Of a stretch of 64,000 nucleotides of DNA, positions 1 to 64,000 are shown piece after piece. A model generated the notes under the pieces. That model ran no database searches. It was not told the DNA's origin and saw nothing but the letters and a program-made list of their open reading frames with translations. Numbering within the stretch: the stretch's first letter is position 1; each line of letters begins with the position of its first letter. Made by a program: the position numbers and the translations under genes. The stretch is from a virus, in IMG/VR virus record IMGVR_UViG_3300029812_000129, positions 1 through 64,000 of that record; one strand, written 5' to 3'.

Positions 1-270
1 ATAGACCCTACACTTGAAGACTTAGAAGAAGAAATAAGATTAAAGATAGATGAGTGGGAAGAAGGGGAATATCAAATTGACTACGGTCTTGATAAAAAAA
101 CGAATACAAAATGTTACAGTATTTTTCTGTATAAAATAAATGAAACGAGTAAGATGTTGATAGCTGATTCACTTGATGAGTGTTTGGCTAGTGCTGTTTT
201 ATGGTTGCATAAAAAGACAGAAGGATGCGAAGATTGTTTGTGTGTTGACTGTGTAAACAGAGAAGATTGA
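1..270 (+). CDS. Partial gene, C-terminal 89 residues (phage hypothetical)
   Basis: Open from the first base of the window to a TGA, so the start lies outside. The end carries the segment DECLASAVLWLHKK followed by a cysteine-rich tail (CEDCLCVDC). The DECLASAVLWLH segment resembles the end of the minus-strand protein at 44395-44784 (KEALATALIWLYEKGE), so the two may share a small alpha-beta phage domain. It is the last gene of a plus-strand unit that converges on the lysis genes. Function unknown. Confidence 0.7.
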   Translation: MDPTLEDLEEEIRLKIDEWEEGEYQIDYGLDKKTNTKCYSIFLYKINETSKMLIADSLDECLASAVLWLHKKTEGCEDCLCVDCVNRED

Positions 271-280
271 TAGAAAAAGA

Positions 281-327
281 TATACCCGCCATAACTGAGC
301 TTCTTTAGAGAGGCTTGGCGGGTTATA
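281..327. terminator. Bidirectional hairpin terminator
   Basis: TATACCCGCC (281-290) pairs with GGCGGGTTATA (317-327) across a 26-base loop, between two convergent genes. Read on the minus strand the stem is followed by ATATCTTTTTC, a U-tract, so it can end the late transcript after the endolysin gene. The plus side has a weaker T-rich stretch. Confidence 0.7.
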
Positions 328-329
328 TT

Positions 330-1199
330 CTATTTAAGTAATTCTTTAACCGTATTAAATCCTACTATCCCATCAATAGATAACTTCTTATCTCTTTGGA
401 AACGGGATACCTGTATCTTCGTTATACGACCGAATACACCATCGGCTATGCAATGCCTATAGTGACGTGTTAAAAGCTTCTGTATAACCTTCACATCTTG
501 CCCTTTATCACCTTTCTTAATTATTCCATACTTCTTTTTAGAAACAATAGATACATGAGTAGAAGCATCAAATGTCCCAATGGGTTTTAAGTTTCTTAAA
601 GACTGGAATAATATTAACGCATTAAAAGTATTTTTACCAAATATCCCATCTGCTTTTCCACAATAGAAACTCAAATCATTTAATAGTTTTTGCAAAGACT
701 TTACTTCTTTCCCTTTGTCTCCCCATTTGAGAACAGAACTTATTATAGGCTTCAAAACCTTATGAACAGGCTTAGCGTTAACCATAGGTTTTGCAGGATC
801 GGGGGATTGTTTTAACATCAACCTAAAACTATTCATATTAAAAAATGACCCAGGACAGGCGGTTCTAGCGTACTTGACATCTTTGTGTCCGAGAACATTA
901 CCAATAGGGATGTTAAACCTTTCCATTAGCTCTCTAATTTTTTTAGCTGCACCTTCGAGTTGCCTTTTAGATGGAGCATGTAAAGAAAAATTATCAGCAA
1001 AACTAACGGACAAGGCTTTCTCGTTCATGTTTGAAGCAATACAATGAGAACCCCGTATGTTTATATTTCTTCGTGGCAAAATTGATCCATCTTTCAATAC
1101 CAGAAAATCATAATGGAACCCCTTGTAATTATTGGAAGCCGAAACCGTACCAGCAGCAACGTGATGAACTATAATAAAAAGCTTTCTTCTAATAGCCAT
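330..1199 (-). CDS. Endolysin: N-acetylmuramoyl-L-alanine amidase with two peptidoglycan-binding domains
   Basis: Cleaves the amide bond between muramic acid and the peptide stem at the end of infection. Residues 1-130 form an amidase_2-type domain: His pair VHH at 11-13, GHKDV with His105, and ACPG with Cys115 fit the zinc ligands of the family. Two PG_binding_1 repeats follow, beginning KWGDKGKEVKSLQ and KKGDKGQDVKVIQ, each with a DGxFG-type motif. The start at 1199 is preferred because AAGGGG lies 12 bases upstream inside the end of the homing nuclease gene; an upstream in-frame start would add 21 residues unlike the family. Holin lies upstream, separated by the mobile nuclease and tRNA-like RNAs. 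Confidence 0.9.
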   Translation of the reverse strand: MAIRRKLFIIVHHVAAGTVSASNNYKGFHYDFLVLKDGSILPRRNINIRGSHCIASNMNEKALSVSFADNFSLHAPSKRQLEGAAKKIRELMERFNIPIGNVLGHKDVKYARTACPGSFFNMNSFRLMLKQSPDPAKPMVNAKPVHKVLKPIISSVLKWGDKGKEVKSLQKLLNDLSFYCGKADGIFGKNTFNALILFQSLRNLKPIGTFDASTHVSIVSKKKYGIIKKGDKGQDVKVIQKLLTRHYRHCIADGVFGRITKIQVSRFQRDKKLSIDGIVGFNTVKELLK

Positions 1200-1206
1200 A
1201 ATGTTT

Positions 1207-1932
1207 CTATTCCCCTTTCTTGGAATCTTTTTTAATAATATGTTTCCAGATTTGTCCAGCACTAATATGTCTTACAGTCCCTATATTTATTCCATAATTT
1301 GCAGCAATTACAGATTGTCTTAATCTTTTTTCACGTGCTAATTGGTAAATTTCCAACACTTGAAGTTCTGTTAATTTTGCATTCGGATTATTGCTCCCCT
1401 TGGTTAACTCACTTATTTTTTGTTTAGTTTTCTCTGAATGCTTTCTACCTAACATAGGACTTTTTCTGCCTTTTAGAGCTTCACCTATTTTTCTTTTATG
1501 TTCCTCGGAAAGTTTTATGCCTTTGTGGGATTCACTCATTTTTTGTCGTGTTTCTTTGGATGGATTCCAACCTAAACCATTAATATTCCCTGTCGAGGTT
1601 TCCTTTAACCTTTGTTTAGTTTTTTTAGTATGTTTTACCCCAAGTCTACTTCCAACTGTAAGACAAATATTATATGCTGGTTTTAAAATATCAATATAAT
1701 ATTGCCCCCTTTCAATAATTTTTTGAGAATCTTCAACATATTCCAAAACCTTAAAAATAAAAGCATTTTCTCCATACTTAACAAAGGCTCGTTGTAAATA
1801 ATTATTAAAATGAATACCTCGTTGCAGGCTTAATAAATGCTGTCTTTGCCGCTTGGCTAAATTTACTGAACTACCAATATATTTCTTATTATTCGCTTGA
1901 TTAGTGATTAAGTAAACTCCCTTATTGTCCAT
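1207..1932 (-). CDS. GIY-YIG homing endonuclease with NUMOD3 repeats
   Basis: 241 residues. The N-terminal GIY-YIG nuclease is visible as GVYLITN ... KYIGSS (residues 5-22) with Arg and Glu positions downstream. The middle has NUMOD3-type DNA-binding repeats ([21 protein letters not shown] and similar), and the C-terminus has a helix-turn-helix (QSVIAANYGINIGTVRHIS). These are the usual parts of free-standing phage homing nucleases. The gene sits between holin/tRNA-like genes and the endolysin, 7 bases before the endolysin start, and is preceded by structured element 1962-2088 and an AAGGGAG ribosome site. Confidence 0.92.
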   Translation of the reverse strand: MDNKGVYLITNQANNKKYIGSSVNLAKRQRQHLLSLQRGIHFNNYLQRAFVKYGENAFIFKVLEYVEDSQKIIERGQYYIDILKPAYNICLTVGSRLGVKHTKKTKQRLKETSTGNINGLGWNPSKETRQKMSESHKGIKLSEEHKRKIGEALKGRKSPMLGRKHSEKTKQKISELTKGSNNPNAKLTELQVLEIYQLAREKRLRQSVIAANYGINIGTVRHISAGQIWKHIIKKDSKKGE

Positions 1933-1961
1933 TAAATCACTCCCTTCAAAATCTAAAATTG

Positions 1962-2088
1962 TTGGGGGCTAACAGGGCTTGATACCTGCACGCACACATT
2001 TTAATTCTTCGTAAGGGTCGATCCGTTTACCCCGCAGTGTGCTATGACCCTCACGGCAGTTAGCGTCTATTTCCGCCATAGCCCCCAA
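1962..2088 (-). ncRNA. Structured tRNA-Leu-like element A upstream of homing nuclease
   Basis: Ends form a perfect 10-bp stem, TTGGGGGCTA (1962-1971) with TAGCCCCCAA (2079-2088). On the minus strand the 5' part GGCGGAAATAGACGC resembles a tRNA-Leu D arm, and the 3' part GCAGGTATCAAGCCCTGT resembles a T arm with one extra loop base. The roughly 125-nt length and an inner 10-bp hairpin (CGTGAGGGTC with GACCCTTACG) are too long for a normal tRNA. It starts two bases after the tRNA-Gln-like gene and ends about 30 bases before the nuclease start. Could be a degenerate or interrupted tRNA or another leader RNA. Confidence 0.5.
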
Positions 2089-2090
2089 AC

Positions 2091-2165
2091 TGGGGGAAAC
2101 AGTGGGATTTTATACCCACATCTACTGGAGTCAAACCCAGTGCTCTATATTAAACTATGTTCCCC
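2091..2165 (-). tRNA. Degenerate tRNA-Gln(TTG)-like gene
   Basis: Acceptor GGGGAAC pairs with GTTTCCC and the sequence ends in CCA. T stem GTGGG/CCCAC encloses an 8-base loop. The anticodon arm CTGGG-TTTGAC-TCCAG has only 6 loop bases; adding one T gives a standard TTTTGAC loop with anticodon TTG. The D loop lacks the conserved GG. The overall form is tRNA-Gln, but the altered loops suggest decay or an unusual function. Confidence 0.5.
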
Positions 2166-2171
2166 ACAAAC

Positions 2172-2498
2172 TTAATCTGTTAAACCAACTTTTATTGGTG
2201 TCTTCGCTTTTAACTTTGGTTTTAAATAAGTCTGATAAAATACTTGGCTAAAAGAATATACTATTGCATGAGCAACCACCATATTCTCTGCATTTGAGAA
2301 TGATATTAAATCTGCAAAGTTGATTTTACCAGTAGCACAAGAAACAATTGTGCCAGCTACAATACTCAGTCCAAAAGCTATTATTGCTTTAACCTTAGCA
2401 CTTTCAATTCCGAATTTAGCTTTCAAGAACTGTATAATTATTGGTAAAACAAAAGCAACAACGGTTGCAAATATTATCATTAAATTTTCAGCTGTCAT
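2172..2498 (-). CDS. Putative holin
   Basis: 108 residues with hydrophobic segments at about 6-24 and 37-56 and a weaker third around 70-90, then a lysine-rich tail. Size, membrane pattern and position two genes before the endolysin in the same orientation fit a phage holin that permeabilises the membrane. No family signature was recognised, so the call rests on topology and context. GGAGGTGACAAATA lies just upstream of its ATG, which overlaps the previous stop region. Confidence 0.65.
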   Translation of the reverse strand: MTAENLMIIFATVVAFVLPIIIQFLKAKFGIESAKVKAIIAFGLSIVAGTIVSCATGKINFADLISFSNAENMVVAHAIVYSFSQVFYQTYLKPKLKAKTPIKVGLTD

Positions 2499-2695
2499 TA
2501 TTTGTCACCTCCTTCTCCAAAAAAATCATCATCTCCATACTTCTTTTGCATACATGCACCATATTTATCCAAAGAATTACATTCTAATATATCTACTATC
2601 CCGTTAAAAATACTTCCATTTTCTCTAATCTTAGATATTCTTCTTTTTTCTTTTGTACGATACTTACATTTTTTGTTAATATCTACACATTTCAT
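2498..2695 (-). CDS. Small basic Cys-containing protein
   Basis: 65 residues, lysine-rich, with four cysteines (positions 3, 10, 39, 48). GAGGT precedes the ATG, and the end overlaps the holin start, so the two are translationally coupled. No family recognised. Confidence 0.5.
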   Translation of the reverse strand: MKCVDINKKCKYRTKEKRRISKIRENGSIFNGIVDILECNSLDKYGACMQKKYGDDDFFGEGGDK

Positions 2696-2792
2696 TGTTA
2701 CCTCATTTCATATTAGTGTGTTTTTTAGCACTTTTCTGAAACGTTTATTAAAACCTTCGACTATAATCTAATATAATGGTTAAAAGTCTCGA

Positions 2793-3068
2793 CTATAACC
2801 CAATGTTCTTTATTTTAGTCAATATATTGAGTAAAATATCTCTAAGCGTACTTAGGCACTTGGACATTAAAACTGTCTTAGTTGCCCGTTTAGTAATAGG
2901 TTCCCAATTGGGAAATACTCCAATTTTGGACATGTCTATTCCGCCGCAACGCATATAAGCCTCTCCACCATCTATAAAAGTATGGTTATCACATCCACAC
3001 GTAACAAAATCATGCCTAAATTTAGATTCTAATATTTCTCCACAAGCCAAGCATTTTATTTTACTCAT
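2793..3068 (-). CDS. Small zinc-binding phage protein (DUF7695-like)
   Basis: 91 residues. The N-terminus MSKIKCLACGEILESK..HDFVTCGC..FIDGGEAYMRCGG is a known small phage and bacterial family with a CxxC..CxC metal site; the DUF7695 name is from memory. The start at 3068 has AAGGGG 9 bases upstream; the longer frame from 3095 has no ribosome site. The last 35 residues replace the family's usual end, and part of that stretch is the 39-bp repeat also found at 3121-3159. Confidence 0.6.
   Translation of the reverse strand: MSKIKCLACGEILESKFRHDFVTCGCDNHTFIDGGEAYMRCGGIDMSKIGVFPNWEPITKRATKTVLMSKCLSTLRDILLNILTKIKNIGL
2848..2886. repeat. 39-bp direct repeat, copy 1
   Basis: Sequence beginning GTACTTAGGCACTTGGACAT and ending GTCTTAGTTGCC; 36 of 39 bases match 3121-3159 in the same orientation. 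This copy encodes part of the C-terminus of the 2793-3068 protein. Confidence 0.85.
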
Positions 3069-3120
3069 TGTGTTCCCCTTCATGTAATTAATCATGTAAT
3101 AATTATATTAATCATGTAAG

Positions 3121-3159
3121 GTACTTAGACACTTGAATATTAAAACTGTCTTAGTTGCC
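3121..3159. repeat. 39-bp direct repeat, copy 2
   Basis: Matches 2848-2886 with three differences. It lies just upstream of the gene that contains copy 1, as expected for the remnant of a former tandem gene copy. Confidence 0.85.
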
Positions 3160-3247
3160 TATATAGGAAATATATTGCATTTAGTTTGTAATATATGGGT
3201 GCTTATATGTAATATATAATGATACAACCATTAATATTGGCAACAAA

Positions 3248-3262
3248 ACCAATTTGATTGGT
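3248..3262. promoter_or_regulatory. Dyad ACCAAT-TTG-ATTGGT
   Basis: Perfect 6-bp arms with a 3-base centre in the noncoding region upstream of the lysis-end genes. Operator-like, with no recognised regulator. Confidence 0.35.
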
Positions 3263-3310
3263 GTTTGGTTTCATTTAGATATAGTTTTTTTATACTATCC
3301 GAACCGAAAC

Positions 3311-3330
3311 TTATACCCACCAGGGTATAA
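3311..3330. promoter_or_regulatory. Operator-like dyad TTATACCC-N4-GGGTATAA
   Basis: Perfect 8-bp arms. It shares its 20-bp frame and arm sequence with the dyad at 3370-3393, about 61 bp away centre to centre, so one dimeric regulator may bind both. Confidence 0.5.
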
Positions 3331-3369
3331 AACCACCCATTTTACTCTCTAAAGCTCTTAAAGACACTC

Positions 3370-3393
3370 TTTTATACCCTGAGAGGTATAAAA
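3370..3393. promoter_or_regulatory. Operator-like dyad TTTTATACC-N6-GGTATAAAA
   Basis: Perfect 9-bp arms around CTGAGA. The inner TTATACC/GGTATAA frame equals that of 3311-3330. Candidate second operator or RNA hairpin. Confidence 0.5.
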
Positions 3394-3631
3394 TAGGAAC
3401 AGAAGTATGGACTTAACAAGCTAACAATACTGCTGCACCCCGCTATTCTTTCTACTTTGTATGTTTTGTAATCGGCAGATGATACAAAACTATCAACCGC
3501 TACTCCCAAAACAGACTACAATCTATGATATAATAGTCTACTCACGAGTAGGCTATCTATACACAAACTGTATTTTCTGTTATCAATCGTTACCCTTTAT
3601 GGAACTTTCCTTACACAATAATACAGATAGG

Positions 3632-3838
3632 TTACATAAGGCATAATATTTTATCTATAATCCCAATTTCTTTAGCTTCTTTTAAAGTAAATTCTATCAT
3701 ATTACTATCATTAAATATATCTTTATTTGCTAAATATTGCTCCATACAAATTATTTTTAATGCTTTTTCTAAAAGATTTATTTCTTTTAAGGTTTCTATA
3801 GATATACTTATTCTTATTTTAAAATAATTATTATCCAT
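3632..3838 (-). CDS. Hypothetical protein
   Basis: 68 residues, with alternating hydrophobic and charged residues suggesting short helices. GAGGTT lies upstream of the ATG. It follows the tRNA cluster on the same strand. No family recognised. Confidence 0.45.
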   Translation of the reverse strand: MDNNYFKIRISISIETLKEINLLEKALKIICMEQYLANKDIFNDSNMIEFTLKEAKEIGIIDKILCLM

Positions 3839-3859
3839 TTAACCTCTTAAATATTATAT

Positions 3860-3936
3860 TGGCGGGGATAACGGGATTCAAACCCGTGATCTCTGACTCG
3901 ACAGGCCAGCGTGTTGTCTATCTACACTATATCCCC
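3860..3936 (-). tRNA. tRNA-Asp(GTC)
   Basis: Acceptor GGGGATA/TATCCCC with G73 and encoded CCA; D stem GTGT/ACAC; anticodon arm CTGGC-CTGTCGA-GTCAG with anticodon GTC; T arm ACGGG-TTTGAAT-CCCGT. G73 is an Asp identity element. The D loop lacks the usual GG pair. Most regular member of the minus-strand tRNA cluster. Confidence 0.85.
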
Positions 3937-3937
3937 T

Positions 3938-4015
3938 TGGTGGACGTGGGTGGAGTTAAACCACCGTCTGGTAGCAGCTCTTCGGCTTTAACTACCATCT
4001 AAGTCCGTCACGCCC
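3938..4015 (-). tRNA. tRNA-like gene, anticodon not resolvable
   Basis: Acceptor GGGCGTG/CACGTCC, A73 and encoded CCA are intact, as is the T arm GGTGG-TTTAACT-CCACC. The middle does not form a standard anticodon arm. Instead GGTAGTT/AGCTGCT encloses a 10-base loop AAAGCCGAAG, with a competing TGGTAG/CTACCA stem. Abuts tRNA-Asp. Probably a diverged tRNA or a tRNA mimic. Confidence 0.55.
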
Positions 4016-4020
4016 AAACA

Positions 4021-4581
4021 TTAATAATTAATGGCAGAAGCGGAAAGAATCGAACTCTCCCATAGTGGTTTGGAGTCACCATCGCCAGCCTTGGAACATT
4101 CGCTCCCCATTCTTTTTTCGATAATAGCTATTGTATCATGTATCGCCCCACCATGACTCATAAGCAATATCTTTTCTTGTTTAAACCCTCTTCTTCTGCC
4201 CATTGAAACCGAATGGTACCCAAAAGTTATTACTATACCATCTTTGTTTAATCTATAATAAAGAATATCTTTTAATTGGTTGAACCTGCTCGCTTTATGC
4301 CCATTATACATTTCCATAGATTTTCTATAAGAATATGGTGGATCAAGTATTATAGTATCAAATTTCATTTTAGTTGTTCTAATAAAATCTAAAGCATCCA
4401 TATAATAATCGGCAATCATGGTTTTGTCAATATCCACTCTTGTTTCGTCAAGATTTAAAAATGTTTCCCCTGCAAATAAATTAAGGACTTTCCCAGAACT
4501 ATTATTTTCAACCCAATCCCTTATAGGTTTTATAAAAAAAGTATATTTATTTAATGGTGTTTTTAAATATTCAATATTCAT
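4021..4581 (-). CDS. SAM-dependent DNA methyltransferase-like protein (DPPY motif)
   Basis: 186 residues. VLNLFAGET (about residue 33) is motif I for SAM binding and IILDPPY (about 95) is the catalytic motif of N6-adenine or N4-cytosine type enzymes. No target-recognition domain is evident, so it may modify DNA or another substrate. The start at 4581 has GGGG just upstream and directly follows the stop of the metallophosphoesterase. The last 25 or so codons coincide with the tRNA-Trp-like gene at 4032-4107, so the C-terminus is encoded by tRNA sequence. Confidence 0.75.
   Translation of the reverse strand: MNIEYLKTPLNKYTFFIKPIRDWVENNSSGKVLNLFAGETFLNLDETRVDIDKTMIADYYMDALDFIRTTKMKFDTIILDPPYSYRKSMEMYNGHKASRFNQLKDILYYRLNKDGIVITFGYHSVSMGRRRGFKQEKILLMSHGGAIHDTIAIIEKRMGSECSKAGDGDSKPLWESSILSASAINY
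4032..4107 (-). tRNA. tRNA-Trp(CCA)-like gene overlapping a CDS
   Basis: Acceptor GGGAGCG/CGCTTCT (two G-U pairs), G73 and CCA; T arm GAGAG-TTCGATT-CTTTC; anticodon loop CTCCAAA giving CCA, with an A-C mismatch at the loop end of the GGTGA/CCACT stem. The D arm pairs poorly. It lies inside the 3' end of the methyltransferase reading frame on the same strand. Confidence 0.5.
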
Positions 4582-4582
4582 A

Positions 4583-5872
4583 TTATTCCCCAAATAACTC
4601 TTTAACCTGGTCAGCCACAACTAAAGACTTAGAAAACTCATACTTAGATTTTCTGATCTTATCTCCATCGGTTAAATCTAATTGATAATCCCACGTCCAT
4701 CTGCTTTTCCCTGGATGTATCCCGTAAAACAGTTGGTGGGGGTCTGTTGCGGCAAACAATGCACCAACAGAATATTCATTACTCCCTATTACTGATCCGT
4801 TTAATACTATCCTCCCTTTGGTTCTTGGAATAATCCCCAAACTATGGAAATGCCCCATAAGAATATCATCAAAATATTGTTCCCTTGAAGCCAAAAGCTC
4901 CATTAACTTATATGCTGCTCTTTGTATGCCGTACCACGGAGTATTCTGCCAACTGCGTATATTGTCTCCATGTAAAACAAGCTGTTTTCTTCCACCAGTT
5001 TTTATAATAGTCCAAAATGATTTTGGTATATCAAAAGTAATTCTTGGATTATTCATCATCATCAAAGCTATCGTTTGATAAACGATATAGTCCCAATTAA
5101 CATATTTGCCTTTATAAGATACTTTCTTTGTCATCCTGCCATGGTTACCGACTACGCACGTACAGTGGATGGTAGGGAAAACTGTTAAAAGCTCTGATAA
5201 CATTTGAGATACTATAAGAGCGGTATTAAATGTCCACTCTACTATGTTCCCATCTCCATATTCTCTCAATTCATCATGGATCACACCACTCAAAAAATCT
5301 CCGAGCATATTAACATTAAGGTGATATAAATCATAACCTTTTAATTTATCTTCCTTGATAGAAATAACACTTTTTGCCAAATACTCTAAACGTTTAGCCA
5401 TTATTCCTACATCGTATGCATTTAGCCCGCCCATCTCATCTCTGTCAACTTTTTCTCCACCATGCAAATCACTTAAAAGTAAATTGGCTATCTCTTTAGT
5501 AACTTTATTCTTTGGTATATGCTGTTTAGGCATGTCAACCATTGGTAAAGCTTCTATTTGTTCTTTTGCTATAAGTAATAATTCTTCTTGTAAATTTGCT
5601 TGCTTCATTAATGTTTTATTCTTTTTGGTTAATATGGAGATCTGTTGTCTATAGTGTAAATCTTTTCTATCTTCTATTATTTGTTCACTAACACTTTCTC
5701 TTGGAAGAGCTTGTTTATTCATCTTTTTATGAGGTAAAGATAGCTTTCTGCCAAGCTTCCTAATATGTTCTGCCGAATACCCTGTTTCTTCACTTAATTC
5801 TTTATAGCTTTTTGTTTCCCAATTATCTCTAATAAATTGGTATTTTTGTTCTCTTCCAGCTCCCTCAATCAT
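4583..5872 (-). CDS. Metallophosphoesterase with N-terminal HTH
   Basis: 429 residues. The N-terminus (about 18-48) reads as a helix-turn-helix (KSYKELSEETGYSAEHIRKL), followed by a charged coiled region. The calcineurin-like core has ordered motifs LLLSDLHGGE, MLGDFLSG, VVGNHGRM, VLHGDNI and MGHFHS, giving the expected metal-binding Asp, Asn and His residues. It would hydrolyse a phosphoester; the substrate is unknown. The HTH suggests DNA is nearby or the substrate. GGGAGG precedes the ATG. First enzyme gene after the glycosylation block. Confidence 0.85.
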   Translation of the reverse strand: MIEGAGREQKYQFIRDNWETKSYKELSEETGYSAEHIRKLGRKLSLPHKKMNKQALPRESVSEQIIEDRKDLHYRQQISILTKKNKTLMKQANLQEELLLIAKEQIEALPMVDMPKQHIPKNKVTKEIANLLLSDLHGGEKVDRDEMGGLNAYDVGIMAKRLEYLAKSVISIKEDKLKGYDLYHLNVNMLGDFLSGVIHDELREYGDGNIVEWTFNTALIVSQMLSELLTVFPTIHCTCVVGNHGRMTKKVSYKGKYVNWDYIVYQTIALMMMNNPRITFDIPKSFWTIIKTGGRKQLVLHGDNIRSWQNTPWYGIQRAAYKLMELLASREQYFDDILMGHFHSLGIIPRTKGRIVLNGSVIGSNEYSVGALFAATDPHQLFYGIHPGKSRWTWDYQLDLTDGDKIRKSKYEFSKSLVVADQVKELFGE

Positions 5873-5883
5873 AGAACCTCCCT

Positions 5884-6567
5884 TTACATTCTATGTTCTA
5901 TTAACTTGCCTGTACAATATACTTTGAATCCTTCTTCGTGGGCTATGTTGTAGAACCCACAATCCTCACCTTGAGTATGATATACATACCTAACTCCATA
6001 ATCATATACTTTTTTAGATAATAAATAAACACCACCTACTAAATCTGTTTCAAACAATTCATTTAATGGTGGGCAATTGTAATGCCTGTATCTTTTATTG
6101 CTTTCTCTCTTCATTACATTGTAATATCTTTGAGGATGAGATTTATTGTGGTTCCAGTGTTCATCTACGTATGCTAACCCACCAATAATATCTTTCTTAT
6201 AAGATAATAAATCTTTTAAGATGGTGGGATCAGGGAACATATCACTATCAATTGATAACAAATATTTAGCTTTTACTTTACTAAAAGCAGTATCTAACAA
6301 TACATTTCTAAAATGAACAAGTGATTTGTATCTTGCTGAGTTTCTTTCCGAATAAGATGTTTTATTATTATCTATAATAGCAGTTGTATTTTTAGGATTT
6401 CTAATTAAAAAATCTCCTAATAAATTTATAAGTTTTCTGGAAGGGTTATTAACTATAAAAACATAATGTTTATCGGAATAATCAATAGCTTCCAAACATT
6501 TAAAATATGTTTTCAATAAATCTTCTTTGCCATGCATGGGACAACCAATTGCTATTTTCACAGACAT
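5884..6567 (-). CDS. Glycosyltransferase, GT-A fold (family 2-like)
   Basis: 227 residues. The start IAIGCPMHGKED and the acidic metal motif LLSIDSDMFP (about residue 110) fit a GT-A nucleotide-sugar transferase, with DLVGGVYLL and a later GEDCGF acidic site. AGGTGA precedes the ATG at 6567; a start at 6585 would overlap the previous stop. It probably adds sugar to a virion or cell-surface acceptor; the acceptor cannot be read from sequence. Confidence 0.75.
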   Translation of the reverse strand: MSVKIAIGCPMHGKEDLLKTYFKCLEAIDYSDKHYVFIVNNPSRKLINLLGDFLIRNPKNTTAIIDNNKTSYSERNSARYKSLVHFRNVLLDTAFSKVKAKYLLSIDSDMFPDPTILKDLLSYKKDIIGGLAYVDEHWNHNKSHPQRYYNVMKRESNKRYRHYNCPPLNELFETDLVGGVYLLSKKVYDYGVRYVYHTQGEDCGFYNIAHEEGFKVYCTGKLIEHRM

Positions 6568-6584
6568 ATTATCACCTAATCTCA

Positions 6585-7601
6585 TTATACCACAAAACTT
6601 TTTAAAAGATTATCTTTTTGTGATTCCCAGCTATAATATTTTTCTATATGCTTTCTCGCTTTTAAGGAAAACTTAGACGTATCGTTTTTTACACACCAAT
6701 CTATTTTATTAGTTAAATCTGCTATATTAAAACCATTTTTCTCTATCCTGAAATGACCACAACGTACTAGCTCAACTCTTACTACGGGAACAAGTAATTT
6801 CTTCTCATTAAAATAAGTATTCATAGGGTCAGCATCTAAAGTAATTACAGGGATTCCGCAAGCCATTGGTTCCACAATTGTTCTACCATAGCCTTCAAAC
6901 TTGCTGGGTTGAATAGCAATATCGCCTTCTTCGTATAATTCGTATGGATTCTTGCATTCGTATCTAACTTCTATTCTATTATCTATATGTATAATGTTTT
7001 GTATATCCAAAGGTAATTTACTAATTGGCTTTTGTGCATAAATAATAAGCTTTTCAGCCATAGATTTGTTAAAAGCTCGTACAGTTTCCTCAACAGATTT
7101 TCTACCCATAAACCCAAAATAACCTGCTACGTGAACAAAAGTTTTCCCTGTTCGCTTACGATAAGGAAACTTATTTATATCTATTGGTAATTTACAAAGA
7201 ACTCTTCTGTCCCCAAATCTTGCCGCTTTGTTATATGCTGATATATTTGGACATAAAAACTTATCACAGTATTCCCACATAGGATCATTTGGATAAAATA
7301 ATTCTTGATGTATTTGTACAACAGATTTTATGCCTAATATATTTGTCATCTTATACAACATCTTATTAAATGGAGTTTCAATAGTTAATAGCGTATCTAT
7401 GTCAATATTCTTTAGCCAATTATATATTGTTTCTTCGCTTGGCAAATATGCCACATTTTTCTGTTTATCAGACCATATTTCTCTCCCTTTAACAGAATCA
7501 ACCGAAAGAATATTTTCAATACCCAAATTATCTACGTATTCTTTTGTGAACATACCTATTCCAGAGGTTTCATTTGTATATCCGACTATTCCTATTTTCA
7601 T
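6585..7601 (-). CDS. Glycosyltransferase, GT-B fold (family 4-like)
   Basis: 338 residues. An N-terminal Rossmann half begins MKIGIVGYTNETSGIGMF. The C-terminal donor site has FEGYGRTIVEPMACGIPVIT (about residue 238), the classical EGxG..E..ACG signature of retaining family 4 enzymes. Overlaps the upstream ParB-like gene by 4 bases and is followed by the GT-A enzyme, so they are co-expressed. Confidence 0.85.
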   Translation of the reverse strand: MKIGIVGYTNETSGIGMFTKEYVDNLGIENILSVDSVKGREIWSDKQKNVAYLPSEETIYNWLKNIDIDTLLTIETPFNKMLYKMTNILGIKSVVQIHQELFYPNDPMWEYCDKFLCPNISAYNKAARFGDRRVLCKLPIDINKFPYRKRTGKTFVHVAGYFGFMGRKSVEETVRAFNKSMAEKLIIYAQKPISKLPLDIQNIIHIDNRIEVRYECKNPYELYEEGDIAIQPSKFEGYGRTIVEPMACGIPVITLDADPMNTYFNEKKLLVPVVRVELVRCGHFRIEKNGFNIADLTNKIDWCVKNDTSKFSLKARKHIEKYYSWESQKDNLLKSFVV

Positions 7602-8032
7602 TTTCCTACTCCAAAAATATAGGCTTTTAATGTTTGCACTCTATGATAACATGCACAAATAGTTCTTTGAGTACCATCCGTAACAACTATATTCCCACTT
7701 CTATATATTAATATTATTTGAGGAAAATCTTTTATCTTATTTTTACCAGCCTTAATCTCTTTAGCAAAAGGGAAGCCTTCCTCATCATCTATTTTATTTC
7801 TTATGCTTTCAACAAAATCAATATAAGGTGTCCCGACAGGAGTAGGATTGCCCCTAAAATCACTGTGTAAAATATGTAAATCGCAAACCCTTGGTTCTAT
7901 TTCTATCCAGTCATCAACTCTCCAAAAATAATCCTTTAAATCAGAGTATGGGCTTGTCACCAACATATGCTTTTGTAAATCAGATAAAGAAATCTTTTTA
8001 GTGTTTCGCAAAGAACAAAAGTCGTTTGCCAT
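7598..8032 (-). CDS. Hypothetical protein with ParB/sulfiredoxin-like end
   Basis: 144 residues. The last 35 residues (IILIYRSGNIVVTDGTQRTICACYHR) resemble the DGxxRxxA segment of ParB-like nuclease or ATP-binding folds. The start at 8032 (MANDFCSL) gives less overlap with the upstream methyltransferase than the frame start at 8050. Role in the sugar and methyl block unknown. Confidence 0.5.
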   Translation of the reverse strand: MANDFCSLRNTKKISLSDLQKHMLVTSPYSDLKDYFWRVDDWIEIEPRVCDLHILHSDFRGNPTPVGTPYIDFVESIRNKIDDEEGFPFAKEIKAGKNKIKDFPQIILIYRSGNIVVTDGTQRTICACYHRVQTLKAYIFGVGK

Positions 8033-8621
8033 CTTTTGTTTCTGGTGCATTTACCTCTCCAATCTTTTTAACACTTTTAAAATACTTTTTAAGATATTTA
8101 TCTAATGGACTAAGCTCTTCTACCACATTATAATATTTTGTCATTACATCGTTTAAATCTGGAAATTCAATAATTGCACCTCTCTTAACGCTTTTGGCAA
8201 GTAATTCAAAGAACCTTGGTATATCATTGAAGTAATGTAATACGTTTAAAACAAATGCAATATCAAAACGATCATCAAAAGTTTCTAAATCTTCTAATAA
8301 TAAATTCTCTTTTACCAACATTATTTGTTCTGCATCAATATGATTTGCTCTTAAAATCATTTCTTGAGCATCTGCTATTTTCTTATCACCTTCAAAAGAT
8401 AGAACAGAAACGTCTTCAGTCTTACAAACTGCTCGTATAGAAAAATATCCATGATATGAACCTATATCTAATATTCTGTCGCCACTCTTAATAAATGGTT
8501 TGATAATATTCCATCGTTCTTCACAATTTTTACTCCAGCCATTTATAACTTTTTCCCCATTAATAAAAACATCTTGATACGTACCAGACTCTTTTATCAT
8601 GTCTACCATAACATCATTCAT
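7998..8621 (-). CDS. Class I SAM methyltransferase
   Basis: 207 residues. Motif I is RILDIGSYHGYFSIRA (about residue 45), followed by an acidic loop and FDIAFVLNVLHYFNDIPRF, the motif IV region of small-molecule or sugar methyltransferases. Lies between two glycosyltransferase genes with overlapping ends, consistent with methylation of a glycan. Confidence 0.8.
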   Translation of the reverse strand: MNDVMVDMIKESGTYQDVFINGEKVINGWSKNCEERWNIIKPFIKSGDRILDIGSYHGYFSIRAVCKTEDVSVLSFEGDKKIADAQEMILRANHIDAEQIMLVKENLLLEDLETFDDRFDIAFVLNVLHYFNDIPRFFELLAKSVKRGAIIEFPDLNDVMTKYYNVVEELSPLDKYLKKYFKSVKKIGEVNAPETKDGKRLLFFAKH

Positions 8622-9523
8622 AATTTTCGTATCTCCTCCAATAGTTTATCTACTCTATTTTTATATGAATACTTTTTATGTACAAGCTCGTATCCATTTT
8701 TAGCTATTTCTTTTCGTTTTGTAGGATGGTATAAGTAATAATCTATTAAACCAATTGCTTCATCAATACTTTTAAACCAAACAAGATGTTTTTTATTTTC
8801 AAACTCTTTTTCCAAACCTTTTATATATGGAGTTAAAAAAAATGCTCCACAACCAAGAGCTAAATAAACCCTATTTGACCAATAGCCTTCATTTACACCT
8901 GGATATTTATCACCTAAAGCTATTTTGCAGGATGAGTAAACTTTACATAGCTTATCATTAAAAGCTGTGCCACCACAAGGGACAAATGGTGCTTTTGTAG
9001 TACCATACATTTTTAAATCATAGTATTTGGCTATTTCACGAAGATATTTTTTTCTTTTATCTGTATATGCGTTACCAACAAATATTACATCATTATAATA
9101 TTTCTTATCTTTTCGTACTCTTCTATGCAAAGGTTTGATACAGCCCTGTCTTATGCATGTTTGATTAATCCCATATTTTTCCCAGTTCACAATATTATCA
9201 GTTGTAACTAATAAATCCATTTTTTGTGCTTGGGGAATAAACCATTTATCTCTGTTACCATGGAACATCCAATCAAATGTCCACATTACTTTCTTTGCCT
9301 TTAGTCTACTTGTAAGTAGGTTAAAACGATTAATATCTACTTTACCCATTTGGGGAAACAAAACAATATCTGGATTATCTATTTTCAAAGCATCAAATGC
9401 TCTTTCCACAGAAATAGCTATAACTTCATTATTTTTTTTAAGTTGATTATAAACCAAAATCTCATCTGGGACTTCCCCTGCGTATGCGGTTCCGTTAAAA
9501 TATCCTATATGGATAATTTTCAC
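8618..9523 (-). CDS. CgeB-like glycosyltransferase (GT-B)
   Basis: 301 residues. The start MKIIHIGYFNGTAYAGEVPD, mid-region DVIFVGNAYTDKRKKYL and end NRVYLALGCGAFFLTPYIKG are typical of the CgeB/DUF3880-type glycosyltransferases found in phages and spore-forming bacteria. Overlaps the downstream methyltransferase by 4 bases. Confidence 0.75.
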   Translation of the reverse strand: MKIIHIGYFNGTAYAGEVPDEILVYNQLKKNNEVIAISVERAFDALKIDNPDIVLFPQMGKVDINRFNLLTSRLKAKKVMWTFDWMFHGNRDKWFIPQAQKMDLLVTTDNIVNWEKYGINQTCIRQGCIKPLHRRVRKDKKYYNDVIFVGNAYTDKRKKYLREIAKYYDLKMYGTTKAPFVPCGGTAFNDKLCKVYSSCKIALGDKYPGVNEGYWSNRVYLALGCGAFFLTPYIKGLEKEFENKKHLVWFKSIDEAIGLIDYYLYHPTKRKEIAKNGYELVHKKYSYKNRVDKLLEEIRKL

Positions 9524-10093
9524 TTAAACTCCTAATTTTAGACAAACAATACCTGATACGCTTTTATCTATAATTTGGTTTCTTAAAAATGATTCTTGTG
9601 TTGGAAGCCAGCAACTTCCCATCTTAGCGAAATAATCTTCTATTTCTATTTTATATCCTTCAGAAAATTTTAATATTCTTTCTCTGTTATATACTCTAAA
9701 CGGAGAAATAGTTCTTGGTTTGCCATATGGAGTGGTTATTAAAACCTTCCCCCCTGGTTTTAATAAAGGTTTAATAATTTCTTGCATCATTTTAATATCA
9801 TTATCTTTACCGCCAATATGTTCTATAACAGATATTAAGGTAATTCTATCAAATTTTTGTCTAAAAGTATGGGAAAATATATTTGAACGTTCAAATGAAA
9901 CATTTGGATGACCAAGGAATGATGGCTCTAAGTCAACCCCAATTACATTATGTCCTAAGCCTCCCAACATTATAGGAAAGTACGTTTGACAACTGCCTAT
10001 ATCTAAAATGTCCCCATTACATATGTTTAAATTAGATAATATCCAACCATATTCGACTATTCTTTCACAATAAGAAATATCTTGTAGAAACAT
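9524..10093 (-). CDS. Class I SAM methyltransferase
   Basis: 189 residues. Motif I is ILDIGSCQTYFPIML, motif II is NVIGVDLEPS, and a later ITLISVIEHIGG matches the small-molecule methyltransferase pattern (xxxVxEHI). Part of the overlapping sugar/methyl gene block. Confidence 0.8.
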   Translation of the reverse strand: MFLQDISYCERIVEYGWILSNLNICNGDILDIGSCQTYFPIMLGGLGHNVIGVDLEPSFLGHPNVSFERSNIFSHTFRQKFDRITLISVIEHIGGKDNDIKMMQEIIKPLLKPGGKVLITTPYGKPRTISPFRVYNRERILKFSEGYKIEIEDYFAKMGSCWLPTQESFLRNQIIDKSVSGIVCLKLGV

Positions 10094-10180
10094 TTATTTG
10101 CTCCTTGGTTTGTTCATAAAATATTGTGATATTAAAAGCATTATTAAAAATATACCCAACATAATAAAACCATTTAACAT
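10094..10180 (-). CDS. 28-residue membrane peptide
   Basis: ATG to TAA encodes a single hydrophobic helix (LNGFIMLGIFLIMLLISQYF) with a basic end KPRSK. AGAGGTG lies 6 bases upstream, and the start overlaps the stop of the methyltransferase at 10174. Its tail carries the ribosome site (AAGGAGC) of the next gene. Too short for standard gene calling. Confidence 0.55.
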   Translation of the reverse strand: MLNGFIMLGIFLIMLLISQYFMNKPRSK

Positions 10181-10641
10181 TTTACACCTCTAATTCTCAG
10201 ATTACCATTAATATAACTTTTGTCAACTACTTTTAAATTCAATTCTTCAAAGATAAGTTCAAGAATAGGTAACGTGTATCCCGCCAAATGTGTATTCTCC
10301 AAATATTCTTGCCCACCATAAATTCTTCTAATCAATTCTCTTGGGTTATTTATAAAAACTTTATATAGCTCTAAAATATCTGGGCATTGAATAAAAATAG
10401 AACCGCCTTTTTTAAGTAATGATACCCAATAGATCAATACCTTAAGCGATTCTTGTTGTGGGAAATGTTCCAATACATCTATTGCCCTTATTTCATCAAC
10501 CTCATTTTTCCTAAAAGGCAAATTACATAAAGACAAATCTGCAATTATATCTACTCCGTTTAACGGTCTTACATCAATATTAATATACCCATTTTTTTGA
10601 ATATCTTTGCCACACCCAACATTCAGCCTAATCTCTTCCAT
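10174..10641 (-). CDS. SAM methyltransferase (type 11-like)
   Basis: 155 residues. LNVGCGKD at residues 6-13 is motif I; VDEIRAIDVLEHFPQQ is the EHF/EHI signature; LLKKGGSIFIQCPD follows. The start at 10641 is chosen because GGAAAGG is directly upstream. First gene of the modification block after the fibre gene. Confidence 0.8.
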   Translation of the reverse strand: MEEIRLNVGCGKDIQKNGYINIDVRPLNGVDIIADLSLCNLPFRKNEVDEIRAIDVLEHFPQQESLKVLIYWVSLLKKGGSIFIQCPDILELYKVFINNPRELIRRIYGGQEYLENTHLAGYTLPILELIFEELNLKVVDKSYINGNLRIRGVKC

Positions 10642-10727
10642 ACCTTTCCTCTCCAATAGCCCAAAAACATACCTCACGTACCTTTTTTACAGTTTTAAGC
10701 GACTTTTAGGCTATTACCCTACTACTA

Positions 10728-12242
10728 CTATACCGAAGCCTGTTTTCTCCTGTAATGTATCGTTATATTAGCGTTTTCACCTTTGCAAGTCATTGTTGGG
10801 GTAGCCGCTTCCGTAAATTCAACAGATAATGTTAAAATCAATGCTGAAGCAAATTCTTGCGTAAAATCTGCTGTGAAAAAATTACCATTTTGCATATCCA
10901 TAGAAATTTCATTTGGTGTTGCGGCATCATCTGTTAATTTTATTGTAACATAATTGCTTGCATCTGCACCCGCTATAGCTGTTTTAAAATATATATCTAT
11001 TTTAGTAACAACAATGTTTTCGGTTAGAGTTATTTTATCATAAGTTATTTCTTCTGTCGCCCCGACAATAAAACTATTTTTAAAATTATCTAAAGCACTC
11101 TTTTGTAGGTGTATGATTTGGGCTACTGTTACCAAACCTTTTTGAGCTTCTGTAGCAGATTGTATATCATCTGTTCCATCTGTATGGTCTACTGCGTGAG
11201 CTTGTGCGTGGTGGTCGTCTGTCCCCTGCCCAGTAGTGTCGCTATGTGCAATTGGTGTTCCTTTGGCATCTGCCCCTGTATGCGTATGACCAGTAGTGTC
11301 ATCAAAAACAAGTTCTGATTCTGGTATAGGGTCTAATTCTGTGTAAACATTTACTTTTGGTGGTGTTCCGTGTGTTTGATCAACTTCTTTTGGAATACCA
11401 TATTCTAATGCTATACCTGTATCTTCAAAAACAAGGTTAGGTGTCGCCGCCATTTCTTCATCATGCAATAAAGAATAAGCAGGATAATCTCCGCTTACAT
11501 ATGTTCTATATATTCTATAGCCCACTGCTCCTGCGGGGAAATCTCCTATAGTAATAGTCATTTTATTTTCTGAATTTGTATTATTAATAGATGGCAATCC
11601 TTCTGCTCCAAGAGCATCCGACCCGTCATCTATATATGTTGGGTCTGCTACAGCAACCTGTTTTAAGAAATAATAAAGGCTTTCATCTTTACGCCTATAT
11701 ACATTCCAATAGGTAGCTCCAGTAGGAGGAGAAGGGAAAGTTAATGTAACTGTATTTGTAGATGCAGTAGTAGGAACAACAATAACAGCCAAATCACTTG
11801 CAAGTGTTTCTCCGTTTCCTTTAACAGCAGAAATTACATAATAATATATACCAGGAGTTAATATTCCGCCAGTAGTTAGTGTCGTTAGTTCTGGGGGGGA
11901 AGGAGCTGGTAACGAAGCTGGAGTTTCTTCATAATATTCTGGTGAAGCCATTGTTTCGCCCGTATTATCATACCAAGATACTCTATAACAAACCACACTA
12001 TCGGCAGGTAAAGACCCTCCTGTTTCTGCTAATGATAATGTAGCCCCAAATTCTGGCGTAGCAGCGTTCATTGGGTTAGTTAATCTTTCTACTCCTGTAT
12101 GAGTATGATAAAATATTTGATTCAATAATTTATCTATTAAAACTCTGTCTGCATCAGTAAAAGAATAATTATCTGTTGAAGCAGGTTGACCTCTTAATAT
12201 TTGAAAACCAAAATTAACTGTTTTCTCTTCAAATTCTGGCAA
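10728..12242 (-). CDS. Tail fibre / receptor-binding protein
   Basis: 504 residues. Two or three fibronectin-III-like beta modules (about 80-290) contain repeats such as PGIYYYVISAVKGNGET and GATYWNVYRR. A histidine/aspartate-rich neck (HTHTGADAK, DDHHAQAHAVDH) is followed by DDIQSATEAQKGLVTVAQI, a motif very common in phage tail fibres. The C-terminal 120 residues look like a beta-rich head. It is the last structural gene before the glycosyl/methyl enzymes, which may act on it. Confidence 0.8.
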   Translation of the reverse strand: MPEFEEKTVNFGFQILRGQPASTDNYSFTDADRVLIDKLLNQIFYHTHTGVERLTNPMNAATPEFGATLSLAETGGSLPADSVVCYRVSWYDNTGETMASPEYYEETPASLPAPSPPELTTLTTGGILTPGIYYYVISAVKGNGETLASDLAVIVVPTTASTNTVTLTFPSPPTGATYWNVYRRKDESLYYFLKQVAVADPTYIDDGSDALGAEGLPSINNTNSENKMTITIGDFPAGAVGYRIYRTYVSGDYPAYSLLHDEEMAATPNLVFEDTGIALEYGIPKEVDQTHGTPPKVNVYTELDPIPESELVFDDTTGHTHTGADAKGTPIAHSDTTGQGTDDHHAQAHAVDHTDGTDDIQSATEAQKGLVTVAQIIHLQKSALDNFKNSFIVGATEEITYDKITLTENIVVTKIDIYFKTAIAGADASNYVTIKLTDDAATPNEISMDMQNGNFFTADFTQEFASALILTLSVEFTEAATPTMTCKGENANITIHYRRKQASV

Positions 12243-13583
12243 TTAAATCATCTCTTTTCTTATTTTCCCACCAGGGAAATGTTGTATGTTTTCTACTATT
12301 TTAGATGTAAAACCTTTAAAATATAATTCTCCCCCATAAGGATAAGAAAAAAAATTATATTTAAACGACCAACCATAATCATATAAATGACACGATCCAA
12401 AAGCCCCTTGGATAATTTTATCGGGAATATTTGTGTGCTTCCCATTAATAACAGGGTATGTGGCAAACAACAAAGAAGTAGAGGTATCCCCTCCCCGGGA
12501 ACTTACCTCTATAAAATCTACCCACTTATTATTTTTTTTATATGTAAGCCAAACATGCCCTATTCTGTCTATTCTGTGCCATTGCCAAAATAAAACAAAA
12601 GGAATTTTTTTATTCCAATCTATGGTAATATCAGAAAAATGTGCTTCGTCATAAATGTCTAAACTAACCCAAATGTCTTCATAAACATTCCAATCAGAAC
12701 TATCTCTATATCTAAGACAATATACCCCCGTATGATGAGTTGCAGGGTAAACAATGCAAATTTTATTATCTTTATCAACAGCTATTGATATTACGTCATC
12801 AGCCCATGAAGAATTAGTACATAAATCGTAAGATACTTCATCTTTTATGGAATCCGCCATAATTTTATTTGTTGCAGACCAAGAGAATCCAGTTTTTTTA
12901 CGATACCCTACCACCCCATTTAGATAATATTCCGTATTATAACCAACAAAAAAAACATAAATATCGTTATTCAAATCAATGGCAATACTTGGGTTCCATT
13001 GTCTTCCGACGGAACCCTCTTCTGTTTGTAAATTTTCAATATCCGACCAGGCCCCTGCAATTTTTGCTCTATAACAAACAACAGTATAAGGACTATCTTG
13101 CCAAGCCGTAAAAACAACATGAATATTATCATCCCTGTCAACAGCTATTGATGGGCTATAATTATCATATGTAGTAGAAGTAGATTTGTACGCTATAAGC
13201 TCAATAGCTTCCCATGAAACTGGTGTTCTTTTTCTATAAAAAATTGCATTATATGGCAAATTCCATAAAGGATCAAAAGAGTAATCATATCCTGTCCATA
13301 CAATATGTAAATTATCGTTTGAATCAATAGCAATGCCTACTTGTGGCTCTTCAGTCCATGCACAAGGTTCTTCTATATGGGATACCCATTCACATACCCA
13401 TGTTTCTCCATTATCAGATGAAATCGCTAAACGTACGTGCGGGATAAGCTCATCCTCTATCTCAAGATAATAATCATCTATAAAAACATAATACAACACC
13501 CCGTTTTTATCTTTCGCCATCCTTCTTGACCCAATACTCGCAACACCGACATATTTCGTAGTAACAATTTCAGAAATATCCAT
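12243..13583 (-). CDS. Beta-propeller virion protein (sialidase/BNR-like repeats)
   Basis: 446 residues with about six repeats of the form SIAVDRDDNIHVVFTAW, plus an Asp-box SSDNGETW near residue 55. This predicts a propeller displayed on the tail, likely for binding a carbohydrate; no catalytic Arg triad is obvious. Directly upstream of the fibre gene with no gap. Confidence 0.7.
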   Translation of the reverse strand: MDISEIVTTKYVGVASIGSRRMAKDKNGVLYYVFIDDYYLEIEDELIPHVRLAISSDNGETWVCEWVSHIEEPCAWTEEPQVGIAIDSNDNLHIVWTGYDYSFDPLWNLPYNAIFYRKRTPVSWEAIELIAYKSTSTTYDNYSPSIAVDRDDNIHVVFTAWQDSPYTVVCYRAKIAGAWSDIENLQTEEGSVGRQWNPSIAIDLNNDIYVFFVGYNTEYYLNGVVGYRKKTGFSWSATNKIMADSIKDEVSYDLCTNSSWADDVISIAVDKDNKICIVYPATHHTGVYCLRYRDSSDWNVYEDIWVSLDIYDEAHFSDITIDWNKKIPFVLFWQWHRIDRIGHVWLTYKKNNKWVDFIEVSSRGGDTSTSLLFATYPVINGKHTNIPDKIIQGAFGSCHLYDYGWSFKYNFFSYPYGGELYFKGFTSKIVENIQHFPGGKIRKEMI

Positions 13584-13978
13584 TAAAAAGTCTCCCCACC
13601 TGTTTTATAATCAATATAACTTCTACCAGTTAAAGTATAATAAACTTCTACTGAATAATATGTTTTGCCTGTAGCTGGTTCACCATTTATTGTAACGCTA
13701 AATTTACAACTTTTATACATTGACTTAGCATCTATTTCAAAATCTCTTACCAATGCAGTAGCTTGAGTAATATCACCAGATATTATTTTATACCCGAATG
13801 TAACTGTTGGTTCTTCTAAAAATCTTATACAACCAAAAGGAATATAATTAGTTTCTACAGCAGCTTCACCCGTACCCTCAAAAGTAAGTTTGCCACTAAC
13901 AGCTCGTATATTCTCGGTGCTTTTTTCAGTATTAGCTAATTCACGCCTTCTGTTTTCTACAATTTCGTATAGTTTCAT
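13583..13978 (-). CDS. Putative tail-tip accessory protein
   Basis: 131 residues, mostly beta-strand pattern with NRRRELANTEKSTENIR at the start. Overlaps the propeller start by one base. Position between the hub and propeller genes suggests a baseplate component; no family recognised. Confidence 0.5.
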   Translation of the reverse strand: MKLYEIVENRRRELANTEKSTENIRAVSGKLTFEGTGEAAVETNYIPFGCIRFLEEPTVTFGYKIISGDITQATALVRDFEIDAKSMYKSCKFSVTINGEPATGKTYYSVEVYYTLTGRSYIDYKTGGETF

Positions 13979-13979
13979 T

Positions 13980-15767
13980 TTATCCTCCTGTTGGAGTTAA
14001 ATCGAAAGCTTCTAATGTTGCTTCCCATGCTCCAGACCCTAAATTCATTGTACTGTTTATTCCTGTAACTAATATTTTTGTTGAAGTATGCGTATTCGCT
14101 TCTATCAATTCAACCACATCTCCTACCTGATATTTATAGTTTCCAACAACTTTTACTGACATAACATTGTTTTTAACATTACACCAAAAATCTATTAACT
14201 TAGCCATCTTTTCACAATCAGCTACAGATTTTAAAGCAGGTTCTCCATGAATTGCTTGTCTATGCTGGAATCTTAGAGGCACTAAATAATGCCCTGGCCA
14301 TCCACTATTGTATGTTGGAGCATGTTCTCCTACCATTATTTCTGGTTCATCAAATTCTATTTCGGTAACTCCTGGTTGAGTAACAGTTGTAGTAGCGGGA
14401 ACTCTCTGTTGCCTTTTATTCCATGCTTTTCTGGTAGCGGTATTAAATACTCCACAAATAGTATCAGGCATATATTCATTGACCAACCAAGCATAAGGTC
14501 TACCATTTCTATATATAGCTCCTTTAGGCTCGCACCAACCCAATGAAGCCGTCCGCATATAAGTATCATATGATTGGATAACACGTAAGGTAGGTTTTAT
14601 AATACCAACCTTTTTCTGAAATTCCATTACAGCTCTATAGCATTTTATACCATAATAATTTATTCCGCTTCCATGTTTAGATGATGGAACCCATATTTGT
14701 ACAGCAGCATCAGTTGTTCCAGAAGAAAGATTGGCTACCCAGCTTTTAAAATTAGTCCAATCAGCACTTGGTGTTTGATAGCCAAAACCCCTACTTGCGA
14801 ATAATTGTCTTGATGTATAGGTAACATTTTTTATTGTTTTTTCAGGAGTAGTAGTAACTTTTCCTATTGCACCAACAGTAGCACCCTTTATTATTATAGA
14901 TGACTTAGCATATGTATCAGATATTCTACGAGAGATACTGCTTAAATCGACTTTAGAAGTAACAGTATATTCTGATCTTGGAATAGATCCTTCTTCTGCC
15001 CCGCAAGATTCAAAATGAGGAATACCAAATCTATCTATATAAAATTGATAACCAACTATTTCCTTTATTCTATTTATGCCATCTATAAGCATTAGTTCAC
15101 TCATCTCTTCTATTGGAATCATAACGCCTGTACTCTCTACATTCCAAGAAGTGAACCCCGCTATACGAAGCAATAGTTTAACTACTTCTGATAAATCCGA
15201 ATATACTATCCATCTTTTTGCAGTTCTTTTGCTTGCATCCGATTCTTTATCATTTTTTGTACAAAAACCACATGGATAATATTCGTCTGGAATAATAGGA
15301 GGATATAGTGTTTGAACCAAAAGTAATTTTGCTAAATCTTTACATCTAATAGTCAACATCCCTGGAGGATTATTCATTATGACTTCATCTATTAACCAAA
15401 AACCTGTTTGGCTAATATCTCCTCCATATCCCTGCCATGTTTTGATAACAGTATTAGGTAAAAGTATCCTATTCCATCCACCAGCATCATATCCTGTTGG
15501 ATTAGTGGGAGATAGCCATCCTGTTGGATTAAATATGCTTATTTCGCATGTAGCACTATCAGCTTCAAAAGACCTATTAATAGTAATATTAGCTACGTTA
15601 GGTACAATAACTTCTCTTGCCCCGACCCATGGCTGTAAATCTAAGTATCTATATGCATGTGCATTATCAGGAGTAAAAACATTTGTTCCTGTAGCAATTT
15701 TATTATCTGGATATGCTTTTACTGTTAAAACAGGTTTATTGGTACCTACATAATTAGGATATGTCAT
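13980..15767 (-). CDS. Tail hub / baseplate protein
   Basis: 595 residues. The N-terminal beta-rich part has NITINRSFEADSATCEISIF and NTVIKTWQGYGGDISQTGFW; the central VKLLLRIAGF and FYIDRFGIPHFE resemble the hub domains of tail-associated proteins (gp27/gp44-like). Position after tape measure and a small Dit-like protein supports a tail-tip hub. No lysozyme or peptidase motif seen. Confidence 0.6.
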   Translation of the reverse strand: MTYPNYVGTNKPVLTVKAYPDNKIATGTNVFTPDNAHAYRYLDLQPWVGAREVIVPNVANITINRSFEADSATCEISIFNPTGWLSPTNPTGYDAGGWNRILLPNTVIKTWQGYGGDISQTGFWLIDEVIMNNPPGMLTIRCKDLAKLLLVQTLYPPIIPDEYYPCGFCTKNDKESDASKRTAKRWIVYSDLSEVVKLLLRIAGFTSWNVESTGVMIPIEEMSELMLIDGINRIKEIVGYQFYIDRFGIPHFESCGAEEGSIPRSEYTVTSKVDLSSISRRISDTYAKSSIIIKGATVGAIGKVTTTPEKTIKNVTYTSRQLFASRGFGYQTPSADWTNFKSWVANLSSGTTDAAVQIWVPSSKHGSGINYYGIKCYRAVMEFQKKVGIIKPTLRVIQSYDTYMRTASLGWCEPKGAIYRNGRPYAWLVNEYMPDTICGVFNTATRKAWNKRQQRVPATTTVTQPGVTEIEFDEPEIMVGEHAPTYNSGWPGHYLVPLRFQHRQAIHGEPALKSVADCEKMAKLIDFWCNVKNNVMSVKVVGNYKYQVGDVVELIEANTHTSTKILVTGINSTMNLGSGAWEATLEAFDLTPTGG

Positions 15768-15770
15768 TTA

Positions 15771-16121
15771 TTATAAGCCTGTAATAATATGGAAATCTAT
15801 TGTAAAATAATAAACAGTATTATTACTGGCGTACCTCCTTCTATCAAGTTTTAAAGAAGAAATTATAACTGTATAAGTATCCCCTAAATCATCTATAAGT
15901 GTTAATATTCCACCCGTTTCATACCAAGAATTGAATTGGGTAAAAACAGCTTTAGTTAATACCCAGCCTGATGCACTCATTGTTGGAGGGGCATCTCTAC
16001 CTTCTTGTATTACTGGTGCAGCATCTATTATTTCTATTGTATGAATATTCTTGCCTCTATCAAAAGAAACAGAATCAGGATTAATTACAAAATCTATAGA
16101 GTTAAGGTTCCATCTTGCCAT
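15771..16121 (-). CDS. Small distal tail protein
   Basis: 116 residues: INPDSVSFDRGKNIHTIEII and DDLGDTYTVIISSLKLDRRR. Size, beta pattern and place directly after the tape measure fit a distal tail or tube-initiator protein. Family not certain. Confidence 0.5.
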   Translation of the reverse strand: MARWNLNSIDFVINPDSVSFDRGKNIHTIEIIDAAPVIQEGRDAPPTMSASGWVLTKAVFTQFNSWYETGGILTLIDDLGDTYTVIISSLKLDRRRYASNNTVYYFTIDFHIITGL

Positions 16122-16130
16122 TTTTACTCC

Positions 16131-19118
16131 TTAATATAATCTCGGTCTTAAGCTGGTAGCATTACCGCTAACAAATACTTTTTCATCTACGCCCCTTGAT
16201 ATGGCTTCTTCTAATAAAGCAATGTCAACATCTTTTGAAACATTTATTACTATATTTCTATTATCATAGTATTCCTGAGTATATCCACCCTTTAACCCTC
16301 TTCGGATCTCATACAAAGTAGGTAATTTAATATTTGGTAAATTAAATGATTCTTTTGCTTGCCCCTCGGATTCCTTTTGTAGCCTTTGAAGCTCAAGACG
16401 GAGAGAATAAGATTGTTCTCTTGTTAAGGTAACCCCTTTAGCTAATTTTTTGATAGCTTCCAGTTGTTGCCCAACGGTTATCTCCCCAAGTTCTTGACGC
16501 ATATCTAATATACGTTTTTCTAATTCAAATTTAGACATTTGCAATGATCTGCTTCTATCTATTATAGATGCTTCTAAATTTAGTGCTGCCGTAGCCCCTT
16601 GCGTAGCACTTATATAGTCTAATGTACTTTGTTCTAAAAATAATAAAGCACTCTCTTTTTGTAAAGGTTCTATCATACCAGCTATTTCAAGTTTTTTCTG
16701 TGCCATTACCAAATTATATTTTTCACTTTCTAAATTTTGACGAGCAGATATAATAGTCCCTTTTTGCTTAATTATATCTATTTCTTCTGTAACCATACCT
16801 AAAATCCTTTTTTCTTTTTCTAGGTTTTGACGAGCTTTTTCTAAGGGGTCTCTTATAGAAACAAGTTCTAAATCTGCTCTTACCTTCATCATGTTAATAG
16901 CTTCTTTTTGCTTATCTGCTAATACACTATTTTCGGTAGCAATTGCTGCCAACTTTTTGGAATCATTTGTCGCAACAAAACTATCTATGTATGCACGCAA
17001 AGCAGTTAAATACTCTTCACGTGTAACCAATCCAGCAGCAAATTTTAGCTTAGTAATATCAAGAGTATCTGCAATTCCAGCCTGTGCTTCTGTAAGTTCT
17101 TCTGCCATATTAGCTTTTTCTCTTATGGTATCGGCAAAAACCTTCTCCTCTTTAACTAAATCTTCATCTGTAGCTCCTTTATCTATGAGTGCCTGCTTAT
17201 GCTTTTTCCACATCTCAATATTATCAATATTCCCTTTTTCGATTTCTCCAAGAGTCTTGTCAAGATATTTTTGTGTTTTCTCTCCTTTTTTCATTTCCTC
17301 CCATCTACCAAGCATACTATCTAACAATTCTTCTTCTGATGTTAATTCATTAGCTTTTGCGACAGCTATCGCTTTGTTTAAATCCCTGTTTTGATCTAAA
17401 GTAAAACCAAGTTGATATAAGTCTCTCTCCGCTTTTGCCCTTACATTAGCTTCTTCTTCTATTGTCCTAACATATTTTTTTCTACCACTCGCATTATCTC
17501 TTTCTTGTTTTATTATTTTCTTTAATTGGTCTACCCTATATTTAAAATAAATTATTTCTTCTGGAGTATATAATTCAAAAGCTCTTGCAGTCATAGAAAA
17601 ATCTCCGCTATAACTGACTTTTTGCGAAGGGTCTTTCTTTGGTTGTCCCATAGATGGCACAGTAAAATCAAATTTTTGTATTTCGTCAGCAACTTTCTTA
17701 TATTCTGCAAGACGTTTTACCATCATAGTCAAAATATTTAAAAAACCAGAAAAAACAGATATAGCATCTTTTATTGTACCTGTTAAACCAACCTCTCCCA
17801 AAGCATGTGCTAACTCACCTGCGATCGCTTTCATCCTTGCCATACGTTCAGAGGTAGTATCCATTATTAAAGAATATTCATATATAGCACTGCCAGTAGA
17901 ATTAGCAGCAGATTCCTGCATTTGTAAAGCCAAATAACTATTATTTAAAAGTGCTGCCCAAATATCGTAAGATCTTCCTTCAGCAATCAAAGTTAAGAGT
18001 TCCATTTTCCTTGCTTTATCCATTTTTTGAGTCGCAACTATTATGTTATTATAAATTTCTTCTTGAGATAAAAGTGAACCGTTTGTATTTCTAACGATAA
18101 TACCATAATCTTTTAAATCGGCGGCGTTTCTACGGATATGCATCATGCTTGTACGGATAGCTGTTGCAACTCTTGTTGGTTGAGCACCAGTTACCTTAAG
18201 CATTGTACCCATAATTCCAGTTAGCTGTTCTAAGTTCCCACCGTAAACCTTCATCAACCCAGAAGTTCTTGCTAAGGCTTTAGCCATATCTTCTATATTA
18301 ACCCCAAATTTATTTTGTACTTCATTTAGCATATCTACTATGCCAATTATTTCATTGCCTTTTAAACCTAGTGTATGATACATAGCTGTTAAATATTTAG
18401 TTGCATTACCAAGTTCCATTTCTGCTACCTTGGTTGCTAGCAAAGTTGCTGTTTGCCCAGCCATAACATCTTCTATTATTCTTGTTGTTTTGCCCCATTC
18501 GAAAGCACTTTTAGCTACATCTTCTGTTACAGCACCAAAACCCTGGGATAATCTAAAAGTAGAATCAATTATTTTATCCATATCTGCGGAACTTATTACT
18601 CTTTTTAAATCAGCAAAGGTACTTTCTAATTTAATAGCTTCTCCAACTAAACCTTTTATTGCTGCTATCGTACCAAAAATAGCTGTTGTAGCTACTGTCC
18701 ATAAAAGGACTTTACCAATTATTTCACCAATAGGTTGAGCTGTCATTGTGGCAATCATTCCTTTATATTGCCCTTTGAGACCGCCCATCTGTCTGCCAGC
18801 TTCCTTCATCGCAACATTGCCTTTATGATATGCCTGTGCTTGTTTATTTAATGTATCAACACTTTGATCTTGAGTACTAGATAAGCCTTTATTTGCATTT
18901 TTTAAATCCCTACCTCGTTGTATCTGTTCATCCATGGTTTTAACAGAAACAGTACCAGCTTTTGAAACATCGACTGGCTTTACTGCTTTAGCGGAAACTC
19001 CTGTTGCTTGCTCGATTTTCTTCTGCGTTTCCTGCACTTTACGGGTTGCAGAAGCAGCAGCCATATCTAGCTTACTCATATCTGCTATGAAATTAATTAC
19101 AAAATCATATCGCTTCAT
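16131..19118 (-). CDS. Tail tape measure protein
   Basis: 995 residues. The N-terminal coiled segment (about 1-110) leads into a hydrophobic stretch near 135-165 and the TP901-type core (KLESTFADLKRVISS, VAKSAFEWGKTT, ALARTSGLMKVYGG, ATAIRTSMMHI). Long helical and coiled-coil regions (about 540-950) follow. It sets tail length and is chaperoned by the products of 19123-20057. Confidence 0.92.
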   Translation of the reverse strand: MKRYDFVINFIADMSKLDMAAASATRKVQETQKKIEQATGVSAKAVKPVDVSKAGTVSVKTMDEQIQRGRDLKNANKGLSSTQDQSVDTLNKQAQAYHKGNVAMKEAGRQMGGLKGQYKGMIATMTAQPIGEIIGKVLLWTVATTAIFGTIAAIKGLVGEAIKLESTFADLKRVISSADMDKIIDSTFRLSQGFGAVTEDVAKSAFEWGKTTRIIEDVMAGQTATLLATKVAEMELGNATKYLTAMYHTLGLKGNEIIGIVDMLNEVQNKFGVNIEDMAKALARTSGLMKVYGGNLEQLTGIMGTMLKVTGAQPTRVATAIRTSMMHIRRNAADLKDYGIIVRNTNGSLLSQEEIYNNIIVATQKMDKARKMELLTLIAEGRSYDIWAALLNNSYLALQMQESAANSTGSAIYEYSLIMDTTSERMARMKAIAGELAHALGEVGLTGTIKDAISVFSGFLNILTMMVKRLAEYKKVADEIQKFDFTVPSMGQPKKDPSQKVSYSGDFSMTARAFELYTPEEIIYFKYRVDQLKKIIKQERDNASGRKKYVRTIEEEANVRAKAERDLYQLGFTLDQNRDLNKAIAVAKANELTSEEELLDSMLGRWEEMKKGEKTQKYLDKTLGEIEKGNIDNIEMWKKHKQALIDKGATDEDLVKEEKVFADTIREKANMAEELTEAQAGIADTLDITKLKFAAGLVTREEYLTALRAYIDSFVATNDSKKLAAIATENSVLADKQKEAINMMKVRADLELVSIRDPLEKARQNLEKEKRILGMVTEEIDIIKQKGTIISARQNLESEKYNLVMAQKKLEIAGMIEPLQKESALLFLEQSTLDYISATQGATAALNLEASIIDRSRSLQMSKFELEKRILDMRQELGEITVGQQLEAIKKLAKGVTLTREQSYSLRLELQRLQKESEGQAKESFNLPNIKLPTLYEIRRGLKGGYTQEYYDNRNIVINVSKDVDIALLEEAISRGVDEKVFVSGNATSLRPRLY

Positions 19119-19122
19119 TAAA

Positions 19123-20057
19123 TCAACCTACTTCTATTACTTCTTTATGTTTATATGCTCCTTCGCCCTTACGTGCTTTGTCTATTCCCTTGAACCATTT
19201 AGTAAGCTTTTCATCGTCTAACCAAATATTTTTAGGTGGTATCTCATCTTTTGGTAAATTTTTAAAATAACTTAATATACGCATTGCATGTGACAAAGCA
19301 GTAACAAAACGCCATGGACAATCTACTAAATGAGATGTTCCTTTTGGCATTATAGTTTCTAAATTATTAAATTCCTGAGCAATGCTAACAAGATTTAGAA
19401 AGGCATCACCCTGAGCTAGTTTTTTACTTCATTGGCATCCTGTGAATCTAAGTTATAATAAGCATTTTGTAAATCAGTGAACAGATTACCGTGTAAACTT
19501 TCTTCCATCTCTTCCATCGTTTCGAACATTCTACTACCATCTTCGTTGACTGTAGCGTAAAAAAGCACAATCTCATTGAAAATCCTAACATAGTATGCAG
19601 TAAGCATATTATCTGTACGAATTTTCTTGATCTGTGCTCTTAAGTCATCTATAGATTTTTTTTCTAAAGCAGGTAATTTATTAGCTTTTGCCTTAGCAAA
19701 GCTTTCTTCATACTCTTTTTTAAATTCATCAGAATTAATATCTTCTAAACCTTTTTCTTGTAGCTTTTCTTCTATTTCATTTACTAAATTAAAATCCATT
19801 GCAACTAATTCTTCTATACATGTTTCTTTAGACATTTCAGAAATAGTATTATCTAATATAATAGATTCCTTACTATTTTTATCATCAAAACATTTAAGCA
19901 TTTCTGCACGGGCAACAGTAGCCTTTTCGATAGCTTCTATTCTTGCACCATGTGAAATAGTCTGAATATTCACCTCTGCATAATTACCTTTTCCATCTTC
20001 AATCTTAACCAATTTCTTTTTCTTATATAAATCTTTAATATCTTTTTTTTCTCCCAT
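19123..20057 (-). CDS. Tail assembly chaperone G-T fusion made by -1 frameshift
   Basis: The 19416-20057 frame ends GTA AAA AAC TAG. A -1 slip on A AAA AAC continues CTA GCT CAG GGT GAT and runs without a stop through ATG CCA AAA GGA to 19123, adding about 98 residues ending KHKEVIEVG. This is the gpG/gpGT arrangement of siphovirus tail chaperones, placed as expected just before the tape measure. The T part could also start on its own at 19350 (MPKGTSH). Confidence 0.8.
19416..20057 (-). CDS. Tail assembly chaperone (gpG-like), unshifted product
   Basis: 213 residues, rich in charged helices, beginning MGEKKDIKDLYKKKKLVKIE. GGAGGT lies 8 bases upstream of the ATG, just after the IsrB stop. 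It holds the tape measure protein during tail assembly. No sequence signature; the call rests on position, size and the slippery site at its end. Confidence 0.75.
   Translation of the reverse strand: MGEKKDIKDLYKKKKLVKIEDGKGNYAEVNIQTISHGARIEAIEKATVARAEMLKCFDDKNSKESIILDNTISEMSKETCIEELVAMDFNLVNEIEEKLQEKGLEDINSDEFKKEYEESFAKAKANKLPALEKKSIDDLRAQIKKIRTDNMLTAYYVRIFNEIVLFYATVNEDGSRMFETMEEMEESLHGNLFTDLQNAYYNLDSQDANEVKN
19419..19425 (-). promoter_or_regulatory. Slippery heptamer A AAA AAC
   Basis: AAAAAAC in phase (xxA AAA AAC) immediately before the zero-frame TAG, the classical -1 frameshift site of tail chaperone genes. Confidence 0.8.
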
Positions 20058-20077
20058 TGTCCTACCTCCATATAGTT

Positions 20078-21043
20078 TTAGTGTTGAGGGAGGATTCCTT
20101 GCCCCCCCTGTAAATAAACCAAACCCTTCGGTCGTTGAAGTAATTTGGTTTTGTTGTAAGACACAGCAAAGTTGCTATCAAAAGAAGTTCTGAGTGTTAT
20201 TACTTTAGCCTTTAAACTTCTTATTGACCCGATTATTGTGCCCCTGGTTCTGTGCGAAGCTTTAACAACATCGTAGTGTCGGAAGCCATTTTTCTCTACG
20301 CAAGTCTTAGTCGGGTTATTCTCCCATATCTTTGCCCTCCTTGGTTTTATAATCCACTCAAAACAATTGATAACAGGTTTTTCATCGCAAATCATAGAGA
20401 TAGCATCATTGCTATGCTTCTTTGAAAGCCCAATCTCTAGTCTTCTTTTCTTGGTTTCATATCCGAAAGTAGCCTTACAAGATAAACCTAAACTCAATAT
20501 TTGCTTTCTAAGATAATTCTTGCCCTGCTCAACTAATGAAAACCATCTACCATATCTGTATTTTGCGTGATTAAATTTAACCTCTTCAACCACAACCTGA
20601 CAAATATTGATTCTCTTCCCCATATCTTTTAAAAATCGTAATGTGGAATCCTTTCTACACCTAGCAGAGGGGACTAATTTTGCAGAGATTCTATTGTTAA
20701 ACCGTCTTGCCCTATATCTCAGTTTCCTTGATCTTCTTGAACGTCTATAATTGCTTCTCTGCTTCATTAATCTTTTAACATCCTGTCTTAATTCAATTTG
20801 ACCCTTAAAAACCACTTCATTGGTTTTATCGTTTACAATAGCAACCCCCACCTTTTTAGCCCCATCATCAATTCCTACCACAAAAGAGCCAACTGGATTT
20901 TTAATTGCTCTTTTTAGTTGAATCGTAAATGGCATTACCTGAACCACTTTGGCCTTGCCTGCTTTCAACAATTTTCTGCCTCTTGCTGGGTGACAGGGCA
21001 ACAAGGACTTGCCTGTCTTGTCAATCACAAATGTTTTTTGCAT
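20078..21043 (-). CDS. IsrB-type RuvC nuclease (IscB family without HNH)
   Basis: 321 residues. The N-terminal PLMP-like domain (SLLPCHPARGRKLLKAG .. MPFTIQLKR) is followed by RuvC-I GIDDGAKKVGVAI (Asp59), an Arg-rich bridge helix (about 91-118, YRRSRRSRKLRYRARR), RuvC-II VVVEEVKFN (Glu153/154) and RuvC-III KKHSNDAI (His210, Asp213). RuvC-II and RuvC-III are only about 50 residues apart, joined by TFGYETKKRRLEIGL, so the HNH domain of IscB is absent. The C-terminal domain (QRPKGLVYL) fits the target-interaction region. Known IsrB proteins nick DNA under an omega-RNA guide. It is inserted between the tail tube and tail chaperone genes. Confidence 0.85.
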   Translation of the reverse strand: MQKTFVIDKTGKSLLPCHPARGRKLLKAGKAKVVQVMPFTIQLKRAIKNPVGSFVVGIDDGAKKVGVAIVNDKTNEVVFKGQIELRQDVKRLMKQRSNYRRSRRSRKLRYRARRFNNRISAKLVPSARCRKDSTLRFLKDMGKRINICQVVVEEVKFNHAKYRYGRWFSLVEQGKNYLRKQILSLGLSCKATFGYETKKRRLEIGLSKKHSNDAISMICDEKPVINCFEWIIKPRRAKIWENNPTKTCVEKNGFRHYDVVKASHRTRGTIIGSIRSLKAKVITLRTSFDSNFAVSYNKTKLLQRPKGLVYLQGGQGILPQH

Positions 21044-21049
21044 TTAAGC

Positions 21050-21262
21050 AATCTCCTTTCGGGAAAATTTTGCTCTCGGAAATGTTGGAGTCGGATTATT
21101 CAGAACTGAGCACATTCTAACGTCCATTGTTAACTCCTAACGTAGCTGGTCACTTCACCCGCAACAGAATAGCTTATTTCCCAGCTTATCCTCGGAGCGA
21201 CTAATTAAAATCGATTAGTTTTGATAACCTTCTATCAACTATTGCTAAGCTCCCTCATTTAA
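21050..21262 (-). ncRNA. Probable omega-RNA upstream of IsrB
   Basis: About 210 noncoding bases directly 5' of the IsrB gene, where IscB/IsrB guide RNAs lie. Stems visible on the minus strand: TTGATA/TATCAA, ACTAAT/ATTAGT, AAGCTGG/CCAGCTA (long range) and GGAGT/ACTCC (long range). The guide would come from the 5' edge, next to the end of the tail tube gene. Boundaries are estimates. Confidence 0.6.
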
Positions 21263-21266
21263 GTTC

Positions 21267-22490
21267 TTAAGGTTTCGATCCTCTATAAATAGTCATATTT
21301 GTATTGGCAGTAATTTTGAAATTAAATGTTTGTGTTAAATTATCTCCTACCCTTGAAGTATGGCCTTCACCAACAATCTCTACATTTGGTATATAAAGGG
21401 TCTTTAAAACAGTAGTGTTATCATCTGGATCAAGAATCTTAATTTCAATCGGAATTGCTGTATCAAAATCCTCTAATCCATACACAGGGTTTGAAGCATC
21501 TAATGCTGCCCCTGCACAAAACTTAGCAAAAGCATCACCATCTCTATCTAAGATAGAAATATCACCTGTTATTTCTGGAGTATCAATAACGACAGCGACT
21601 TTATTCTCGTTCCCCATTTCCAAAATATTAATATTAGGATATGAAATAGAAACATTAATACTTTGAACTCTATCTAATTTTCCCGCATTAATTACTACAG
21701 GAATGTTTTTACCTTTAATGCCACTTGGATAAACCGTTTCACCTTCATGTACGGTTGAAGCGAATGTTTGCTGTGTTAAACAAGGATATATTACTTCAAT
21801 TACAGCATTTAATGCAGGTACAGTACCGAAAACTATATCATCGGTTGCTGCCACATAATTAAAGTCCTTTGTACCAGCTATTCTTTCAGCTTCACTTCCT
21901 TCATACATTTTTACGCCATCAATAACTAAGCCTATGATGTTTTTATCTGTACCATAGTTTCTGGCTCCACCATAAGTAGCTGTATCAAGCTCAAACGTAA
22001 CGGTCGAGTTATCTCCAACAAACTGTTCGTATGCAGCAGATTGATACACCCAATGCTTATTGTCTGACATAAATGTCATTGATTCCGTAGCGTTACCGTC
22101 AACGGAATAACGATAATTTAAAGCAGTCAATTGTGCGGCATAAATAACACCAGTTTTTAGAGCTAAATCACCTATCTCTTCTCTAACAGGGAAAATAAAA
22201 TTAACCTTCTTTATGTTCTCTGCTGTCATTACAAAAGATGTAGGTGGTGTAGCAGCGTGTGGATCACCTCCATGTACTAATGTAAGTAATTCACAATTAG
22301 TGTCAAAAGCCTCTGTATCAATAGTAACATCTGGAACATCTTTTACTACTGAAACAACGGCAACATTGCCTAGTTCCTTTATATCTTCGGACGGGAAGTC
22401 CGTAGTGCTTCCTAGCGATTGCAACCTATCAATGATGGTGCCACCAGCAGCCATCAGTATCCTATCACTTTTTAAACGAATTATAGACAT
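21267..22490 (-). CDS. Major tail tube protein
   Basis: 407 residues, beta-rich throughout. The N-terminus reads MSIIRLKSDRILMAAGGTII, with an inserted Ig-like part around 190-230. Position between the tail completion genes and the tail chaperone, and an AAAGGAGGTG ribosome site, support the major tail protein. No sheath gene is present, so the tail is non-contractile. Confidence 0.7.
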   Translation of the reverse strand: MSIIRLKSDRILMAAGGTIIDRLQSLGSTTDFPSEDIKELGNVAVVSVVKDVPDVTIDTEAFDTNCELLTLVHGGDPHAATPPTSFVMTAENIKKVNFIFPVREEIGDLALKTGVIYAAQLTALNYRYSVDGNATESMTFMSDNKHWVYQSAAYEQFVGDNSTVTFELDTATYGGARNYGTDKNIIGLVIDGVKMYEGSEAERIAGTKDFNYVAATDDIVFGTVPALNAVIEVIYPCLTQQTFASTVHEGETVYPSGIKGKNIPVVINAGKLDRVQSINVSISYPNINILEMGNENKVAVVIDTPEITGDISILDRDGDAFAKFCAGAALDASNPVYGLEDFDTAIPIEIKILDPDDNTTVLKTLYIPNVEIVGEGHTSRVGDNLTQTFNFKITANTNMTIYRGSKP

Positions 22491-22517
22491 ATGTTTTCAC
22501 CTCCTTTTAAAAATATA

Positions 22518-22973
22518 TTATTCAAGTAAATAAGTTTTTATATCTACTCTAATAGTAATTTGATTATATATTCTTGGAGAAGCAGTTGTATTGAGCTTAT
22601 CCAAATTTTCAAAACTTATATTCCCTAATTTTATTGGTGTAGCAAAATTATAATCATATAAAGCAATATGCTTATTCTTTAAATTAATTTTTATAGCATC
22701 TGCTATATCGGATGCTTGTCCATCTAAATTACTTTCCGTAAAAACATCTATTATAAATCTTCTTGCAGTAGCAGTCTTGACGTTACCCATTTCAAAGTCT
22801 TCATCATCTTCTGTCTGTAAAATAATAGAAACTGCTGGTAAATTATTTAGAAAGTCAGTTGATTTATCATCGGGGTAAGCTTCATATACTGTAACATTAG
22901 TAAAGCCTCCATCGCTTAAAACAGTTACCATGTAAGAATAAAGTTCTTGACTTATTAGGCGAGATAACCCCAT
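22518..22973 (-). CDS. Tail terminator-like protein
   Basis: About 151 residues from MGLSRLISQELYSY. VSIILQTEDDEDFEMGNVKTATARRFIIDVF and a C-terminal YNQITIRVDIKTYL fit the alpha-beta fold of tail terminator (gpU-like) proteins; position just before the tail tube agrees. A start at 23000 is possible. Confidence 0.55.
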   Translation of the reverse strand: MGLSRLISQELYSYMVTVLSDGGFTNVTVYEAYPDDKSTDFLNNLPAVSIILQTEDDEDFEMGNVKTATARRFIIDVFTESNLDGQASDIADAIKINLKNKHIALYDYNFATPIKLGNISFENLDKLNTTASPRIYNQITIRVDIKTYLLE

Positions 22974-22977
22974 CTTA

Positions 22978-23520
22978 TTAGCCAATAGCAAACACCTCAT
23001 TCATCGCTGCAATCATTTTACTAAAAAATCTTGCGTCTACATATTCAGAAGTTTTATCAAAATATTTATGTGCTGTAATTGGTTTGTTAACATCCATTAT
23101 GTGACCGCCACTTCCAACATTTATCCATTTATCGTGTCTATTCCTATCTTTGGTTGGTTTATGTACTCCGCCAACCTCATCAATGAAATAACCTCTATAG
23201 GTACCCTGAAGTAATTTAGTACCTTCTTCTATTTCTTCCCAATAATGGGCTTGTGAAGTCAGAATACGTACATTCCCGATGCCCGAAGACCAAGTAGCTC
23301 TATTAAAATTACCTACTGAATTAAAGATAGCTCTTTTAAGTTGACCGCTTTGCGTCCATTCTGGTCTAACATAAGATTCTTCTAAAAATTGTACAGCTTC
23401 CATTGCCCCGTTACTTGCTATAAAATCCAATATTGGAGCTGTTTTAAATTTAATAGCACCAACAGTTTCTTTAATCCCTTTGGTTACTCTTTTACCGTTA
23501 CACTTTACTATTACCTGCAT
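22978..23520 (-). CDS. HK97 gp10-like tail completion protein
   Basis: 180 residues. GAMEAVQFLEESYVRPEWTQSGQLKRAI and HYWEEIEEGTKLL resemble the HK97-gp10 family that joins head and tail. Overlaps its neighbours by a few codons. Confidence 0.5.
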   Translation of the reverse strand: MQVIVKCNGKRVTKGIKETVGAIKFKTAPILDFIASNGAMEAVQFLEESYVRPEWTQSGQLKRAIFNSVGNFNRATWSSGIGNVRILTSQAHYWEEIEEGTKLLQGTYRGYFIDEVGGVHKPTKDRNRHDKWINVGSGGHIMDVNKPITAHKYFDKTSEYVDARFFSKMIAAMNEVFAIG

Positions 23521-23836
23521 CTTCGATTATCTCATCAACCCTTCTTGCACGTTTAGAAGATTTTGCTAAATTCTCTTTTGTTCGTTTAATAAGTTTTTCA
23601 ACAGAAGAATCGTTAGGCAATAATTGTTTAGCCAATATTTCTGTACTCTGTATTATTATACCATCTTTTAATGCTATTATAAATATAGCATCTCTATATA
23701 ATTGGTTTATTACATTTAGAAAATCATCTCTTATTGTTTTACGGTCTTCTTTATCTATCTTAACAATATCTAATTTTTTTAAAAATCCATATATTAATGT
23801 ATTTTTCCTATCCGATAATTCATTTATAACACTCAT
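23498..23836 (-). CDS. Hypothetical head-tail region protein
   Basis: 112 residues, helical and highly charged, with an Arg/Lys-rich end (KSSKRARRVDEI). Sits between connector-type genes and overlaps the next gene by 23 bases. No family recognised. Confidence 0.5.
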   Translation of the reverse strand: MSVINELSDRKNTLIYGFLKKLDIVKIDKEDRKTIRDDFLNVINQLYRDAIFIIALKDGIIIQSTEILAKQLLPNDSSVEKLIKRTKENLAKSSKRARRVDEIIEDAGNSKV

Positions 23837-23847
23837 ATCCTACCTCC

Positions 23848-24282
23848 TTAAATAGTCCTACCAATATATGTTATCCTATTAGTGCTTCCTCTCCCTTTAG
23901 GTATTTTAGCCTCTATCTTTATTAAATTACTTTGTATTTTAATTTTGGCTGCTTCATCTACTGAAGTTTCAAAAATATTATCTACTGTAAAGCTAACTCT
24001 ACCTTCTGGTAAATAACCTGTTCTCATCATATTTTCTTCTATACCATCTAACCAACGGATTTTGGCTAAAACAAATATAGAGGTTTCAACAACTACTTTG
24101 CCTCGCCCCCCACATGTTTCGCAGGAAGCATCTTTGGATTCTTGCCTAATTTCATCATAATCACAATCTGGACAATCTGATAGTGCTTCATAAATAAGCT
24201 CTACATTATTGTCATCGCTTGTAAGCTTTCTTATATTATTTATTCTATTTTTAATATCTTTAGAAGAAAGCCAATTTGACAT
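23848..24282 (-). CDS. Head-tail region protein with DnaJ-like zinc site
   Basis: 144 residues. CPDCDYDE .. CETCGGRGK (about 37-63) is a four-cysteine zinc site of the type seen in several phage connector-region proteins. The rest is beta-rich (ETSIFVLAKIRWLDG). Role in the neck is inferred from position. Confidence 0.55.
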   Translation of the reverse strand: MSNWLSSKDIKNRINNIRKLTSDDNNVELIYEALSDCPDCDYDEIRQESKDASCETCGGRGKVVVETSIFVLAKIRWLDGIEENMMRTGYLPEGRVSFTVDNIFETSVDEAAKIKIQSNLIKIEAKIPKGRGSTNRITYIGRTI

Positions 24283-24294
24283 TTCTATCTCCTG

Positions 24295-25008
24295 TTATCC
24301 AAATGTTTGATAAGACCCATATGCAATAGAATCTATATATCGAAAGTAAGCTTCCTGTTTATTAAATGTACTCGCAATATACATATCTAATCCACTCATA
24401 ACTTTTCTCTTTAATGCACTTATAGCATTATCTCTTTCTCTATATAGGTTCTCTAAATAACTCTTTGTAATCGTAACAGACTTAGTATAACTTTCGCTAA
24501 GTTCTTCATCTTTCCATTTTCTTGTAGTTATTAATTTATCTTCTACTAAACCAGATTCTACAAATGTAATAATAGCTTGTAATACTGTAATCATCTGCCA
24601 CACATTGGTAGGGGTAGCTTCTAAATAAGCATCTCCATCTACATCTCTTAAAACTACATAACCTTGATAATATAATATCTCCAATCTACCTACTGCATCT
24701 GCTAAATAATCTTGTAGTAAACCATCAGAATAACCGTAGTATAAATAATTAGCGGTTATAGTAGTTCCGTCTGCTGGAGCAACATCAAAAGTTACTATGC
24801 CATATTCAGAATTAATGGTTATACCTAATTCTCTTACACCATCAACATAGACTTCTATTGTATCAGCCTTTAAAGGATAATATTCTAATTGAAAATCTTT
24901 TTTAGCACTTGTTCCTGTACCCAAAAATTCATTTCTTATCGGTTTTCCTATATCTCTTATCCCTCTTGCAAAAACAGGAATAAGTGTTTTTAGATAAAAT
25001 TCACTCAC
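24295..25008 (-). CDS. Head-tail connector-like virion protein
   Basis: 237 residues. The N-terminal half has a beta module (FLGTGTSAKKDFQLEYYPLK ending ITINSEYGIVTFDVAP) of a kind common in virion proteins; the C-terminal half is helical. Order in the head-to-tail block suggests a connector or decoration role. Confidence 0.45.
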   Translation of the reverse strand: MSEFYLKTLIPVFARGIRDIGKPIRNEFLGTGTSAKKDFQLEYYPLKADTIEVYVDGVRELGITINSEYGIVTFDVAPADGTTITANYLYYGYSDGLLQDYLADAVGRLEILYYQGYVVLRDVDGDAYLEATPTNVWQMITVLQAIITFVESGLVEDKLITTRKWKDEELSESYTKSVTITKSYLENLYRERDNAISALKRKVMSGLDMYIASTFNKQEAYFRYIDSIAYGSYQTFG

Positions 25009-25017
25009 AATACCTCC

Positions 25018-25263
25018 TTATTCTGGTAAAATATTTTTAGTATTGCTTCTACCAATTATATTAGGCAATAATTCTTTTTTGCCTATAGTGTTTGGTAAGC
25101 CAATAGATCTTTTTATAGTATTAATTAAAAAATCTATTCTTTTAATACTTCTAATTATTCGTATATATGTTTTTACCAATCCATAAGTTAAGTACGTTAT
25201 TGGATTAAAAACATCTTCCTCAACTACAAATCCATCTGTAGATATGCTTAATCCGTCTATCAT
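25018..25263 (-). CDS. Hypothetical protein
   Basis: 81 residues. The end has imperfect repeats ending in N-T/I-I-G (GLPNTIGKKELLPNIIG). Start overlaps the previous stop by 4 bases. No family recognised. Confidence 0.45.
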   Translation of the reverse strand: MIDGLSISTDGFVVEEDVFNPITYLTYGLVKTYIRIIRSIKRIDFLINTIKRSIGLPNTIGKKELLPNIIGRSNTKNILPE

Positions 25264-25913
25264 TTTTTCACCTTAGTAGTTTCATTAGTGTTGTCCGTTA
25301 AATCAAAACTAACAATTAATGTAGTCATGGCTGCATCTTCATATAGAGATAATACATTGGTTGATTTATCATAATTTATAGTGGCATGTAGTAATTTCTC
25401 TATATCCAATGTTTTAGTATTTACAGTATTTAAAAGAGTTTGTTTAGCTAATATTGTAGATGCTTCTATTTCTAATAGAGTTGGTTTAGTATCAATCTTA
25501 GTTTCGTTAGCATTTACATTTGTTTCAGAAGCTGGGTCGGCAGGCAAGTTATCGGTTTTAAATTTAATCGCATCCGCAACCGTGTCTATCTCATCTAAGG
25601 TTTGTCCAGATGTATAAATAACAATAGGAGTAGTTTTGGCTCCTACTGTGGAAGTCTTAATAATTAAAGCAATCGAATCTGCGGTTGTTTCTGTTGTAGT
25701 TAAAGTTAGAGCATACATACCCACACCTACAGGAGTAGCAGCATTATCGGTTAATTGAACAGCTTCATTTGTGCAATCTGCAAAAGTGCCCCCATCTTTA
25801 GATATTTCACTATCAAGGTCTGCTGCATCTATAACTAAATCACCATCTGCATCTAAAATAGGAAATATAATTGTTGCTGCTGCTCCTTTTTTCACGGGGA
25901 ATTGTGTCGCCAT
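25260..25913 (-). CDS. Virion-associated beta-domain protein with coiled coil
   Basis: 217 residues. The N-terminal half reads as an Ig-like module (PVKKGAAATIIFPILDADGD, GVGMYALTLTTTETT), followed by a helical stalk (ETNVNANETKIDTKPTLLEI) and a small C-terminal beta part. Common in phage display or fibre-like proteins. Confidence 0.5.
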   Translation of the reverse strand: MATQFPVKKGAAATIIFPILDADGDLVIDAADLDSEISKDGGTFADCTNEAVQLTDNAATPVGVGMYALTLTTTETTADSIALIIKTSTVGAKTTPIVIYTSGQTLDEIDTVADAIKFKTDNLPADPASETNVNANETKIDTKPTLLEIEASTILAKQTLLNTVNTKTLDIEKLLHATINYDKSTNVLSLYEDAAMTTLIVSFDLTDNTNETTKVKK

Positions 25914-27047
25914 TTAATGACCTCCTATATAGTTCATATGTGCTATTCTTCTTGTTCTTAACATCGTTGGATGTCCTGCTGCCAATTCCTCACTACCATA
26001 AGTTAATAAAGTATCCCAAAGTGTTTCTTTAGTTGCTTTTATCCAGGCAGCGGTGCGAACTACTGAAGAAATACGGGTTTCATCTATTATCCCATTCCAC
26101 CGTTGAGTTTGTCCTTGTTGATCTCCTAAATACAAGGAGCGAGCAGCAGTATACCCTATTGCTCCACTCGGAGTCCCAACAAGTGTCCCATTATCTAAAG
26201 CACCATCAACATAAACATTTAAAGTACCACCAGTTTCATCATAAGTTATTGCAACAATATGCCAATTTGCATCACGAACATTTGTAGTGTTGAGCCTGAG
26301 CCCATTGGTTGTCCCATTAGAGTTATATACTATAGCTCTTAATTTTCCTGTACTGCCTTCTGTGTGTAACAGATATCCATAGGCAGGCGTACTTGGTTCT
26401 CTTCTGTCCACGATGGTTCTGTAGGTAGCACCTGTATCAATAGTATTCGTTTTTATTACTGCAGTAATGGTAATAGATGTAGGTTTAAGAGTTACATCAT
26501 CAGGGACAGAGATATAGTCATCAATGGCATCAAAATCTTGCCCTTTACTTACTTTTCCATCAGCTTCTATCGGTTCATTAACAGCTTTTTTTGTGCCATC
26601 ATTATTATTGGAAGTGGAGTCCAAAATAGCCGAAGTAGTATTGTCTTTCATATGCTGAACCATCTTAAAGTTAGCGTCATAAACACTTGCGGCAGGAGTT
26701 GAAGCTATATCTCCTATATAGGTAGTATTATCAGCGTGGTCGATGTCGTAATACATATAAAAATCTGTATTCGCACTTGAAGAAATAGCCCAACCAGACA
26801 CGTGAATAATAGCTGACTCATTAGCATCATCCCATTTTTCTATTTCGCCATAAAGTTCAGTAGTGCCATCATCTTTAGTGAAGGCAATCTTAAACCTATT
26901 GGCATCAGCGGTTAATTCATCAAAAACACAATCTCCGTGTGTGCTTGACAAAAAAACAGTTACGGGAAAATGCGATAAATCAGCATCTACTTTTGTATTG
27001 TCTATTGTTAATTTTATTCTTTTACCCCAACCAGGTAACCAAGCCAT
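25914..27047 (-). CDS. LamG/DUF2341-type virion display protein
   Basis: 377 residues. Residues 1-120 match the DUF2341 pattern (WGKRIKLTIDNTKVDADLSH .. FYMYYDIDHADNTT). Residues about 140-350 form a concanavalin/LamG sandwich (FDAIDDYISVPDDVTLKPTS, WHIVAITYDETGGTLNVYVD, WNGIIDETRIS). Such domains bind sugars; encoded among head genes, it is probably displayed on the capsid. Confidence 0.75.
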   Translation of the reverse strand: MAWLPGWGKRIKLTIDNTKVDADLSHFPVTVFLSSTHGDCVFDELTADANRFKIAFTKDDGTTELYGEIEKWDDANESAIIHVSGWAISSSANTDFYMYYDIDHADNTTYIGDIASTPAASVYDANFKMVQHMKDNTTSAILDSTSNNNDGTKKAVNEPIEADGKVSKGQDFDAIDDYISVPDDVTLKPTSITITAVIKTNTIDTGATYRTIVDRREPSTPAYGYLLHTEGSTGKLRAIVYNSNGTTNGLRLNTTNVRDANWHIVAITYDETGGTLNVYVDGALDNGTLVGTPSGAIGYTAARSLYLGDQQGQTQRWNGIIDETRISSVVRTAAWIKATKETLWDTLLTYGSEELAAGHPTMLRTRRIAHMNYIGGH

Positions 27048-27062
27048 TTATATTCTCCCTCT

Positions 27063-27317
27063 CTATATAGTTAAAAAGGGATTTTTCAATTCCCCTTTTT
27101 CATATCTTACAATTGCATATTTATTGCCAGTAGCAAGATATAATAACCACAAAACATTGTGAGCCATTATTTTGGCTTCATCAAAAATTTCTGATTTAGT
27201 AACCAATACCTGTTCTAACCTTTTCTTAATCTCACAATTATTGCCTTGACATGGTTTATTCCTATAATCTTTATGATCACAGGTTTCAGATATTCGATCA
27301 AAATATCGGCAGTCCAT
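27063..27317 (-). CDS. Small Cys-rich protein
   Basis: 84 residues. CRYFDRISETCDHKDYRNKP and CQGNNC give four or five cysteines and a histidine, a probable zinc site, followed by a helix. No family name recognised. Confidence 0.5.
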   Translation of the reverse strand: MDCRYFDRISETCDHKDYRNKPCQGNNCEIKKRLEQVLVTKSEIFDEAKIMAHNVLWLLYLATGNKYAIVRYEKGELKNPFLTI

Positions 27318-27338
27318 TTGTCCACCGCATTTCTTATA

Positions 27339-27725
27339 TTATTGTAACTTTTCTAACTTTTTATCTATAAACTTAATAATTGTTTTCTTTTTAGTCTTTG
27401 CTTTTATCCGCTCCAATGTAATGGGAGCATCTATTTTCCGTAAACGCTGCAAAACTATACTAATCTTATTATTTAAAAGCTCTTTAATTTGTTTACTAGT
27501 TAATGCGTTTACTGTTATTTTCTCAATAATATTTTCTTTAGCTTTTACTTCTCCTATCGCAACAATGTAACCCTTTAAAAACAATGGGCCATCTTTTTGA
27601 TATTCATATGCTTTTTTAGATAAAGTAATATTTTTATCCGCTTTTACTATCTTGGAAATTTCTTTCCCGTGTTCATCATAATCTGCTATAAAAATTGTTC
27701 CTTTTGATACATTTTTAAAATCCAT
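27339..27725 (-). CDS. Hypothetical protein
   Basis: 128 residues with a beta N-terminal part (GTIFIADYDEHGKEISKIVK) and a very basic helical end (KAKTKKKTIIKFIDKKLEK). Follows the capsid gene after a hairpin. Confidence 0.5.
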   Translation of the reverse strand: MDFKNVSKGTIFIADYDEHGKEISKIVKADKNITLSKKAYEYQKDGPLFLKGYIVAIGEVKAKENIIEKITVNALTSKQIKELLNNKISIVLQRLRKIDAPITLERIKAKTKKKTIIKFIDKKLEKLQ

Positions 27726-27740
27726 TATTCCTCCTATTTA

Positions 27741-27759
27741 GGGGCAGCTTAGCTGCCCC
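27741..27759 (-). terminator. GC-rich hairpin after the capsid gene
   Basis: GGGGCAGC-TTA-GCTGCCCC between the capsid and the next gene. It has no U-tract, so it may stabilise the capsid mRNA end or act as a partial terminator. Confidence 0.45.
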
Positions 27760-27772
27760 TCCTAAAGTATGT

Positions 27773-28708
27773 TTAAGATGTAATATCCATCTTGTATATC
27801 CTATCAGTATTAACTAAAGCAACACCAAACTGACGATATATGTGCATATTCCAAACCAATGTGTCTGCATCGAGATTCTGCTCCGCAGCAAAATCACCGA
27901 TATAGCCAGTGATTATTCCCTGTTTCTTAGGAATAATAAATAGAACATTGTCAGGAATAAGCTGTACATCGTTGCGATCCAAACATTCATCCAGGTATAC
28001 TAACGGGGCACCCAAATAAGTACCCAACTGTCCTTTCAAACGTCTTTCAGCATTAGCCTCAGGATCATAACCATGGTCAAAATCAGTAATCGGAATAACA
28101 GCAGGAAAACGACCAACTACCGCCTGAACTCCACCCTTATCCATAACGTACCGAATAGCAGCTTTGATAGCAGTTTTCGCAGTCGCACCAGCAGCCTCCC
28201 AATCGGTTTTCGTGATTGTGCCATAATTATCACCAGAAGTAATTGCAGCCTGAAGTGTTGAAAAGATATTAGCACCCATGAGCTTTCTGGCTGTATCAAT
28301 AGCTTCAGCCTGTAATTCAGCTAAAGTACCGAATCTGCCAGCTTGCAACTCAAACAGGAGAGCTTCTGGATTCACACTTAAAAGATCTAACACAAATGTA
28401 ACCCATTCAGCCGACCATTGAGTTCTCTCAGCAAAGCTACCATGAGCGTGAATGGTTCCACGCAATCCCTTGCGAGTCTTAAACTTAGGATCATCTCCTA
28501 TGTTGTAGTTACGTGTTTCACCTAAGAGCGTAGCGGTATCAACCATTTCATATCTACGAGTAATATCCTCAATGACTATTTCTGCTAACACCCTACGGCC
28601 TTCAGGGGTTTTGGCTAACTCCATCATCTCTTCTTTAAGAGCAGCTTTTTCATCAGAATTATAATCTTTAAGAATTTGAGCTTTAACGAATTCTTTTACA
28701 CTAATCAT
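27773..28708 (-). CDS. Major capsid protein (HK97 fold)
   Basis: 311 residues. Helical N-terminal arm, then a spine-helix-like region (LSVNPEALLFELQAGRFGTL, TARKLMGANIFSTL) and an alpha-beta end (QAVVGRFPAVIPITDFDHGY, LGTYLGAPLVYLDECLDRND, FIIPKKQGIITGY). Length and order after the scaffold and decoration genes fit a major capsid protein. Confidence 0.85.
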   Translation of the reverse strand: MISVKEFVKAQILKDYNSDEKAALKEEMMELAKTPEGRRVLAEIVIEDITRRYEMVDTATLLGETRNYNIGDDPKFKTRKGLRGTIHAHGSFAERTQWSAEWVTFVLDLLSVNPEALLFELQAGRFGTLAELQAEAIDTARKLMGANIFSTLQAAITSGDNYGTITKTDWEAAGATAKTAIKAAIRYVMDKGGVQAVVGRFPAVIPITDFDHGYDPEANAERRLKGQLGTYLGAPLVYLDECLDRNDVQLIPDNVLFIIPKKQGIITGYIGDFAAEQNLDADTLVWNMHIYRQFGVALVNTDRIYKMDITS

Positions 28709-28741
28709 ATGATAACCTCCTTTCTAGTTAATATATAAAAC

Positions 28742-29158
28742 TTAAATTACGTCAACAATAAGCTTGGTACCATCTGTGCCGACAGCATAGGCAACCGTTG
28801 GATTGACGGTAGCAGCCACTTTGCCAAATTTTCCTTCTGTATTTATAACAAGAGCTTCAGCCTTGACGTAATCACCAATCACTCCATCAAACTGATCGGT
28901 AGCAAATCTGCCCTTTTCTAAAGTGACAAGTCTATCACCAGCTGTCATTGTTTCAGCATCAGAAGTCATCTTGAATGCATCGAATTCATATCTTTTTGCA
29001 ATGAATATTCTCGAAGAACCTACGGGAGCTAACTTAGCTACGTTAACACCAGTATCGACATCTTTTACAACAACAGATCCTTGCTTAACCGCACTACCAC
29101 TTACTTTGCATTCACCAGTTCTGTTTTCTGGGGAACAAATTAATATTTCAAGTGCCAT
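28742..29158 (-). CDS. Capsid decoration / head stabilisation protein
   Basis: 138 residues of beta pattern. Location between the scaffold and major capsid genes is typical of head decoration proteins (gpD or Hoc-like position). No specific family recognised. Confidence 0.55.
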   Translation of the reverse strand: MALEILICSPENRTGECKVSGSAVKQGSVVVKDVDTGVNVAKLAPVGSSRIFIAKRYEFDAFKMTSDAETMTAGDRLVTLEKGRFATDQFDGVIGDYVKAEALVINTEGKFGKVAATVNPTVAYAVGTDGTKLIVDVI

Positions 29159-29190
29159 TATTTAGACCTCCTTTCAATAAATTGTTAAAA

Positions 29191-29652
29191 TTATTCCTTA
29201 TTCCCTCTCATGTGTTCCCTTAGTTTTGTCCCAGCCTCGCTATTTGTACGGCCAGAAGGGAATACGATTTTGTTTTTTACATCCTTTTTATGAACAAGAA
29301 GAGCAGCAAGCTCTTTATATTTCACATCATCAAGGATGTTTTCCTTTAATGTCTCTTTCAAATCCTCTGGAATATCAGCACCAGCATCCTTTAATTCTTT
29401 GGTGCGAGCCTCAAAAACAGCATCTTGGCGAGCACTTTCATCCTCGACATACTTATCTACTTTTACCTTTAATTCATCTCGCTCGGACGTTAAAGCTATA
29501 ATAGATTCATCTTTTTCTTTCACATTATCTTCAAGTGTAGAAATAGATTTATCTTTTTCAGCAATAGTAGTTTCAAGCGTTGTAACCTTATCTTCCAAAG
29601 TTTTCTTTGCCTCGGCCACCATTTTGTCCAAAGCCTCTTGAGTAATTTCCAT
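29191..29652 (-). CDS. Nested scaffold protein from an internal start
   Basis: In-frame ATG at 29652 (MEITQEALDKMV) preceded by AAAGGAGGTG with 8-9 base spacing, inside the protease-scaffold gene. The 153-residue product is nearly all coiled coil, matching nested scaffolds such as lambda Nu3. Confidence 0.75.
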   Translation of the reverse strand: MEITQEALDKMVAEAKKTLEDKVTTLETTIAEKDKSISTLEDNVKEKDESIIALTSERDELKVKVDKYVEDESARQDAVFEARTKELKDAGADIPEDLKETLKENILDDVKYKELAALLVHKKDVKNKIVFPSGRTNSEAGTKLREHMRGNKE

Positions 29653-30324
29653 ATTTTGTACACCTCCTTTAACATGTTTTAAATTAGCAACTTCTTTGAC
29701 CCACGCGTCTTTATCAGCAGGCCTATGACCATTATCTGTAGGTATAAACCCAACGCCTAAAAAGAGTGGTTTTCTTAGCCATCTCGTTGATCCATTTATC
29801 CTCCTCGATTTTAGATGTTCACAATAAAGTTCTTCTGGTTGAAGTCTAAATTCTTTTCCGCAAACAGAGCATTCAACAGATGTTGGGACACATTCCATAG
29901 ATAAACCAAGTGCACCATTTTTAAATCCACTTTTTATTTTGTTGGCATATTCCCTATCATGTGGCGTACCATTCCACACTATACCTGTTACATTTATATA
30001 TTTTTCTTTATCATCATATTCGCTATGTATGATAAATCCGACCTTAGTTTCATCCTCGTGTAGCCAATTAGCATATTTAAAAACAGGGGTTTCGGCAGAA
30101 GCGATTAAATCTTCCTCTTTGAACCCGTCCCCGTTCCCATTTCTTGTATCACCTGTACAAAACAATCCTGAAAACCATAATAGATCTGGATCATCTTTTT
30201 GTTTTTTTAAAGCAGCCAAAACGTTTTCCGCTTTTGGAGATAATGTTGGAGCTTCATCTAAAATATTAACTCCTGTTATAAAATATAGTTTATCTTTTTC
30301 AGATATTAAATAAGTTGATTTCAC
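29191..30324 (-). CDS. Prohead protease fused to scaffold
   Basis: 377 residues. The N-terminal about 210 residues carry HDREYANKIKSGFKNGALGLSM-like features of head maturation proteases and a Cys/His cluster (CSVCGKEF .. CEHLKS). The C-terminal about 150 residues are a long coiled coil (TTLETTIAEKDKSISTLEDN), typical of scaffold. An internal ribosome site makes the scaffold separately. Lies between portal-side genes and the decoration protein. Confidence 0.7.
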   Translation of the reverse strand: MKSTYLISEKDKLYFITGVNILDEAPTLSPKAENVLAALKKQKDDPDLLWFSGLFCTGDTRNGNGDGFKEEDLIASAETPVFKYANWLHEDETKVGFIIHSEYDDKEKYINVTGIVWNGTPHDREYANKIKSGFKNGALGLSMECVPTSVECSVCGKEFRLQPEELYCEHLKSRRINGSTRWLRKPLFLGVGFIPTDNGHRPADKDAWVKEVANLKHVKGGVQNMEITQEALDKMVAEAKKTLEDKVTTLETTIAEKDKSISTLEDNVKEKDESIIALTSERDELKVKVDKYVEDESARQDAVFEARTKELKDAGADIPEDLKETLKENILDDVKYKELAALLVHKKDVKNKIVFPSGRTNSEAGTKLREHMRGNKE

Positions 30325-30683
30325 TTTCCCTCCAGTTTTATTGTGGCATCTTCAATTGTCATTTTCACTCTCTGCCCTATCTCGGTAACAAAAGATGGGA
30401 TAAACCCTAAATGGATTCTATTATTATCTAATTTTAAAGTGCAGTATTCACTTAGTTCTTCACCATCATATTGGTTTTTTTCAATACCCACTACTGTCCA
30501 TGTATTTTCTAATTTAGCCACTTGCTTTTCTCCTTTTGTCTTTTTCTTTTTCCTCCAAGAACTCATACAAACCGCATAGCGTTGGTTCGTATCTTTATAT
30601 TCTTTTTTCATTGTTTCATTAGACATGCACCTATGGATGAATTTTTCCTGTTTTTCTTGTTTATGAGGAATTGGAATTGGCAT
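30321..30683 (-). CDS. Hypothetical head-region protein
   Basis: 120 residues. The N-terminus [20 protein letters not shown] with [18 protein letters not shown] is a motif widely seen at the start of phage head morphogenesis proteins. The C-terminal half is a beta domain. Overlaps the end of the mobile nuclease gene, which may have displaced its original 5' context. Confidence 0.55.
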
Positions 30684-31210
30684 TTCTTCTCCATTTCATT
30701 GTAAGACATAATTCTGGGTGACTCGCTTCACTCATTTTTTGCCTTGTTTCTGCAGAGTGCTTTTTGCCCTTATGGGCTTCACTCAATTTCCTTTTATGTT
30801 CTTCTGAAAGTTTTCTGCCCTTTAATGCTTCACTTATTTTTCTTCGTGTTTCTTCTGAATATTTCATGCCCTTGTGAGCTTTACTCATTTTCCTTTTAGT
30901 TTGTTCCGAGTGTTTTATCCCCAGATTATTCCCAGCCGTTGGAGAAATATTGTATTCGGGAGCGAGTGAGTTTATATACCGCTGTTCCAATGGGATTAAT
31001 TCTTTTAGTGTCTGAACGGTCTCAAGCACACTAAACTCAAATGCTCCCTTCCCATATTTATTAAAAGCACTTTGTAGGTGTTTATTTATGTGATTATTTT
31101 TTTTTAAGGCAATGACGATGGTTTGATATTCTCTTGGGAACATTAATCGCACTACCAATATATATTTTGCCATTATATGTATTTAAAATTCTATAAATTC
31201 CTGCGGTCAT
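30661..31210 (-). pseudogene. GIY-YIG homing endonuclease broken by a homopolymer frameshift
   Basis: From ATG at 31210 the frame reads [18 protein letters not shown] and continues to CLKKK then TAA. The +1-shifted frame continues [16 protein letters not shown] and several NUMOD3 repeats ([19 protein letters not shown]). The break is in a run of nine A (31097-31105); eight would restore one frame. The intact ORF lies between small genes upstream of the head gene at 30683. Could be a true inactivating mutation, a sequencing error or low-level slippage. Confidence 0.8.
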
Positions 31211-31410
31211 TGCCTCGCTTCTTTATTTTCCAATGTATTGCTTAGTAAGATTAATCTATCAATGCCTAAAAATTTATCTCCTGAGAAATCTCTTTGTAAA
31301 GAAATCTCAACTTTGTTTTTATGAAATGTTTTTATATTATTTATAAGAGAAACAGCTTTCTGTTTATATATCCAAACGTCAAATCTATTAATAATTTCGG
31401 CTCTCTCCAT
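31207..31410 (-). CDS. Hypothetical protein
   Basis: 67 residues: MERAEIINRFDVWIYKQKAV. Coupled to its neighbours by 1-4 base overlaps. No family recognised. Confidence 0.45.
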   Translation of the reverse strand: MERAEIINRFDVWIYKQKAVSLINNIKTFHKNKVEISLQRDFSGDKFLGIDRLILLSNTLENKEARQ

Positions 31411-31769
31411 TAGACCCCCAATTTAGAAAAAACAAATGCGAATATGCCAGATGCCGACACAATAAAAGCAAAAAGCTTAAGATTGGCTTTCCATCCTGTA
31501 ACAGCATACTTAACCTCTTCAAGAGATTTATCAAATTTCTCCATTGATATTTTATCGGAATCTCTGCCTATCTTTAGATAGCCCATACTATCTTGCAAAC
31601 GTTTAATATCTATTTCCTTGGGACATGTATCTTCCCTCTTACCCCAAGATTCTTTTATACCAACTAAAACTATTTTTAATTCTGTAAGTTGATTCCCTTG
31701 TTTAATTATTTCATCAAAACATTCTCTTATAGTAATTCTACCGTTTCCATCCCTATTCTTCTCTTCCAT
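31410..31769 (-). CDS. Membrane-anchored coiled-coil protein
   Basis: 119 residues; helical N-terminal 90 residues and one C-terminal membrane segment (LKLFAFIVSASGIFAFVFSK). Architecture resembles XhlA-type haemolysin or holin-accessory proteins, but it lies next to portal, far from lysis genes. Function uncertain. Confidence 0.5.
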   Translation of the reverse strand: MEEKNRDGNGRITIRECFDEIIKQGNQLTELKIVLVGIKESWGKREDTCPKEIDIKRLQDSMGYLKIGRDSDKISMEKFDKSLEEVKYAVTGWKANLKLFAFIVSASGIFAFVFSKLGV

Positions 31770-33264
31770 TTATAAGCCCTTTCACTAATAGTTCTTTGGA
31801 TTTAGCATCTAAACTATCTAAGAAATTCCCCAGCACTGCTTTAAGACTTGTTTCTTTGACGTCTACCTTTTCATCATCCGTATCCCTGTTGCTTGGAGTG
31901 CCAGGAGTTGATTTTGAAAATGGTAGCTCTGGAACAACAAAAAACTTATCATCTGTTTTTTCACTTTTCTTTAATTCTAGTTCTTCGTCATAATCTAAAT
32001 CCATTGTACCCATACCTGTATGCTTAGAAACCAATCCCCTATCGTAAAATAATCCAATAAATGTTTTCAAAACATCATCTATGGCAAGACTTATTTGACT
32101 GAATCTAATTGAAGGATATGTTGGAAGATTATTTTTTTCAGCTATTCTTTTATACAATCTATCCTCTGCCCAACGAGCGATTTCGTCTCTTTCCAATTCA
32201 ACAATTTCACAAAAGATTTTAACAAGCTTTTCAACATCACGTCTGCCCTTAGAATCCGTTAACAAAAATGAATATCCTAGCCCTTCTCTAACTTCATTAT
32301 TAACAGTAGAATATTTATTACTATCTGTTAGAAGCCCAGAATCGGGACACTCTATTTGTAACTCAATCCTATGATTCCAGACAAGACCGAAGTTCTTAGC
32401 TGGATTAGCCAGCAAGTTTCTAAAATTAGTAAGTTCTTGCCCATCTTCAACAGGGAATTCATCTGTACCCAGTTTGAATAAATAAATAGTGTTAATTATT
32501 CCGTCTAAAATAGCAAAATCAGCTTCTTGTAATTTTCTCTTTCTCTGTAATGCATCAAATACACCGCAAAGTTTTGGAGTAGCATATCTTTCCCAATCGA
32601 ATCCAATTGAATTAAAATAAGAAGCACTTTCTTCATGAAACCCTAATATTGTTTCGCCAACAGCCATTCCTTGATCTCGAAGTTTTTTGGGTTTATATTC
32701 CCCCTCAAAAATAGGATATAAATATTTGTTATTGATTTCAGCAAGAGCTTCTTGATTGTAAAGATCCTTTTCACTTCTGGAAACCTTCAGACCTAATTTA
32801 TTTTTTTGACCAAGAATAGACCCGATTATCCTACCGCTCACAGGATCAATTAATGTTAATCCAATGGGAACCTTTAGCATTCTCGGTTTTTTGCCAAAAT
32901 AATATTTCTTTTCTCCCCACATCTCAACAATCCAAAGATTAGAATATATTAGACTAGCCAGATAAAAACATTTAAAAAAATGGGCTAAATCAAGATCAAG
33001 AGCAATATTATCAAAAACTTTTTTTATAGTATCTTTAGGATCTTTTTTTGTTCTATGCGTGAAACGCTTAGTTCCTAATGCTATTTGAGTAAGAAAAATA
33101 TTTTGGACAACACCATCTGTAGCAAAATAAGTCCCTGATTGCTTCATCTGATCCCATACACTCATTTTGTTTGCTTGTTTAAATTTTGTAGGAGTAAAAG
33201 ACCGCATATCAACATTAGAACCTTTTACAATATTCTTTTTAGAATCCTTTTTCTTTTTATCCAT
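31753..33264 (-). CDS. Portal protein
   Basis: 503 residues. ESASYFNSIGFDWERYATPKLCG, ELTNFRNLLANPAKNFGLVW and NNEVREGLGYSFLLTDSKG match the wing/stem regions of phage portals. It forms the dodecameric ring for DNA entry and exit. Located between terminase and protease-scaffold as expected. Acidic C-terminus. Confidence 0.8.
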   Translation of the reverse strand: MDKKKKDSKKNIVKGSNVDMRSFTPTKFKQANKMSVWDQMKQSGTYFATDGVVQNIFLTQIALGTKRFTHRTKKDPKDTIKKVFDNIALDLDLAHFFKCFYLASLIYSNLWIVEMWGEKKYYFGKKPRMLKVPIGLTLIDPVSGRIIGSILGQKNKLGLKVSRSEKDLYNQEALAEINNKYLYPIFEGEYKPKKLRDQGMAVGETILGFHEESASYFNSIGFDWERYATPKLCGVFDALQRKRKLQEADFAILDGIINTIYLFKLGTDEFPVEDGQELTNFRNLLANPAKNFGLVWNHRIELQIECPDSGLLTDSNKYSTVNNEVREGLGYSFLLTDSKGRRDVEKLVKIFCEIVELERDEIARWAEDRLYKRIAEKNNLPTYPSIRFSQISLAIDDVLKTFIGLFYDRGLVSKHTGMGTMDLDYDEELELKKSEKTDDKFFVVPELPFSKSTPGTPSNRDTDDEKVDVKETSLKAVLGNFLDSLDAKSKELLVKGLINGREE

Positions 33265-33715
33265 CTATCTCCCTTGCAAGATCTAATAACATAGCTAATG
33301 TTTGATCTGTTAAAATAAATAATCTTGGTAATCTTTTCATAGAAAGCTTATTTTCTTTTAATTCTTGTTGAATATCTAAAGACAGTATTCCATCTAATCC
33401 ATTTGCAGATGCTTTTTCAAGCACTTGCACAATTGGCTCTATTAACCAAGTAGGGGCTTTTTCTCTTTTCTTATTTTCCCAAACAAATTTTTTAGTAATA
33501 CCGTCAAAACCGAGACCAGTTATGTGTCCGACACGACCTCTTGATGAAACTGCACTTGAAAAACTTGGATGAGGATCATCGTGTGCAAGAATAAAATCCC
33601 CCAACTGCCTTTCGCTTTCTTTCCATAAGAAACTTTTATAAGACTTAGAATATGGTTTATGATTTCCCTTTGCTACTCTCAATCTCTTTGATGGTTTTAG
33701 CAGTGCCTCTCCCAC
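33257..33715 (-). CDS. Putative nuclease next to terminase
   Basis: 152 residues from a GTG preceded by AGGAGGATAAAA. GHITGLGFDGITKKFVWENKKREKAPTW has a D...E-x-K arrangement of a PD-(D/E)XK-type nuclease core, and similar small nucleases flank phage terminases. The call is by motif only. Confidence 0.45.
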   Translation of the reverse strand: MGEALLKPSKRLRVAKGNHKPYSKSYKSFLWKESERQLGDFILAHDDPHPSFSSAVSSRGRVGHITGLGFDGITKKFVWENKKREKAPTWLIEPIVQVLEKASANGLDGILSLDIQQELKENKLSMKRLPRLFILTDQTLAMLLDLAREIDG

Positions 33716-33815
33716 TTTTATCCTCCTGCCATTCCTTAATTATTTCCATAAATTCCTTTTTTGAATCAGATCTATCATATGCACTAACTCTTCTTTGTTT
33801 TTCTATATTATCCAC
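33657..33815 (-). CDS. Small GTG-start protein after terminase
   Basis: 52 residues, highly charged: DNIEKQRRVSAYDRSDSKKE. AGGAGCATACA lies upstream of the GTG and is formed by the last codons of terminase, so the genes are coupled. It overlaps the nuclease gene start by 59 bases. Function unknown. Confidence 0.55.
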   Translation of the reverse strand: MDNIEKQRRVSAYDRSDSKKEFMEIIKEWQEDKSGRGTAKTIKEIESSKGKS

Positions 33816-35445
33816 TGTATGCTCCTAATGTCTGATGATTTGACATCCAAAAACCTTGAGGAATTATAGTCTTTTTAAAATCCGATAAACCATAGATTCT
33901 GCGAATTTCTCTTTGGAAAGCCATACAAGCAGCCGATGTAAGCGTGTGGTCAGAATATCTCCCGTCACAAACATACTCTTTTCTGCCAGAACCTAAAGCT
34001 CTTTCTCTATGGGCCAACCAATCTGTAACAATCTCGTCATCATAAGGTAATATTATTTCATTATTCATAACTAAGTTTTGTAAACATTCAAAAGCAAAAT
34101 CTTTTGTAGGACGTTTTATCGGATCGCCAGTTTTCAGGTCTTCGCCAATCTCAATCTTTTCATTCATAACTAAAGGATCAAGAATTTTTAAAAGCTTCTT
34201 GTTTAATTGCAACATTTGATGTAGAGATCCGCCTCTACCAGTTGCATCGGTTGCAACACCAGCAGTATTATAATAAAAAGCATAAACAAGATTTGCTAAA
34301 TCCACTTGTTGCGGATCTGTTAATCTTTCTGCATGAATTCTGGCAATTAATCTTATCTTCTGCTGGCCTTCTCTTATCTCATCTGACCAAACTAAAATTT
34401 CAGTAGGGTCTATATTGTGACCCCAATCTATACTTATCCAAACATTTTTATATTTTCTATGCTTATCTGGTAATCTTAAAAAATGAGCTAATGGCATATT
34501 GTTTAAGTTTTCAGCTAATATCCGCAAATAAACATAATCTTTAGTTATAGTAGGTTTATATTTATCATATCTACCGTTTGCTCCCTTTGTCCCGACATCT
34601 AAACATTTCATAAACTGCTCATGTGGGAACATCGGGTTTTCGGGGTTGCCATGTTCTGCTAAGATCTGTCTTAGGTAATCAGGGCTTCTACGACTACCAT
34701 AAAAAGCAATACGAGATTCTCTTTCTGCTTTTCCCCAATGTGCTCTGTGCATAGCTGTCACAATATAATGATTCCAAGATTTATCTTTAGTTAAATTATA
34801 AAAAGTATTTCTCACACCATTCGGTACGCCATATATAACAAATCTTGAATCCTTGCCTGGGTTTAAACACTCTCTTAGTTCGGCCCAGCCTTCAGCCAGA
34901 TAATCTTGTGCCTCGTCTACCTTAATGTTTTTAGTATGCATACCATGGACATTGGTTCCATTTATACCAGGAATTCTACCGAATATTTTTGCTCTGGTAT
35001 GAAAAACAAGCATATAGTCTGGTTTACGTACAAGTCTTTTAATTAATTCTCTTGTAATTCTTACTTCGTTTAATCTATCAACAATTTTTTCCATTAATGG
35101 TTTTAAATGAATTTCTTGTGGAGCCGTAATTAATGTTTCTTCACCAGGTGTAAAAGGTAGAACAGAAGCATCTCTTATAATCGATTCCGTTTTTCCAACA
35201 CTCCTGGCATTGGCGTATGCCTTATCCGGTATATCCAACGTGTATTCATACTGATAATCATATACCCTGTATGGGGTTACCCCGTCCCTATCTTTCCAAA
35301 AGAACTCTGGAAAATCTATTGGATCAGTTAAAATATCTAATAATGCTTCTTCTTCTACTGAAAGTGGTTCTAACACTATCCCTCCAAAATCATTCTGTGG
35401 GGAAAGATTTTTGCTTGCTTCCCAAGTCCCGCCGACCCTGCTCAT
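33808..35445 (-). CDS. terL: Terminase large subunit
   Basis: 545 residues. Walker A ARSVGKTES (80-88), Walker B IKVDEAQDY (Asp177-Glu178) and the RNase H-like nuclease (ISIDWGHNIDPTEILV near 340; ATDATGRGG later) are all present. It packages DNA using ATP and cuts it. The ATG at 35445 has no ribosome site; a GTG 23 codons later (GTG TTA GAA CCA) has GGAGGG 4 bases upstream. An unusual 140-base noncoding stretch separates it from TerS. Confidence 0.93.
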   Translation of the reverse strand: MSRVGGTWEASKNLSPQNDFGGIVLEPLSVEEEALLDILTDPIDFPEFFWKDRDGVTPYRVYDYQYEYTLDIPDKAYANARSVGKTESIIRDASVLPFTPGEETLITAPQEIHLKPLMEKIVDRLNEVRITRELIKRLVRKPDYMLVFHTRAKIFGRIPGINGTNVHGMHTKNIKVDEAQDYLAEGWAELRECLNPGKDSRFVIYGVPNGVRNTFYNLTKDKSWNHYIVTAMHRAHWGKAERESRIAFYGSRRSPDYLRQILAEHGNPENPMFPHEQFMKCLDVGTKGANGRYDKYKPTITKDYVYLRILAENLNNMPLAHFLRLPDKHRKYKNVWISIDWGHNIDPTEILVWSDEIREGQQKIRLIARIHAERLTDPQQVDLANLVYAFYYNTAGVATDATGRGGSLHQMLQLNKKLLKILDPLVMNEKIEIGEDLKTGDPIKRPTKDFAFECLQNLVMNNEIILPYDDEIVTDWLAHRERALGSGRKEYVCDGRYSDHTLTSAACMAFQREIRRIYGLSDFKKTIIPQGFWMSNHQTLGAYSG

Positions 35446-35585
35446 ATGTATGTAGATTTACGACAGAACAGCCTATACCAGAAGTCTTTAGCCTACTTTC
35501 GTTTCTAAGCAGAAACTATCGCAAGTGTATACCCAACTGGCAAGCCCTTTACCCCAGGTGTGGGTTATGTTCGGGCACCACAGAT
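35446..35585 (-). ncRNA. Structured noncoding insert between terminase subunit genes
   Basis: 140 bases without an open frame on the minus strand, less AT-rich than its surroundings. Stems: GTTTCT/AGAAAC, CTGG/CCAG, ACCC/GGGT and GGTG/CACC. TerS and TerL usually abut, so this looks like an inserted RNA element or intron remnant. Identity unknown. Confidence 0.4.
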
Positions 35586-36182
35586 CTATTCCTCTTCTTC
35601 CATCCACCATGTTTTCTGCTTTTCCTTAAACTTCTCATCAATTTCCTTATATTCAGTTATTAAGGATTCAAATTTATCTAGAATTTGTTTTGGGTGTAAT
35701 CCTAAATAATCTTTTTCATCATTGTCACAGGTTCTACGCATCCTCAACATGGCACTCATTTTAGCCATATTCTCTATGGCTTTAATGGTTTTTCTATCTT
35801 TAACTTTCTTAAAAACTTTAGCTCTTTTAAGCAATAAATTAATATAATTTTTAACGCTATCATGTTCTCTTTCTGATTGCCTTGTTTTAGCAGACAATTG
35901 TAGAGAATCCAATATTTGACGTATCTCTGTTGAATTACTCTTAACCTTTGCTGGAAGATCTTCTACTTTTTTTTCTTCTTTTTCATTATCTGCATCAGCA
36001 ATGGCTGTCATCCACCTATAACTTAACAACATTAAATATAGCAATTGATCTAACATATCCAAATCGGAGTGATGTTCAAGATTATATTTGCCATACATTT
36101 CAACTTTATTTTGATAAAATTTCTTTTCGTTACCGTCTCTGACTCTCAAGGTAACGCCAGATGGTGATGTTACTGAAGGCAT
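35586..36182 (-). CDS. terS: Terminase small subunit
   Basis: 198 residues, helical with long charged segments; beginning MPSVTSPSGVTLRVRDGNEK and ending WWMEEEE. Assigned from being the first late gene directly before TerL, from size and from the acidic, coiled C-terminal half. No clear HTH seen. Confidence 0.6.
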   Translation of the reverse strand: MPSVTSPSGVTLRVRDGNEKKFYQNKVEMYGKYNLEHHSDLDMLDQLLYLMLLSYRWMTAIADADNEKEEKKVEDLPAKVKSNSTEIRQILDSLQLSAKTRQSEREHDSVKNYINLLLKRAKVFKKVKDRKTIKAIENMAKMSAMLRMRRTCDNDEKDYLGLHPKQILDKFESLITEYKEIDEKFKEKQKTWWMEEEE

Positions 36183-36282
36183 CCTCTCTCCTATAATCTA
36201 TTGTTAATCTTCCCCGCCAAAGATTCTTGTAGAAACGCCCTTAAAGAACTTTTAATTCTACCCCACATCTTTCCCTACTTCT

Positions 36283-36311
36283 ATTATAACACATTTATAC
36301 ATATAATTTAA
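36283..36311 (-). promoter_or_regulatory. Late-region promoter
   Basis: Minus-strand -10 TATAAT (36283-36288) with a weak -35 TTAAAT (36306-36311) 17 bases away. Positioned to start the structural operon about 100 bases before TerS. Confidence 0.5.
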
Positions 36312-36327
36312 AAAAAATTAAAAAATA

Positions 36328-36355
36328 TTTACTTTTTTTGTTAATATGTTATAAT
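36328..36355 (+). promoter_or_regulatory. Replication-region promoter
   Basis: Extended -10 TGTTATAAT (TATAAT at 36350-36355) with -35 TTTACT at 36328-36333, spacing 16. Lies 30 bases before the first plus-strand gene. Confidence 0.6.
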
Positions 36356-36386
36356 TGAGAGACGATTAAATTAAGGAGGTAATGAA

Positions 36387-36614
36387 ATTTTAATCTTTAT
36401 TGTTATATTACAACTTACAACAATTGCATTATTGCTTTATTTTATGCTTAAAGCCAAGGAATTATTTTCTGTGGTTTCTTCGTGCCTTGCATTAATAATG
36501 TCATCTCAAACAAAAATATTAAAACCATCTAAAGAAACCAAATCTAAGGGGGACGAAAGTTATAGAGTGTTAATGAGCGAATTAATGAAAAATAACAATT
36601 TAAAATTACATTAA
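36387..36614 (+). CDS. Membrane protein with probable ATT start
   Basis: 75 residues: a membrane helix (LIFIVILQLTTIALLLYFML) then a basic soluble part. AAGGAGGT (36373-36380) is followed by ATGAAATTTTAA, which would give only three residues, while the frame of this protein begins at ATT six bases after the ribosome site. The first ATG in frame is at 36432, without a ribosome site and inside the helix. An ATT start is inferred. Confidence 0.55.
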   Translation: MLIFIVILQLTTIALLLYFMLKAKELFSVVSSCLALIMSSQTKILKPSKETKSKGDESYRVLMSELMKNNNLKLH

Positions 36615-36623
36615 GGAGAAAAG

Positions 36624-37256
36624 ATGAATAATAAAAATCGATTTATAAAATATATTACACTTGCAGTAATTATTTATGCTTTAACTCATTTATTTATATG
36701 GAAGATGGCACCTCCAATAGATACACCAAAACTATATATAAACTATAATCCTGTAACAGAGGTATCACAAGAACGATTGGATGCATGGAGAGAATTAGCT
36801 CAGAAGACAGCAAAAAAAAATCAGGAAAGAGGTGAAACTATTGAAGCATTGGAGAGACAGATTGAGAAAGAAGAAACCAATAATACTCGACTTCACGAAC
36901 TCAACTCTAACAACGTATCAAGAGCTACCAAAAGAATCACTACTAAAACGAATACTCAAACTTATACGCAAGGAGTAGAGCAATGGAGACCGTTGGTAAA
37001 AAAGTATTTCAAACCAGAATATGTTAATAACGCTTTATCGGTTATGCAAGGTGAAAGCAGAGGTAATCCAACCGCTAAGAACCCAAACTCATCTGCAAGC
37101 GGTTTATTCCAGCATTTAGCAAGATATTGGGAAGGTAGAAGTGCCAAGGCAGGTTGGGCAGGAGCAAGCATCTTTGATCCCGAAGCCAATATAGCAGTAG
37201 CATCGTGGCTATCAAATGGCGGGGCTAATTGGGGGCATTGGGTGGTAAAACCTTAG
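36624..37256 (+). CDS. Membrane-anchored lytic transglycosylase
   Basis: 210 residues. N-terminal membrane helix (about 8-25), a coiled linker (55-95), and a C-terminal SLT-type lysozyme domain with ALSVMQGESRGNPTA (catalytic Glu), NSSASGLFQHLARYW and NIAVASWLSNGG. It would cleave peptidoglycan glycan strands. Encoded with replication genes, so it is more likely a late-added or lysis/spanin-like function than virion; uncertain. Confidence 0.75.
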   Translation: MNNKNRFIKYITLAVIIYALTHLFIWKMAPPIDTPKLYINYNPVTEVSQERLDAWRELAQKTAKKNQERGETIEALERQIEKEETNNTRLHELNSNNVSRATKRITTKTNTQTYTQGVEQWRPLVKKYFKPEYVNNALSVMQGESRGNPTAKNPNSSASGLFQHLARYWEGRSAKAGWAGASIFDPEANIAVASWLSNGGANWGHWVVKP

Positions 37257-37266
37257 ATACAAATAT

Positions 37267-37341
37267 TGGGACGTAGTGTAATGGCAATGCACTTGCTTTG
37301 GAAGCAAGCTTATGGAGGTTCAAGTCCTCCCGTCCCAACCA
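37267..37341 (+). tRNA. tRNA-Pro(TGG)
   Basis: Acceptor TGGGACG/CGTCCCA, A73 and encoded CCA; anticodon arm CTTGC-TTTGGAA-GCAAG with TGG; T arm GGAGG-TTCAAGT-CCTCC; D loop TAATGGCAAT with GG. A fully regular tRNA, unlike the minus-strand cluster. Confidence 0.93.
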
Positions 37342-37358
37342 ATTTATAAGGAGAAATT

Positions 37359-37679
37359 ATGGATACGCAACAAGAATCACATTTAGAAAGAATTAAATAT
37401 AAGCTTTTAGAGTTGGTTGACTCAAAATATAGGCGTGGGCAATCGAAACATGGTGGAGACCTATTAGATATGGGCTTAGAAGAACTTTTAGAAAATGCCT
37501 TAGATGAAGCAATTGACCAAGCAGTTTATATTTTAACCATTTTAGAAAAGATTAAAGGAACAAAAACAGAAGTACACCCCATCTCCATTTTTGGCAAATG
37601 CATGGTATTAGATGCTAACGGCAAAGAATGTGCAGTTGATTTTAATAATGTTAAGTATACAAAAATAGAGGAGGAATAA
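37359..37679 (+). CDS. MazG-like nucleotide pyrophosphohydrolase
   Basis: 106 residues. KYRRGQSKHGGDLLDMGLEE followed by NALDEAIDQAVYILTILEKI is the short all-alpha NTP-PPase found in phages, which removes pyrophosphate from (d)NTPs. GGAGAAATT precedes the ATG. Its stop overlaps the exonuclease start (TAATG). Confidence 0.65.
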   Translation: MDTQQESHLERIKYKLLELVDSKYRRGQSKHGGDLLDMGLEELLENALDEAIDQAVYILTILEKIKGTKTEVHPISIFGKCMVLDANGKECAVDFNNVKYTKIEEE

Positions 37680-38320
37680 TGGCAACAAAAAAAGTTAAGG
37701 CACATCAAAGGTACCGCAACAAAGATAATAAAATTGTACCAGGAGTTACAACAATTCTCGGAGTGTTAAATAAACCAGCACTCGTAAAATGGGCAAATAA
37801 TCTTGGCCTACAAGGGATAGACTCAACAAAATATAGAGATGAAAAAGCAGACATTGGGACACTCGCACATGCAATGATACAAGCACATTGCTCAAATACA
37901 ATGTTAGACGTATCTGAATATTCTAAACAAAATATAGATAAAGCAGAGAATGCATTAATTAGTTTTTATAATTGGGAAAAATCGCATAAAGTGGTTCCAA
38001 TTTTAGTCGAAGAATCATTGGTTTCAGAAAAATACCAATATGGCGGCCAAATAGATCTATATTGTGAATTAGATGGAGAAAAATGGTTAGTAGATTTTAA
38101 AACAGGAAAAGGAATTTATTCAGAGATGCTTCACCAGTTATCGGCTTATCATAATCTGTTGACGGAAAATGGATATGCAGTTGATGGTGCCAGAATACTT
38201 AGAATCGGGAGGGACGAAACCGAAGGATTTGAAGAAAAAGTTGTAGGAAATATGAAATTACATTTTGAAATGTTTAAATATTGTCGATGCATTTATAATT
38301 TAAAGAAGAAACTTAAGTAA
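37679..38320 (+). CDS. RecB-family exonuclease (PD-(D/E)XK)
   Basis: 213 residues. IGTLAHAMIQAH, then YGGQIDLYCELDGEKWLVDF with KTGKGIYSEMLHQLSAYHNL: the Asp, D-x-K and Q..Y pattern of Cas4/RecB-like phage exonucleases. Likely processes DNA ends for RecA-driven recombination. AGGAGGAA upstream. Confidence 0.85.
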   Translation: MATKKVKAHQRYRNKDNKIVPGVTTILGVLNKPALVKWANNLGLQGIDSTKYRDEKADIGTLAHAMIQAHCSNTMLDVSEYSKQNIDKAENALISFYNWEKSHKVVPILVEESLVSEKYQYGGQIDLYCELDGEKWLVDFKTGKGIYSEMLHQLSAYHNLLTENGYAVDGARILRIGRDETEGFEEKVVGNMKLHFEMFKYCRCIYNLKKKLK

Positions 38321-38363
38321 TATTATGGTAATATATAATAAGTCAATCTATTAGGAGGATAAA

Positions 38364-38900
38364 ATGAGCGAAATAAAGAAGAAAATTATTGTTAAGGATA
38401 TTAAAAATGTTACATCTGCGAAAGGTAAAGAATATCATAAACTTATTGATAAATACGATAATGAATTTCCTGTTTGGGACGCTGATTTAGCAGCAGAACT
38501 TCTTTCAATGAAAGATTCATATGTTGAAATTTCACACGTAGACGACAAATGGAAAACAGTCCAATCAGTTGTTGATTTATCCGATAAACCAAAGCCACAA
38601 TCGATAAAGGAATCAACAGGTACCATTCTTAAAAGCTCTCCCGACACACAACAATCAATAGAATCGCAGTGTGCATTAAAAGCATCTGTAAAACTTGTCG
38701 GTGAATTTAAAGATTTTCTATATGAAAACAAGAAAGACTTTGCATGGGATGATATTATTGAATTAGTTGTTTCTACCCATCCGAAACTCCTTAAAGCTAT
38801 TTCATCCGACAATTCACAAAAAGAAGAGGAAAGCATATATGCAACCGATGAAGAACTCTTCCCTGAAGAAGACAGAAAAGTTGGCGGTAAAAGGTTTTAG
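38364..38900 (+). CDS. Putative ssDNA-binding-like protein
   Basis: 178 residues. The N-terminal 65 residues have an OB-like beta pattern (SEIKKKIIVKDIKNV), and the end is acidic (EEESIYATDEELFPEEDR) as in SSB-type proteins. Lies between the exonuclease and HNH/initiator genes. Function inferred from context only. Confidence 0.4.
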   Translation: MSEIKKKIIVKDIKNVTSAKGKEYHKLIDKYDNEFPVWDADLAAELLSMKDSYVEISHVDDKWKTVQSVVDLSDKPKPQSIKESTGTILKSSPDTQQSIESQCALKASVKLVGEFKDFLYENKKDFAWDDIIELVVSTHPKLLKAISSDNSQKEEESIYATDEELFPEEDRKVGGKRF

Positions 38901-38977
38901 AAATAACGTTTAAAAAACCAACAACCATTTTGTATTAGATTGTACGATATAAACAGGAGAAAAATTAAGGAGAAAAG

Positions 38978-39520
38978 ATGTCCATATCAAAAAAAACAAG
39001 ATTTGAAGTATTTAAACGTGATGGCTTCAAATGTCAGTATTGCGGGCGGACACCCCCTGCCGTTGTCCTTGAATTAGATCATATAATCCCTAAATCAAAA
39101 GAAGGGGTAGAAAGTATGGATAATTATATAACTGCTTGCTTTGATTGCAATCGTGGCAAAGGAAAACATTTATTAAGTAATACCCCTCCTGGTATTAATA
39201 ACAATATAGAACTCCTTAAAGAGAAACGAAAGCAATTAAAAGATTTCAATCGTCTTATTGAACGACAAGAGAAAGAATATGAGGTTGGGATTCAAGCAAT
39301 CAATAAAATATTCTCCGACAATTTTCCAGATAAAACCCTTACAGATAAATTTAACAAAATATCGGCTAAACGCTTTCTTAAATTATTACCTACCCAAAAA
39401 GTTAAAGATGCTATGATTTTAGCTTGTTTGACAAAATACAATGATCCAGGAAAAGCATTATCATACTTTTGTGGTATTTGTTGGAATTGGATTAAAAGAC
39501 CGGAAACAAGGAGTTGGTAA
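38978..39520 (+). CDS. HNH endonuclease
   Basis: 180 residues. The first 65 hold CQYCGRTPP, LELDHIIPKSKEGVE and NYITACFDCNRGKG: complete HNH with structural zinc cysteines. The rest is helical. May be a free-standing mobile nuclease or part of replication; AAGGAG precedes the ATG. Confidence 0.85.
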   Translation: MSISKKTRFEVFKRDGFKCQYCGRTPPAVVLELDHIIPKSKEGVESMDNYITACFDCNRGKGKHLLSNTPPGINNNIELLKEKRKQLKDFNRLIERQEKEYEVGIQAINKIFSDNFPDKTLTDKFNKISAKRFLKLLPTQKVKDAMILACLTKYNDPGKALSYFCGICWNWIKRPETRSW

Positions 39521-39521
39521 A

Positions 39522-40298
39522 ATGCCAAACAGAATAATCAAAGAATGTATTTTAACTTCGCCAAATTTTAATCAGCTATCTGTCTATGCAGAGAGGCACT
39601 TTTACCGATTACTTTTATTGTCTGATGATTATGGATGCTTTCAATCAACACCAGCAATAGTTAAAGGAATTTGTTATCCCTTACAAGAGAGTATAAAAAT
39701 TTCAGATGTTAAAAAATGGCAAGAAGAATTAATAGTTAAAGGCATCCTGTCAACATGGGAAGACGAAGATCGACAATATTCTGTTTTTAAATCATTTAAT
39801 AAGCATAACGCTAAATATGCAGTTACGGCTGAAGGGAAACCCACTAGGCATAGAAGAAAAACTCCTATGCCACCTGATAACATTCTTTGCCAGCCTTTGC
39901 CAAAGTTGCCCACTACTGAAGAAAATTGCTATAATCCTAATCCTAATCCTAATCCTAATCCTAATCCTAATCCTAATCCTAATCCTAATCCTAGTCCAAC
40001 TTTTTCTCCAGCAAGTGAAAAACTTAGCAGAAAATTATTCTCATTGATTCAACAAAATGACAGTAAAGCAAAGAAGCCTAATTTCTCTTCGTGGTCGGTA
40101 ACTATCGACAAACTCATGCAGAAAGATGGACGCTCCGAAGAAGAGATAGAGAAAGTTATGGAATGGTGCCAGAAAGATAATTTCTGGAAAGGTAATATCC
40201 TGTCAGCTAAGAAGCTTAAAAAACAATTTACTCAGTTGGTAATCAAAATGAAACAATCAGCAGATCCAGAAGATGATAGATTTAGGGGGTTGCTATAA
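39522..40298 (+). CDS. Phage replication initiator / DnaD-like protein
   Basis: 258 residues from MPNRIIKECILTSPNF, the usual start of phage replisome organiser proteins, with FYRLLLLSDDYGCFQSTPAI. A variable linker of ten Asn-Pro pairs (residues about 138-157) joins a C-terminal helical domain. Directly precedes the primase-helicase. The start at 39522 lies after the HNH stop with AAGGAG nearby. Confidence 0.75.
   Translation: MPNRIIKECILTSPNFNQLSVYAERHFYRLLLLSDDYGCFQSTPAIVKGICYPLQESIKISDVKKWQEELIVKGILSTWEDEDRQYSVFKSFNKHNAKYAVTAEGKPTRHRRKTPMPPDNILCQPLPKLPTTEENCYNPNPNPNPNPNPNPNPNPNPSPTFSPASEKLSRKLFSLIQQNDSKAKKPNFSSWSVTIDKLMQKDGRSEEEIEKVMEWCQKDNFWKGNILSAKKLKKQFTQLVIKMKQSADPEDDRFRGLL
39933..39992 (+). 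repeat. Hexanucleotide repeat (AATCCT)10
   Basis: Ten exact tandem units encode (Asn-Pro)10 in the initiator linker. Unit length is a multiple of three, so copy changes alter linker length without frameshift. Confidence 0.92.
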
Positions 40299-42097
40299 TG
40301 GATATTAAAGAATTGTCGGAAAGGCTTGCTATTGATGTTGAAAACGTAGCATCATATTTATTGCCTCGTGGTAAACGTGTTGGGAATGAATGGTGCGTTG
40401 GTTCAATAGATGGTGGTGCAGGTAAATCTTTAAAAATTCATTTAAGTGGAGCCAAAGCAGGTATCTGGTCTGATTTCGCTACTGGTGATTCAGGCGATTT
40501 AGTTGATTTATGGAAATCTGTTAAAAACTTAACAACCGTAGATGTTATTAAAGAAATTAAAAGTTATTTAGGAATAAAGGATAATAGCTTTTATCATTAC
40601 TCAAAAAAACGATATGTTAAACCAGTAAAGTTTTCATGTAGTAAGCCACAGGGCAAAGTCCTAACATATCTGACACAAATACGTAAACTAACAAAAGAAA
40701 GCTTAGAAGCATATAAGATTAGAGCGAATAAAGATGATACAGAAATTATCTTTCCTTATCTCAGGGAAAGTGAACTTATAAATGTAAAGAGGTTAAAGCT
40801 TGGCAGATCTAATGGTAAGAAAATAATTTCAACATCAATAAACGCAGAGCCATGTTTATTTGGCTGGCAAGCGATAGATGATGATTGTAGCAAAATTGTT
40901 ATTTGTGAGGGTGAACTTGATGCCGCAACTTCATTCCAATATGGTTATCCTGCTTTGTCTGTTCCATACGGAGCCGAAAATCATCAATGGATAGATAATG
41001 ACTATTCACGTCTTGAACGATTCTCTGATATTTATATTTGTTTTGATAGTGATAAAGCAGGTAAAGATGGTTTAAGTGAATTAGTTACGAGGCTTGGGAG
41101 GCACAGGTGTTTAATAGTAAAATTACCCTATAAAGACATAAATGAATGTTTACAGAAAGGTGTTTCTAAATCAGATATAGATAAAGTGTTTATGGCTGCT
41201 AAACCAGATGATCCCGCTGAACTTAAAGAAGCAATTACCTTTTATGAAGATGTTGTAAATAAATTCAATAATACTGATGAAGCTAGGGAAGGAGCTTGTC
41301 TCCCATTTGTTAAGGTAAAAAATCGTATTAGATTGGCCAGAGGCGAACTATCTATATGGACTGGTTTGAGTGGGTCAGGTAAAAGCCAAATTCTTGGGCA
41401 AACTGTTCTTTCATTAATGGAGCAAGATGAAAAAATTTGTATGGCATCCTTGGAGATGAAACCAGTTTCTTTGCTTTATAGGCTTATTAGGCAAATAACA
41501 ACATTAAGAGATCCGTCAACAGAAGAAATATCTGATAGCTTCGGATGGTTATACCAGAAATTATGGATATTCGATTTAGTCGGTACAGCTAAATCAAGCA
41601 GGATTTTTGATGTTTTTTTATATGCTCGTAGGCGTTATGGGATAAGACATTTTGTAATTGACAGCTTGATGAAGTGTGGAATAGCCGAAGACGATTACAG
41701 AGGGCAAAAAGATTTTATTGATAAGTTGTGTGATTTTAAGACACTTCACGATTGCCATATTCATCTTGTCGCACACTCAAGAAAAAAGGAATCATCTGAT
41801 AAAGTAGTAGATAAAATGGATGTTAAAGGGACTGGTGCTATAACAGATTTAGCTGATAATGTTTTCTCATTGTGGAGAAACAAAAAGAAGGAAAGAGATA
41901 TAGAGCAGGGCAAAGACGACTATACCATAAAAGAAAAACCTGATGCTATTCTATACTGTGACAAACAAAGAAATGGAGAATGGGAAGGCGGTATTCCTTT
42001 ATGGTGGGATGGAGATAGTTTTCAGTTTATGGAAGATAGAGGAGATTTACCAAAAAAATATTTAGCAAATATAGGAAGAAAAGATATAAATGGATAA
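40298..42097 (+). CDS. Primase-helicase (TOPRIM plus DnaB/gp4-like)
   Basis: 599 residues. TOPRIM motifs VICEGELDAATS (about 200) and CFDSDKAGKDG (about 247); RecA-type helicase with Walker A GLSGSGKS (about 355) and Walker B HFVIDSLM (about 450), VAHSRKK and KGTGAITDLADN. No N-terminal four-cysteine zinc finger, so primer synthesis may be reduced or use a different template-recognition module. ATG overlaps the initiator stop. Confidence 0.88.
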   Translation: MDIKELSERLAIDVENVASYLLPRGKRVGNEWCVGSIDGGAGKSLKIHLSGAKAGIWSDFATGDSGDLVDLWKSVKNLTTVDVIKEIKSYLGIKDNSFYHYSKKRYVKPVKFSCSKPQGKVLTYLTQIRKLTKESLEAYKIRANKDDTEIIFPYLRESELINVKRLKLGRSNGKKIISTSINAEPCLFGWQAIDDDCSKIVICEGELDAATSFQYGYPALSVPYGAENHQWIDNDYSRLERFSDIYICFDSDKAGKDGLSELVTRLGRHRCLIVKLPYKDINECLQKGVSKSDIDKVFMAAKPDDPAELKEAITFYEDVVNKFNNTDEAREGACLPFVKVKNRIRLARGELSIWTGLSGSGKSQILGQTVLSLMEQDEKICMASLEMKPVSLLYRLIRQITTLRDPSTEEISDSFGWLYQKLWIFDLVGTAKSSRIFDVFLYARRRYGIRHFVIDSLMKCGIAEDDYRGQKDFIDKLCDFKTLHDCHIHLVAHSRKKESSDKVVDKMDVKGTGAITDLADNVFSLWRNKKKERDIEQGKDDYTIKEKPDAILYCDKQRNGEWEGGIPLWWDGDSFQFMEDRGDLPKKYLANIGRKDING

Positions 42098-42386
42098 TAA
42101 AACAGTACCTAAAAAAACAATAATTAATAAAAATAATGGTATTTTTATAATTTGCGAATTGATTAAACAATGTTTTGAACTTTCAGAAAACCAGGTAAAA
42201 CGTAAATGTTATGGAAATACTTTAAATAAAAATTGTAAAGAAGACTGCATATATTATTTTGATAGAACTATTAATTGTGCGGGGAGAGTAGAAAATACAA
42301 GATGTGATAATTGTTTTATAAAGAATTTAAACTTAAACCATTTATGTAAACATGCAAAAAGGTTTTATTTTAATAGGAAAGGATAA
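42090..42386 (+). CDS. Small Cys-rich protein
   Basis: 98 residues with eight or nine cysteines in the C-terminal two thirds (CYGNTLNKNCKEDC, CAGRVENTRCDNC), pointing to two zinc sites. Overlaps the primase-helicase end by 8 bases. Unrecognised. Confidence 0.55.
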   Translation: MDNKTVPKKTIINKNNGIFIICELIKQCFELSENQVKRKCYGNTLNKNCKEDCIYYFDRTINCAGRVENTRCDNCFIKNLNLNHLCKHAKRFYFNRKG

Positions 42387-42387
42387 A

Positions 42388-43335
42388 ATGTCTACTATAG
42401 CAGAAGTTACAAAAGATGTTAAGAAAAAATATGGAGATACAAAAGTAATAAAAGCATCTAAGTTAAATAATTATGGAGTTTTGCCAACTGGTATTTTAGC
42501 AATTGATAACATTTTAACAGATGGTGGATTACCAAAAGGTTGTATAGTTGAAATCTTTGGTAATGTTGCTTGTGGTAAATCAACACTATTATTAAATATA
42601 ATTGTTCAAGCACAAAAATACGGAACGGTCGTTTTGGCAGATACGGAATTTAGATTCTTCCCAGAATATGCTAAAAAATGTGGAGTTGATACAGACAAGT
42701 TATTAGTAATACGTCCAGAATATGCGGAAGAAGCTTTAGAAATAGGAGAAATGTATTTGAGAAGCGGAGACGTTTCTTTATTTGCCATTGATTCGGTTGC
42801 AGCCCTTGTCCCTAAAGCAGAGGTTGAGGGTTCTATGGATGATCAGCAAATGGGTCTGCAAGCCAGAATAGTAAGCAAAGCACTAAGAAAGCTGACAAGC
42901 GTTGTTAGCCAAACAGGATCTACGATGATTTGTATCAATCAACTTCGCACCAAGATAGGTGTTATGTTTGGGAATCCAGAAGACACGCCTGGTGGGAGGG
43001 CATTAAAGTTCTTTTCAACTGTTAGGCTTGATTTAAGAAAAGTCAAAACATTAATTTCGGAGAATGATAAAAAAACACCAGTAGGTTCAAGGTGTAGGGT
43101 AAAAATAATAAAAGGGTTGGGGGGAGAAGGGAAAACCGCTGAAATGTGTTTGTTGTATGGCAAAGGGGTAGACAAAATAAATGATTTAATAGAAGGTGGG
43201 ACAATAAACGGATCTATAAAACTTAATGGTATGACTTATACTTATAAAGATGAAAAAATAGCTGTTGGTAGACCAAAACTATATACATTTTTAGCTGAAC
43301 ATCCAGAAATACAAAAGGAGATATTAAATGGTTAA
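42388..43335 (+). CDS. recA: RecA recombinase
   Basis: 315 residues. Walker A GNVACGKST (about 58-66) departs from the usual GPESSGKT; Walker B LFAIDSVAALVPKAE (about 132), ICINQLRTKIGVMFGNPED and ALKFFSTVRLDLRK are strongly RecA. Start at 42388 has GGAAAGG upstream; an earlier frame start lies inside the previous gene. Works with the RecB-type exonuclease in recombination-dependent replication. Confidence 0.93.
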   Translation: MSTIAEVTKDVKKKYGDTKVIKASKLNNYGVLPTGILAIDNILTDGGLPKGCIVEIFGNVACGKSTLLLNIIVQAQKYGTVVLADTEFRFFPEYAKKCGVDTDKLLVIRPEYAEEALEIGEMYLRSGDVSLFAIDSVAALVPKAEVEGSMDDQQMGLQARIVSKALRKLTSVVSQTGSTMICINQLRTKIGVMFGNPEDTPGGRALKFFSTVRLDLRKVKTLISENDKKTPVGSRCRVKIIKGLGGEGKTAEMCLLYGKGVDKINDLIEGGTINGSIKLNGMTYTYKDEKIAVGRPKLYTFLAEHPEIQKEILNG

Positions 43336-43783
43336 TATTTATTTATCAGGAAGTATGGAAGATAGAAATTTTAACGAGGTTTTACTTGAAAGAGCACATG
43401 CCGAATCTCGGCTTATGGCTGAAGGGTTTACTGTCTTTGATCCTTTTGATTGCATAGAAACCATTGATGGTGATATAGCTGTTGAAAGATATGAAGGTCT
43501 CGAAATGTCCGAAATAGTTGCCAGAGATGAGCTTGCAATAAAAAATAGCGATGCAATAATAGTTTTAACAGGAGATAATCCTACTACTGGCACATGGTTT
43601 GAATTCGCTTTTGCTCATTATTGTGTTAAAATCCCTATTGTTGTAATTGCCCCCAACATAAAAGAAGGTAAAAAGCAGAACTGGACTACTTATAAAGCCA
43701 CAAAAGTTGTTAGTGATATTGATACTGCTGCAAAATGGTTAAGTAAATTTTTCAAATATGAATTACTCGCCCTCCAAAAGTAA
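43328..43783 (+). CDS. Nucleoside 2-deoxyribosyltransferase-like protein
   Basis: 151 residues. IYLSGSMED at the N-terminus, VARDELAIKNSDAIIVLTGD and GTWFEFAFAHYCVKIPIVVI match the small NDT/MazG-associated family that moves or cleaves deoxyribose on nucleotides. Overlaps RecA by 8 bases. Last gene of the plus replication unit; its end overlaps the convergent 43763 gene. Confidence 0.75.
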   Translation: MVNIYLSGSMEDRNFNEVLLERAHAESRLMAEGFTVFDPFDCIETIDGDIAVERYEGLEMSEIVARDELAIKNSDAIIVLTGDNPTTGTWFEFAFAHYCVKIPIVVIAPNIKEGKKQNWTTYKATKVVSDIDTAAKWLSKFFKYELLALQK

Positions 43784-43963
43784 TTTTATAACTGCCATTA
43801 ATGCTCCAACTAAAGTAGCTATCGGAGAATTTGTGGTAATATCATATTCTACTTGTTCTGTGTTTTGGTTATATCTTATAATGATTTCATGTTTCCTTGT
43901 ATCTAATGGATTTTCTTTCTTCTTATTCTTGCTATTAATACTTACTAATTTTAGTTTTGTCAT
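43763..43963 (-). CDS. Hypothetical protein
   Basis: 66 residues, basic N-terminus and a hydrophobic end (PIATLVGALMAVIKLLLEGE). Convergent 21-base overlap with the deoxyribosyltransferase-like gene. Unrecognised. Confidence 0.45.
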   Translation of the reverse strand: MTKLKLVSINSKNKKKENPLDTRKHEIIIRYNQNTEQVEYDITTNSPIATLVGALMAVIKLLLEGE

Positions 43964-43986
43964 TATTTTCCCTTTCCATACTCAAA

Positions 43987-44211
43987 TTAATTATCAATTG
44001 ACCCATTCCTGTTATTCCAAGCCCTTATAGCAATTTCTTTGCTTTTCTTGTGAGAGGTTTTTCCATGGCAGGATTTACAAAAAACACACCATGCATCACA
44101 CAGCGTATACCCACCCCATCTTGATTCTGGTGGTGATGGCTTCCATTGTTTTGATTTGCTTAATTTCGCTTCTTTGCCGCAAAACGGGCATGACCTCAAT
44201 TTATCTTCCAT
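43987..44211 (-). CDS. Lar-like restriction alleviation protein
   Basis: 74 residues. CPFCGKEAKL at the N-terminus, CVFCKSCHG in the middle and AIRAWNNRN at the end are the Lar family signature. Lar proteins relieve host type I restriction; some members have unknown roles. Confidence 0.8.
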   Translation of the reverse strand: MEDKLRSCPFCGKEAKLSKSKQWKPSPPESRWGGYTLCDAWCVFCKSCHGKTSHKKSKEIAIRAWNNRNGSIDN

Positions 44212-44395
44212 TTTTCTCCCTTATTATTTTGGCCTCTTTGGCCTGCTCGGTTAATTTTTTATTAAATTTGTCAGAAAATCTTATTCGGTCATCGTTCTGA
44301 TAATTTTGCCTTGCAATATATGTTTCTTCGTGGCAATTAACACAATGACCGCCATAAACTTTACTCCCACAGTTTTCACAATATGTTTTATCCAT
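44201..44395 (-). CDS. Small zinc-ribbon protein
   Basis: 64 residues. YCENCGSKVYGGHCVNCHEE gives a compact zinc ribbon common in phages of this kind. Overlaps Lar-like gene start by 11 bases. Function unknown. Confidence 0.6.
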   Translation of the reverse strand: MDKTYCENCGSKVYGGHCVNCHEETYIARQNYQNDDRIRFSDKFNKKLTEQAKEAKIIREKNGR

Positions 44396-44784
44396 TATTC
44401 TCCTTTCTCATATAGCCAGATGAGGGCAGTTGCAAGGGCTTCTTTAAGATTATTCCCTGGCAATATCTGCCTCCCCTTCGCAGTTATTGATTTTCCCATA
44501 TATATTTCAAACCACACTAACCAGCTACCATTTTCTTTTTGTCTTTCTATACCCCACTTAGCCCTTCTGCTCCCATCTATCGCCTCAATCAATTTATCGG
44601 TGGTTGGGTCGGGGAGAAGATATTGGCATTTATTACAAGATATTCTAAGCATATCTGGTCTTTTGGCTACTGGTAAAACATAAAACGGGCAGCCCTTAAA
44701 CCTTGATATTTCTTTAGGTATACAACAGTCCCGTTTAAATATCCCTAACTTCTTCAGCTTCTTCTGTGTTTCTAAGTTAATCAT
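44395..44784 (-). CDS. Hypothetical protein (related to the 1-270 gene)
   Basis: 129 residues. CNKCQYLLPDPTTDKLIEA in the middle and KEALATALIWLYEKGE at the end. The end resembles DECLASAVLWLHKK of the partial protein at the start of the window. Confidence 0.6.
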   Translation of the reverse strand: MINLETQKKLKKLGIFKRDCCIPKEISRFKGCPFYVLPVAKRPDMLRISCNKCQYLLPDPTTDKLIEAIDGSRRAKWGIERQKENGSWLVWFEIYMGKSITAKGRQILPGNNLKEALATALIWLYEKGE

Positions 44785-45364
44785 TATCTTCTCCTTCTAT
44801 TGGTAATATTACTAAATTACTAATATCATTATTATCTTTTTCTTCTAAATGTGTTAAAATCCCTCTGTAGGGTAAACTTTTTTTATTTAATAACCAAATA
44901 AGATAATGTAATGGATAATACAAATCTTTATTTATTTTTATAAATATAACATCATCTATTCTTTTTATTTTACCAAAAGCTTCTCTACAGCCAGCACATA
45001 CAAATTTATTTTCTAATTTTCTTGCCCACTTCGCAGTATATCTTCCACGTTCTTCCCCACAAAGCACACATTTTGCTCTTCTATATTCTTTAAGTCTATT
45101 TTTTCTTACCCTCATCCTAATAAGCTTATTGCTACAAGCCTCTCTTGTCCTGCCAAGTTTTTTAGCAATTGTGTCCAATGAATCATGTGTGTTTCTGCGT
45201 AAAAATCTTAATTTTTCAATATCTTCTTCTGACCACAATGGAACCGAAGCTCTACAAGATGGACATTTTTTGTTATTCCTATATTTAATATTCCTATTTT
45301 CGTTTTTTTCTATATAAAAATAACATCCACAAACTTCACATTTTATTTTTTCCATCATATTCAT
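44777..45364 (-). CDS. Zinc-finger/HTH protein with HNH-like end
   Basis: 195 residues. N-terminal CEVCGCYF .. CPSC zinc site, a Myb/SANT-like HTH (WSEEDIEKLRFLRRNTHDSL, IAKKLGRTREAC), a second zinc pair CVLCGEE .. CAGC, and GILTHLEEKDNNDISNLVIL like the His-Asn end of HNH homing nucleases, though the first HNH His pair is not clear. Probably a mobile or regulatory DNA-binding protein. Confidence 0.55.
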   Translation of the reverse strand: MNMMEKIKCEVCGCYFYIEKNENRNIKYRNNKKCPSCRASVPLWSEEDIEKLRFLRRNTHDSLDTIAKKLGRTREACSNKLIRMRVRKNRLKEYRRAKCVLCGEERGRYTAKWARKLENKFVCAGCREAFGKIKRIDDVIFIKINKDLYYPLHYLIWLLNKKSLPYRGILTHLEEKDNNDISNLVILPIEGEDND

Positions 45365-45465
45365 CTAAGAACCTCTTTTTTAAAAAATTAGCGATTTTAT
45401 TGTTTGTTTAATACTACCATCCCATGCCTACTCTAAAAGTTGCTTAAAATTGTGAAAAACATATC

Positions 45466-45657
45466 TCAGATGTCTTTTTGACGGTTCCGAGGGGATAGGT
45501 ATACATAGTTTTCTGGATCTGGCGTTCCAAGTCGGAAAGGATAGAGCGGGCAAGAATAATCTGTGCATCCTCTGACTATTGTTGGCTGGCAATTGCAACA
45601 TTCTAAACAAAAGTTTTTTACAGCGTCTTTTCTTGAAAGTTTCATTTTTTTAGCCAT
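45466..45657 (-). CDS. Small Cys-rich phage protein
   Basis: 63 residues: RKDAVKNFCLECCNCQPTIV, GCTDYSCPLYPFRLGTP. This CxxCC..C..C PLYPFR pattern is a frequent small phage family of unknown function. Directly follows the RNA ligase. Confidence 0.65.
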   Translation of the reverse strand: MAKKMKLSRKDAVKNFCLECCNCQPTIVRGCTDYSCPLYPFRLGTPDPENYVYLSPRNRQKDI

Positions 45658-46583
45658 TATTTCTCCTCATCATTTTTTTTAGCCAATAATTCTTTATACC
45701 AATAGGGCAACCCATGGGTAGCATTTCTTAAAATATCCTTAATTACAAATTTGAATAATTCTTCCTTAATATTTTCTTTTTCTTCAGAGAGTATATCTTT
45801 ATTTACTTCTTTGATTAAGCCGCCTATATCTTTAGGCTCTCCAATAATTGATCCTTGTTCTCTTAAATGTTGGAGAGCTTTTTGCCAACGTGCTTCACTT
45901 CTAAAAGTAGTTATATATGTCTGGATAGAAGCTTTTATAGATTCTTTTTTCCATTGTGTATTATGTCTTTCTTTAAATGTTTCCCTAACATATTTAGTGA
46001 ATAAAGGGTATAGTCTACTTCCGATATATACATCTTGTTCGTAGTTCTTGATAACAATACCTTCTATTTTTTCATTACCCAAATAACTATCGGTTTCAAA
46101 AAAATTCTTTAGAAAATCGATATTTTCTACATCACTTGGTATTTCACCTTCAAATAATTGTGGGACAATATCGACATTTAGATTTTGTGCAATTGTTTTC
46201 AAAGATTCTCTGTCTGAGTATTTTCCATTAAATGTAGCATCAAATAAAACAAGATTATTGGTTGGGACTCTCTCATAGCATAATACATTATGTTTTGGGT
46301 TTTGTAAATATTCAAAATAGAAATATGTGTTTGGAGGATATGATAAAATAGTATTTTCTATGGATAAAATATAACTTGCTGCTTTAAAAAACATATTATT
46401 GATATGCTCACGATGGATAATCACGCCTTTGCTACGCATTGTCAATTCACCATCTTTGTTTATGCCTACGCCAAATAGCGATCCATCAACTTTTTCTTGA
46501 ATAATTATATTACCAACCAAAGCATTCTCGGTTCTATGCGATCCAAGTGTTAAAATTTTCCCATAAGATGGTATTGTTTTCAC
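45657..46583 (-). CDS. RNA ligase (T4 Rnl2-like)
   Basis: 308 residues. Nucleotidyltransferase motif I EKVDGS (Lys31, adenylated), motif III-like YFYFEYL, motif IV EGIVIKN and motif V LFTKYVRE are in order. It seals 5'-phosphate/3'-OH RNA ends. The GTG at 46583 is preferred because AAAGGGG lies upstream at the end of the previous gene. Probably repairs tRNAs cut by host anticodon nucleases. Confidence 0.85.
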   Translation of the reverse strand: MKTIPSYGKILTLGSHRTENALVGNIIIQEKVDGSLFGVGINKDGELTMRSKGVIIHREHINNMFFKAASYILSIENTILSYPPNTYFYFEYLQNPKHNVLCYERVPTNNLVLFDATFNGKYSDRESLKTIAQNLNVDIVPQLFEGEIPSDVENIDFLKNFFETDSYLGNEKIEGIVIKNYEQDVYIGSRLYPLFTKYVRETFKERHNTQWKKESIKASIQTYITTFRSEARWQKALQHLREQGSIIGEPKDIGGLIKEVNKDILSEEKENIKEELFKFVIKDILRNATHGLPYWYKELLAKKNDEEK

Positions 46584-46584
46584 T

Positions 46585-46782
46585 TTATCCCCTTTCTGGA
46601 TTTCTCTGTATAAGAATTCTATTATATTTTTTATATATCTCATCACAATGTTTTAAATATTCTAATTTTTTATTATAATTGATTTTCCATAAAATTCTTT
46701 CAATTCTACATTTGGAACAATTACATGTTTTTTTCTTTACTGCTTGATAACCACCTGATGCATAAGGTTTTATCCAACTCAT
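46585..46782 (-). CDS. Small Cys-containing hypothetical protein
   Basis: 65 residues with CNCSKC and a basic helical end. AAAGGAG precedes the ATG, after structured element 46802-46892. Its last codons form the ribosome site of the RNA ligase. Confidence 0.5.
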   Translation of the reverse strand: MSWIKPYASGGYQAVKKKTCNCSKCRIERILWKINYNKKLEYLKHCDEIYKKYNRILIQRNPERG

Positions 46783-46801
46783 TATTTCTCCTTTAAATTA
46801 A

Positions 46802-46892
46802 TTGGGGGCTGTTGTGTTGGAAAGAATACTGGAGACATATTTGTATGGTCGAAGACAGTGGAGCAGGAATGGGGAACCCTGCCAGCCCCCAA
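46802..46892 (-). ncRNA. Structured leader element B
   Basis: Perfect 10-bp closing stem TTGGGGGCTG (46802-46811) with CAGCCCCCAA (46883-46892). Inner hairpin GCAGG/CCTGC. It fills the gap between two minus-strand genes and ends about 20 bases before the start at 46782. It shares its terminal stem with elements A and C; the interior differs. Confidence 0.5.
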
Positions 46893-46895
46893 ACC

Positions 46896-47090
46896 TTAAC
46901 TACATATTTTTGCTACTATTAAAAATCCTAATGCTAAACAGAAAAACACAACTGCTGGTAACCACAATGGGCTTAATACCCATATCCATGACCAAGTTAT
47001 TTCTCCACATAGCTTTAGCACAATAAATACTATTCCTAATAGTCCTGCAAAACAAATTCCCCCGCCACTTGATGCTCCCGAATTATCCAT
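46896..47090 (-). CDS. Small membrane protein (Fragile-X-F-like)
   Basis: 64 residues, two membrane helices: CFAGLLGIVFIVLKLCG and SPLWLPAVVFFCLALGFLIV. The pattern LLxIVFIVLKL..W.WVLSP matches a common small phage membrane family. Function unknown. Confidence 0.65.
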   Translation of the reverse strand: MDNSGASSGGGICFAGLLGIVFIVLKLCGEITWSWIWVLSPLWLPAVVFFCLALGFLIVAKICS

Positions 47091-47275
47091 TACTTCCTCC
47101 TGTTCTCCTGTATTTTTAAAAACTCATTTACCTTTTGTTGTTTTTCTTTATCGGATAAATCTTTAGCAATATTATATTTCCTGAATTTCTTTAACTTATT
47201 CATTAATCTGATTCCTCTATCTTTGTATGATTTACTTTTTATTTTCATTCTACCTACTTTGCTTCCTTTTGACAT
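47090..47275 (-). CDS. Basic hypothetical protein
   Basis: 61 residues, strongly basic (KKFRKYNIAKDLSDKEKQQK). Overlaps neighbours by one base each. Unrecognised. Confidence 0.45.
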   Translation of the reverse strand: MSKGSKVGRMKIKSKSYKDRGIRLMNKLKKFRKYNIAKDLSDKEKQQKVNEFLKIQENRRK

Positions 47276-47487
47276 TATACCTCCTTATCCAATTCTTTTA
47301 AAGTTTGTTTTACAATTTCTCTTGGGGTTAGCCATCTTTGCCCAACAGGCGGTATCTTATTATCAAAAATCCTTTTCTCTCCATAACCATATATTTTACT
47401 TCTATCATTTATTAAACAAAGAATTAAAGTTCTTTTTAATTCATTTATTATAAAATCTTTTTGTTCTAATAGTTTTGTTTTATTCAT
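47275..47487 (-). CDS. Hypothetical protein
   Basis: 70 residues: FIINELKRTLILCLINDRSK and WLTPREIVKQTLKELDKEV. Helical; unrecognised. Confidence 0.45.
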   Translation of the reverse strand: MNKTKLLEQKDFIINELKRTLILCLINDRSKIYGYGEKRIFDNKIPPVGQRWLTPREIVKQTLKELDKEV

Positions 47488-47659
47488 CTATACTATCCTT
47501 ACAACATTCATAGCCATATAAATCAAATTTTAATTTATATCTTGCCTTAAACATCTTTGTGAGAATAGAAGCCACTTCTTCCCCTGACCTTTCATATGCT
47601 ACAAGCTCTAAATATTCTTTACCTATAAATTCTTTGTTTTTTATTAATTTATAAATCAT
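47480..47659 (-). CDS. Small hypothetical protein
   Basis: 59 residues beginning MIYKLIKNKEFIGKEYLELV. AGGAGG lies upstream of the ATG, and its end overlaps the next start. Short of common size cut-offs but has good signals. Confidence 0.55.
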   Translation of the reverse strand: MIYKLIKNKEFIGKEYLELVAYERSGEEVASILTKMFKARYKLKFDLYGYECCKDSIDE

Positions 47660-47669
47660 TTGAAGCCTC

Positions 47670-48905
47670 CTATGCTTTTATAACTGCTAATGGTTTTAGC
47701 TTGACCAATATCCTTACTAAGTCTGCTTGATTCTTCATTACGGTTTCAACATCTTTATATGCTCCTGGTGCTTCATCAAGTTCTTTTTCGCTACGGATAC
47801 TATGGATAATACCTTTATCATTCAATAGTTTTATTTCTTTTTCCAAATCAAGATTTCTGCGAGCGTCATTCCTACCCATTTTTCTGCCAGCACCATGAGA
47901 ACAAGACTTAAAGCTCTCTTTATCCCCCAGCCCTTCTACGATATAACTGGATGTGCCTTGTGAACCTGGCACGATCCCTGTCTCCCCTTTGTATGCTCTT
48001 GTAGCTCCTTTTCTGTGAACCATTACATTTTTACCAAAATGATTTTCCATAGCAGCATAATTATGAGCTATATTTATCATTTCGCCTGTTTCAAATATTT
48101 TAATATCTGTTCTGTCTTGCCCTATTTCACAGTTTATGAAGGCAGTTCCATTGCCAAAATAGTTAGCGAATATATTTATAATTCTATCCATCATTAATTT
48201 TCTATTAGCTAAAGCAAATTCTACGCAATAATTCATTTCTCTCAAATATGCCTGTCCTTCTATACTATTTAGTGGTAAAAAAGCTAACTCCCATTTTTTG
48301 GGAACGCTACTAAACCATTTCTCATTTAATTCGACAGCAACTTTATTATAACGTTTTGCAACTTTTAATCCAAGATTTCTGCTTCCCGAATGTATCATAA
48401 TCCAGATATGATTATCGTCACCTTTTTGTATCTCAATAAAGTGATTGCCTCCGCCAAGAGTCCCCAATTGTTTAAGTGCAGATCTATATTCTGTTCTAAT
48501 TGTTGGCATCCAGTCTAAAAATATTTTTTTCATATCTGGCATTAAATCTTCATTTTGTGCTACATTGTGATGCTTAAACCCAACAGGAATAGCTTTTCTA
48601 ATCTCTGACATTATCTTTTTAAGAGTCTCTGTATCTATTTCTGTTAAAGATGTTTTAACGGCACACATCCCGCAAGCTATATCGCAACCTACGAGAGAGG
48701 GAACCACCACTCCTACCGTTGCCACAACTGAACCTATGCTGGCACCAATACCCCAGTGTCCGTCTGGCATTAAAGCAACATGGCGGTGCAGGAACGGCAA
48801 AGAACTAACTCTTTTCATTTGTTCTAAACATTGTTCTTCAATAAAATCTTTTTCAGAAAATACCTTCAAAGGAACTGTCATGTTTTCTTCTTTTATAATA
48901 AACAT
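47670..48905 (-). CDS. rtcB: RtcB RNA ligase
   Basis: 411 residues. MPDGHWGIGASIGSV (46-60), VGCDIACGM with Asp75 and Cys78 for manganese, GGGNHFIEIQ, IHSGSRNLG, HRKGATRA and KSCSHGAGRKMGR (guanylated His) are all intact. It joins 2',3'-cyclic phosphate ends to 5'-OH, the ends left by many anticodon nucleases. The start at 48905 has GGGAG upstream; the gene directly follows a homing nuclease gene. Confidence 0.95.
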   Translation of the reverse strand: MFIIKEENMTVPLKVFSEKDFIEEQCLEQMKRVSSLPFLHRHVALMPDGHWGIGASIGSVVATVGVVVPSLVGCDIACGMCAVKTSLTEIDTETLKKIMSEIRKAIPVGFKHHNVAQNEDLMPDMKKIFLDWMPTIRTEYRSALKQLGTLGGGNHFIEIQKGDDNHIWIMIHSGSRNLGLKVAKRYNKVAVELNEKWFSSVPKKWELAFLPLNSIEGQAYLREMNYCVEFALANRKLMMDRIINIFANYFGNGTAFINCEIGQDRTDIKIFETGEMINIAHNYAAMENHFGKNVMVHRKGATRAYKGETGIVPGSQGTSSYIVEGLGDKESFKSCSHGAGRKMGRNDARRNLDLEKEIKLLNDKGIIHSIRSEKELDEAPGAYKDVETVMKNQADLVRILVKLKPLAVIKA

Positions 48906-49585
48906 TAGCAACTCTCCCATTCAAATAGATTAATATAACTTCTGAAAAATTTTGTTAGCTTAGATTCAACTAAATCTAAATTATTAATAATATCTGTTTC
49001 CCAAAAACTAATAAATTCATAACCGAGATTTTCTAAAAATTCTTTTCTTTCTATATCTTTATTTCTTTTTAAAATATCTTTTTCTTCATTGTACTGATTT
49101 GGATTTTTATGCCAATAATCACCATAACATTCTACAATAAATTCATCGTGTATAAGAAAGTCAACGTTAAACCCGCCAATATAAACATTTGTTTTGTAGT
49201 CAATGTTTTTAACCATGCCAATGTCATCCAATACTTTTTCAATAGTTTTTTCTATTTTTGTTCCCTTCTTTTTTTTGCCAGCTTTTATAAATTTATACAA
49301 TCTTTTATGTTTTTCTTCTGTAGAAAGTTTATCCCAATTCTTTTTTTTGGTTAATTCTCTTTTTTTAATAATTTCTTTAGTCGCAGGTATTTTATAATAT
49401 GAGGATCTATTTCTTTTTTTGCTAGATTCTTTCATTTTTATTCTTGTTGATAAAGAATGATGTTTGCCGTAAAAATTATTCATCTTACCCTGCCTGCTAC
49501 ATTTTACACATAAACCGCTTGCACCTCTATCATCTATTCCTATATTGCATTTTTTACATTTTCTATTTAATTTTCTATTTCTCAA
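48905..49585 (-). CDS. Vsr-like (EDxHD) homing endonuclease
   Basis: 226 residues from TTG with GGAGGG upstream. N-terminal zinc pair CKKCNIGIDDRGASGLCVKC and a NUMOD3-like NNFYGKHHSLSTRIKM; C-terminal very-short-patch-repair core FNVDFLIHDEFIVECYGDYW and RKEFLENLGYEFISFWE. Inserted directly before RtcB. Confidence 0.8.
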   Translation of the reverse strand: MRNRKLNRKCKKCNIGIDDRGASGLCVKCSRQGKMNNFYGKHHSLSTRIKMKESSKKRNRSSYYKIPATKEIIKKRELTKKKNWDKLSTEEKHKRLYKFIKAGKKKKGTKIEKTIEKVLDDIGMVKNIDYKTNVYIGGFNVDFLIHDEFIVECYGDYWHKNPNQYNEEKDILKRNKDIERKEFLENLGYEFISFWETDIINNLDLVESKLTKFFRSYINLFEWESC

Positions 49586-49639
49586 TAATCTATTCCCTCC
49601 ATATAATGTCTTTTATGACTGTAAAAACCTTTGCAAATA

Positions 49640-49924
49640 CTACTTCTCTCCTTTTATTTTCCTTTTGAGCTTTCCCATCTCTATAAAGTTACTTGCTTTT
49701 TTCCTAACCTGTTTACTGATATATCCTACTCTTGTAGTAGATACATCCATGAAATGACCTATTTCACTATAAGAATGTTTATCTTCCCTATATATTAAAT
49801 AACATAATTCTTGGTCTGTCAAGGTATTAATAAATGCTTGCCAATTTATTACAACTTGATACTTATTAATGGGATTATAATTATTACGTTTTTTACACAT
49901 AGCATAAGCTTGTTCCCTGTTCAT
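49640..49924 (-). CDS. Sigma-70 region 4-like HTH protein
   Basis: 94 residues. DQELCYLIYREDKHSYSEIG with HFMDVSTTRVGYISKQVRKKA is the region 4-type HTH; no region 2. The start at 49924 has GAAGGTG upstream. Could direct RNA polymerase to phage promoters or act as a DNA-binding regulator. Confidence 0.6.
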   Translation of the reverse strand: MNREQAYAMCKKRNNYNPINKYQVVINWQAFINTLTDQELCYLIYREDKHSYSEIGHFMDVSTTRVGYISKQVRKKASNFIEMGKLKRKIKGEK

Positions 49925-50412
49925 TCTATCACCTTCCAATGTTTGTCGGCAGATTTATTTAAACGATCAATAATGTCTTTCTTGTCATAAATAGTTTTTG
50001 CACAAGGATTCCTGCCAAGCTTATCCCATCGAGCAAGCTGAACCAATTCTGGCAACCACGGATGATTTCCAAACCCTTTACATTTTTGCAGTTTTTTCAT
50101 ATCACCTAAAACATAGTGCCAAATCTTCATATGGTTTTCAATTAACCATAAGGTTTTTAAGGTTACTTGTCCCTCCAATATTTCAACAGCTATTTTTGCG
50201 TGTCCCAACGGATTAACTTGTTTCCCGACATCATGTAACATAGCAGCTAATATCAGATCCACATCATCACTTTCCCTAAAAGCCCATCTCATTGTTTGTA
50301 CCAAATGGCTAAATACGTCTTTTTCTGGATGGTATTCTGGTAATTGTTTAAGACATTTGCAACCTTCCATCTTTTCAAATAGCGGATTCATGTTTTTTTC
50401 ATCAAATACCAT
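49921..50412 (-). CDS. HD-domain phosphohydrolase
   Basis: 163 residues. The conserved H..HD..D set is visible as VFSHLVQTM, ILAAMLHDVGKQ, GHAKIAVEIL and WLIENHMK. Metal-dependent phosphoesterase, possibly on nucleotides or RNA 2',3'-cyclic phosphates (as in CCA-adding enzyme HD domains). Overlaps the nucleotidyltransferase gene upstream, suggesting a joint role. Confidence 0.75.
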   Translation of the reverse strand: MVFDEKNMNPLFEKMEGCKCLKQLPEYHPEKDVFSHLVQTMRWAFRESDDVDLILAAMLHDVGKQVNPLGHAKIAVEILEGQVTLKTLWLIENHMKIWHYVLGDMKKLQKCKGFGNHPWLPELVQLARWDKLGRNPCAKTIYDKKDIIDRLNKSADKHWKVIE

Positions 50413-51370
50413 TGTAATGGCTCTCCTCAAATAAATAATTGTCAACTTTTTGAATTATAAAATTATCCCAAAATTTTCTATCAACTTTTTTAGGTAGCTT
50501 GCTTTGTAAAGATAGTTCCTCAACTTCATACATTAGCTCTTCGAGTTTTGGAGCAACAACTGTTGAGTAATCGAACTCCCCTTGTTTAACTGCCCTTAAA
50601 TATTCTGCTTCTTTTAGTGGAAAAGTAATTGTATTTTGAGTTAATATTTCTTTGGTTTGATAAGCAGCCCTTAAGGCATGAGAGATAGCTTTCCAGTCTA
50701 TCCCCTTGTTTTCTGCTGCCATCTTTGCTCTTGCCCCATAATTTTTATAGAAGTTATTAACTACTTCATATAAATAACTCAAACTTGTAGTTTCCCCAAC
50801 TTTCCTTCCACAGACTTCATACATTCTTATTCCGTTTACATCTGGTTCTTGTTTAAAAATATGTTCTCCTGTTGGTAATACGTCCCATAATTCTTTTAAT
50901 TTAATATCTCTATCATATGCATAAAAGCCATCAATAAAATTTAATACTCTTTTAGCATCATTTAATCTGCTCCCCTTAATTCCATATTTGCTCGCTTGTT
51001 TCCTGGCATATCCGACAAAAGCATTTAAGCTCTTGGTGTAAAATCTATGGCGTTCAGATACAATCTTTTCCCATATGTTAGAAGATTCTAAAACCATATT
51101 TTCGGGAGTATGTAGCATATCTAATGCAACTGTCTGACCCTGACAAGCTAATTCAATAAAATAATGTAGAGAATAGATCTCGTAATCAATATCTTCTGAT
51201 GTATTTTTGGAAAGACTATTCCCTGTTGTTTGATGATAGCTTTTAGGAATTTTCCCTAAAAATATTTGTTCTTTAGTGGGCATAAAGATACCTTTAAAAT
51301 CTTTATCCGATAATTCTGTATTTGTACCATATAAATGGCTTCCAAAAATTAGCTTAACAATTGTTAGCAT
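50402..51370 (-). CDS. Pol-beta superfamily nucleotidyltransferase
   Basis: 322 residues from MLTIVKLIFGSHLYGTNTEL. GSHLYGTNTELSDKDFKG is the GS..D.D nucleotidyltransferase signature of the YcgL/DNA polymerase beta-like family widespread in phages. Substrate unknown; neighbours (HD, RtcB, RNA ligase) suggest RNA end processing. Confidence 0.75.
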   Translation of the reverse strand: MLTIVKLIFGSHLYGTNTELSDKDFKGIFMPTKEQIFLGKIPKSYHQTTGNSLSKNTSEDIDYEIYSLHYFIELACQGQTVALDMLHTPENMVLESSNIWEKIVSERHRFYTKSLNAFVGYARKQASKYGIKGSRLNDAKRVLNFIDGFYAYDRDIKLKELWDVLPTGEHIFKQEPDVNGIRMYEVCGRKVGETTSLSYLYEVVNNFYKNYGARAKMAAENKGIDWKAISHALRAAYQTKEILTQNTITFPLKEAEYLRAVKQGEFDYSTVVAPKLEELMYEVEELSLQSKLPKKVDRKFWDNFIIQKVDNYLFEESHYNGI

Positions 51371-51834
51371 CCCATCATCGCCTTTAATCCGCAAGCAAAT
51401 AACCAGAAGAAAGCCAAAAATACCAAAGCCCCAAGAAATGATATAATCAGCCGTCCTCTGGTTACACCGTATATTTGTTTCTGAAAGAAGTTTTTATGAT
51501 GGATAGCCCGGTGTTTTCTTATTATCTGCCTTGTAACATCTTTCTTTCCTGATAGAAGGTTTAAATGGGCTGATGTAATCGTTGCATTTTCGGGAATGTC
51601 TTTTAATCCATAACAATCTACTGGTTTCTTTTTATTGTATTTAACATCACAATAACCGGATGGCATCAGACAAAAAGTATCAAGCAAATCTGTGTGTTCT
51701 TTGTCGGCATAAACTTGGACTGAATGAATTTCATTCCAACAACCGCAAAGTTTAATATAAATATTTTCTCCATAATCTTCTGAAATCTGTTTACATAAAT
51801 CATAAGGTATGACTGTAAAATGTTCTGTTATCAT
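51364..51834 (-). CDS. Tail-anchored membrane protein
   Basis: 156 residues, soluble N-terminal part with several cysteines and one C-terminal membrane helix (LIISFLGALVFLAFFWLFAC). Unrecognised. Confidence 0.5.
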   Translation of the reverse strand: MITEHFTVIPYDLCKQISEDYGENIYIKLCGCWNEIHSVQVYADKEHTDLLDTFCLMPSGYCDVKYNKKKPVDCYGLKDIPENATITSAHLNLLSGKKDVTRQIIRKHRAIHHKNFFQKQIYGVTRGRLIISFLGALVFLAFFWLFACGLKAMMGC

Positions 51835-52017
51835 TTACTCCTCCTCAAATAAATCAGAAAAATCACAACTACTTAGAAACTTTCTAACTTTATTATTTAC
51901 ACTAATAAACCGCAACTTAAATGGCTTCATGCTCTCTATGATTGCATGTTCATCATGGTAGTATCCGCCCTCGTCTTCCCACGCTTGCTCAACTAAGATA
52001 GTATCGCCTTTTTCCAT
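51835..52017 (-). CDS. Small acidic hypothetical protein
   Basis: 60 residues beginning MEKGDTILVEQAWEDEGGYY. AAAGGAG lies between it and structured leader C; first gene after the 52204-52232 promoter. Confidence 0.5.
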   Translation of the reverse strand: MEKGDTILVEQAWEDEGGYYHDEHAIIESMKPFKLRFISVNNKVRKFLSSCDFSDLFEEE

Positions 52018-52034
52018 TATTTCTCCTTTAAATT

Positions 52035-52197
52035 GGGGGCTGGCTTTTGCTCCAGCTTACGCTTGACTCGACAAGCACCTTCGCAGCTACTTACCAGCCC
52101 CCTTCCCGCAGCCCTTTCTCACAGGAAATTCAATTTTCAAACTTGGTGGGGGAGAAGACGCAACCCTCTCCCCTGTGCAAACACAACTGAGTAAGTT
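52035..52197 (-). ncRNA. Structured 5' leader with element C
   Basis: From about position 52197 (expected start of the promoter at 52204-52232) to 18 bases before the gene at 52017. The outer stem GGGGGCTGG (52035-52043)/CCAGCCCCC (52094-52102) encloses GCTTG-TCGAGT-CAAGC. The upstream half has CACAGG/CCTGTG enclosing GGGGAGA/TCTCCCC. A riboswitch, tRNA-like RNA or attenuator is possible. Confidence 0.55.
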
Positions 52198-52203
52198 GTA
52201 TAT

Positions 52204-52232
52204 ATAATAAATGATAAATTTTTACTTGTCAA
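52204..52232 (-). promoter_or_regulatory. Sigma-70-type promoter
   Basis: TTGACA (52227-52232) with 17-base spacing and TATTAT (52204-52209) on the minus strand. It drives leader C and the genes to the left. One of the best promoters in the window. Confidence 0.75.
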
Positions 52233-52582
52233 CTATTTCTTCTTTTTATTACAAGAATGTCATCTGCTATACACGGAAAAGCCCTATCAACTATTCTTGC
52301 GATTTCATAGTTACGACAAATTACTAGTTCCCGACCATCTCTCAATATTATATTGCCTGGTCGCCTTCCATGTCCACAACAAGATGCAACGGTTTCAACC
52401 TTGCCGTCATTCAAAGCTTTAATAATCTTTTCAATGCACGGATCTATTCCACCGTCTCCTGGTTTTCTGCCACACAAGGTGCACGGAGCGTTTTCAGAAA
52501 TACCAAACCCAGTTTTACAATTAACCCATCCTTCTCTTTTATGTTCAATATCATGCCCTCTGTTTTGTGATTTTATTACCAT
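52229..52582 (-). CDS. Hypothetical Cys-rich phage protein
   Basis: 117 residues. CTLCGRKPGDGGIDPCIEKI and TVASCCGHGRRPGNIIL; a recurring small phage protein with paired cysteines and a CGHG motif. Function unknown. Confidence 0.6.
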   Translation of the reverse strand: MVIKSQNRGHDIEHKREGWVNCKTGFGISENAPCTLCGRKPGDGGIDPCIEKIIKALNDGKVETVASCCGHGRRPGNIILRDGRELVICRNYEIARIVDRAFPCIADDILVIKRRNS

Positions 52583-52583
52583 T

Positions 52584-52745
52584 TTATTTTCCCAACATAG
52601 TTAAAAGGATATATACAAAAATAGGTAGATTTAATAAAATACAAAGTGCTTTTGTCGAATTGTTGGTTGGCTTATCATCTGCAAGCGGAACCCCAATAAT
52701 AGATAGAGTAACCATTACTAAAGAATACCATCCTAAAATTTTCAT
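52584..52745 (-). CDS. Small two-helix membrane protein
   Basis: 53 residues: YSLVMVTLSIIGVPLADDK and ALCILLNLPIFVYILLTML. AAGGGG upstream; start overlaps the stop of the next gene by one base. Confidence 0.55.
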   Translation of the reverse strand: MKILGWYSLVMVTLSIIGVPLADDKPTNNSTKALCILLNLPIFVYILLTMLGK

Positions 52746-52912
52746 TACTTTTTATCCCCTTTCCTTTGAGCACGCACAACACATCTACAAACTACTTTAT
52801 TGCCTTTTTGGTTGTGTCCTATCCAGCCTCTTCCAAAACAATGTTTACAATTCTTTTTAGCTAACGAGTAATCCCATACTTCAATATTTACTTTAAACGG
52901 ATTTGGTATCAT
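52745..52912 (-). CDS. Small zinc-ribbon protein
   Basis: 55 residues from MIPNPFKVNIEVW. CKHCFGRGWIGHN with later CRC forms a zinc ribbon of the CxxCxGxG type. GGAGAGAG precedes the ATG at 52912. Confidence 0.6.
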   Translation of the reverse strand: MIPNPFKVNIEVWDYSLAKKNCKHCFGRGWIGHNQKGNKVVCRCVVRAQRKGDKK

Positions 52913-52922
52913 TTCTCTCTCC

Positions 52923-53093
52923 TTAACAAAAATAGTTCCACCATGATATAGTAACAATCGCAATCAGGGTTGCAACAAGTGTTGCTATGATTGGAACTAA
53001 TACAGATGTAGTTTTAACATGTCGATCGGTAACTGCTCCATAAGTCCCTATTGCCATTAAAATAACCCAAATTAAAATCGCTAAGTATTTCAC
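52923..53093 (-). CDS. Small membrane protein
   Basis: 56 residues from GTG (AGGAGAAATAAAA upstream). Two membrane helices: LAILIWVILMAIGTYGAV and VPIIATLVATLIAIVTISWW. The zinc-ribbon ribosome site follows its stop. Confidence 0.55.
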   Translation of the reverse strand: MKYLAILIWVILMAIGTYGAVTDRHVKTTSVLVPIIATLVATLIAIVTISWWNYFC

Positions 53094-53095
53094 TT

Positions 53096-53335
53096 TTATT
53101 TCTCCTCCATATCAAGTTTAATATTGTGCTGAGTTCCCACAACAACTGTTTTAATAGTTTCTCCCGCCCAGAACATATCTGAAGTTGTATATTCTGTGCC
53201 ATATTTCTCATTAAGAATCTTTGCCTGGTGACCAGCACCAATATATACAGGAATTGACGCAATCATAATTATTGCTACTGCGAAAATTGTTGGGCCAAGG
53301 AAAAATTTGACATCTGTCCAAAAATATTTCATCAT
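53096..53335 (-). CDS. Small membrane protein
   Basis: 79 residues. One membrane helix (TIFAVAIIMIASIPVYIGAG) and the C-terminal motif YGTEYTTSDMFWAGETIKTV, which recurs in phage membrane proteins of unknown role. Confidence 0.6.
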   Translation of the reverse strand: MMKYFWTDVKFFLGPTIFAVAIIMIASIPVYIGAGHQAKILNEKYGTEYTTSDMFWAGETIKTVVVGTQHNIKLDMEEK

Positions 53336-53553
53336 ACCTCCTTTAATAAAGTATCTATAATTTTCCTTAAGTCAATTAAGTCAGATTTTGATAAACGCAT
53401 TTCCGAATAACCATTATATCCTCTACATTTTAAAAGCAATCCCCATGAATCAATTTCAAATGTTAAATTATTATTACTGTTAATCTTTAATTCAAAAAGT
53501 CTTTTCTTATCAAGTGCTTCAGCTTCTTGTTTAATTTTTTGTAATAGAATCAT
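53332..53553 (-). CDS. Hypothetical protein
   Basis: 73 residues, mixed alpha-beta; LRKIIDTLLKEV end. Overlaps neighbours. Unrecognised. Confidence 0.45.
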   Translation of the reverse strand: MILLQKIKQEAEALDKKRLFELKINSNNNLTFEIDSWGLLLKCRGYNGYSEMRLSKSDLIDLRKIIDTLLKEV

Positions 53554-53791
53554 TTTTTACCTCTCTCTCATAATATTGTTTAAATAATTTAACTGCTTTA
53601 ACTAAAAGAAAAAGCAAAAGAACTGCTGGCCAAAGCATTCCAATTACAAATGCTGTAATGCCTTCTCCACAAAATTCCCATGGTTCTGAAATTGGATCAT
53701 TAAATAAAGTATCTCTACCTCTATAAATAGCAATTATCGTTGTTCCCAAGAAAGTTATGACGAGAAACAATACATAAATTTTTATTAACAT
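53531..53791 (-). CDS. Two-helix membrane protein
   Basis: 86 residues; N-terminal helix (KIYVLFLVITFLGTTIIAIY) and second (ITAFVIGMLWPAVLLLFLLV) with a basic tail. GGAGGTGAAG lies upstream. Function unknown. Confidence 0.55.
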   Translation of the reverse strand: MLIKIYVLFLVITFLGTTIIAIYRGRDTLFNDPISEPWEFCGEGITAFVIGMLWPAVLLLFLLVKAVKLFKQYYEREVKNDSITKN

Positions 53792-53830
53792 TTCTTCACC
53801 TCCATATTATTAAGCACTTCTCTTATATCT

Positions 53831-54048
53831 TTAAACCCTCCCGATAAACCAATCAGCTGGATATGTTTCTATTATTCTGAAGAACAAAAGTTCAACAAAT
53901 AATTCCCCGTCACTCCAATATATGCATAATAAATTTCTCATTATTGGCTCTTCTTCTAAATCTTCTGTTCTTACCATACATATACCACCGCCAAAACATC
54001 TATCTTTAAGAAAAAAATCTATCCAACCAAGTGAAAAGGCATACTCAT
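53831..54048 (-). pseudogene. Small gene frameshifted just after its start
   Basis: GGAGAGGG ATG at 54048 opens a frame that stops after nine codons. The adjacent frame runs from there to TAA at 53831 as DEYAFSLGWIDFFLKD .. EETYPADWFIGRV-type protein sequence (about 70 residues) but has no start codon near the ribosome site. A one-base indel near the start explains both. A GTG/ATG start inside the frame (MVRTEDLEEEPIM) is the alternative. Confidence 0.5.
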
Positions 54049-54067
54049 CCCTCTCCTTTATTTAATA

Positions 54068-54487
54068 TTAATCCATTCCATCAAGATCTTCTTTTGTAAT
54101 TTCATAACAATCAATTTTATCTATACAGTTTTCAAGAAAAATATCCATAAATGGAAGATTCACTCGTGGGCACATTCCCCGAACAAGGGTATTGCCATGT
54201 TTATCTAAATATTTCCATACAGGTATATTCAAATAATTATATTTTATTCTTCTATCTTCAAACTTACGGAAAAGATAAATCTTCATATCTTCAAACAGTC
54301 CTAATCGGTTAAACCCTGTGGGCATACCAAGAAAGATTTTCCCGATACCAAATTCCCTTGTCCCCGCAACATGATTTGAACAAGCCATGGTTCCATTATC
54401 TGCTACAATAAAACATCCATCTTTAGGACTACTTCCACAAACACATCCACAACATTGATATTTTTCTACAGCTTCCTTAACGTCCAT
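54068..54487 (-). CDS. Cys-rich hypothetical protein
   Basis: 139 residues. YQCCGCVCGSSPKDGCF at the N-terminus, then an alpha-beta part. GGGAGGG lies upstream of its ATG. Unrecognised. Confidence 0.55.
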   Translation of the reverse strand: MDVKEAVEKYQCCGCVCGSSPKDGCFIVADNGTMACSNHVAGTREFGIGKIFLGMPTGFNRLGLFEDMKIYLFRKFEDRRIKYNYLNIPVWKYLDKHGNTLVRGMCPRVNLPFMDIFLENCIDKIDCYEITKEDLDGMD

Positions 54488-54605
54488 ATTTAACCCTCCC
54501 TTATTTAACGTTTAAGCCCTTTAAATTTCTTTTCCTTGCTATGCCATTGGATATATCTAAAGTCTTTAATTCTGCTTGTTCCTGTTGCCTCCAGGGATTG
54601 TGGGG

Positions 54606-55400
54606 CTAATCTATTACTTTAAGTTCAATTACCCAAACCCATGGATTTTTGTTCCACCTATAATCACGTTTTTTGTAAATTAAATCCCATAAAGTAGCAA
54701 ATGATGTTCGAGCAAACCTCGTAGCTAAAAACTCTCCGTGCCTGCCTTGCCACCCATCGGGCTTAGTAACGTTTTCCCAATAATGAAACCACTCGCTTCT
54801 CTTTCCAAGCACATAGTTTTTATACCATCCATGCCCTTCGTTAATAACCCCTTCTGCTTTTGCATCTTCTTCCGTAATATCCTGCACCCTTTCAGCTCTT
54901 ATATCTGTAATCTCAAGATTTATCCTTGAAGCCCAACGTGGCATATGGATTGAGGGTCGCCATCGGCAGGGAGATTGCCCTTTATCCCAATGATAATATC
55001 CATATTCATCTTTTGGTGTCCCTTTAGCCTCTGCCTCTTCTGAGCTTTGAATGCTCATCCGTTCGCACCAATCATCATAAGCGGATTCCGATACATCCCC
55101 CAAATCACATTCGCCCTCCTCTGCTTCGCCACCAGCCTTATAACCAAACCACATAGGTTCGCCTTCCCAAAAACTTTCCACTCTCCATGTTTCCCGCACC
55201 CATAATCTATCTCCTATCTCATAAGGGCATTTAAGCTCATATCGCTTATCGTCAAAAATCGTATCCACATAAAAATTCCCTGCATTATTTATAACTTTTT
55301 CAATATCCTGAAATTTCATGGGTCTTCTCGTCTGTGTTTTCCTTCCTTCCAACAAGGCCTTAGCCATTTCTATATTGAAAATAATTGGATGTTCTTTCAT
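54606..55400 (-). CDS. ASCH-like phage protein
   Basis: 264 residues. PIIFNIEMAKALLEGRKTQTRR at the start and ELKCPYEIGDRLWVRETW are the typical front of phage ASCH-domain proteins (often mislabelled morphogenetic protein); WVWVIELKVID ends the fold. ASCH domains bind RNA or modified nucleosides. A 118-base gap without a gene follows. Confidence 0.75.
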   Translation of the reverse strand: MKEHPIIFNIEMAKALLEGRKTQTRRPMKFQDIEKVINNAGNFYVDTIFDDKRYELKCPYEIGDRLWVRETWRVESFWEGEPMWFGYKAGGEAEEGECDLGDVSESAYDDWCERMSIQSSEEAEAKGTPKDEYGYYHWDKGQSPCRWRPSIHMPRWASRINLEITDIRAERVQDITEEDAKAEGVINEGHGWYKNYVLGKRSEWFHYWENVTKPDGWQGRHGEFLATRFARTSFATLWDLIYKKRDYRWNKNPWVWVIELKVID

Positions 55401-55401
55401 C

Positions 55402-55782
55402 TCAATCCACCCTCTCGTAATGTTTTAATACTTCCTCAGTTTGTTTATTCCTTTCTAATTCCATTATTTCTTGATTTTTAATAAATTCTGTTTTCTCTGC
55501 TTTTACTTCTTTTGCTCTTTTAGCAACCATTTTTTGAAAATCCTCAACCCATTTACCTTCGTGAAGCCAACCATAAGTTTCTGTCCATCCACAAAAACCA
55601 CCAGTAACTCCATAAACTTTTACTGCTTTGGCCGAAGGAAACTTGCCAGGAAGGACTATTTCTCCTTTTGGAAGAACCCATATAGAAAATGTCCTACCTC
55701 TTGCGTGATAATCGCTGGAAATAAAAAACCTTCCATACTGCCCTGTTTTAAATAATTTTGCATATTTTCCGGCTCCTTCCAT
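55402..55782 (-). CDS. Hypothetical protein
   Basis: 126 residues from MEGAGKYAKLFKTGQYGRFF (GAGGAG upstream). Aromatic-rich beta core (WTETYGWLHEGKW) and a charged helical end. Unrecognised. Confidence 0.5.
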   Translation of the reverse strand: MEGAGKYAKLFKTGQYGRFFISSDYHARGRTFSIWVLPKGEIVLPGKFPSAKAVKVYGVTGGFCGWTETYGWLHEGKWVEDFQKMVAKRAKEVKAEKTEFIKNQEIMELERNKQTEEVLKHYERVD

Positions 55783-55787
55783 ATCAA

Positions 55788-55979
55788 TCAATCTCCTCTT
55801 AAACATTCTTCAGAACAATAACATTCCCATTCTCTATCAACCTTGTTTATTATCCAGCCAACTTCTCTTGCCTGTTTTAGTGTACCCACAACATCAATCA
55901 TCCTATCAAACATTTCGCTAAAACCACACTTACTACAATATATCGTAGTTGTTCCAAAATCTCTTTCTGATTCAATCAT
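55788..55979 (-). CDS. Small zinc-finger protein
   Basis: 63 residues. IYCSKCGFSE and CYCSEECLRGD give a four- or five-cysteine zinc site. Common small phage type; function unknown. Confidence 0.6.
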   Translation of the reverse strand: MIESERDFGTTTIYCSKCGFSEMFDRMIDVVGTLKQAREVGWIINKVDREWECYCSEECLRGD

Positions 55980-55980
55980 A

Positions 55981-56586
55981 TTAATCTTCCCCTACAATAT
56001 CTATAAAGCTTTCTTCTATATTCTCTAAGATAGCTATCTTTATTCCTTTATACATCCAGGGATGATTTTTACAGCGTACTTGCCCACAATAATTTGTAGT
56101 ATGGTAAAGACTACTACTTTCTTGCAACTCTTGAAAAGACTCTCTACTAAGAATTAAATACTTAGGTTTCTTACCAAGTGTTCTATAATAGAAATTAGCA
56201 TATCTATCCCCAATTTCTTTTATAATGTTTTGTTTACCACGTAATACTTCTTTCATCATATGAATCATGTTTCCACAATTTATTTTAGCTTCCTGTAAAG
56301 TCTGCGATCTTCTAAGTTTATGATAGAAAGAGTTATTATCATCACATGCATATCCTGCTCTTGATAATAGACAATCCTCGCAGTTATTATCATATCCTTT
56401 ACACAAAGGACAAAACCTTGCATAACAAGGAATCCCTAATTTTTTGTTGTTTACCATAACTGTTGTAGAATCAAATCCACTGGCTATACTAAATTTGGTT
56501 GCCTTACCCAATAATCCCTTAATATCTTTTTCCCAGTGCTCGATAGATTCTCTTAATAGCCTTTGTTCTTCTACACTTAAATGCAT
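55981..56586 (-). CDS. Cys-rich hypothetical protein
   Basis: 201 residues. FCPLCKGYDNNCEDCLLSRA forms a zinc site; helical neighbourhood follows, with a second CGQVRCKNHPW pattern. Unrecognised. Confidence 0.5.
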   Translation of the reverse strand: MHLSVEEQRLLRESIEHWEKDIKGLLGKATKFSIASGFDSTTVMVNNKKLGIPCYARFCPLCKGYDNNCEDCLLSRAGYACDDNNSFYHKLRRSQTLQEAKINCGNMIHMMKEVLRGKQNIIKEIGDRYANFYYRTLGKKPKYLILSRESFQELQESSSLYHTTNYCGQVRCKNHPWMYKGIKIAILENIEESFIDIVGED

Positions 56587-57110
56587 TATCCCTCCATAGG
56601 TTTAATAAAGAAAATTTGTGCATAATTCATTACAAATTCATTTGAATCAATACCAAGCATTTCGGATTCAGCATATCCTGGCCACAGACCTGTCCAACGA
56701 GCAAATGCCTTATCGTGTCCTTCACAATCACATTGTATCCTTTGCCCTCCACAAACAGAACATCTTTCTACGTCACAACCATCCTCATGTACCTGCCCTG
56801 GTTTTGCTTTACAATCGTGGCAGTCCTTTAGTTGGCCCATTTTCTCTCTCACAAATTCTCTCCTAATTTCCTCGGCTTCCGCAGCTTCAGTCTCCTGGTC
56901 GTCTTTCTCTATGGCTGCCTTACAGTATATCCCTTTATCCCCAGTCAATTCGCACAATAGCTTCAATGGGATAAGTGCATATCCATTAAGATAAAGTGAA
57001 AATACGCCATCATGGCCATGGATTACTGTTTTCTTTTTTTTCTTATCTGCTTTTCTAACCTGAATATAGCAATTTCTAAGATAAGAACGCTTAAAATCTT
57101 TTGTTGACAT
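56586..57110 (-). CDS. Hypothetical phage protein with Cys/His cluster
   Basis: 174 residues. CHDCKAKPGQVHEDGCDVER with CSVCGGQRIQCDCEGHDKAF and RWTGLWPGYAESEMLG is a motif set I associate with a conserved phage protein of unknown function. Confidence 0.6.
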   Translation of the reverse strand: MSTKDFKRSYLRNCYIQVRKADKKKKKTVIHGHDGVFSLYLNGYALIPLKLLCELTGDKGIYCKAAIEKDDQETEAAEAEEIRREFVREKMGQLKDCHDCKAKPGQVHEDGCDVERCSVCGGQRIQCDCEGHDKAFARWTGLWPGYAESEMLGIDSNEFVMNYAQIFFIKPMEG

Positions 57111-57129
57111 TTTCTACCTCCTTTTATCT

Positions 57130-57300
57130 TTAAATAAAATACCAATCAAGAACTTCTTCTATCCCATTATAAAATGTTTTCTTAAAGTCAGAGAAAGTCT
57201 CTGCTGTAATCAACGCTACTATAAACATACCTGTTGAAAATACTATCATTAATAATACAAACAATGGCCAAAGCATTATATATCTAATCGTTTTAAACAT
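57130..57300 (-). CDS. Small membrane protein
   Basis: 56 residues: a membrane segment IMLWPLFVLLMIVFSTGMFI followed by a short soluble end. AGGAGGTAAAAG lies upstream, and it is the first gene after the promoter at 57319-57346. Confidence 0.6.
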   Translation of the reverse strand: MFKTIRYIMLWPLFVLLMIVFSTGMFIVALITAETFSDFKKTFYNGIEEVLDWYFI

Positions 57301-57318
57301 CTTTTACCTCCTAAAGAA

Positions 57319-57346
57319 ATAATACTATAACGGATAAAAAAGTCAA
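57319..57346 (-). promoter_or_regulatory. Sigma-70-type promoter
   Basis: TTGACT (57341-57346), 16-base spacing, TATTAT (57319-57324) on the minus strand, immediately before the left-going accessory gene unit. Confidence 0.7.
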
Positions 57347-57803
57347 TACCCTCTGAACAGGTACCTTCTATATAAAGATGGTTTTTATATATAAGAGATA
57401 GGGGGGGGGCAATATAAAACCAAGCTTTTATATAGGTAATGTATTCCGTTAGATTTTAGATGTCTAAAAATTGAGCTGACCTTGGGGTGATTGCGTGGGT
57501 CAGAAGTACTGCTCGGCTGTCAAAACTAATTTATAGGCTGTTGATGGGGGGTAACGTATTATAACTATATATTATGTTACATTACAAACAAAAGTATTTT
57601 ACAATGTAAACTATTTATATTATAAACTATATATCATACTATACCAGTTAAACATCGTTATTATATTTATTAAACTATATACTATACGCTTTTTGATTAA
57701 AATGTTATGTTACAATAAAAGGTATTATAATATTTTAGTTATTGCCTACCAATAAATAATGTTTTATAATGTAAATATTTTACAATGTAAAGTATATTTA
57801 GAC
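57347..57803. other. Repeat-rich noncoding region: candidate origin or control region
   Basis: No gene. Contents: a large imperfect inverted repeat 57368-57390 / 57412-57435 enclosing a run of nine G (57401-57409); the perfect dyad TTTTAGA-TG-TCTAAAA (57454-57469); hairpin CTGACC/GGTCAG (57476-57503); and TTTACAnTGTAAA boxes. Between divergent gene blocks and very AT-rich at its right part, as in phage origins. Confidence 0.5.
57598..57791. repeat. TTTACAATGTAAA palindromic boxes
   Basis: Perfect copies at 57598-57610 and 57779-57791, one single-mismatch copy (TTTATAATGTAAA) at 57763-57775, and degenerate relatives near 57584 and 57708. The two right-hand copies are 16 bp apart. Iteron- or operator-like. 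Confidence 0.65.
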
Positions 57804-57841
57804 ACAAAAAAAGAAGGTAGGGTTTTTAAGTCCTACCTTCT
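57804..57841 (-). terminator. Intrinsic terminator
   Basis: AGAAGGTAGG (57812-57821) with CCTACCTTCT (57832-57841), perfect 10 bp; on the minus strand the stem is followed by TTTTTTT. Ends the single-gene transcript of 57862-58119. Confidence 0.85.
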
Positions 57842-57861
57842 CTTTGGTGTTATCCTTCTTG

Positions 57862-58119
57862 TTACCCTTGTTTTACTTCTTGCTGCTCTTCCTTCATTAT
57901 ATATACGGTTTGTTTTCTTAGTGCAACCGCCACCGGTAACTTATGTTTTTTTGCTGTATTCCTAAAACCACTTTGTAAGCTGTTGGCTGTTTCGGTTCCT
58001 TCTGGTTCTATCTGAGCTGCTTTCATATCTGATAATAAAAACTCCTCTAACGTTTCGAGATATTTTGATTCTTTTGTTATTATTGGGACTTCCTCGATGT
58101 TAACCCTTTTAAGTTTCAT
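57862..58119 (-). CDS. Small protein, possible regulator
   Basis: 85 residues. The segment SLQSGFRNTAKKHKLPVAVA followed by LRKQTVYIMKEE resembles the DNA-contact helix pattern of small phage regulators, but no family is certain. It is isolated between its own promoter (58383-58410) and a terminator. Confidence 0.55.
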   Translation of the reverse strand: MKLKRVNIEEVPIITKESKYLETLEEFLLSDMKAAQIEPEGTETANSLQSGFRNTAKKHKLPVAVALRKQTVYIMKEEQQEVKQG

Positions 58120-58120
58120 T

Positions 58121-58330
58121 TTATATCCTTCCCTTTTTAATTGTTTTTGTAGTTCCTTGTATTGTTTTAGATCCTGTTGGGTATTCTCCTAATTTGATAG
58201 CTTGTTAGTAAATGGCTATAATCCGGTTTGGTGGAAAGTCGATCCCTTCTTGCTTGCCTATCAAGGTTTTGAGTATATCTCCTAAAACAAAATTGGGATA
58301 TACGCATGAAAAACCTTCCCAAAATAAAAT
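58121..58330 (-). pseudogene. Small gene interrupted by an in-frame TAA
   Basis: One frame encodes ILFWEGFSCVYPNFVLGDIL, KTLIGKQEGIDFPPNRIIAI, then TAA at 58205-58207 and continues QAIKLGEYPTGSKTIQ to a second TAA at 58121. The first codons lack ATG/GTG; an ATT at 58330 or a TTG one frame off (58334) lie after GGGAGGTG. Either a decayed gene or a start/readthrough oddity. It precedes the 57862 gene on the same transcript. Confidence 0.45.
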
Positions 58331-58382
58331 ACAATTATTTCACCTCCCTTTTTTTATATTTTTCTCACCTCCTATACTTTTA

Positions 58383-58410
58383 ATTATACTCTTATTATAT
58401 TTTTTTGCAA
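58383..58410 (-). promoter_or_regulatory. Sigma-70-type promoter
   Basis: TTGCAA (58405-58410), 16-base spacing, TATAAT (58383-58388) on the minus strand, followed by two ribosome sites (AGGAGGTG and GGGAGGTG). Confidence 0.7.
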
Positions 58411-58490
58411 GTCTTTATACCTATATATTACCGATATTTTTAAAATTCTTTGCTTTTAGTCAAAACATATCCTGTGAATAGCGATCCGGA

Positions 58491-58501
58491 CGTGATATTC
58501 T
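58491..58501 (+). promoter_or_regulatory. Weak extended -10 candidate for the right-hand genes
   Basis: TGATATTCT (TATTCT at 58496-58501 with TG two bases before) and a poor -35. Only promoter-like plus-strand site found before the early array. Confidence 0.25.
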
Positions 58502-58518
58502 TATTTTAGAAGGTTAAA

Positions 58519-58584
58519 ATGGAATTTATACGTTTACACAATTATATATTTCTATTTAAGAATAATTATCAAAAAAGAAATTAG
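58519..58584 (+). CDS. Possible 21-residue peptide
   Basis: ATG after AGAAGGTTAAA, sequence EFIRLHNYIFLFKNNYQKRN. Could be a leader peptide before the early array; weak evidence. Confidence 0.25.
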   Translation: MEFIRLHNYIFLFKNNYQKRN

Positions 58585-58642
58585 AGGAAAAAAGATTAAA
58601 TGCTAGAACTGAAAAACATAAAATAAAGCTGGAGGTTTCAAA

Positions 58643-58894
58643 ATGTTAATAAAAGAAGTTTCAAAAGATTATATCAAGTTTGAGAAAATATTTGATTGTG
58701 ACAAACCTATTATTAAACATAGTAAAATAAAATTAGATTGTAGCCGTTATTTTGTTATAGATGACGGCTATTTTACTATTACTAGAGAAGAATATTCTGA
58801 TAGATTAAAAGCTAAAGATAAAAAGGATAAAATGGTTAAAAAGCTAATAGATAAATTTGGTTGTAAATGGGTAGAAAATCACAACCTACTATAA
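58643..58894 (+). CDS. Early-array hypothetical protein
   Basis: 83 residues, basic helical end. GGAGGTTTC precedes the ATG. Unrecognised; first solid gene of the right-hand array. Confidence 0.5.
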   Translation: MLIKEVSKDYIKFEKIFDCDKPIIKHSKIKLDCSRYFVIDDGYFTITREEYSDRLKAKDKKDKMVKKLIDKFGCKWVENHNLL

Positions 58895-58989
58895 AATAGA
58901 ATAGAAAATAAATTATCCATTGCATAAAATAGTTGTAGTGGATAGATATAGTAGAACAGGAGACTATAAAATAAAGGTGGTGATAAAAA

Positions 58990-59262
58990 ATGTCAAAGCT
59001 AGATGAAAAAATAGAAAAAAGAATAGATGAATTGATGGAGTATATAGAAGAATTACGTTTAGCAGATTTAAAGAGTAAAGCAGTTATAGAAAAACTAAAA
59101 GCAGATTTAACTGGTGGCTATTTTTACGAAGATAATTGCCGAGTAAATTTTTCAGAAGACCATGGATGGTATATAAAAAGATATATTAATAGCAAGATAA
59201 AGACAGAAAGTATTTCAGAAGATATTGCAAATAAACTAGTTAGAAATTCCTTTATGAATTAG
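58990..59262 (+). CDS. Coiled-coil hypothetical protein
   Basis: 90 residues; the first 55 form a charged coiled coil (KLDEKIEKRIDELMEYIEEL), then DHGWYIKRYINSK. AGGTGGTG upstream. Unrecognised. Confidence 0.5.
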   Translation: MSKLDEKIEKRIDELMEYIEELRLADLKSKAVIEKLKADLTGGYFYEDNCRVNFSEDHGWYIKRYINSKIKTESISEDIANKLVRNSFMN

Positions 59263-59294
59263 AAGTAAAATATATTAGATGGAGGTGAATAAAA

Positions 59295-59699
59295 ATGACT
59301 AAAGAAGAAGCATTGGCTAAACACTTAGAAGAAGATATAGATATGATAATAGAATCTAAATACGATGAAGATGAGTTCGAAGTATACGAACAAGAGTATT
59401 TAGTATTAACAGATGAGGAAGCTGATGAAAGAGCTAAAGAGTATATATTAGAATCTGTATGGTCTTTTAATGCCTGGTTTTTAGTAGCTCATATGCCAGA
59501 AGGAGTAGACGAAGATGCGATTAAGCTTATACAAGAAAAATGTTGCGAAGATGCTAATAATACATTTTTAGCAATGATAGAAGATAAAGACTATTTTGTA
59601 GAAGATGCAATATCTACTGATGGTAGAGGACACTTTTTATCTTCGTATGATGGAAGTGAGTATGAAGTAGAAGGATATTATATTTACAGGACAAATTAA
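59295..59699 (+). CDS. Acidic phage protein
   Basis: 134 residues, strongly acidic. YEQEYLVLTDEEADERAKEY and DGRGHFLSSYDGSEYEVE recur in small phage proteins of unknown function I associate with early regions. GGAGGTGAAT upstream. Confidence 0.6.
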   Translation: MTKEEALAKHLEEDIDMIIESKYDEDEFEVYEQEYLVLTDEEADERAKEYILESVWSFNAWFLVAHMPEGVDEDAIKLIQEKCCEDANNTFLAMIEDKDYFVEDAISTDGRGHFLSSYDGSEYEVEGYYIYRTN

Positions 59700-59720
59700 A
59701 AAGTAAGGGAAGCAATAGAA

Positions 59721-59864
59721 ATGAAAACTAATTTGTTAGAATGGGGAAATGGGCATAAATGGTATATTAAAAGTTATGAGCAAGCAGAGCTTTATGCTTA
59801 TATAAAAGCTTTTTATTTTAGTGATGTAAGGCTAAATGGGATATTAATAAAAAGAAGTTTTTAA
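59721..59864 (+). CDS. Small hypothetical protein
   Basis: 47 residues: LLEWGNGHKWYIKSYEQAEL with the HGWYIK-like segment of its neighbour at 58990. GGGAAG upstream of the ATG. Confidence 0.5.
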   Translation: MKTNLLEWGNGHKWYIKSYEQAELYAYIKAFYFSDVRLNGILIKRSF

Positions 59865-59885
59865 TGATTGGAGGTGTTAAGTAAA

Positions 59886-60074
59886 GTGTTATTAAAAAAT
59901 AAAATTATAAAAGAAATTAAAGAAGATAGAAATAATTATTTTGGGTATAGTCATTTTGATGAAAGTAATATGGTTGACTATACTTTGATGAGTTGTGCAA
60001 TACAGGATTTAATAGATGTTTATGGTATCAACGAAGTTGAGGCAGCAGATATAGTAACTGCTTTAATACATTAG
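59886..60074 (+). CDS. Small hypothetical protein, GTG start
   Basis: 62 residues from GTG, 9 bases after TTGGAGGTG. LKNKIIKEIKEDRNNYFGYS, then CAIQDLIDVYGINEVEAADI. The longer TTG frame would place the ribosome site inside the gene. Confidence 0.5.
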   Translation: MLLKNKIIKEIKEDRNNYFGYSHFDESNMVDYTLMSCAIQDLIDVYGINEVEAADIVTALIH

Positions 60075-60091
60075 ATTGGAGGTAGTAAGAA

Positions 60092-60172
60092 GTGTCTAAA
60101 TACTATATAGGATTATTAAAAGGGAATAGACAAAAATTGGAGGATAGAAGTGAAAAGATTTCTACGTATTGA
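60092..60172 (+). CDS. Possible 26-residue peptide
   Basis: GTG after GGAGGTAGTAAGAA; KYYIGLLKGNRQKLEDRSEK. Overlaps the next gene by 23 bases. Confidence 0.35.
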   Translation: MSKYYIGLLKGNRQKLEDRSEKISTY

Positions 60173-60338
60173 CAGAGAAGAATTTAATATAAGAGCTAAA
60201 AACGATAGACGTAAAAGAGTTAATCGTTTGGTAGTAGTTTATACAGATGGAGTATACAAATATGTTAAAGGTTTTGAGTTTCCAAAAACGGATAGTTGTG
60301 ATGAAATGAATGCTAAGATCCCACAGATTATAAATTAG
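60150..60338 (+). CDS. Basic hypothetical protein, GTG start
   Basis: 62 residues; KRFLRIDREEFNIRAKNDRR very basic front, then a beta hairpin. GGAGGATAGAA before the GTG. Confidence 0.5.
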   Translation: MKRFLRIDREEFNIRAKNDRRKRVNRLVVVYTDGVYKYVKGFEFPKTDSCDEMNAKIPQIIN

Positions 60339-60355
60339 AGAGGGGATGAGAATAA

Positions 60356-60592
60356 ATGTATGCAGGCACAATTAAGCGTGAGAAGATAACTGATAAAACA
60401 ATAATAGAATTATCTGTTGAAATTAGTCCCAAATGTAAAGATAGGCTATATGTAAGAGTAGTTACATGCGGGGCTACTGCTGAAGAAGAAGATAGAAATA
60501 ACTTTTTATCAAAATATTTGTATTCAAGAAATTTGGCTGAAGATTATATTAAAGAGCTAAAGATAAAGTTCTTTAAAGAGAAGTTGCGTTAA
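60356..60592 (+). CDS. Hypothetical protein
   Basis: 78 residues with a beta core (IIELSVEISPKC, LYVRVVTCGATAEEED). GAGAGGGGATG upstream. Unrecognised. Confidence 0.5.
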   Translation: MYAGTIKREKITDKTIIELSVEISPKCKDRLYVRVVTCGATAEEEDRNNFLSKYLYSRNLAEDYIKELKIKFFKEKLR

Positions 60593-60739
60593 ATGTATGT
60601 TCCAACAAGTAAAAAAGAGATTATAAAAAGAATACAAAGATATGAGAAGTGCTTTTATAATAGAAACTATACTATAAAGGAGATTAAGAAAGAAAGAAGT
60701 AGAACAGAACTTGTTGGATGGTTGTCAAAGTTTAATTAA
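60593..60739 (+). CDS. Small basic hypothetical protein
   Basis: 48 residues beginning at the ATG that overlaps the previous stop region (TTAAATG): YVPTSKKEIIKRIQRYEKCF. Confidence 0.5.
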   Translation: MYVPTSKKEIIKRIQRYEKCFYNRNYTIKEIKKERSRTELVGWLSKFN

Positions 60740-60751
60740 GGAGGTGCAGAT

Positions 60752-61009
60752 ATGATAGTTATGCAGGTAAAAGAATTTAATGTAAACGCAACGTCCAGAT
60801 GGCAAAAAGCAGTAGATAGATATAGCAATAGAGAATGTGATTATTTCCCATTATTTGGTTTTTATGTTTTCCAAACAAAGAAAAAAGAGTTAAGGCAAAG
60901 AGGATATGTTGCAACAGGGATAGATGAAGGGAAAGATAAACATTGTTTTGGTATGAATAGAGAAAAAGCGATAAAAAAATATAAGGGGGTGAAAAAAGAT
61001 GTCATGTGA
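60752..61009 (+). CDS. Hypothetical protein
   Basis: 85 residues; ATG after TAAGGAGGTG. YFPLFGFYVFQTKKKELRQR and GKDKHCFGMNREKAIKKY. Unrecognised. Confidence 0.5.
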   Translation: MIVMQVKEFNVNATSRWQKAVDRYSNRECDYFPLFGFYVFQTKKKELRQRGYVATGIDEGKDKHCFGMNREKAIKKYKGVKKDVM

Positions 61010-61202
61010 GAAGTGCAAAGAGTATCAAAAAACAGATTTGACTGCATATTATAGGTGGAAAAACGCTAATGTAGAAATGAGAGGCTGTGATAGACACTTA
61101 AAAGAAATATTTAGAGTTTTAGGTAAAGCTCAATCTACAGATAGGTATGAGCGTCAAGAAAAAGAGTTGGATAGAAGGATAGAAGAATACCAAAAAAGAT
61201 AG
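60999..61202 (+). CDS. Small protein with CxxC motif
   Basis: 67 residues: SCEKCKEYQKTDLTAYYRWK, then C D R H. GGGGGTG upstream. Possible zinc site; unrecognised. Confidence 0.5.
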   Translation: MSCEKCKEYQKTDLTAYYRWKNANVEMRGCDRHLKEIFRVLGKAQSTDRYERQEKELDRRIEEYQKR

Positions 61203-61221
61203 TATAGAAGGAGGTGGCAAG

Positions 61222-61545
61222 ATGCAAAAGATATGTGCATACGAATACAAAGATTTAGATGAAGATGTAAAAGATGGGGTTGAGCAAGATGCTTTATGCG
61301 AAATAGTAGAAGATAGTCTATTGTTCCTATCTATCGACTTAGAAAAAGAGAATATAACAGAAGAAGAATACTATAAAGAACTTGGTTGCTCAAAATACTA
61401 TGCAGAAACTACTTCTTGGTTTATTCCTGCACGTTACTATGAAAAACATAAAGAAGAAATAGATAAAGAAGTAGAAATAAGGGTAAATTCTATGCTATAT
61501 ACTAAGTATGGTGTAGTAATAGGACACAAAGAGGAGGAGAAATAG
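61222..61545 (+). CDS. Acidic early protein
   Basis: 107 residues. YEYKDLDEDVKDGVEQD and later YAETTSWFIPARYYEKHKEE resemble small phage proteins with a YDEL-type start. AAGGAGGTGGC upstream. Confidence 0.5.
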   Translation: MQKICAYEYKDLDEDVKDGVEQDALCEIVEDSLLFLSIDLEKENITEEEYYKELGCSKYYAETTSWFIPARYYEKHKEEIDKEVEIRVNSMLYTKYGVVIGHKEEEK

Positions 61546-61548
61546 AAA

Positions 61549-61716
61549 ATGATTAGAAAAGAAATAGATATAAAGATAAGAGATGAAAAGTATGTTGCTA
61601 AAGTAATAGAAAAGAATAAAAAAGACGTTAGATTACATATTCCGGCACTTGGTAGTTTGGTTATAACATTACCAATAAACAACGTAGAGAATAAAAGAGA
61701 GATTGTGCTTGTATGA
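61549..61716 (+). CDS. Small hypothetical protein
   Basis: 55 residues: KEIDIKIRDEKYVAKVIEKN, LHIPALGSLVITLPI. GAGGAGGAG upstream. Followed by an inverted repeat. Confidence 0.5.
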   Translation: MIRKEIDIKIRDEKYVAKVIEKNKKDVRLHIPALGSLVITLPINNVENKREIVLV

Positions 61717-61723
61717 TTACTAC

Positions 61724-61758
61724 AGAGCTACTAGTTGTTTTAAATGGTTAGTAGCTCT
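61724..61758 (+). repeat. 10-bp inverted repeat AGAGCTACTA/TAGTAGCTCT
   Basis: 61724-61733 with 61749-61758, no U-tract after it. Sits between two genes of the array, 33 bases before the next start; possible attenuator or processing site. Confidence 0.5.
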
Positions 61759-61790
61759 ATGGCAATTATATAATAAAGGAGGTGAGAAAG

Positions 61791-62102
61791 ATGGTTAATG
61801 TTTACAATGAGAACAGCGATGTCATCGCACGTGTAAAGTACAACCAGAATTTAGATAACTGGGACGGGAATAACTGGACATGTGGCGGTGGTCTTGGTAT
61901 CCACAAGGGCATTACTCAACTTGCAGATGGACAATATGTTTTAATTCGTGGATCGCAGTGGGAGGGAATACAGAGTACAGCAGAAGTTATCTCTACTAAT
62001 AGAGCTATACAAGAGATTTTAAGAAGTGATAACGCTGACGAGCTATTAAAGAAGTATGGGCTAACAAAAGAAGCAGACAAAATGTTAGTAAAGGAAGCAT
62101 AA
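61791..62102 (+). CDS. Beta-domain early protein
   Basis: 103 residues from MVNVYNENSDVIARVKYNQN. The aromatic beta pattern (WDGNNWTCGGGLGIHKGIT) and QYVLIRGSQWEG suggest a small beta barrel; the end is helical. AAGGAGGTG precedes the ATG. Confidence 0.5.
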   Translation: MVNVYNENSDVIARVKYNQNLDNWDGNNWTCGGGLGIHKGITQLADGQYVLIRGSQWEGIQSTAEVISTNRAIQEILRSDNADELLKKYGLTKEADKMLVKEA

Positions 62103-62156
62103 ACAATAGACCTGGGCATGTCTTTAAACTGCCCAACTAAAATGAAAGGAGTGACT

Positions 62157-62408
62157 ATGTTTGATGTGAGATTACCAAGAGAATTTAAAAAGAACTATTT
62201 AACACAACAAAATGCAATGAAGGTTGCAGGGATTGCGTCAAGCAATCTATACACTAATATTGCACAACAAGCTACAAAGCAAGCGTTGGCAAAGGTTATA
62301 GAAAAAGACTCTAATAGAAGTTTTACGGACTGCATAAACTATGTCAAAAATATATCTGAAAAGAAATTAGAAGAATTTGTTAAAAAAGCACGTAAATTTG
62401 TGAGATAA
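62157..62408 (+). CDS. Hypothetical protein
   Basis: 83 residues from MFDVRLPREFKKNYLTQQNA; AAAGGAGTG before the ATG, so the earlier in-frame start is not used. Unrecognised. Confidence 0.5.
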   Translation: MFDVRLPREFKKNYLTQQNAMKVAGIASSNLYTNIAQQATKQALAKVIEKDSNRSFTDCINYVKNISEKKLEEFVKKARKFVR

Positions 62409-62422
62409 AGGAGAGGATAAGA

Positions 62423-62866
62423 ATGACTGTTCAGGAATTAGCAGAAGAGTATTATAAGTATTTTGAGTATAAAGAAAGGGATAATGGAGATAGGTTTGTA
62501 TGCTTAAAGGATGATAGACCAGAAGAATTAAGAGATTTAGTTTATAAAGCCCACGATAAGATGATGCCAGATGATTATAAATATCAGTATATTCATGATG
62601 CAATAGAAATGATTGCAGACGCAGATGATGATAGGTTGGAAGAACCAGAAATAGAACCAGATGTTTATGATTCAGATCTATTTGATTGGTTGTCTTCTAA
62701 CTTAACCAGACAATACTATGTAGATGAAGCAGTAAATGACATTGGTCATGGCAAAAGTATAACAGATGACATTATGTATGGTCAAGTAGAAGAGAAAAGA
62801 GAAGTATATTTTAGTGTATTAGAATCGTTAAGAGATATAACAGAGGAGATGGAAGAAGATGAATAA
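62423..62866 (+). CDS. Acidic early protein
   Basis: 147 residues, very acidic. YIHDAIEMIADADDDRLEEP and LTRQYYVDEAVNDIGHGKSI recur in phage early proteins. Net charge strongly negative, as in some DNA-mimic antirestriction proteins, but no fold can be named. Confidence 0.5.
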   Translation: MTVQELAEEYYKYFEYKERDNGDRFVCLKDDRPEELRDLVYKAHDKMMPDDYKYQYIHDAIEMIADADDDRLEEPEIEPDVYDSDLFDWLSSNLTRQYYVDEAVNDIGHGKSITDDIMYGQVEEKREVYFSVLESLRDITEEMEEDE

Positions 62867-63179
62867 GCAAGAGAGAGAGGAGGTAGAAACCGTTAGGCTT
62901 ATATTACACGAAATGTTTGGAGATAGACCAGAGCATGTAGAGATTTGCTCTTGTGTTACCGATAAACTTTATAGGCTATCCCATACGAAAGATACTATGT
63001 TACAACAGTTAGTAGATGACATTGTTGGTAGAAGAGAGATAGCAAAGCGGAGTAAGGATGAAATGGATGATGGGTATAAAACTTTTTTCAATGGTGTTAT
63101 TTTAGGTTACACAACATCTATTGAAGTAATAAAAAGGGAGATGGAATGGAATGATAGAGTTAAAAGAAATGAAAAATGA
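62859..63179 (+). CDS. Hypothetical early protein
   Basis: 106 residues, helical; NKQEREEVETVRLILHEMFG. Overlaps the acidic protein by 8 bases and the next gene by 29. Unrecognised. Confidence 0.5.
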   Translation: MNKQEREEVETVRLILHEMFGDRPEHVEICSCVTDKLYRLSHTKDTMLQQLVDDIVGRREIAKRSKDEMDDGYKTFFNGVILGYTTSIEVIKREMEWNDRVKRNEK

Positions 63180-63456
63180 TTACGTAATAGACATATTAGT
63201 TGCAAACAATACTCGTAAAAAATTAGTAGAAAAAGTAGAACGGGAACTACATTATGCAATTGTACGTATAGGTTTTGATGAAAAAAATAAGTACACCTTA
63301 GTATCTTTTTCAAAAGATAAAGAAATATATGGTGAACAAGATACAACCTATGGTATCGCTAAGCGTTGTACCTATAGTAAAAAAGAAGATGAACATAAAG
63401 ATTGTGTTGGAATAACAATAGCACTTTTAAGAGCTATGGGATTATCGGAGGATTAG
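63151..63456 (+). CDS. Hypothetical early protein
   Basis: 101 residues; IELKEMKNDYVIDILVANNT start, RELHYAIVRIGFDEKN. GGGAG upstream. Unrecognised. Confidence 0.5.
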   Translation: MIELKEMKNDYVIDILVANNTRKKLVEKVERELHYAIVRIGFDEKNKYTLVSFSKDKEIYGEQDTTYGIAKRCTYSKKEDEHKDCVGITIALLRAMGLSED

Positions 63457-63458
63457 AT

Positions 63459-63647
63459 ATGGATAAAGAGGATATAAAAGATGTTAATATTTTTGAAGAT
63501 TATGCTTATGAATTAACAGAGGTAGACGCAATAAGGCTTTTTGTAGCAAAATTTAGTTCATCTTATACTTTGCAAATGGTTTTAGAGATGCCCTACAACG
63601 AACTAGTAGGCGTTATGTGGCAGACCGCAGAAGAAATTAGGAGGTGA
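63459..63647 (+). CDS. Small acidic protein
   Basis: 62 residues from MDKEDIKDVNIFEDYAYELT with CGGAGG upstream of the ATG at 63459. Unrecognised. Confidence 0.5.
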   Translation: MDKEDIKDVNIFEDYAYELTEVDAIRLFVAKFSSSYTLQMVLEMPYNELVGVMWQTAEEIRR

Positions 63648-63652
63648 AATAA

Positions 63653-63859
63653 ATGAGATTATATAGAGTTAAGATAAGGGGTGCAGTTAACCACAAAGTT
63701 TCCTATGCAGTAGCAAGCGATTCTGGCGAAGCATATAGAAAAGTACGGGATTTTCTTGATGATGAGGACTGGGGCGGTGTCGCAGGAAGAGATTTATTAT
63801 CGGTTGAGCTTATAGCCGAAGAGCATTACACACTTTTAGATACTTTACTATTTTTATAA
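63653..63859 (+). CDS. Small early protein
   Basis: 68 residues: MRLYRVKIRGAVNHKVSYAV; AGGAGGTGAAATAA upstream. Unrecognised. Confidence 0.5.
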   Translation: MRLYRVKIRGAVNHKVSYAVASDSGEAYRKVRDFLDDEDWGGVAGRDLLSVELIAEEHYTLLDTLLFL

Positions 63860-63868
63860 GGAGGACAA

Positions 63869-64000
63869 ATGGTATCAGTAGAGAAAATGGACGATGCAAT
63901 AGAAGCTATAACATGTTTATGTGAAAATGATGTTGTGAGTAGTTCTTTGTGTGTAGATAAAGACATAGAATTCTATAGAATATATAGCCATGCATATTGG
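63869..64000 (+). CDS. Partial gene at window end
   Basis: ATG after AAGGAGG; 44 residues beginning VSVEKMDDAIEAITCLCEND, still open at the last base. The end lies beyond the window. Confidence 0.55.
   Translation, partial: MVSVEKMDDAIEAITCLCENDVVSSSLCVDKDIEFYRIYSHAYW

Follow-up and report, generated by a model that had tools for sequence, protein, structure and literature searches.

An HNH-less IscB/IsrB-type protein and its omega-RNA at a phage tail-gene junction: a candidate RNA-guided homing unit

Between two tail genes of an uncultivated phage (IMG/VR record IMGVR_UViG_3300029812_000129, 69 kb, without a close relative in the collections searched) we found a cassette made up of an HNH-less IscB/IsrB-type protein and an omega-RNA whose predicted guide is the end of the upstream tail gene. 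The analysis covered the first 64,000 nucleotides of the record, referred to below as the window. IscB/IsrB is the protein family that gave rise to Cas9, and the cassette adds to it a small protein whose omega-RNA escapes the standard RNA library. We lean, with some reserve, towards the view that the cassette is a free-standing RNA-guided homing unit.

The protein (321 amino acids, minus strand, 20078 to 21043) was delimited from the ORF list and characterized by profiles, alignments and fold matching. Its domains follow the order PLMP, RuvC-I, bridge helix, RuvC-II, a short HNHL linker, RuvC-III, and a TAM-interacting (TI) domain. A previous sequence-only reading had proposed this IscB-family layout (PLMP, RuvC-I/II/III, bridge helix, and C-terminal target domain), and the domain profiles (Pfam RRXRR, 158 bits; NCBIfam guided_IscB, 187 bits against a cut-off of 175), the PDB sequence matches (HfmIscB, 9k2z; TbaIscB, 9k30; DtIsrB, 8dmb), and Foldseek all agreed with it. 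The top Foldseek match was again DtIsrB 8dmb (E = 1.4e-19), obtained with an AlphaFold model that was weak (mean pLDDT of 58), readable in the RuvC core, and used for the fold look-up only. The same reading had claimed that the HNH is absent, and no hidden HNH came to light: the Pfam scan found none in this protein, while the same kind of domain search gave clear matches for the HNH-bearing relatives, and the HNH stretch was missing when the protein was aligned to them. These comparisons place the protein in the IscB/IsrB superfamily (OMEGA), as a member that lacks the HNH. The RuvC residues D59, E153, H210, and D213 were invariant among ten relatives and lined up with the RuvC motifs of DtIsrB, from which the role of the HNHL linker is known (PMC9581776). 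Since the catalytic residues and an IsrB-type linker are both kept, nicking activity is predicted. The last ca. nine residues (GGQGILPQH) had no counterpart in the relatives and may represent read-through of the element end or flank.

Directly upstream of the gene, where a structured RNA of ca. 210 bases had been suspected, we located an omega-RNA scaffold of ca. 198 nt (21056 to 21253, minus strand). The Rfam model for HEARO (RF02033) did not match it, with 11.8 bits against a gathering threshold of 83, although the sub-threshold alignment still showed the core of the RNA. Because of this low score, we built our own covariance models, one of which left the window out. This hold-out model matched the window at 21253-21056 (minus strand) with 146.5 bits (E = 1.4e-29), and also recognized the RNAs of loci with HNH-bearing proteins, L172 with 123 bits and L010, L011, and L003 with 48 to 69 bits. 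The RNAs of L011 and L125 scored 44 and 37 bits, respectively, against HEARO, and L011, matched by both models, ties the window RNA to the HEARO class. A second match of our model in the window (34732-34811, 16.6 bits, E = 0.39) was judged to be due to chance.

For the structure we compared eight HNH-less loci, i.e., the window, L001, L002, L004 (a deleted copy), L008, L009, L136, and L138. The consensus had 34 pairs, 19 of them changed on both sides, and 97.4% of the cells could pair. The covariation score was 0.666, compared with 0.267 in shuffled alignments (none of 500 as high), a control that retains relatedness, and 0.06 to 0.22 in slid alignments, in which relatedness is removed. The S1 stem (GGAGC/GCUCC) forms the left end of the element, and its first five positions pair in all eight loci, with compensations; the arms were hand-aligned for this count, and RNAalifold recovered the same stem independently. 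The folding energy of the single window sequence was unremarkable (z = -0.77). From the covariation and the hold-out match, the omega-RNA is taken to be real, and the span expected for it by the sequence-only reading (21044-21280) was about right. Given that S1 stands at the extreme 5' end, the scaffold would start at 21253 and the guide would lie directly 5' of it, at 21273-21254. This predicted guide, ACCUUAAGAACUUAAAUGAG (21254 to 21273, minus strand, set by the scaffold boundary), is phage flank that runs over the end of the tail tube gene, stop codon included; its length of 20 nt was taken by analogy with DtIsrB (PMC9581776). The predicted target sequence is ACCTTAAGAACTTAAATGAG, and no other match to the guide with ≤4 mismatches was found within the window.

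The position claimed for the cassette, between tail tube and tail chaperone, was borne out by the ORF list and by comparison with GX15bay. The tail tube-like gene (21267 to 22490, minus strand) is homologous to MK557849 and to 15 IMG/VR loci. Downstream of the cassette comes a tail assembly chaperone-like gene (19416 to 20057, minus strand), and beyond it 19123-19350 and then the tape measure gene at 16131-19118; the order is that of GX15bay. Identity of these genes to those of GX15bay was 27 to 39% over short stretches, and the chaperone assignment relies on a weak similarity (27% over 59 amino acids) plus gene order. The right border of the element falls somewhere near 20080-20105, as judged by comparison with L002 and L004, and the same comparison and the sequence itself place a hairpin (GGGGGG..CCTCCC, 20085 to 20109, minus strand) close to this end.

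Phages lacking the insert were sought through the tube homologues, a set of 16 loci (L017 to L032) with 24 to 29% identity to the window tube. None had an IsrB at the tube-chaperone junction. A chaperone-sized ORF followed ca. 60 to 135 bp after the tube in 13 of the 14 readable relatives (some of the 13 being near-duplicates), once L020 and L024, whose stretches end too early, were left out. The exception, L018 (G160), has a homing-endonuclease gene (phrog_3339, E = 8e-97) after the tube and the chaperone ca. 8.7 kb further on, which indicates that the junction also hosts a classical homing gene. In this phage, the block of ca. 8.7 kb (L018:5373-9251) begins with the homing-endonuclease gene and contains several tRNAs. 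Searches of IMG/VR with the tail tube or chaperone protein of the window retrieved no close empty-site phages, and the gene upstream of the L009 unit had no match in the phage collection.

The other seven HNH-less units (L001, L002, L004, L008, L009, L136, and L138) are each found in a different gene context, and homology among all of them starts at GGAGC or variants of it. The L008 unit occupies a junction of stop and start codons that L043 to L045 have without interruption, and the junction of the deleted L004 unit is uninterrupted in L035, L036, and L038, both in protein-level comparisons. This L004 copy (L004:4779-5407) retains both element ends, with IsrB codons 1-91 fused to 283-313, and is possibly a non-autonomous form. 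In L001, L008, and L136, the stop codon of the upstream gene falls within the first bases of the element. The last bases of the left flank in the eight loci were TGAG, CTAT, GTAG, GTGT, ATTT, TAAT, AAAA, and TTAA, with no conserved target tetranucleotide among them. The right flanks start with GTTGA, ATTGA, GTGGA, AAAGA, or ATAAA in the relatives and with the candidate CTAAA in the window (borders set by eye, ±1 to 2 nt or more), to be compared with the NTGA/TTGA type of TAM of canonical IsrB. We gave up the assignment of a single TAM for the window, as its right border is not fixed. Neither the genome scan nor 148 Desulfobacterota genomes contained close bacterial relatives, except for one on an apparent phage contig, and the lineage appears to be found almost only in phages.

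Directly upstream of the intact element of L002 there is a left-end-like piece (L002:4728-4767, AATAGCAGTTGATAGGAAAATAA) that suggests an earlier insertion at the same site. In L001, the IsrB-type gene is followed after ca. 130 nt by a group I intron (L001:2342-2592; RF00028, 79 bits), and the gene upstream of the HNH-bearing cassette of L172 (L172:21-1544) looks, by eye and with no PHROG match, like a terminase that an intein or homing domain interrupts. In a bacterium, Desulfobacter latus (G011; L013/L014), there were 48 IscB-family matches in a genome of 4.3 Mb, more than 20 of them near full length.

The strongest support for targeting encoded by the flank comes not from the window itself but from the HNH-bearing relatives in Silviavirus phages, where the comparison of sequences with and without the unit suggests that the guide is flank at base resolution (for the HNH-less L008 and L004 the comparison is at the protein level). 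Among these Staphylococcus phages, flanks with and without the IscB unit are 89 to 99.8% identical (99.7% between JDF86 and phiSA_BS1). In two of the four loci, the HEARO match starts at the first base past the flank homology (L125, 2721 after 2720; L130, 763 after 762), while in L123 and L124 it starts ca. 36 nt inside the insert. HEARO starting at the insertion border in L125 and L130 implies that the guide consists of flanking DNA that the empty allele also has. Compared with L126, L125 also shows a duplication of the ca. 19-bp target at the right end (L125:4238-4270), in which one Ser codon differs synonymously (AGT versus TCG), a change that would weaken the match of the guide to the second target copy. 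In the Silviavirus IscB phages, this ca. 19-bp duplication rebuilds the start of a resolvase gene.

The sequence-only reading had called the protein an IsrB form. This stands for its architecture, with an HNHL linker and no HNH, but not for its ancestry, as the backbone belongs with the HNH-bearing phage IscBs. In a backbone tree with the linker left out, the phage HNH-less proteins and the HNH-bearing phage IscBs formed one clade (100/100 support), while DtIsrB, two bacterial HNH-less proteins, and one Microcystis phage protein fell on the other side of the split, and we dropped the canonical IsrB label accordingly. The tree is small (17 rows, with long branches flagged and the branching inside the phage clade unresolved), and the DtIsrB row is partial, taken from printed PDB alignments. 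On this tree, the absence of HNH requires two changes, and a single change sufficed in 0% of 200 bootstrap trees. The TI domain of the window protein is 82% identical to that of the HNH-bearing L172, whereas identity to DtIsrB-type IsrB outside the linker is mostly 8 to 38%. The segment comprising RuvC-II and the HNHL linker (codons 151-175, VVEEVKFNHAKYRYGRWFSLVEQGK; 20519 to 20593, minus strand) stood out in the alignment as a mosaic, with 60 to 64% identity to canonical IsrB (DtIsrB and L173) and only 36 to 40% to the related HNH-bearing phage IscBs. An IsrB-like linker on an IscB backbone would be best explained by recombination that swapped the HNH module; possibly, the linker is instead ancestral and the neighboring phage IscBs gained the HNH. 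We advance tentatively, as a reading we hold somewhat short of even chances, a phage-confined lineage of nicking homing elements, born when an IsrB-type linker took the place of the HNH module in a phage IscB, with a guide reset by the gene end at each landing site.

In the homing cycle that we propose, the omega-RNA would begin, at its 5' end, with a copy of ca. 20 nt in which the upstream gene ends (the tail tube gene in the window). If a phage without the cassette co-infects, its sequence matching the guide would adjoin a TAM on the other flank, and the RuvC domain would nick this empty allele, while in the cassette-bearing phage the GGAGC start of the element would displace the TAM and self would be spared. 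Repair of the nick from the donor by the recombination of the phage itself (UvsX-like) would then copy the cassette in, and the new flank would reset the guide. Damage to the phage would be limited by the intergenic position of the element and by stop codons lying close to its left end. Outside the cassette, as context, the window encodes a UvsX-like recombinase (42352 to 43335, plus strand; phrog_97, E = 8e-67), the type of recombination activity on which homing by repair depends. Phages are known to have homing endonucleases that nick (I-PfoP3I and the I-HmuI class, PMC3428280; for T4, see the review PMC2988022). A homing-type insertion had been suggested from position alone. The location between tail genes, the flank-derived guide, and the presence/absence pattern agree with it, and from them we infer homing itself.

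We favor homing because the guide is predicted to be flank-encoded, the units are present or absent at conserved gene junctions, the record has no transposase, and a homing-endonuclease gene sits at the same junction in L018. Against it count that a nick triggers less strongly than a double-strand break does and that the nearest relatives for an empty-site comparison have tubes only 24 to 29% identical to that of the window. The arrival at new insertion sites, moreover, is not explained by homing alone. Transposition is here the serious rival: a non-autonomous IS200/IS605-like (ISC) element would be cut and pasted by a TnpA that the host or a further element provides in trans, with the nickase mainly restoring the unit at the donor site after excision, a role that has been proposed for TnpB. 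IsrB and IscB do belong to the IS200/IS605 superfamily, hairpins lie near both element ends, the phage of L009 carries an IS605 tnpA/tnpB pair, and an IsrB unit has moved from Microcystis to the phage Mic1 (PMC11237433). Yet no Y1 transposase (Y1_Tnp) was found in 12 of 13 relative records or in the window record, whose 69 kb may be incomplete, and the bases ending the left flank vary over the eight loci, while IS605 elements have a fixed target tetranucleotide; both argue against IS605-type transposition, as do the insertion at gene junctions in phages and the scarcity of close bacterial relatives described above. Transposition in trans is to be taken seriously as an alternative, particularly for how units get to new sites, with roughly one chance in a few of being the main explanation, and it could coexist with homing. 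The tnpA/tnpB pair in the phage of L009 is a separate element (L144:1486-3186), and TnpB-like genes were also seen by eye near the cassettes of L002 (9392-10489) and L003 (9929-11023).

The predicted guide lies over the end of a structural gene that is essential, and homing endonucleases are known to exclude markers of competing phages, so the nickase might serve to attack the tail genes of co-infecting rivals, with the spread of the cassette being secondary. We consider this improbable, given that only the window has the cassette at the tube-chaperone junction when compared with 16 relatives, that sites vary among phages, and that the position of the guide merely tracks the left flank, as in a selfish element. 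Even more improbable is an inactive remnant drifting within the tail operon: decayed copies do exist, such as the L004 fusion, but the ORF of the window is intact, with invariant RuvC residues and a conserved linker, and compensatory changes have maintained the omega-RNA.

If the homing lineage outlined above is true, it would be an RNA-programmed counterpart to the free-standing homing endonucleases of phages, and phages with and without the cassette would be natural experiments on the purpose of IscB/IsrB guides outside transposons. The mosaic linker also suggests that nickase and nuclease can interconvert through the swap of one short segment. In the open-licence literature, our searches brought up no account of homing by phage IscB/IsrB. 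It had been remarked that such use of a nickase would be unusual, which is fair, with precedents in the phage HEARO/IscB units (PMC13346280) and in a phage-inserted IsrB (PMC11237433).

Among known systems, the window protein resembles the nickase DtIsrB (8dmb; PMC9581776) in its PLMP/RuvC/bridge helix/TI layout, HNHL-type linker, lack of HNH, size (ca. 320 to 350 amino acids), best fold match, and upstream omega-RNA, and differs from it in a backbone outside canonical IsrB (100/100) and in its location at gene junctions of phages. Its backbone falls instead with the IscB nucleases of phages (L003, L010, L011, and L172), which share the same omega-RNA type by the hold-out model, although an IsrB-like linker stands where IscB (HfmIscB, TbaIscB, and phage IscBs) has the HNH domain between RuvC-II and RuvC-III. 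HEARO RNA and ORF have been annotated in Silviavirus phages (PMC13346280); the RNA class is the same (RF02033, matched by related phage loci), but those proteins carry HNH and the window RNA stays below the cut-off of that model (11.8 versus 83 bits). The Mic1 insert comprises an IsrB unit together with 207 bp on its upstream side and 59 bp on its downstream side; in culture, it moved out of Microcystis into the phage at an ATGA motif (PMC11237433). In both cases, an IsrB-like gene sits in a phage genome together with its upstream stretch (ca. 207 bp in Mic1); the Mic1 unit came from the host chromosome and disrupted a phage gene, whereas the window cassette leaves both neighboring genes intact. 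Presence and absence at a conserved intergenic site, which marks homing cassettes, was observed, for the window in comparison with distant relatives only. As an intergenic cassette between conserved genes, it recalls the free-standing seg/mob homing endonucleases of T4 (PMC2988022), and some phage homing endonucleases only nick (PMC3428280). The T4 enzymes find their targets through a protein DNA-binding domain and cut far from their own insertion site (PMC2988022), while the window cassette is predicted to be directed by a flank-derived guide RNA to the very junction that it occupies.
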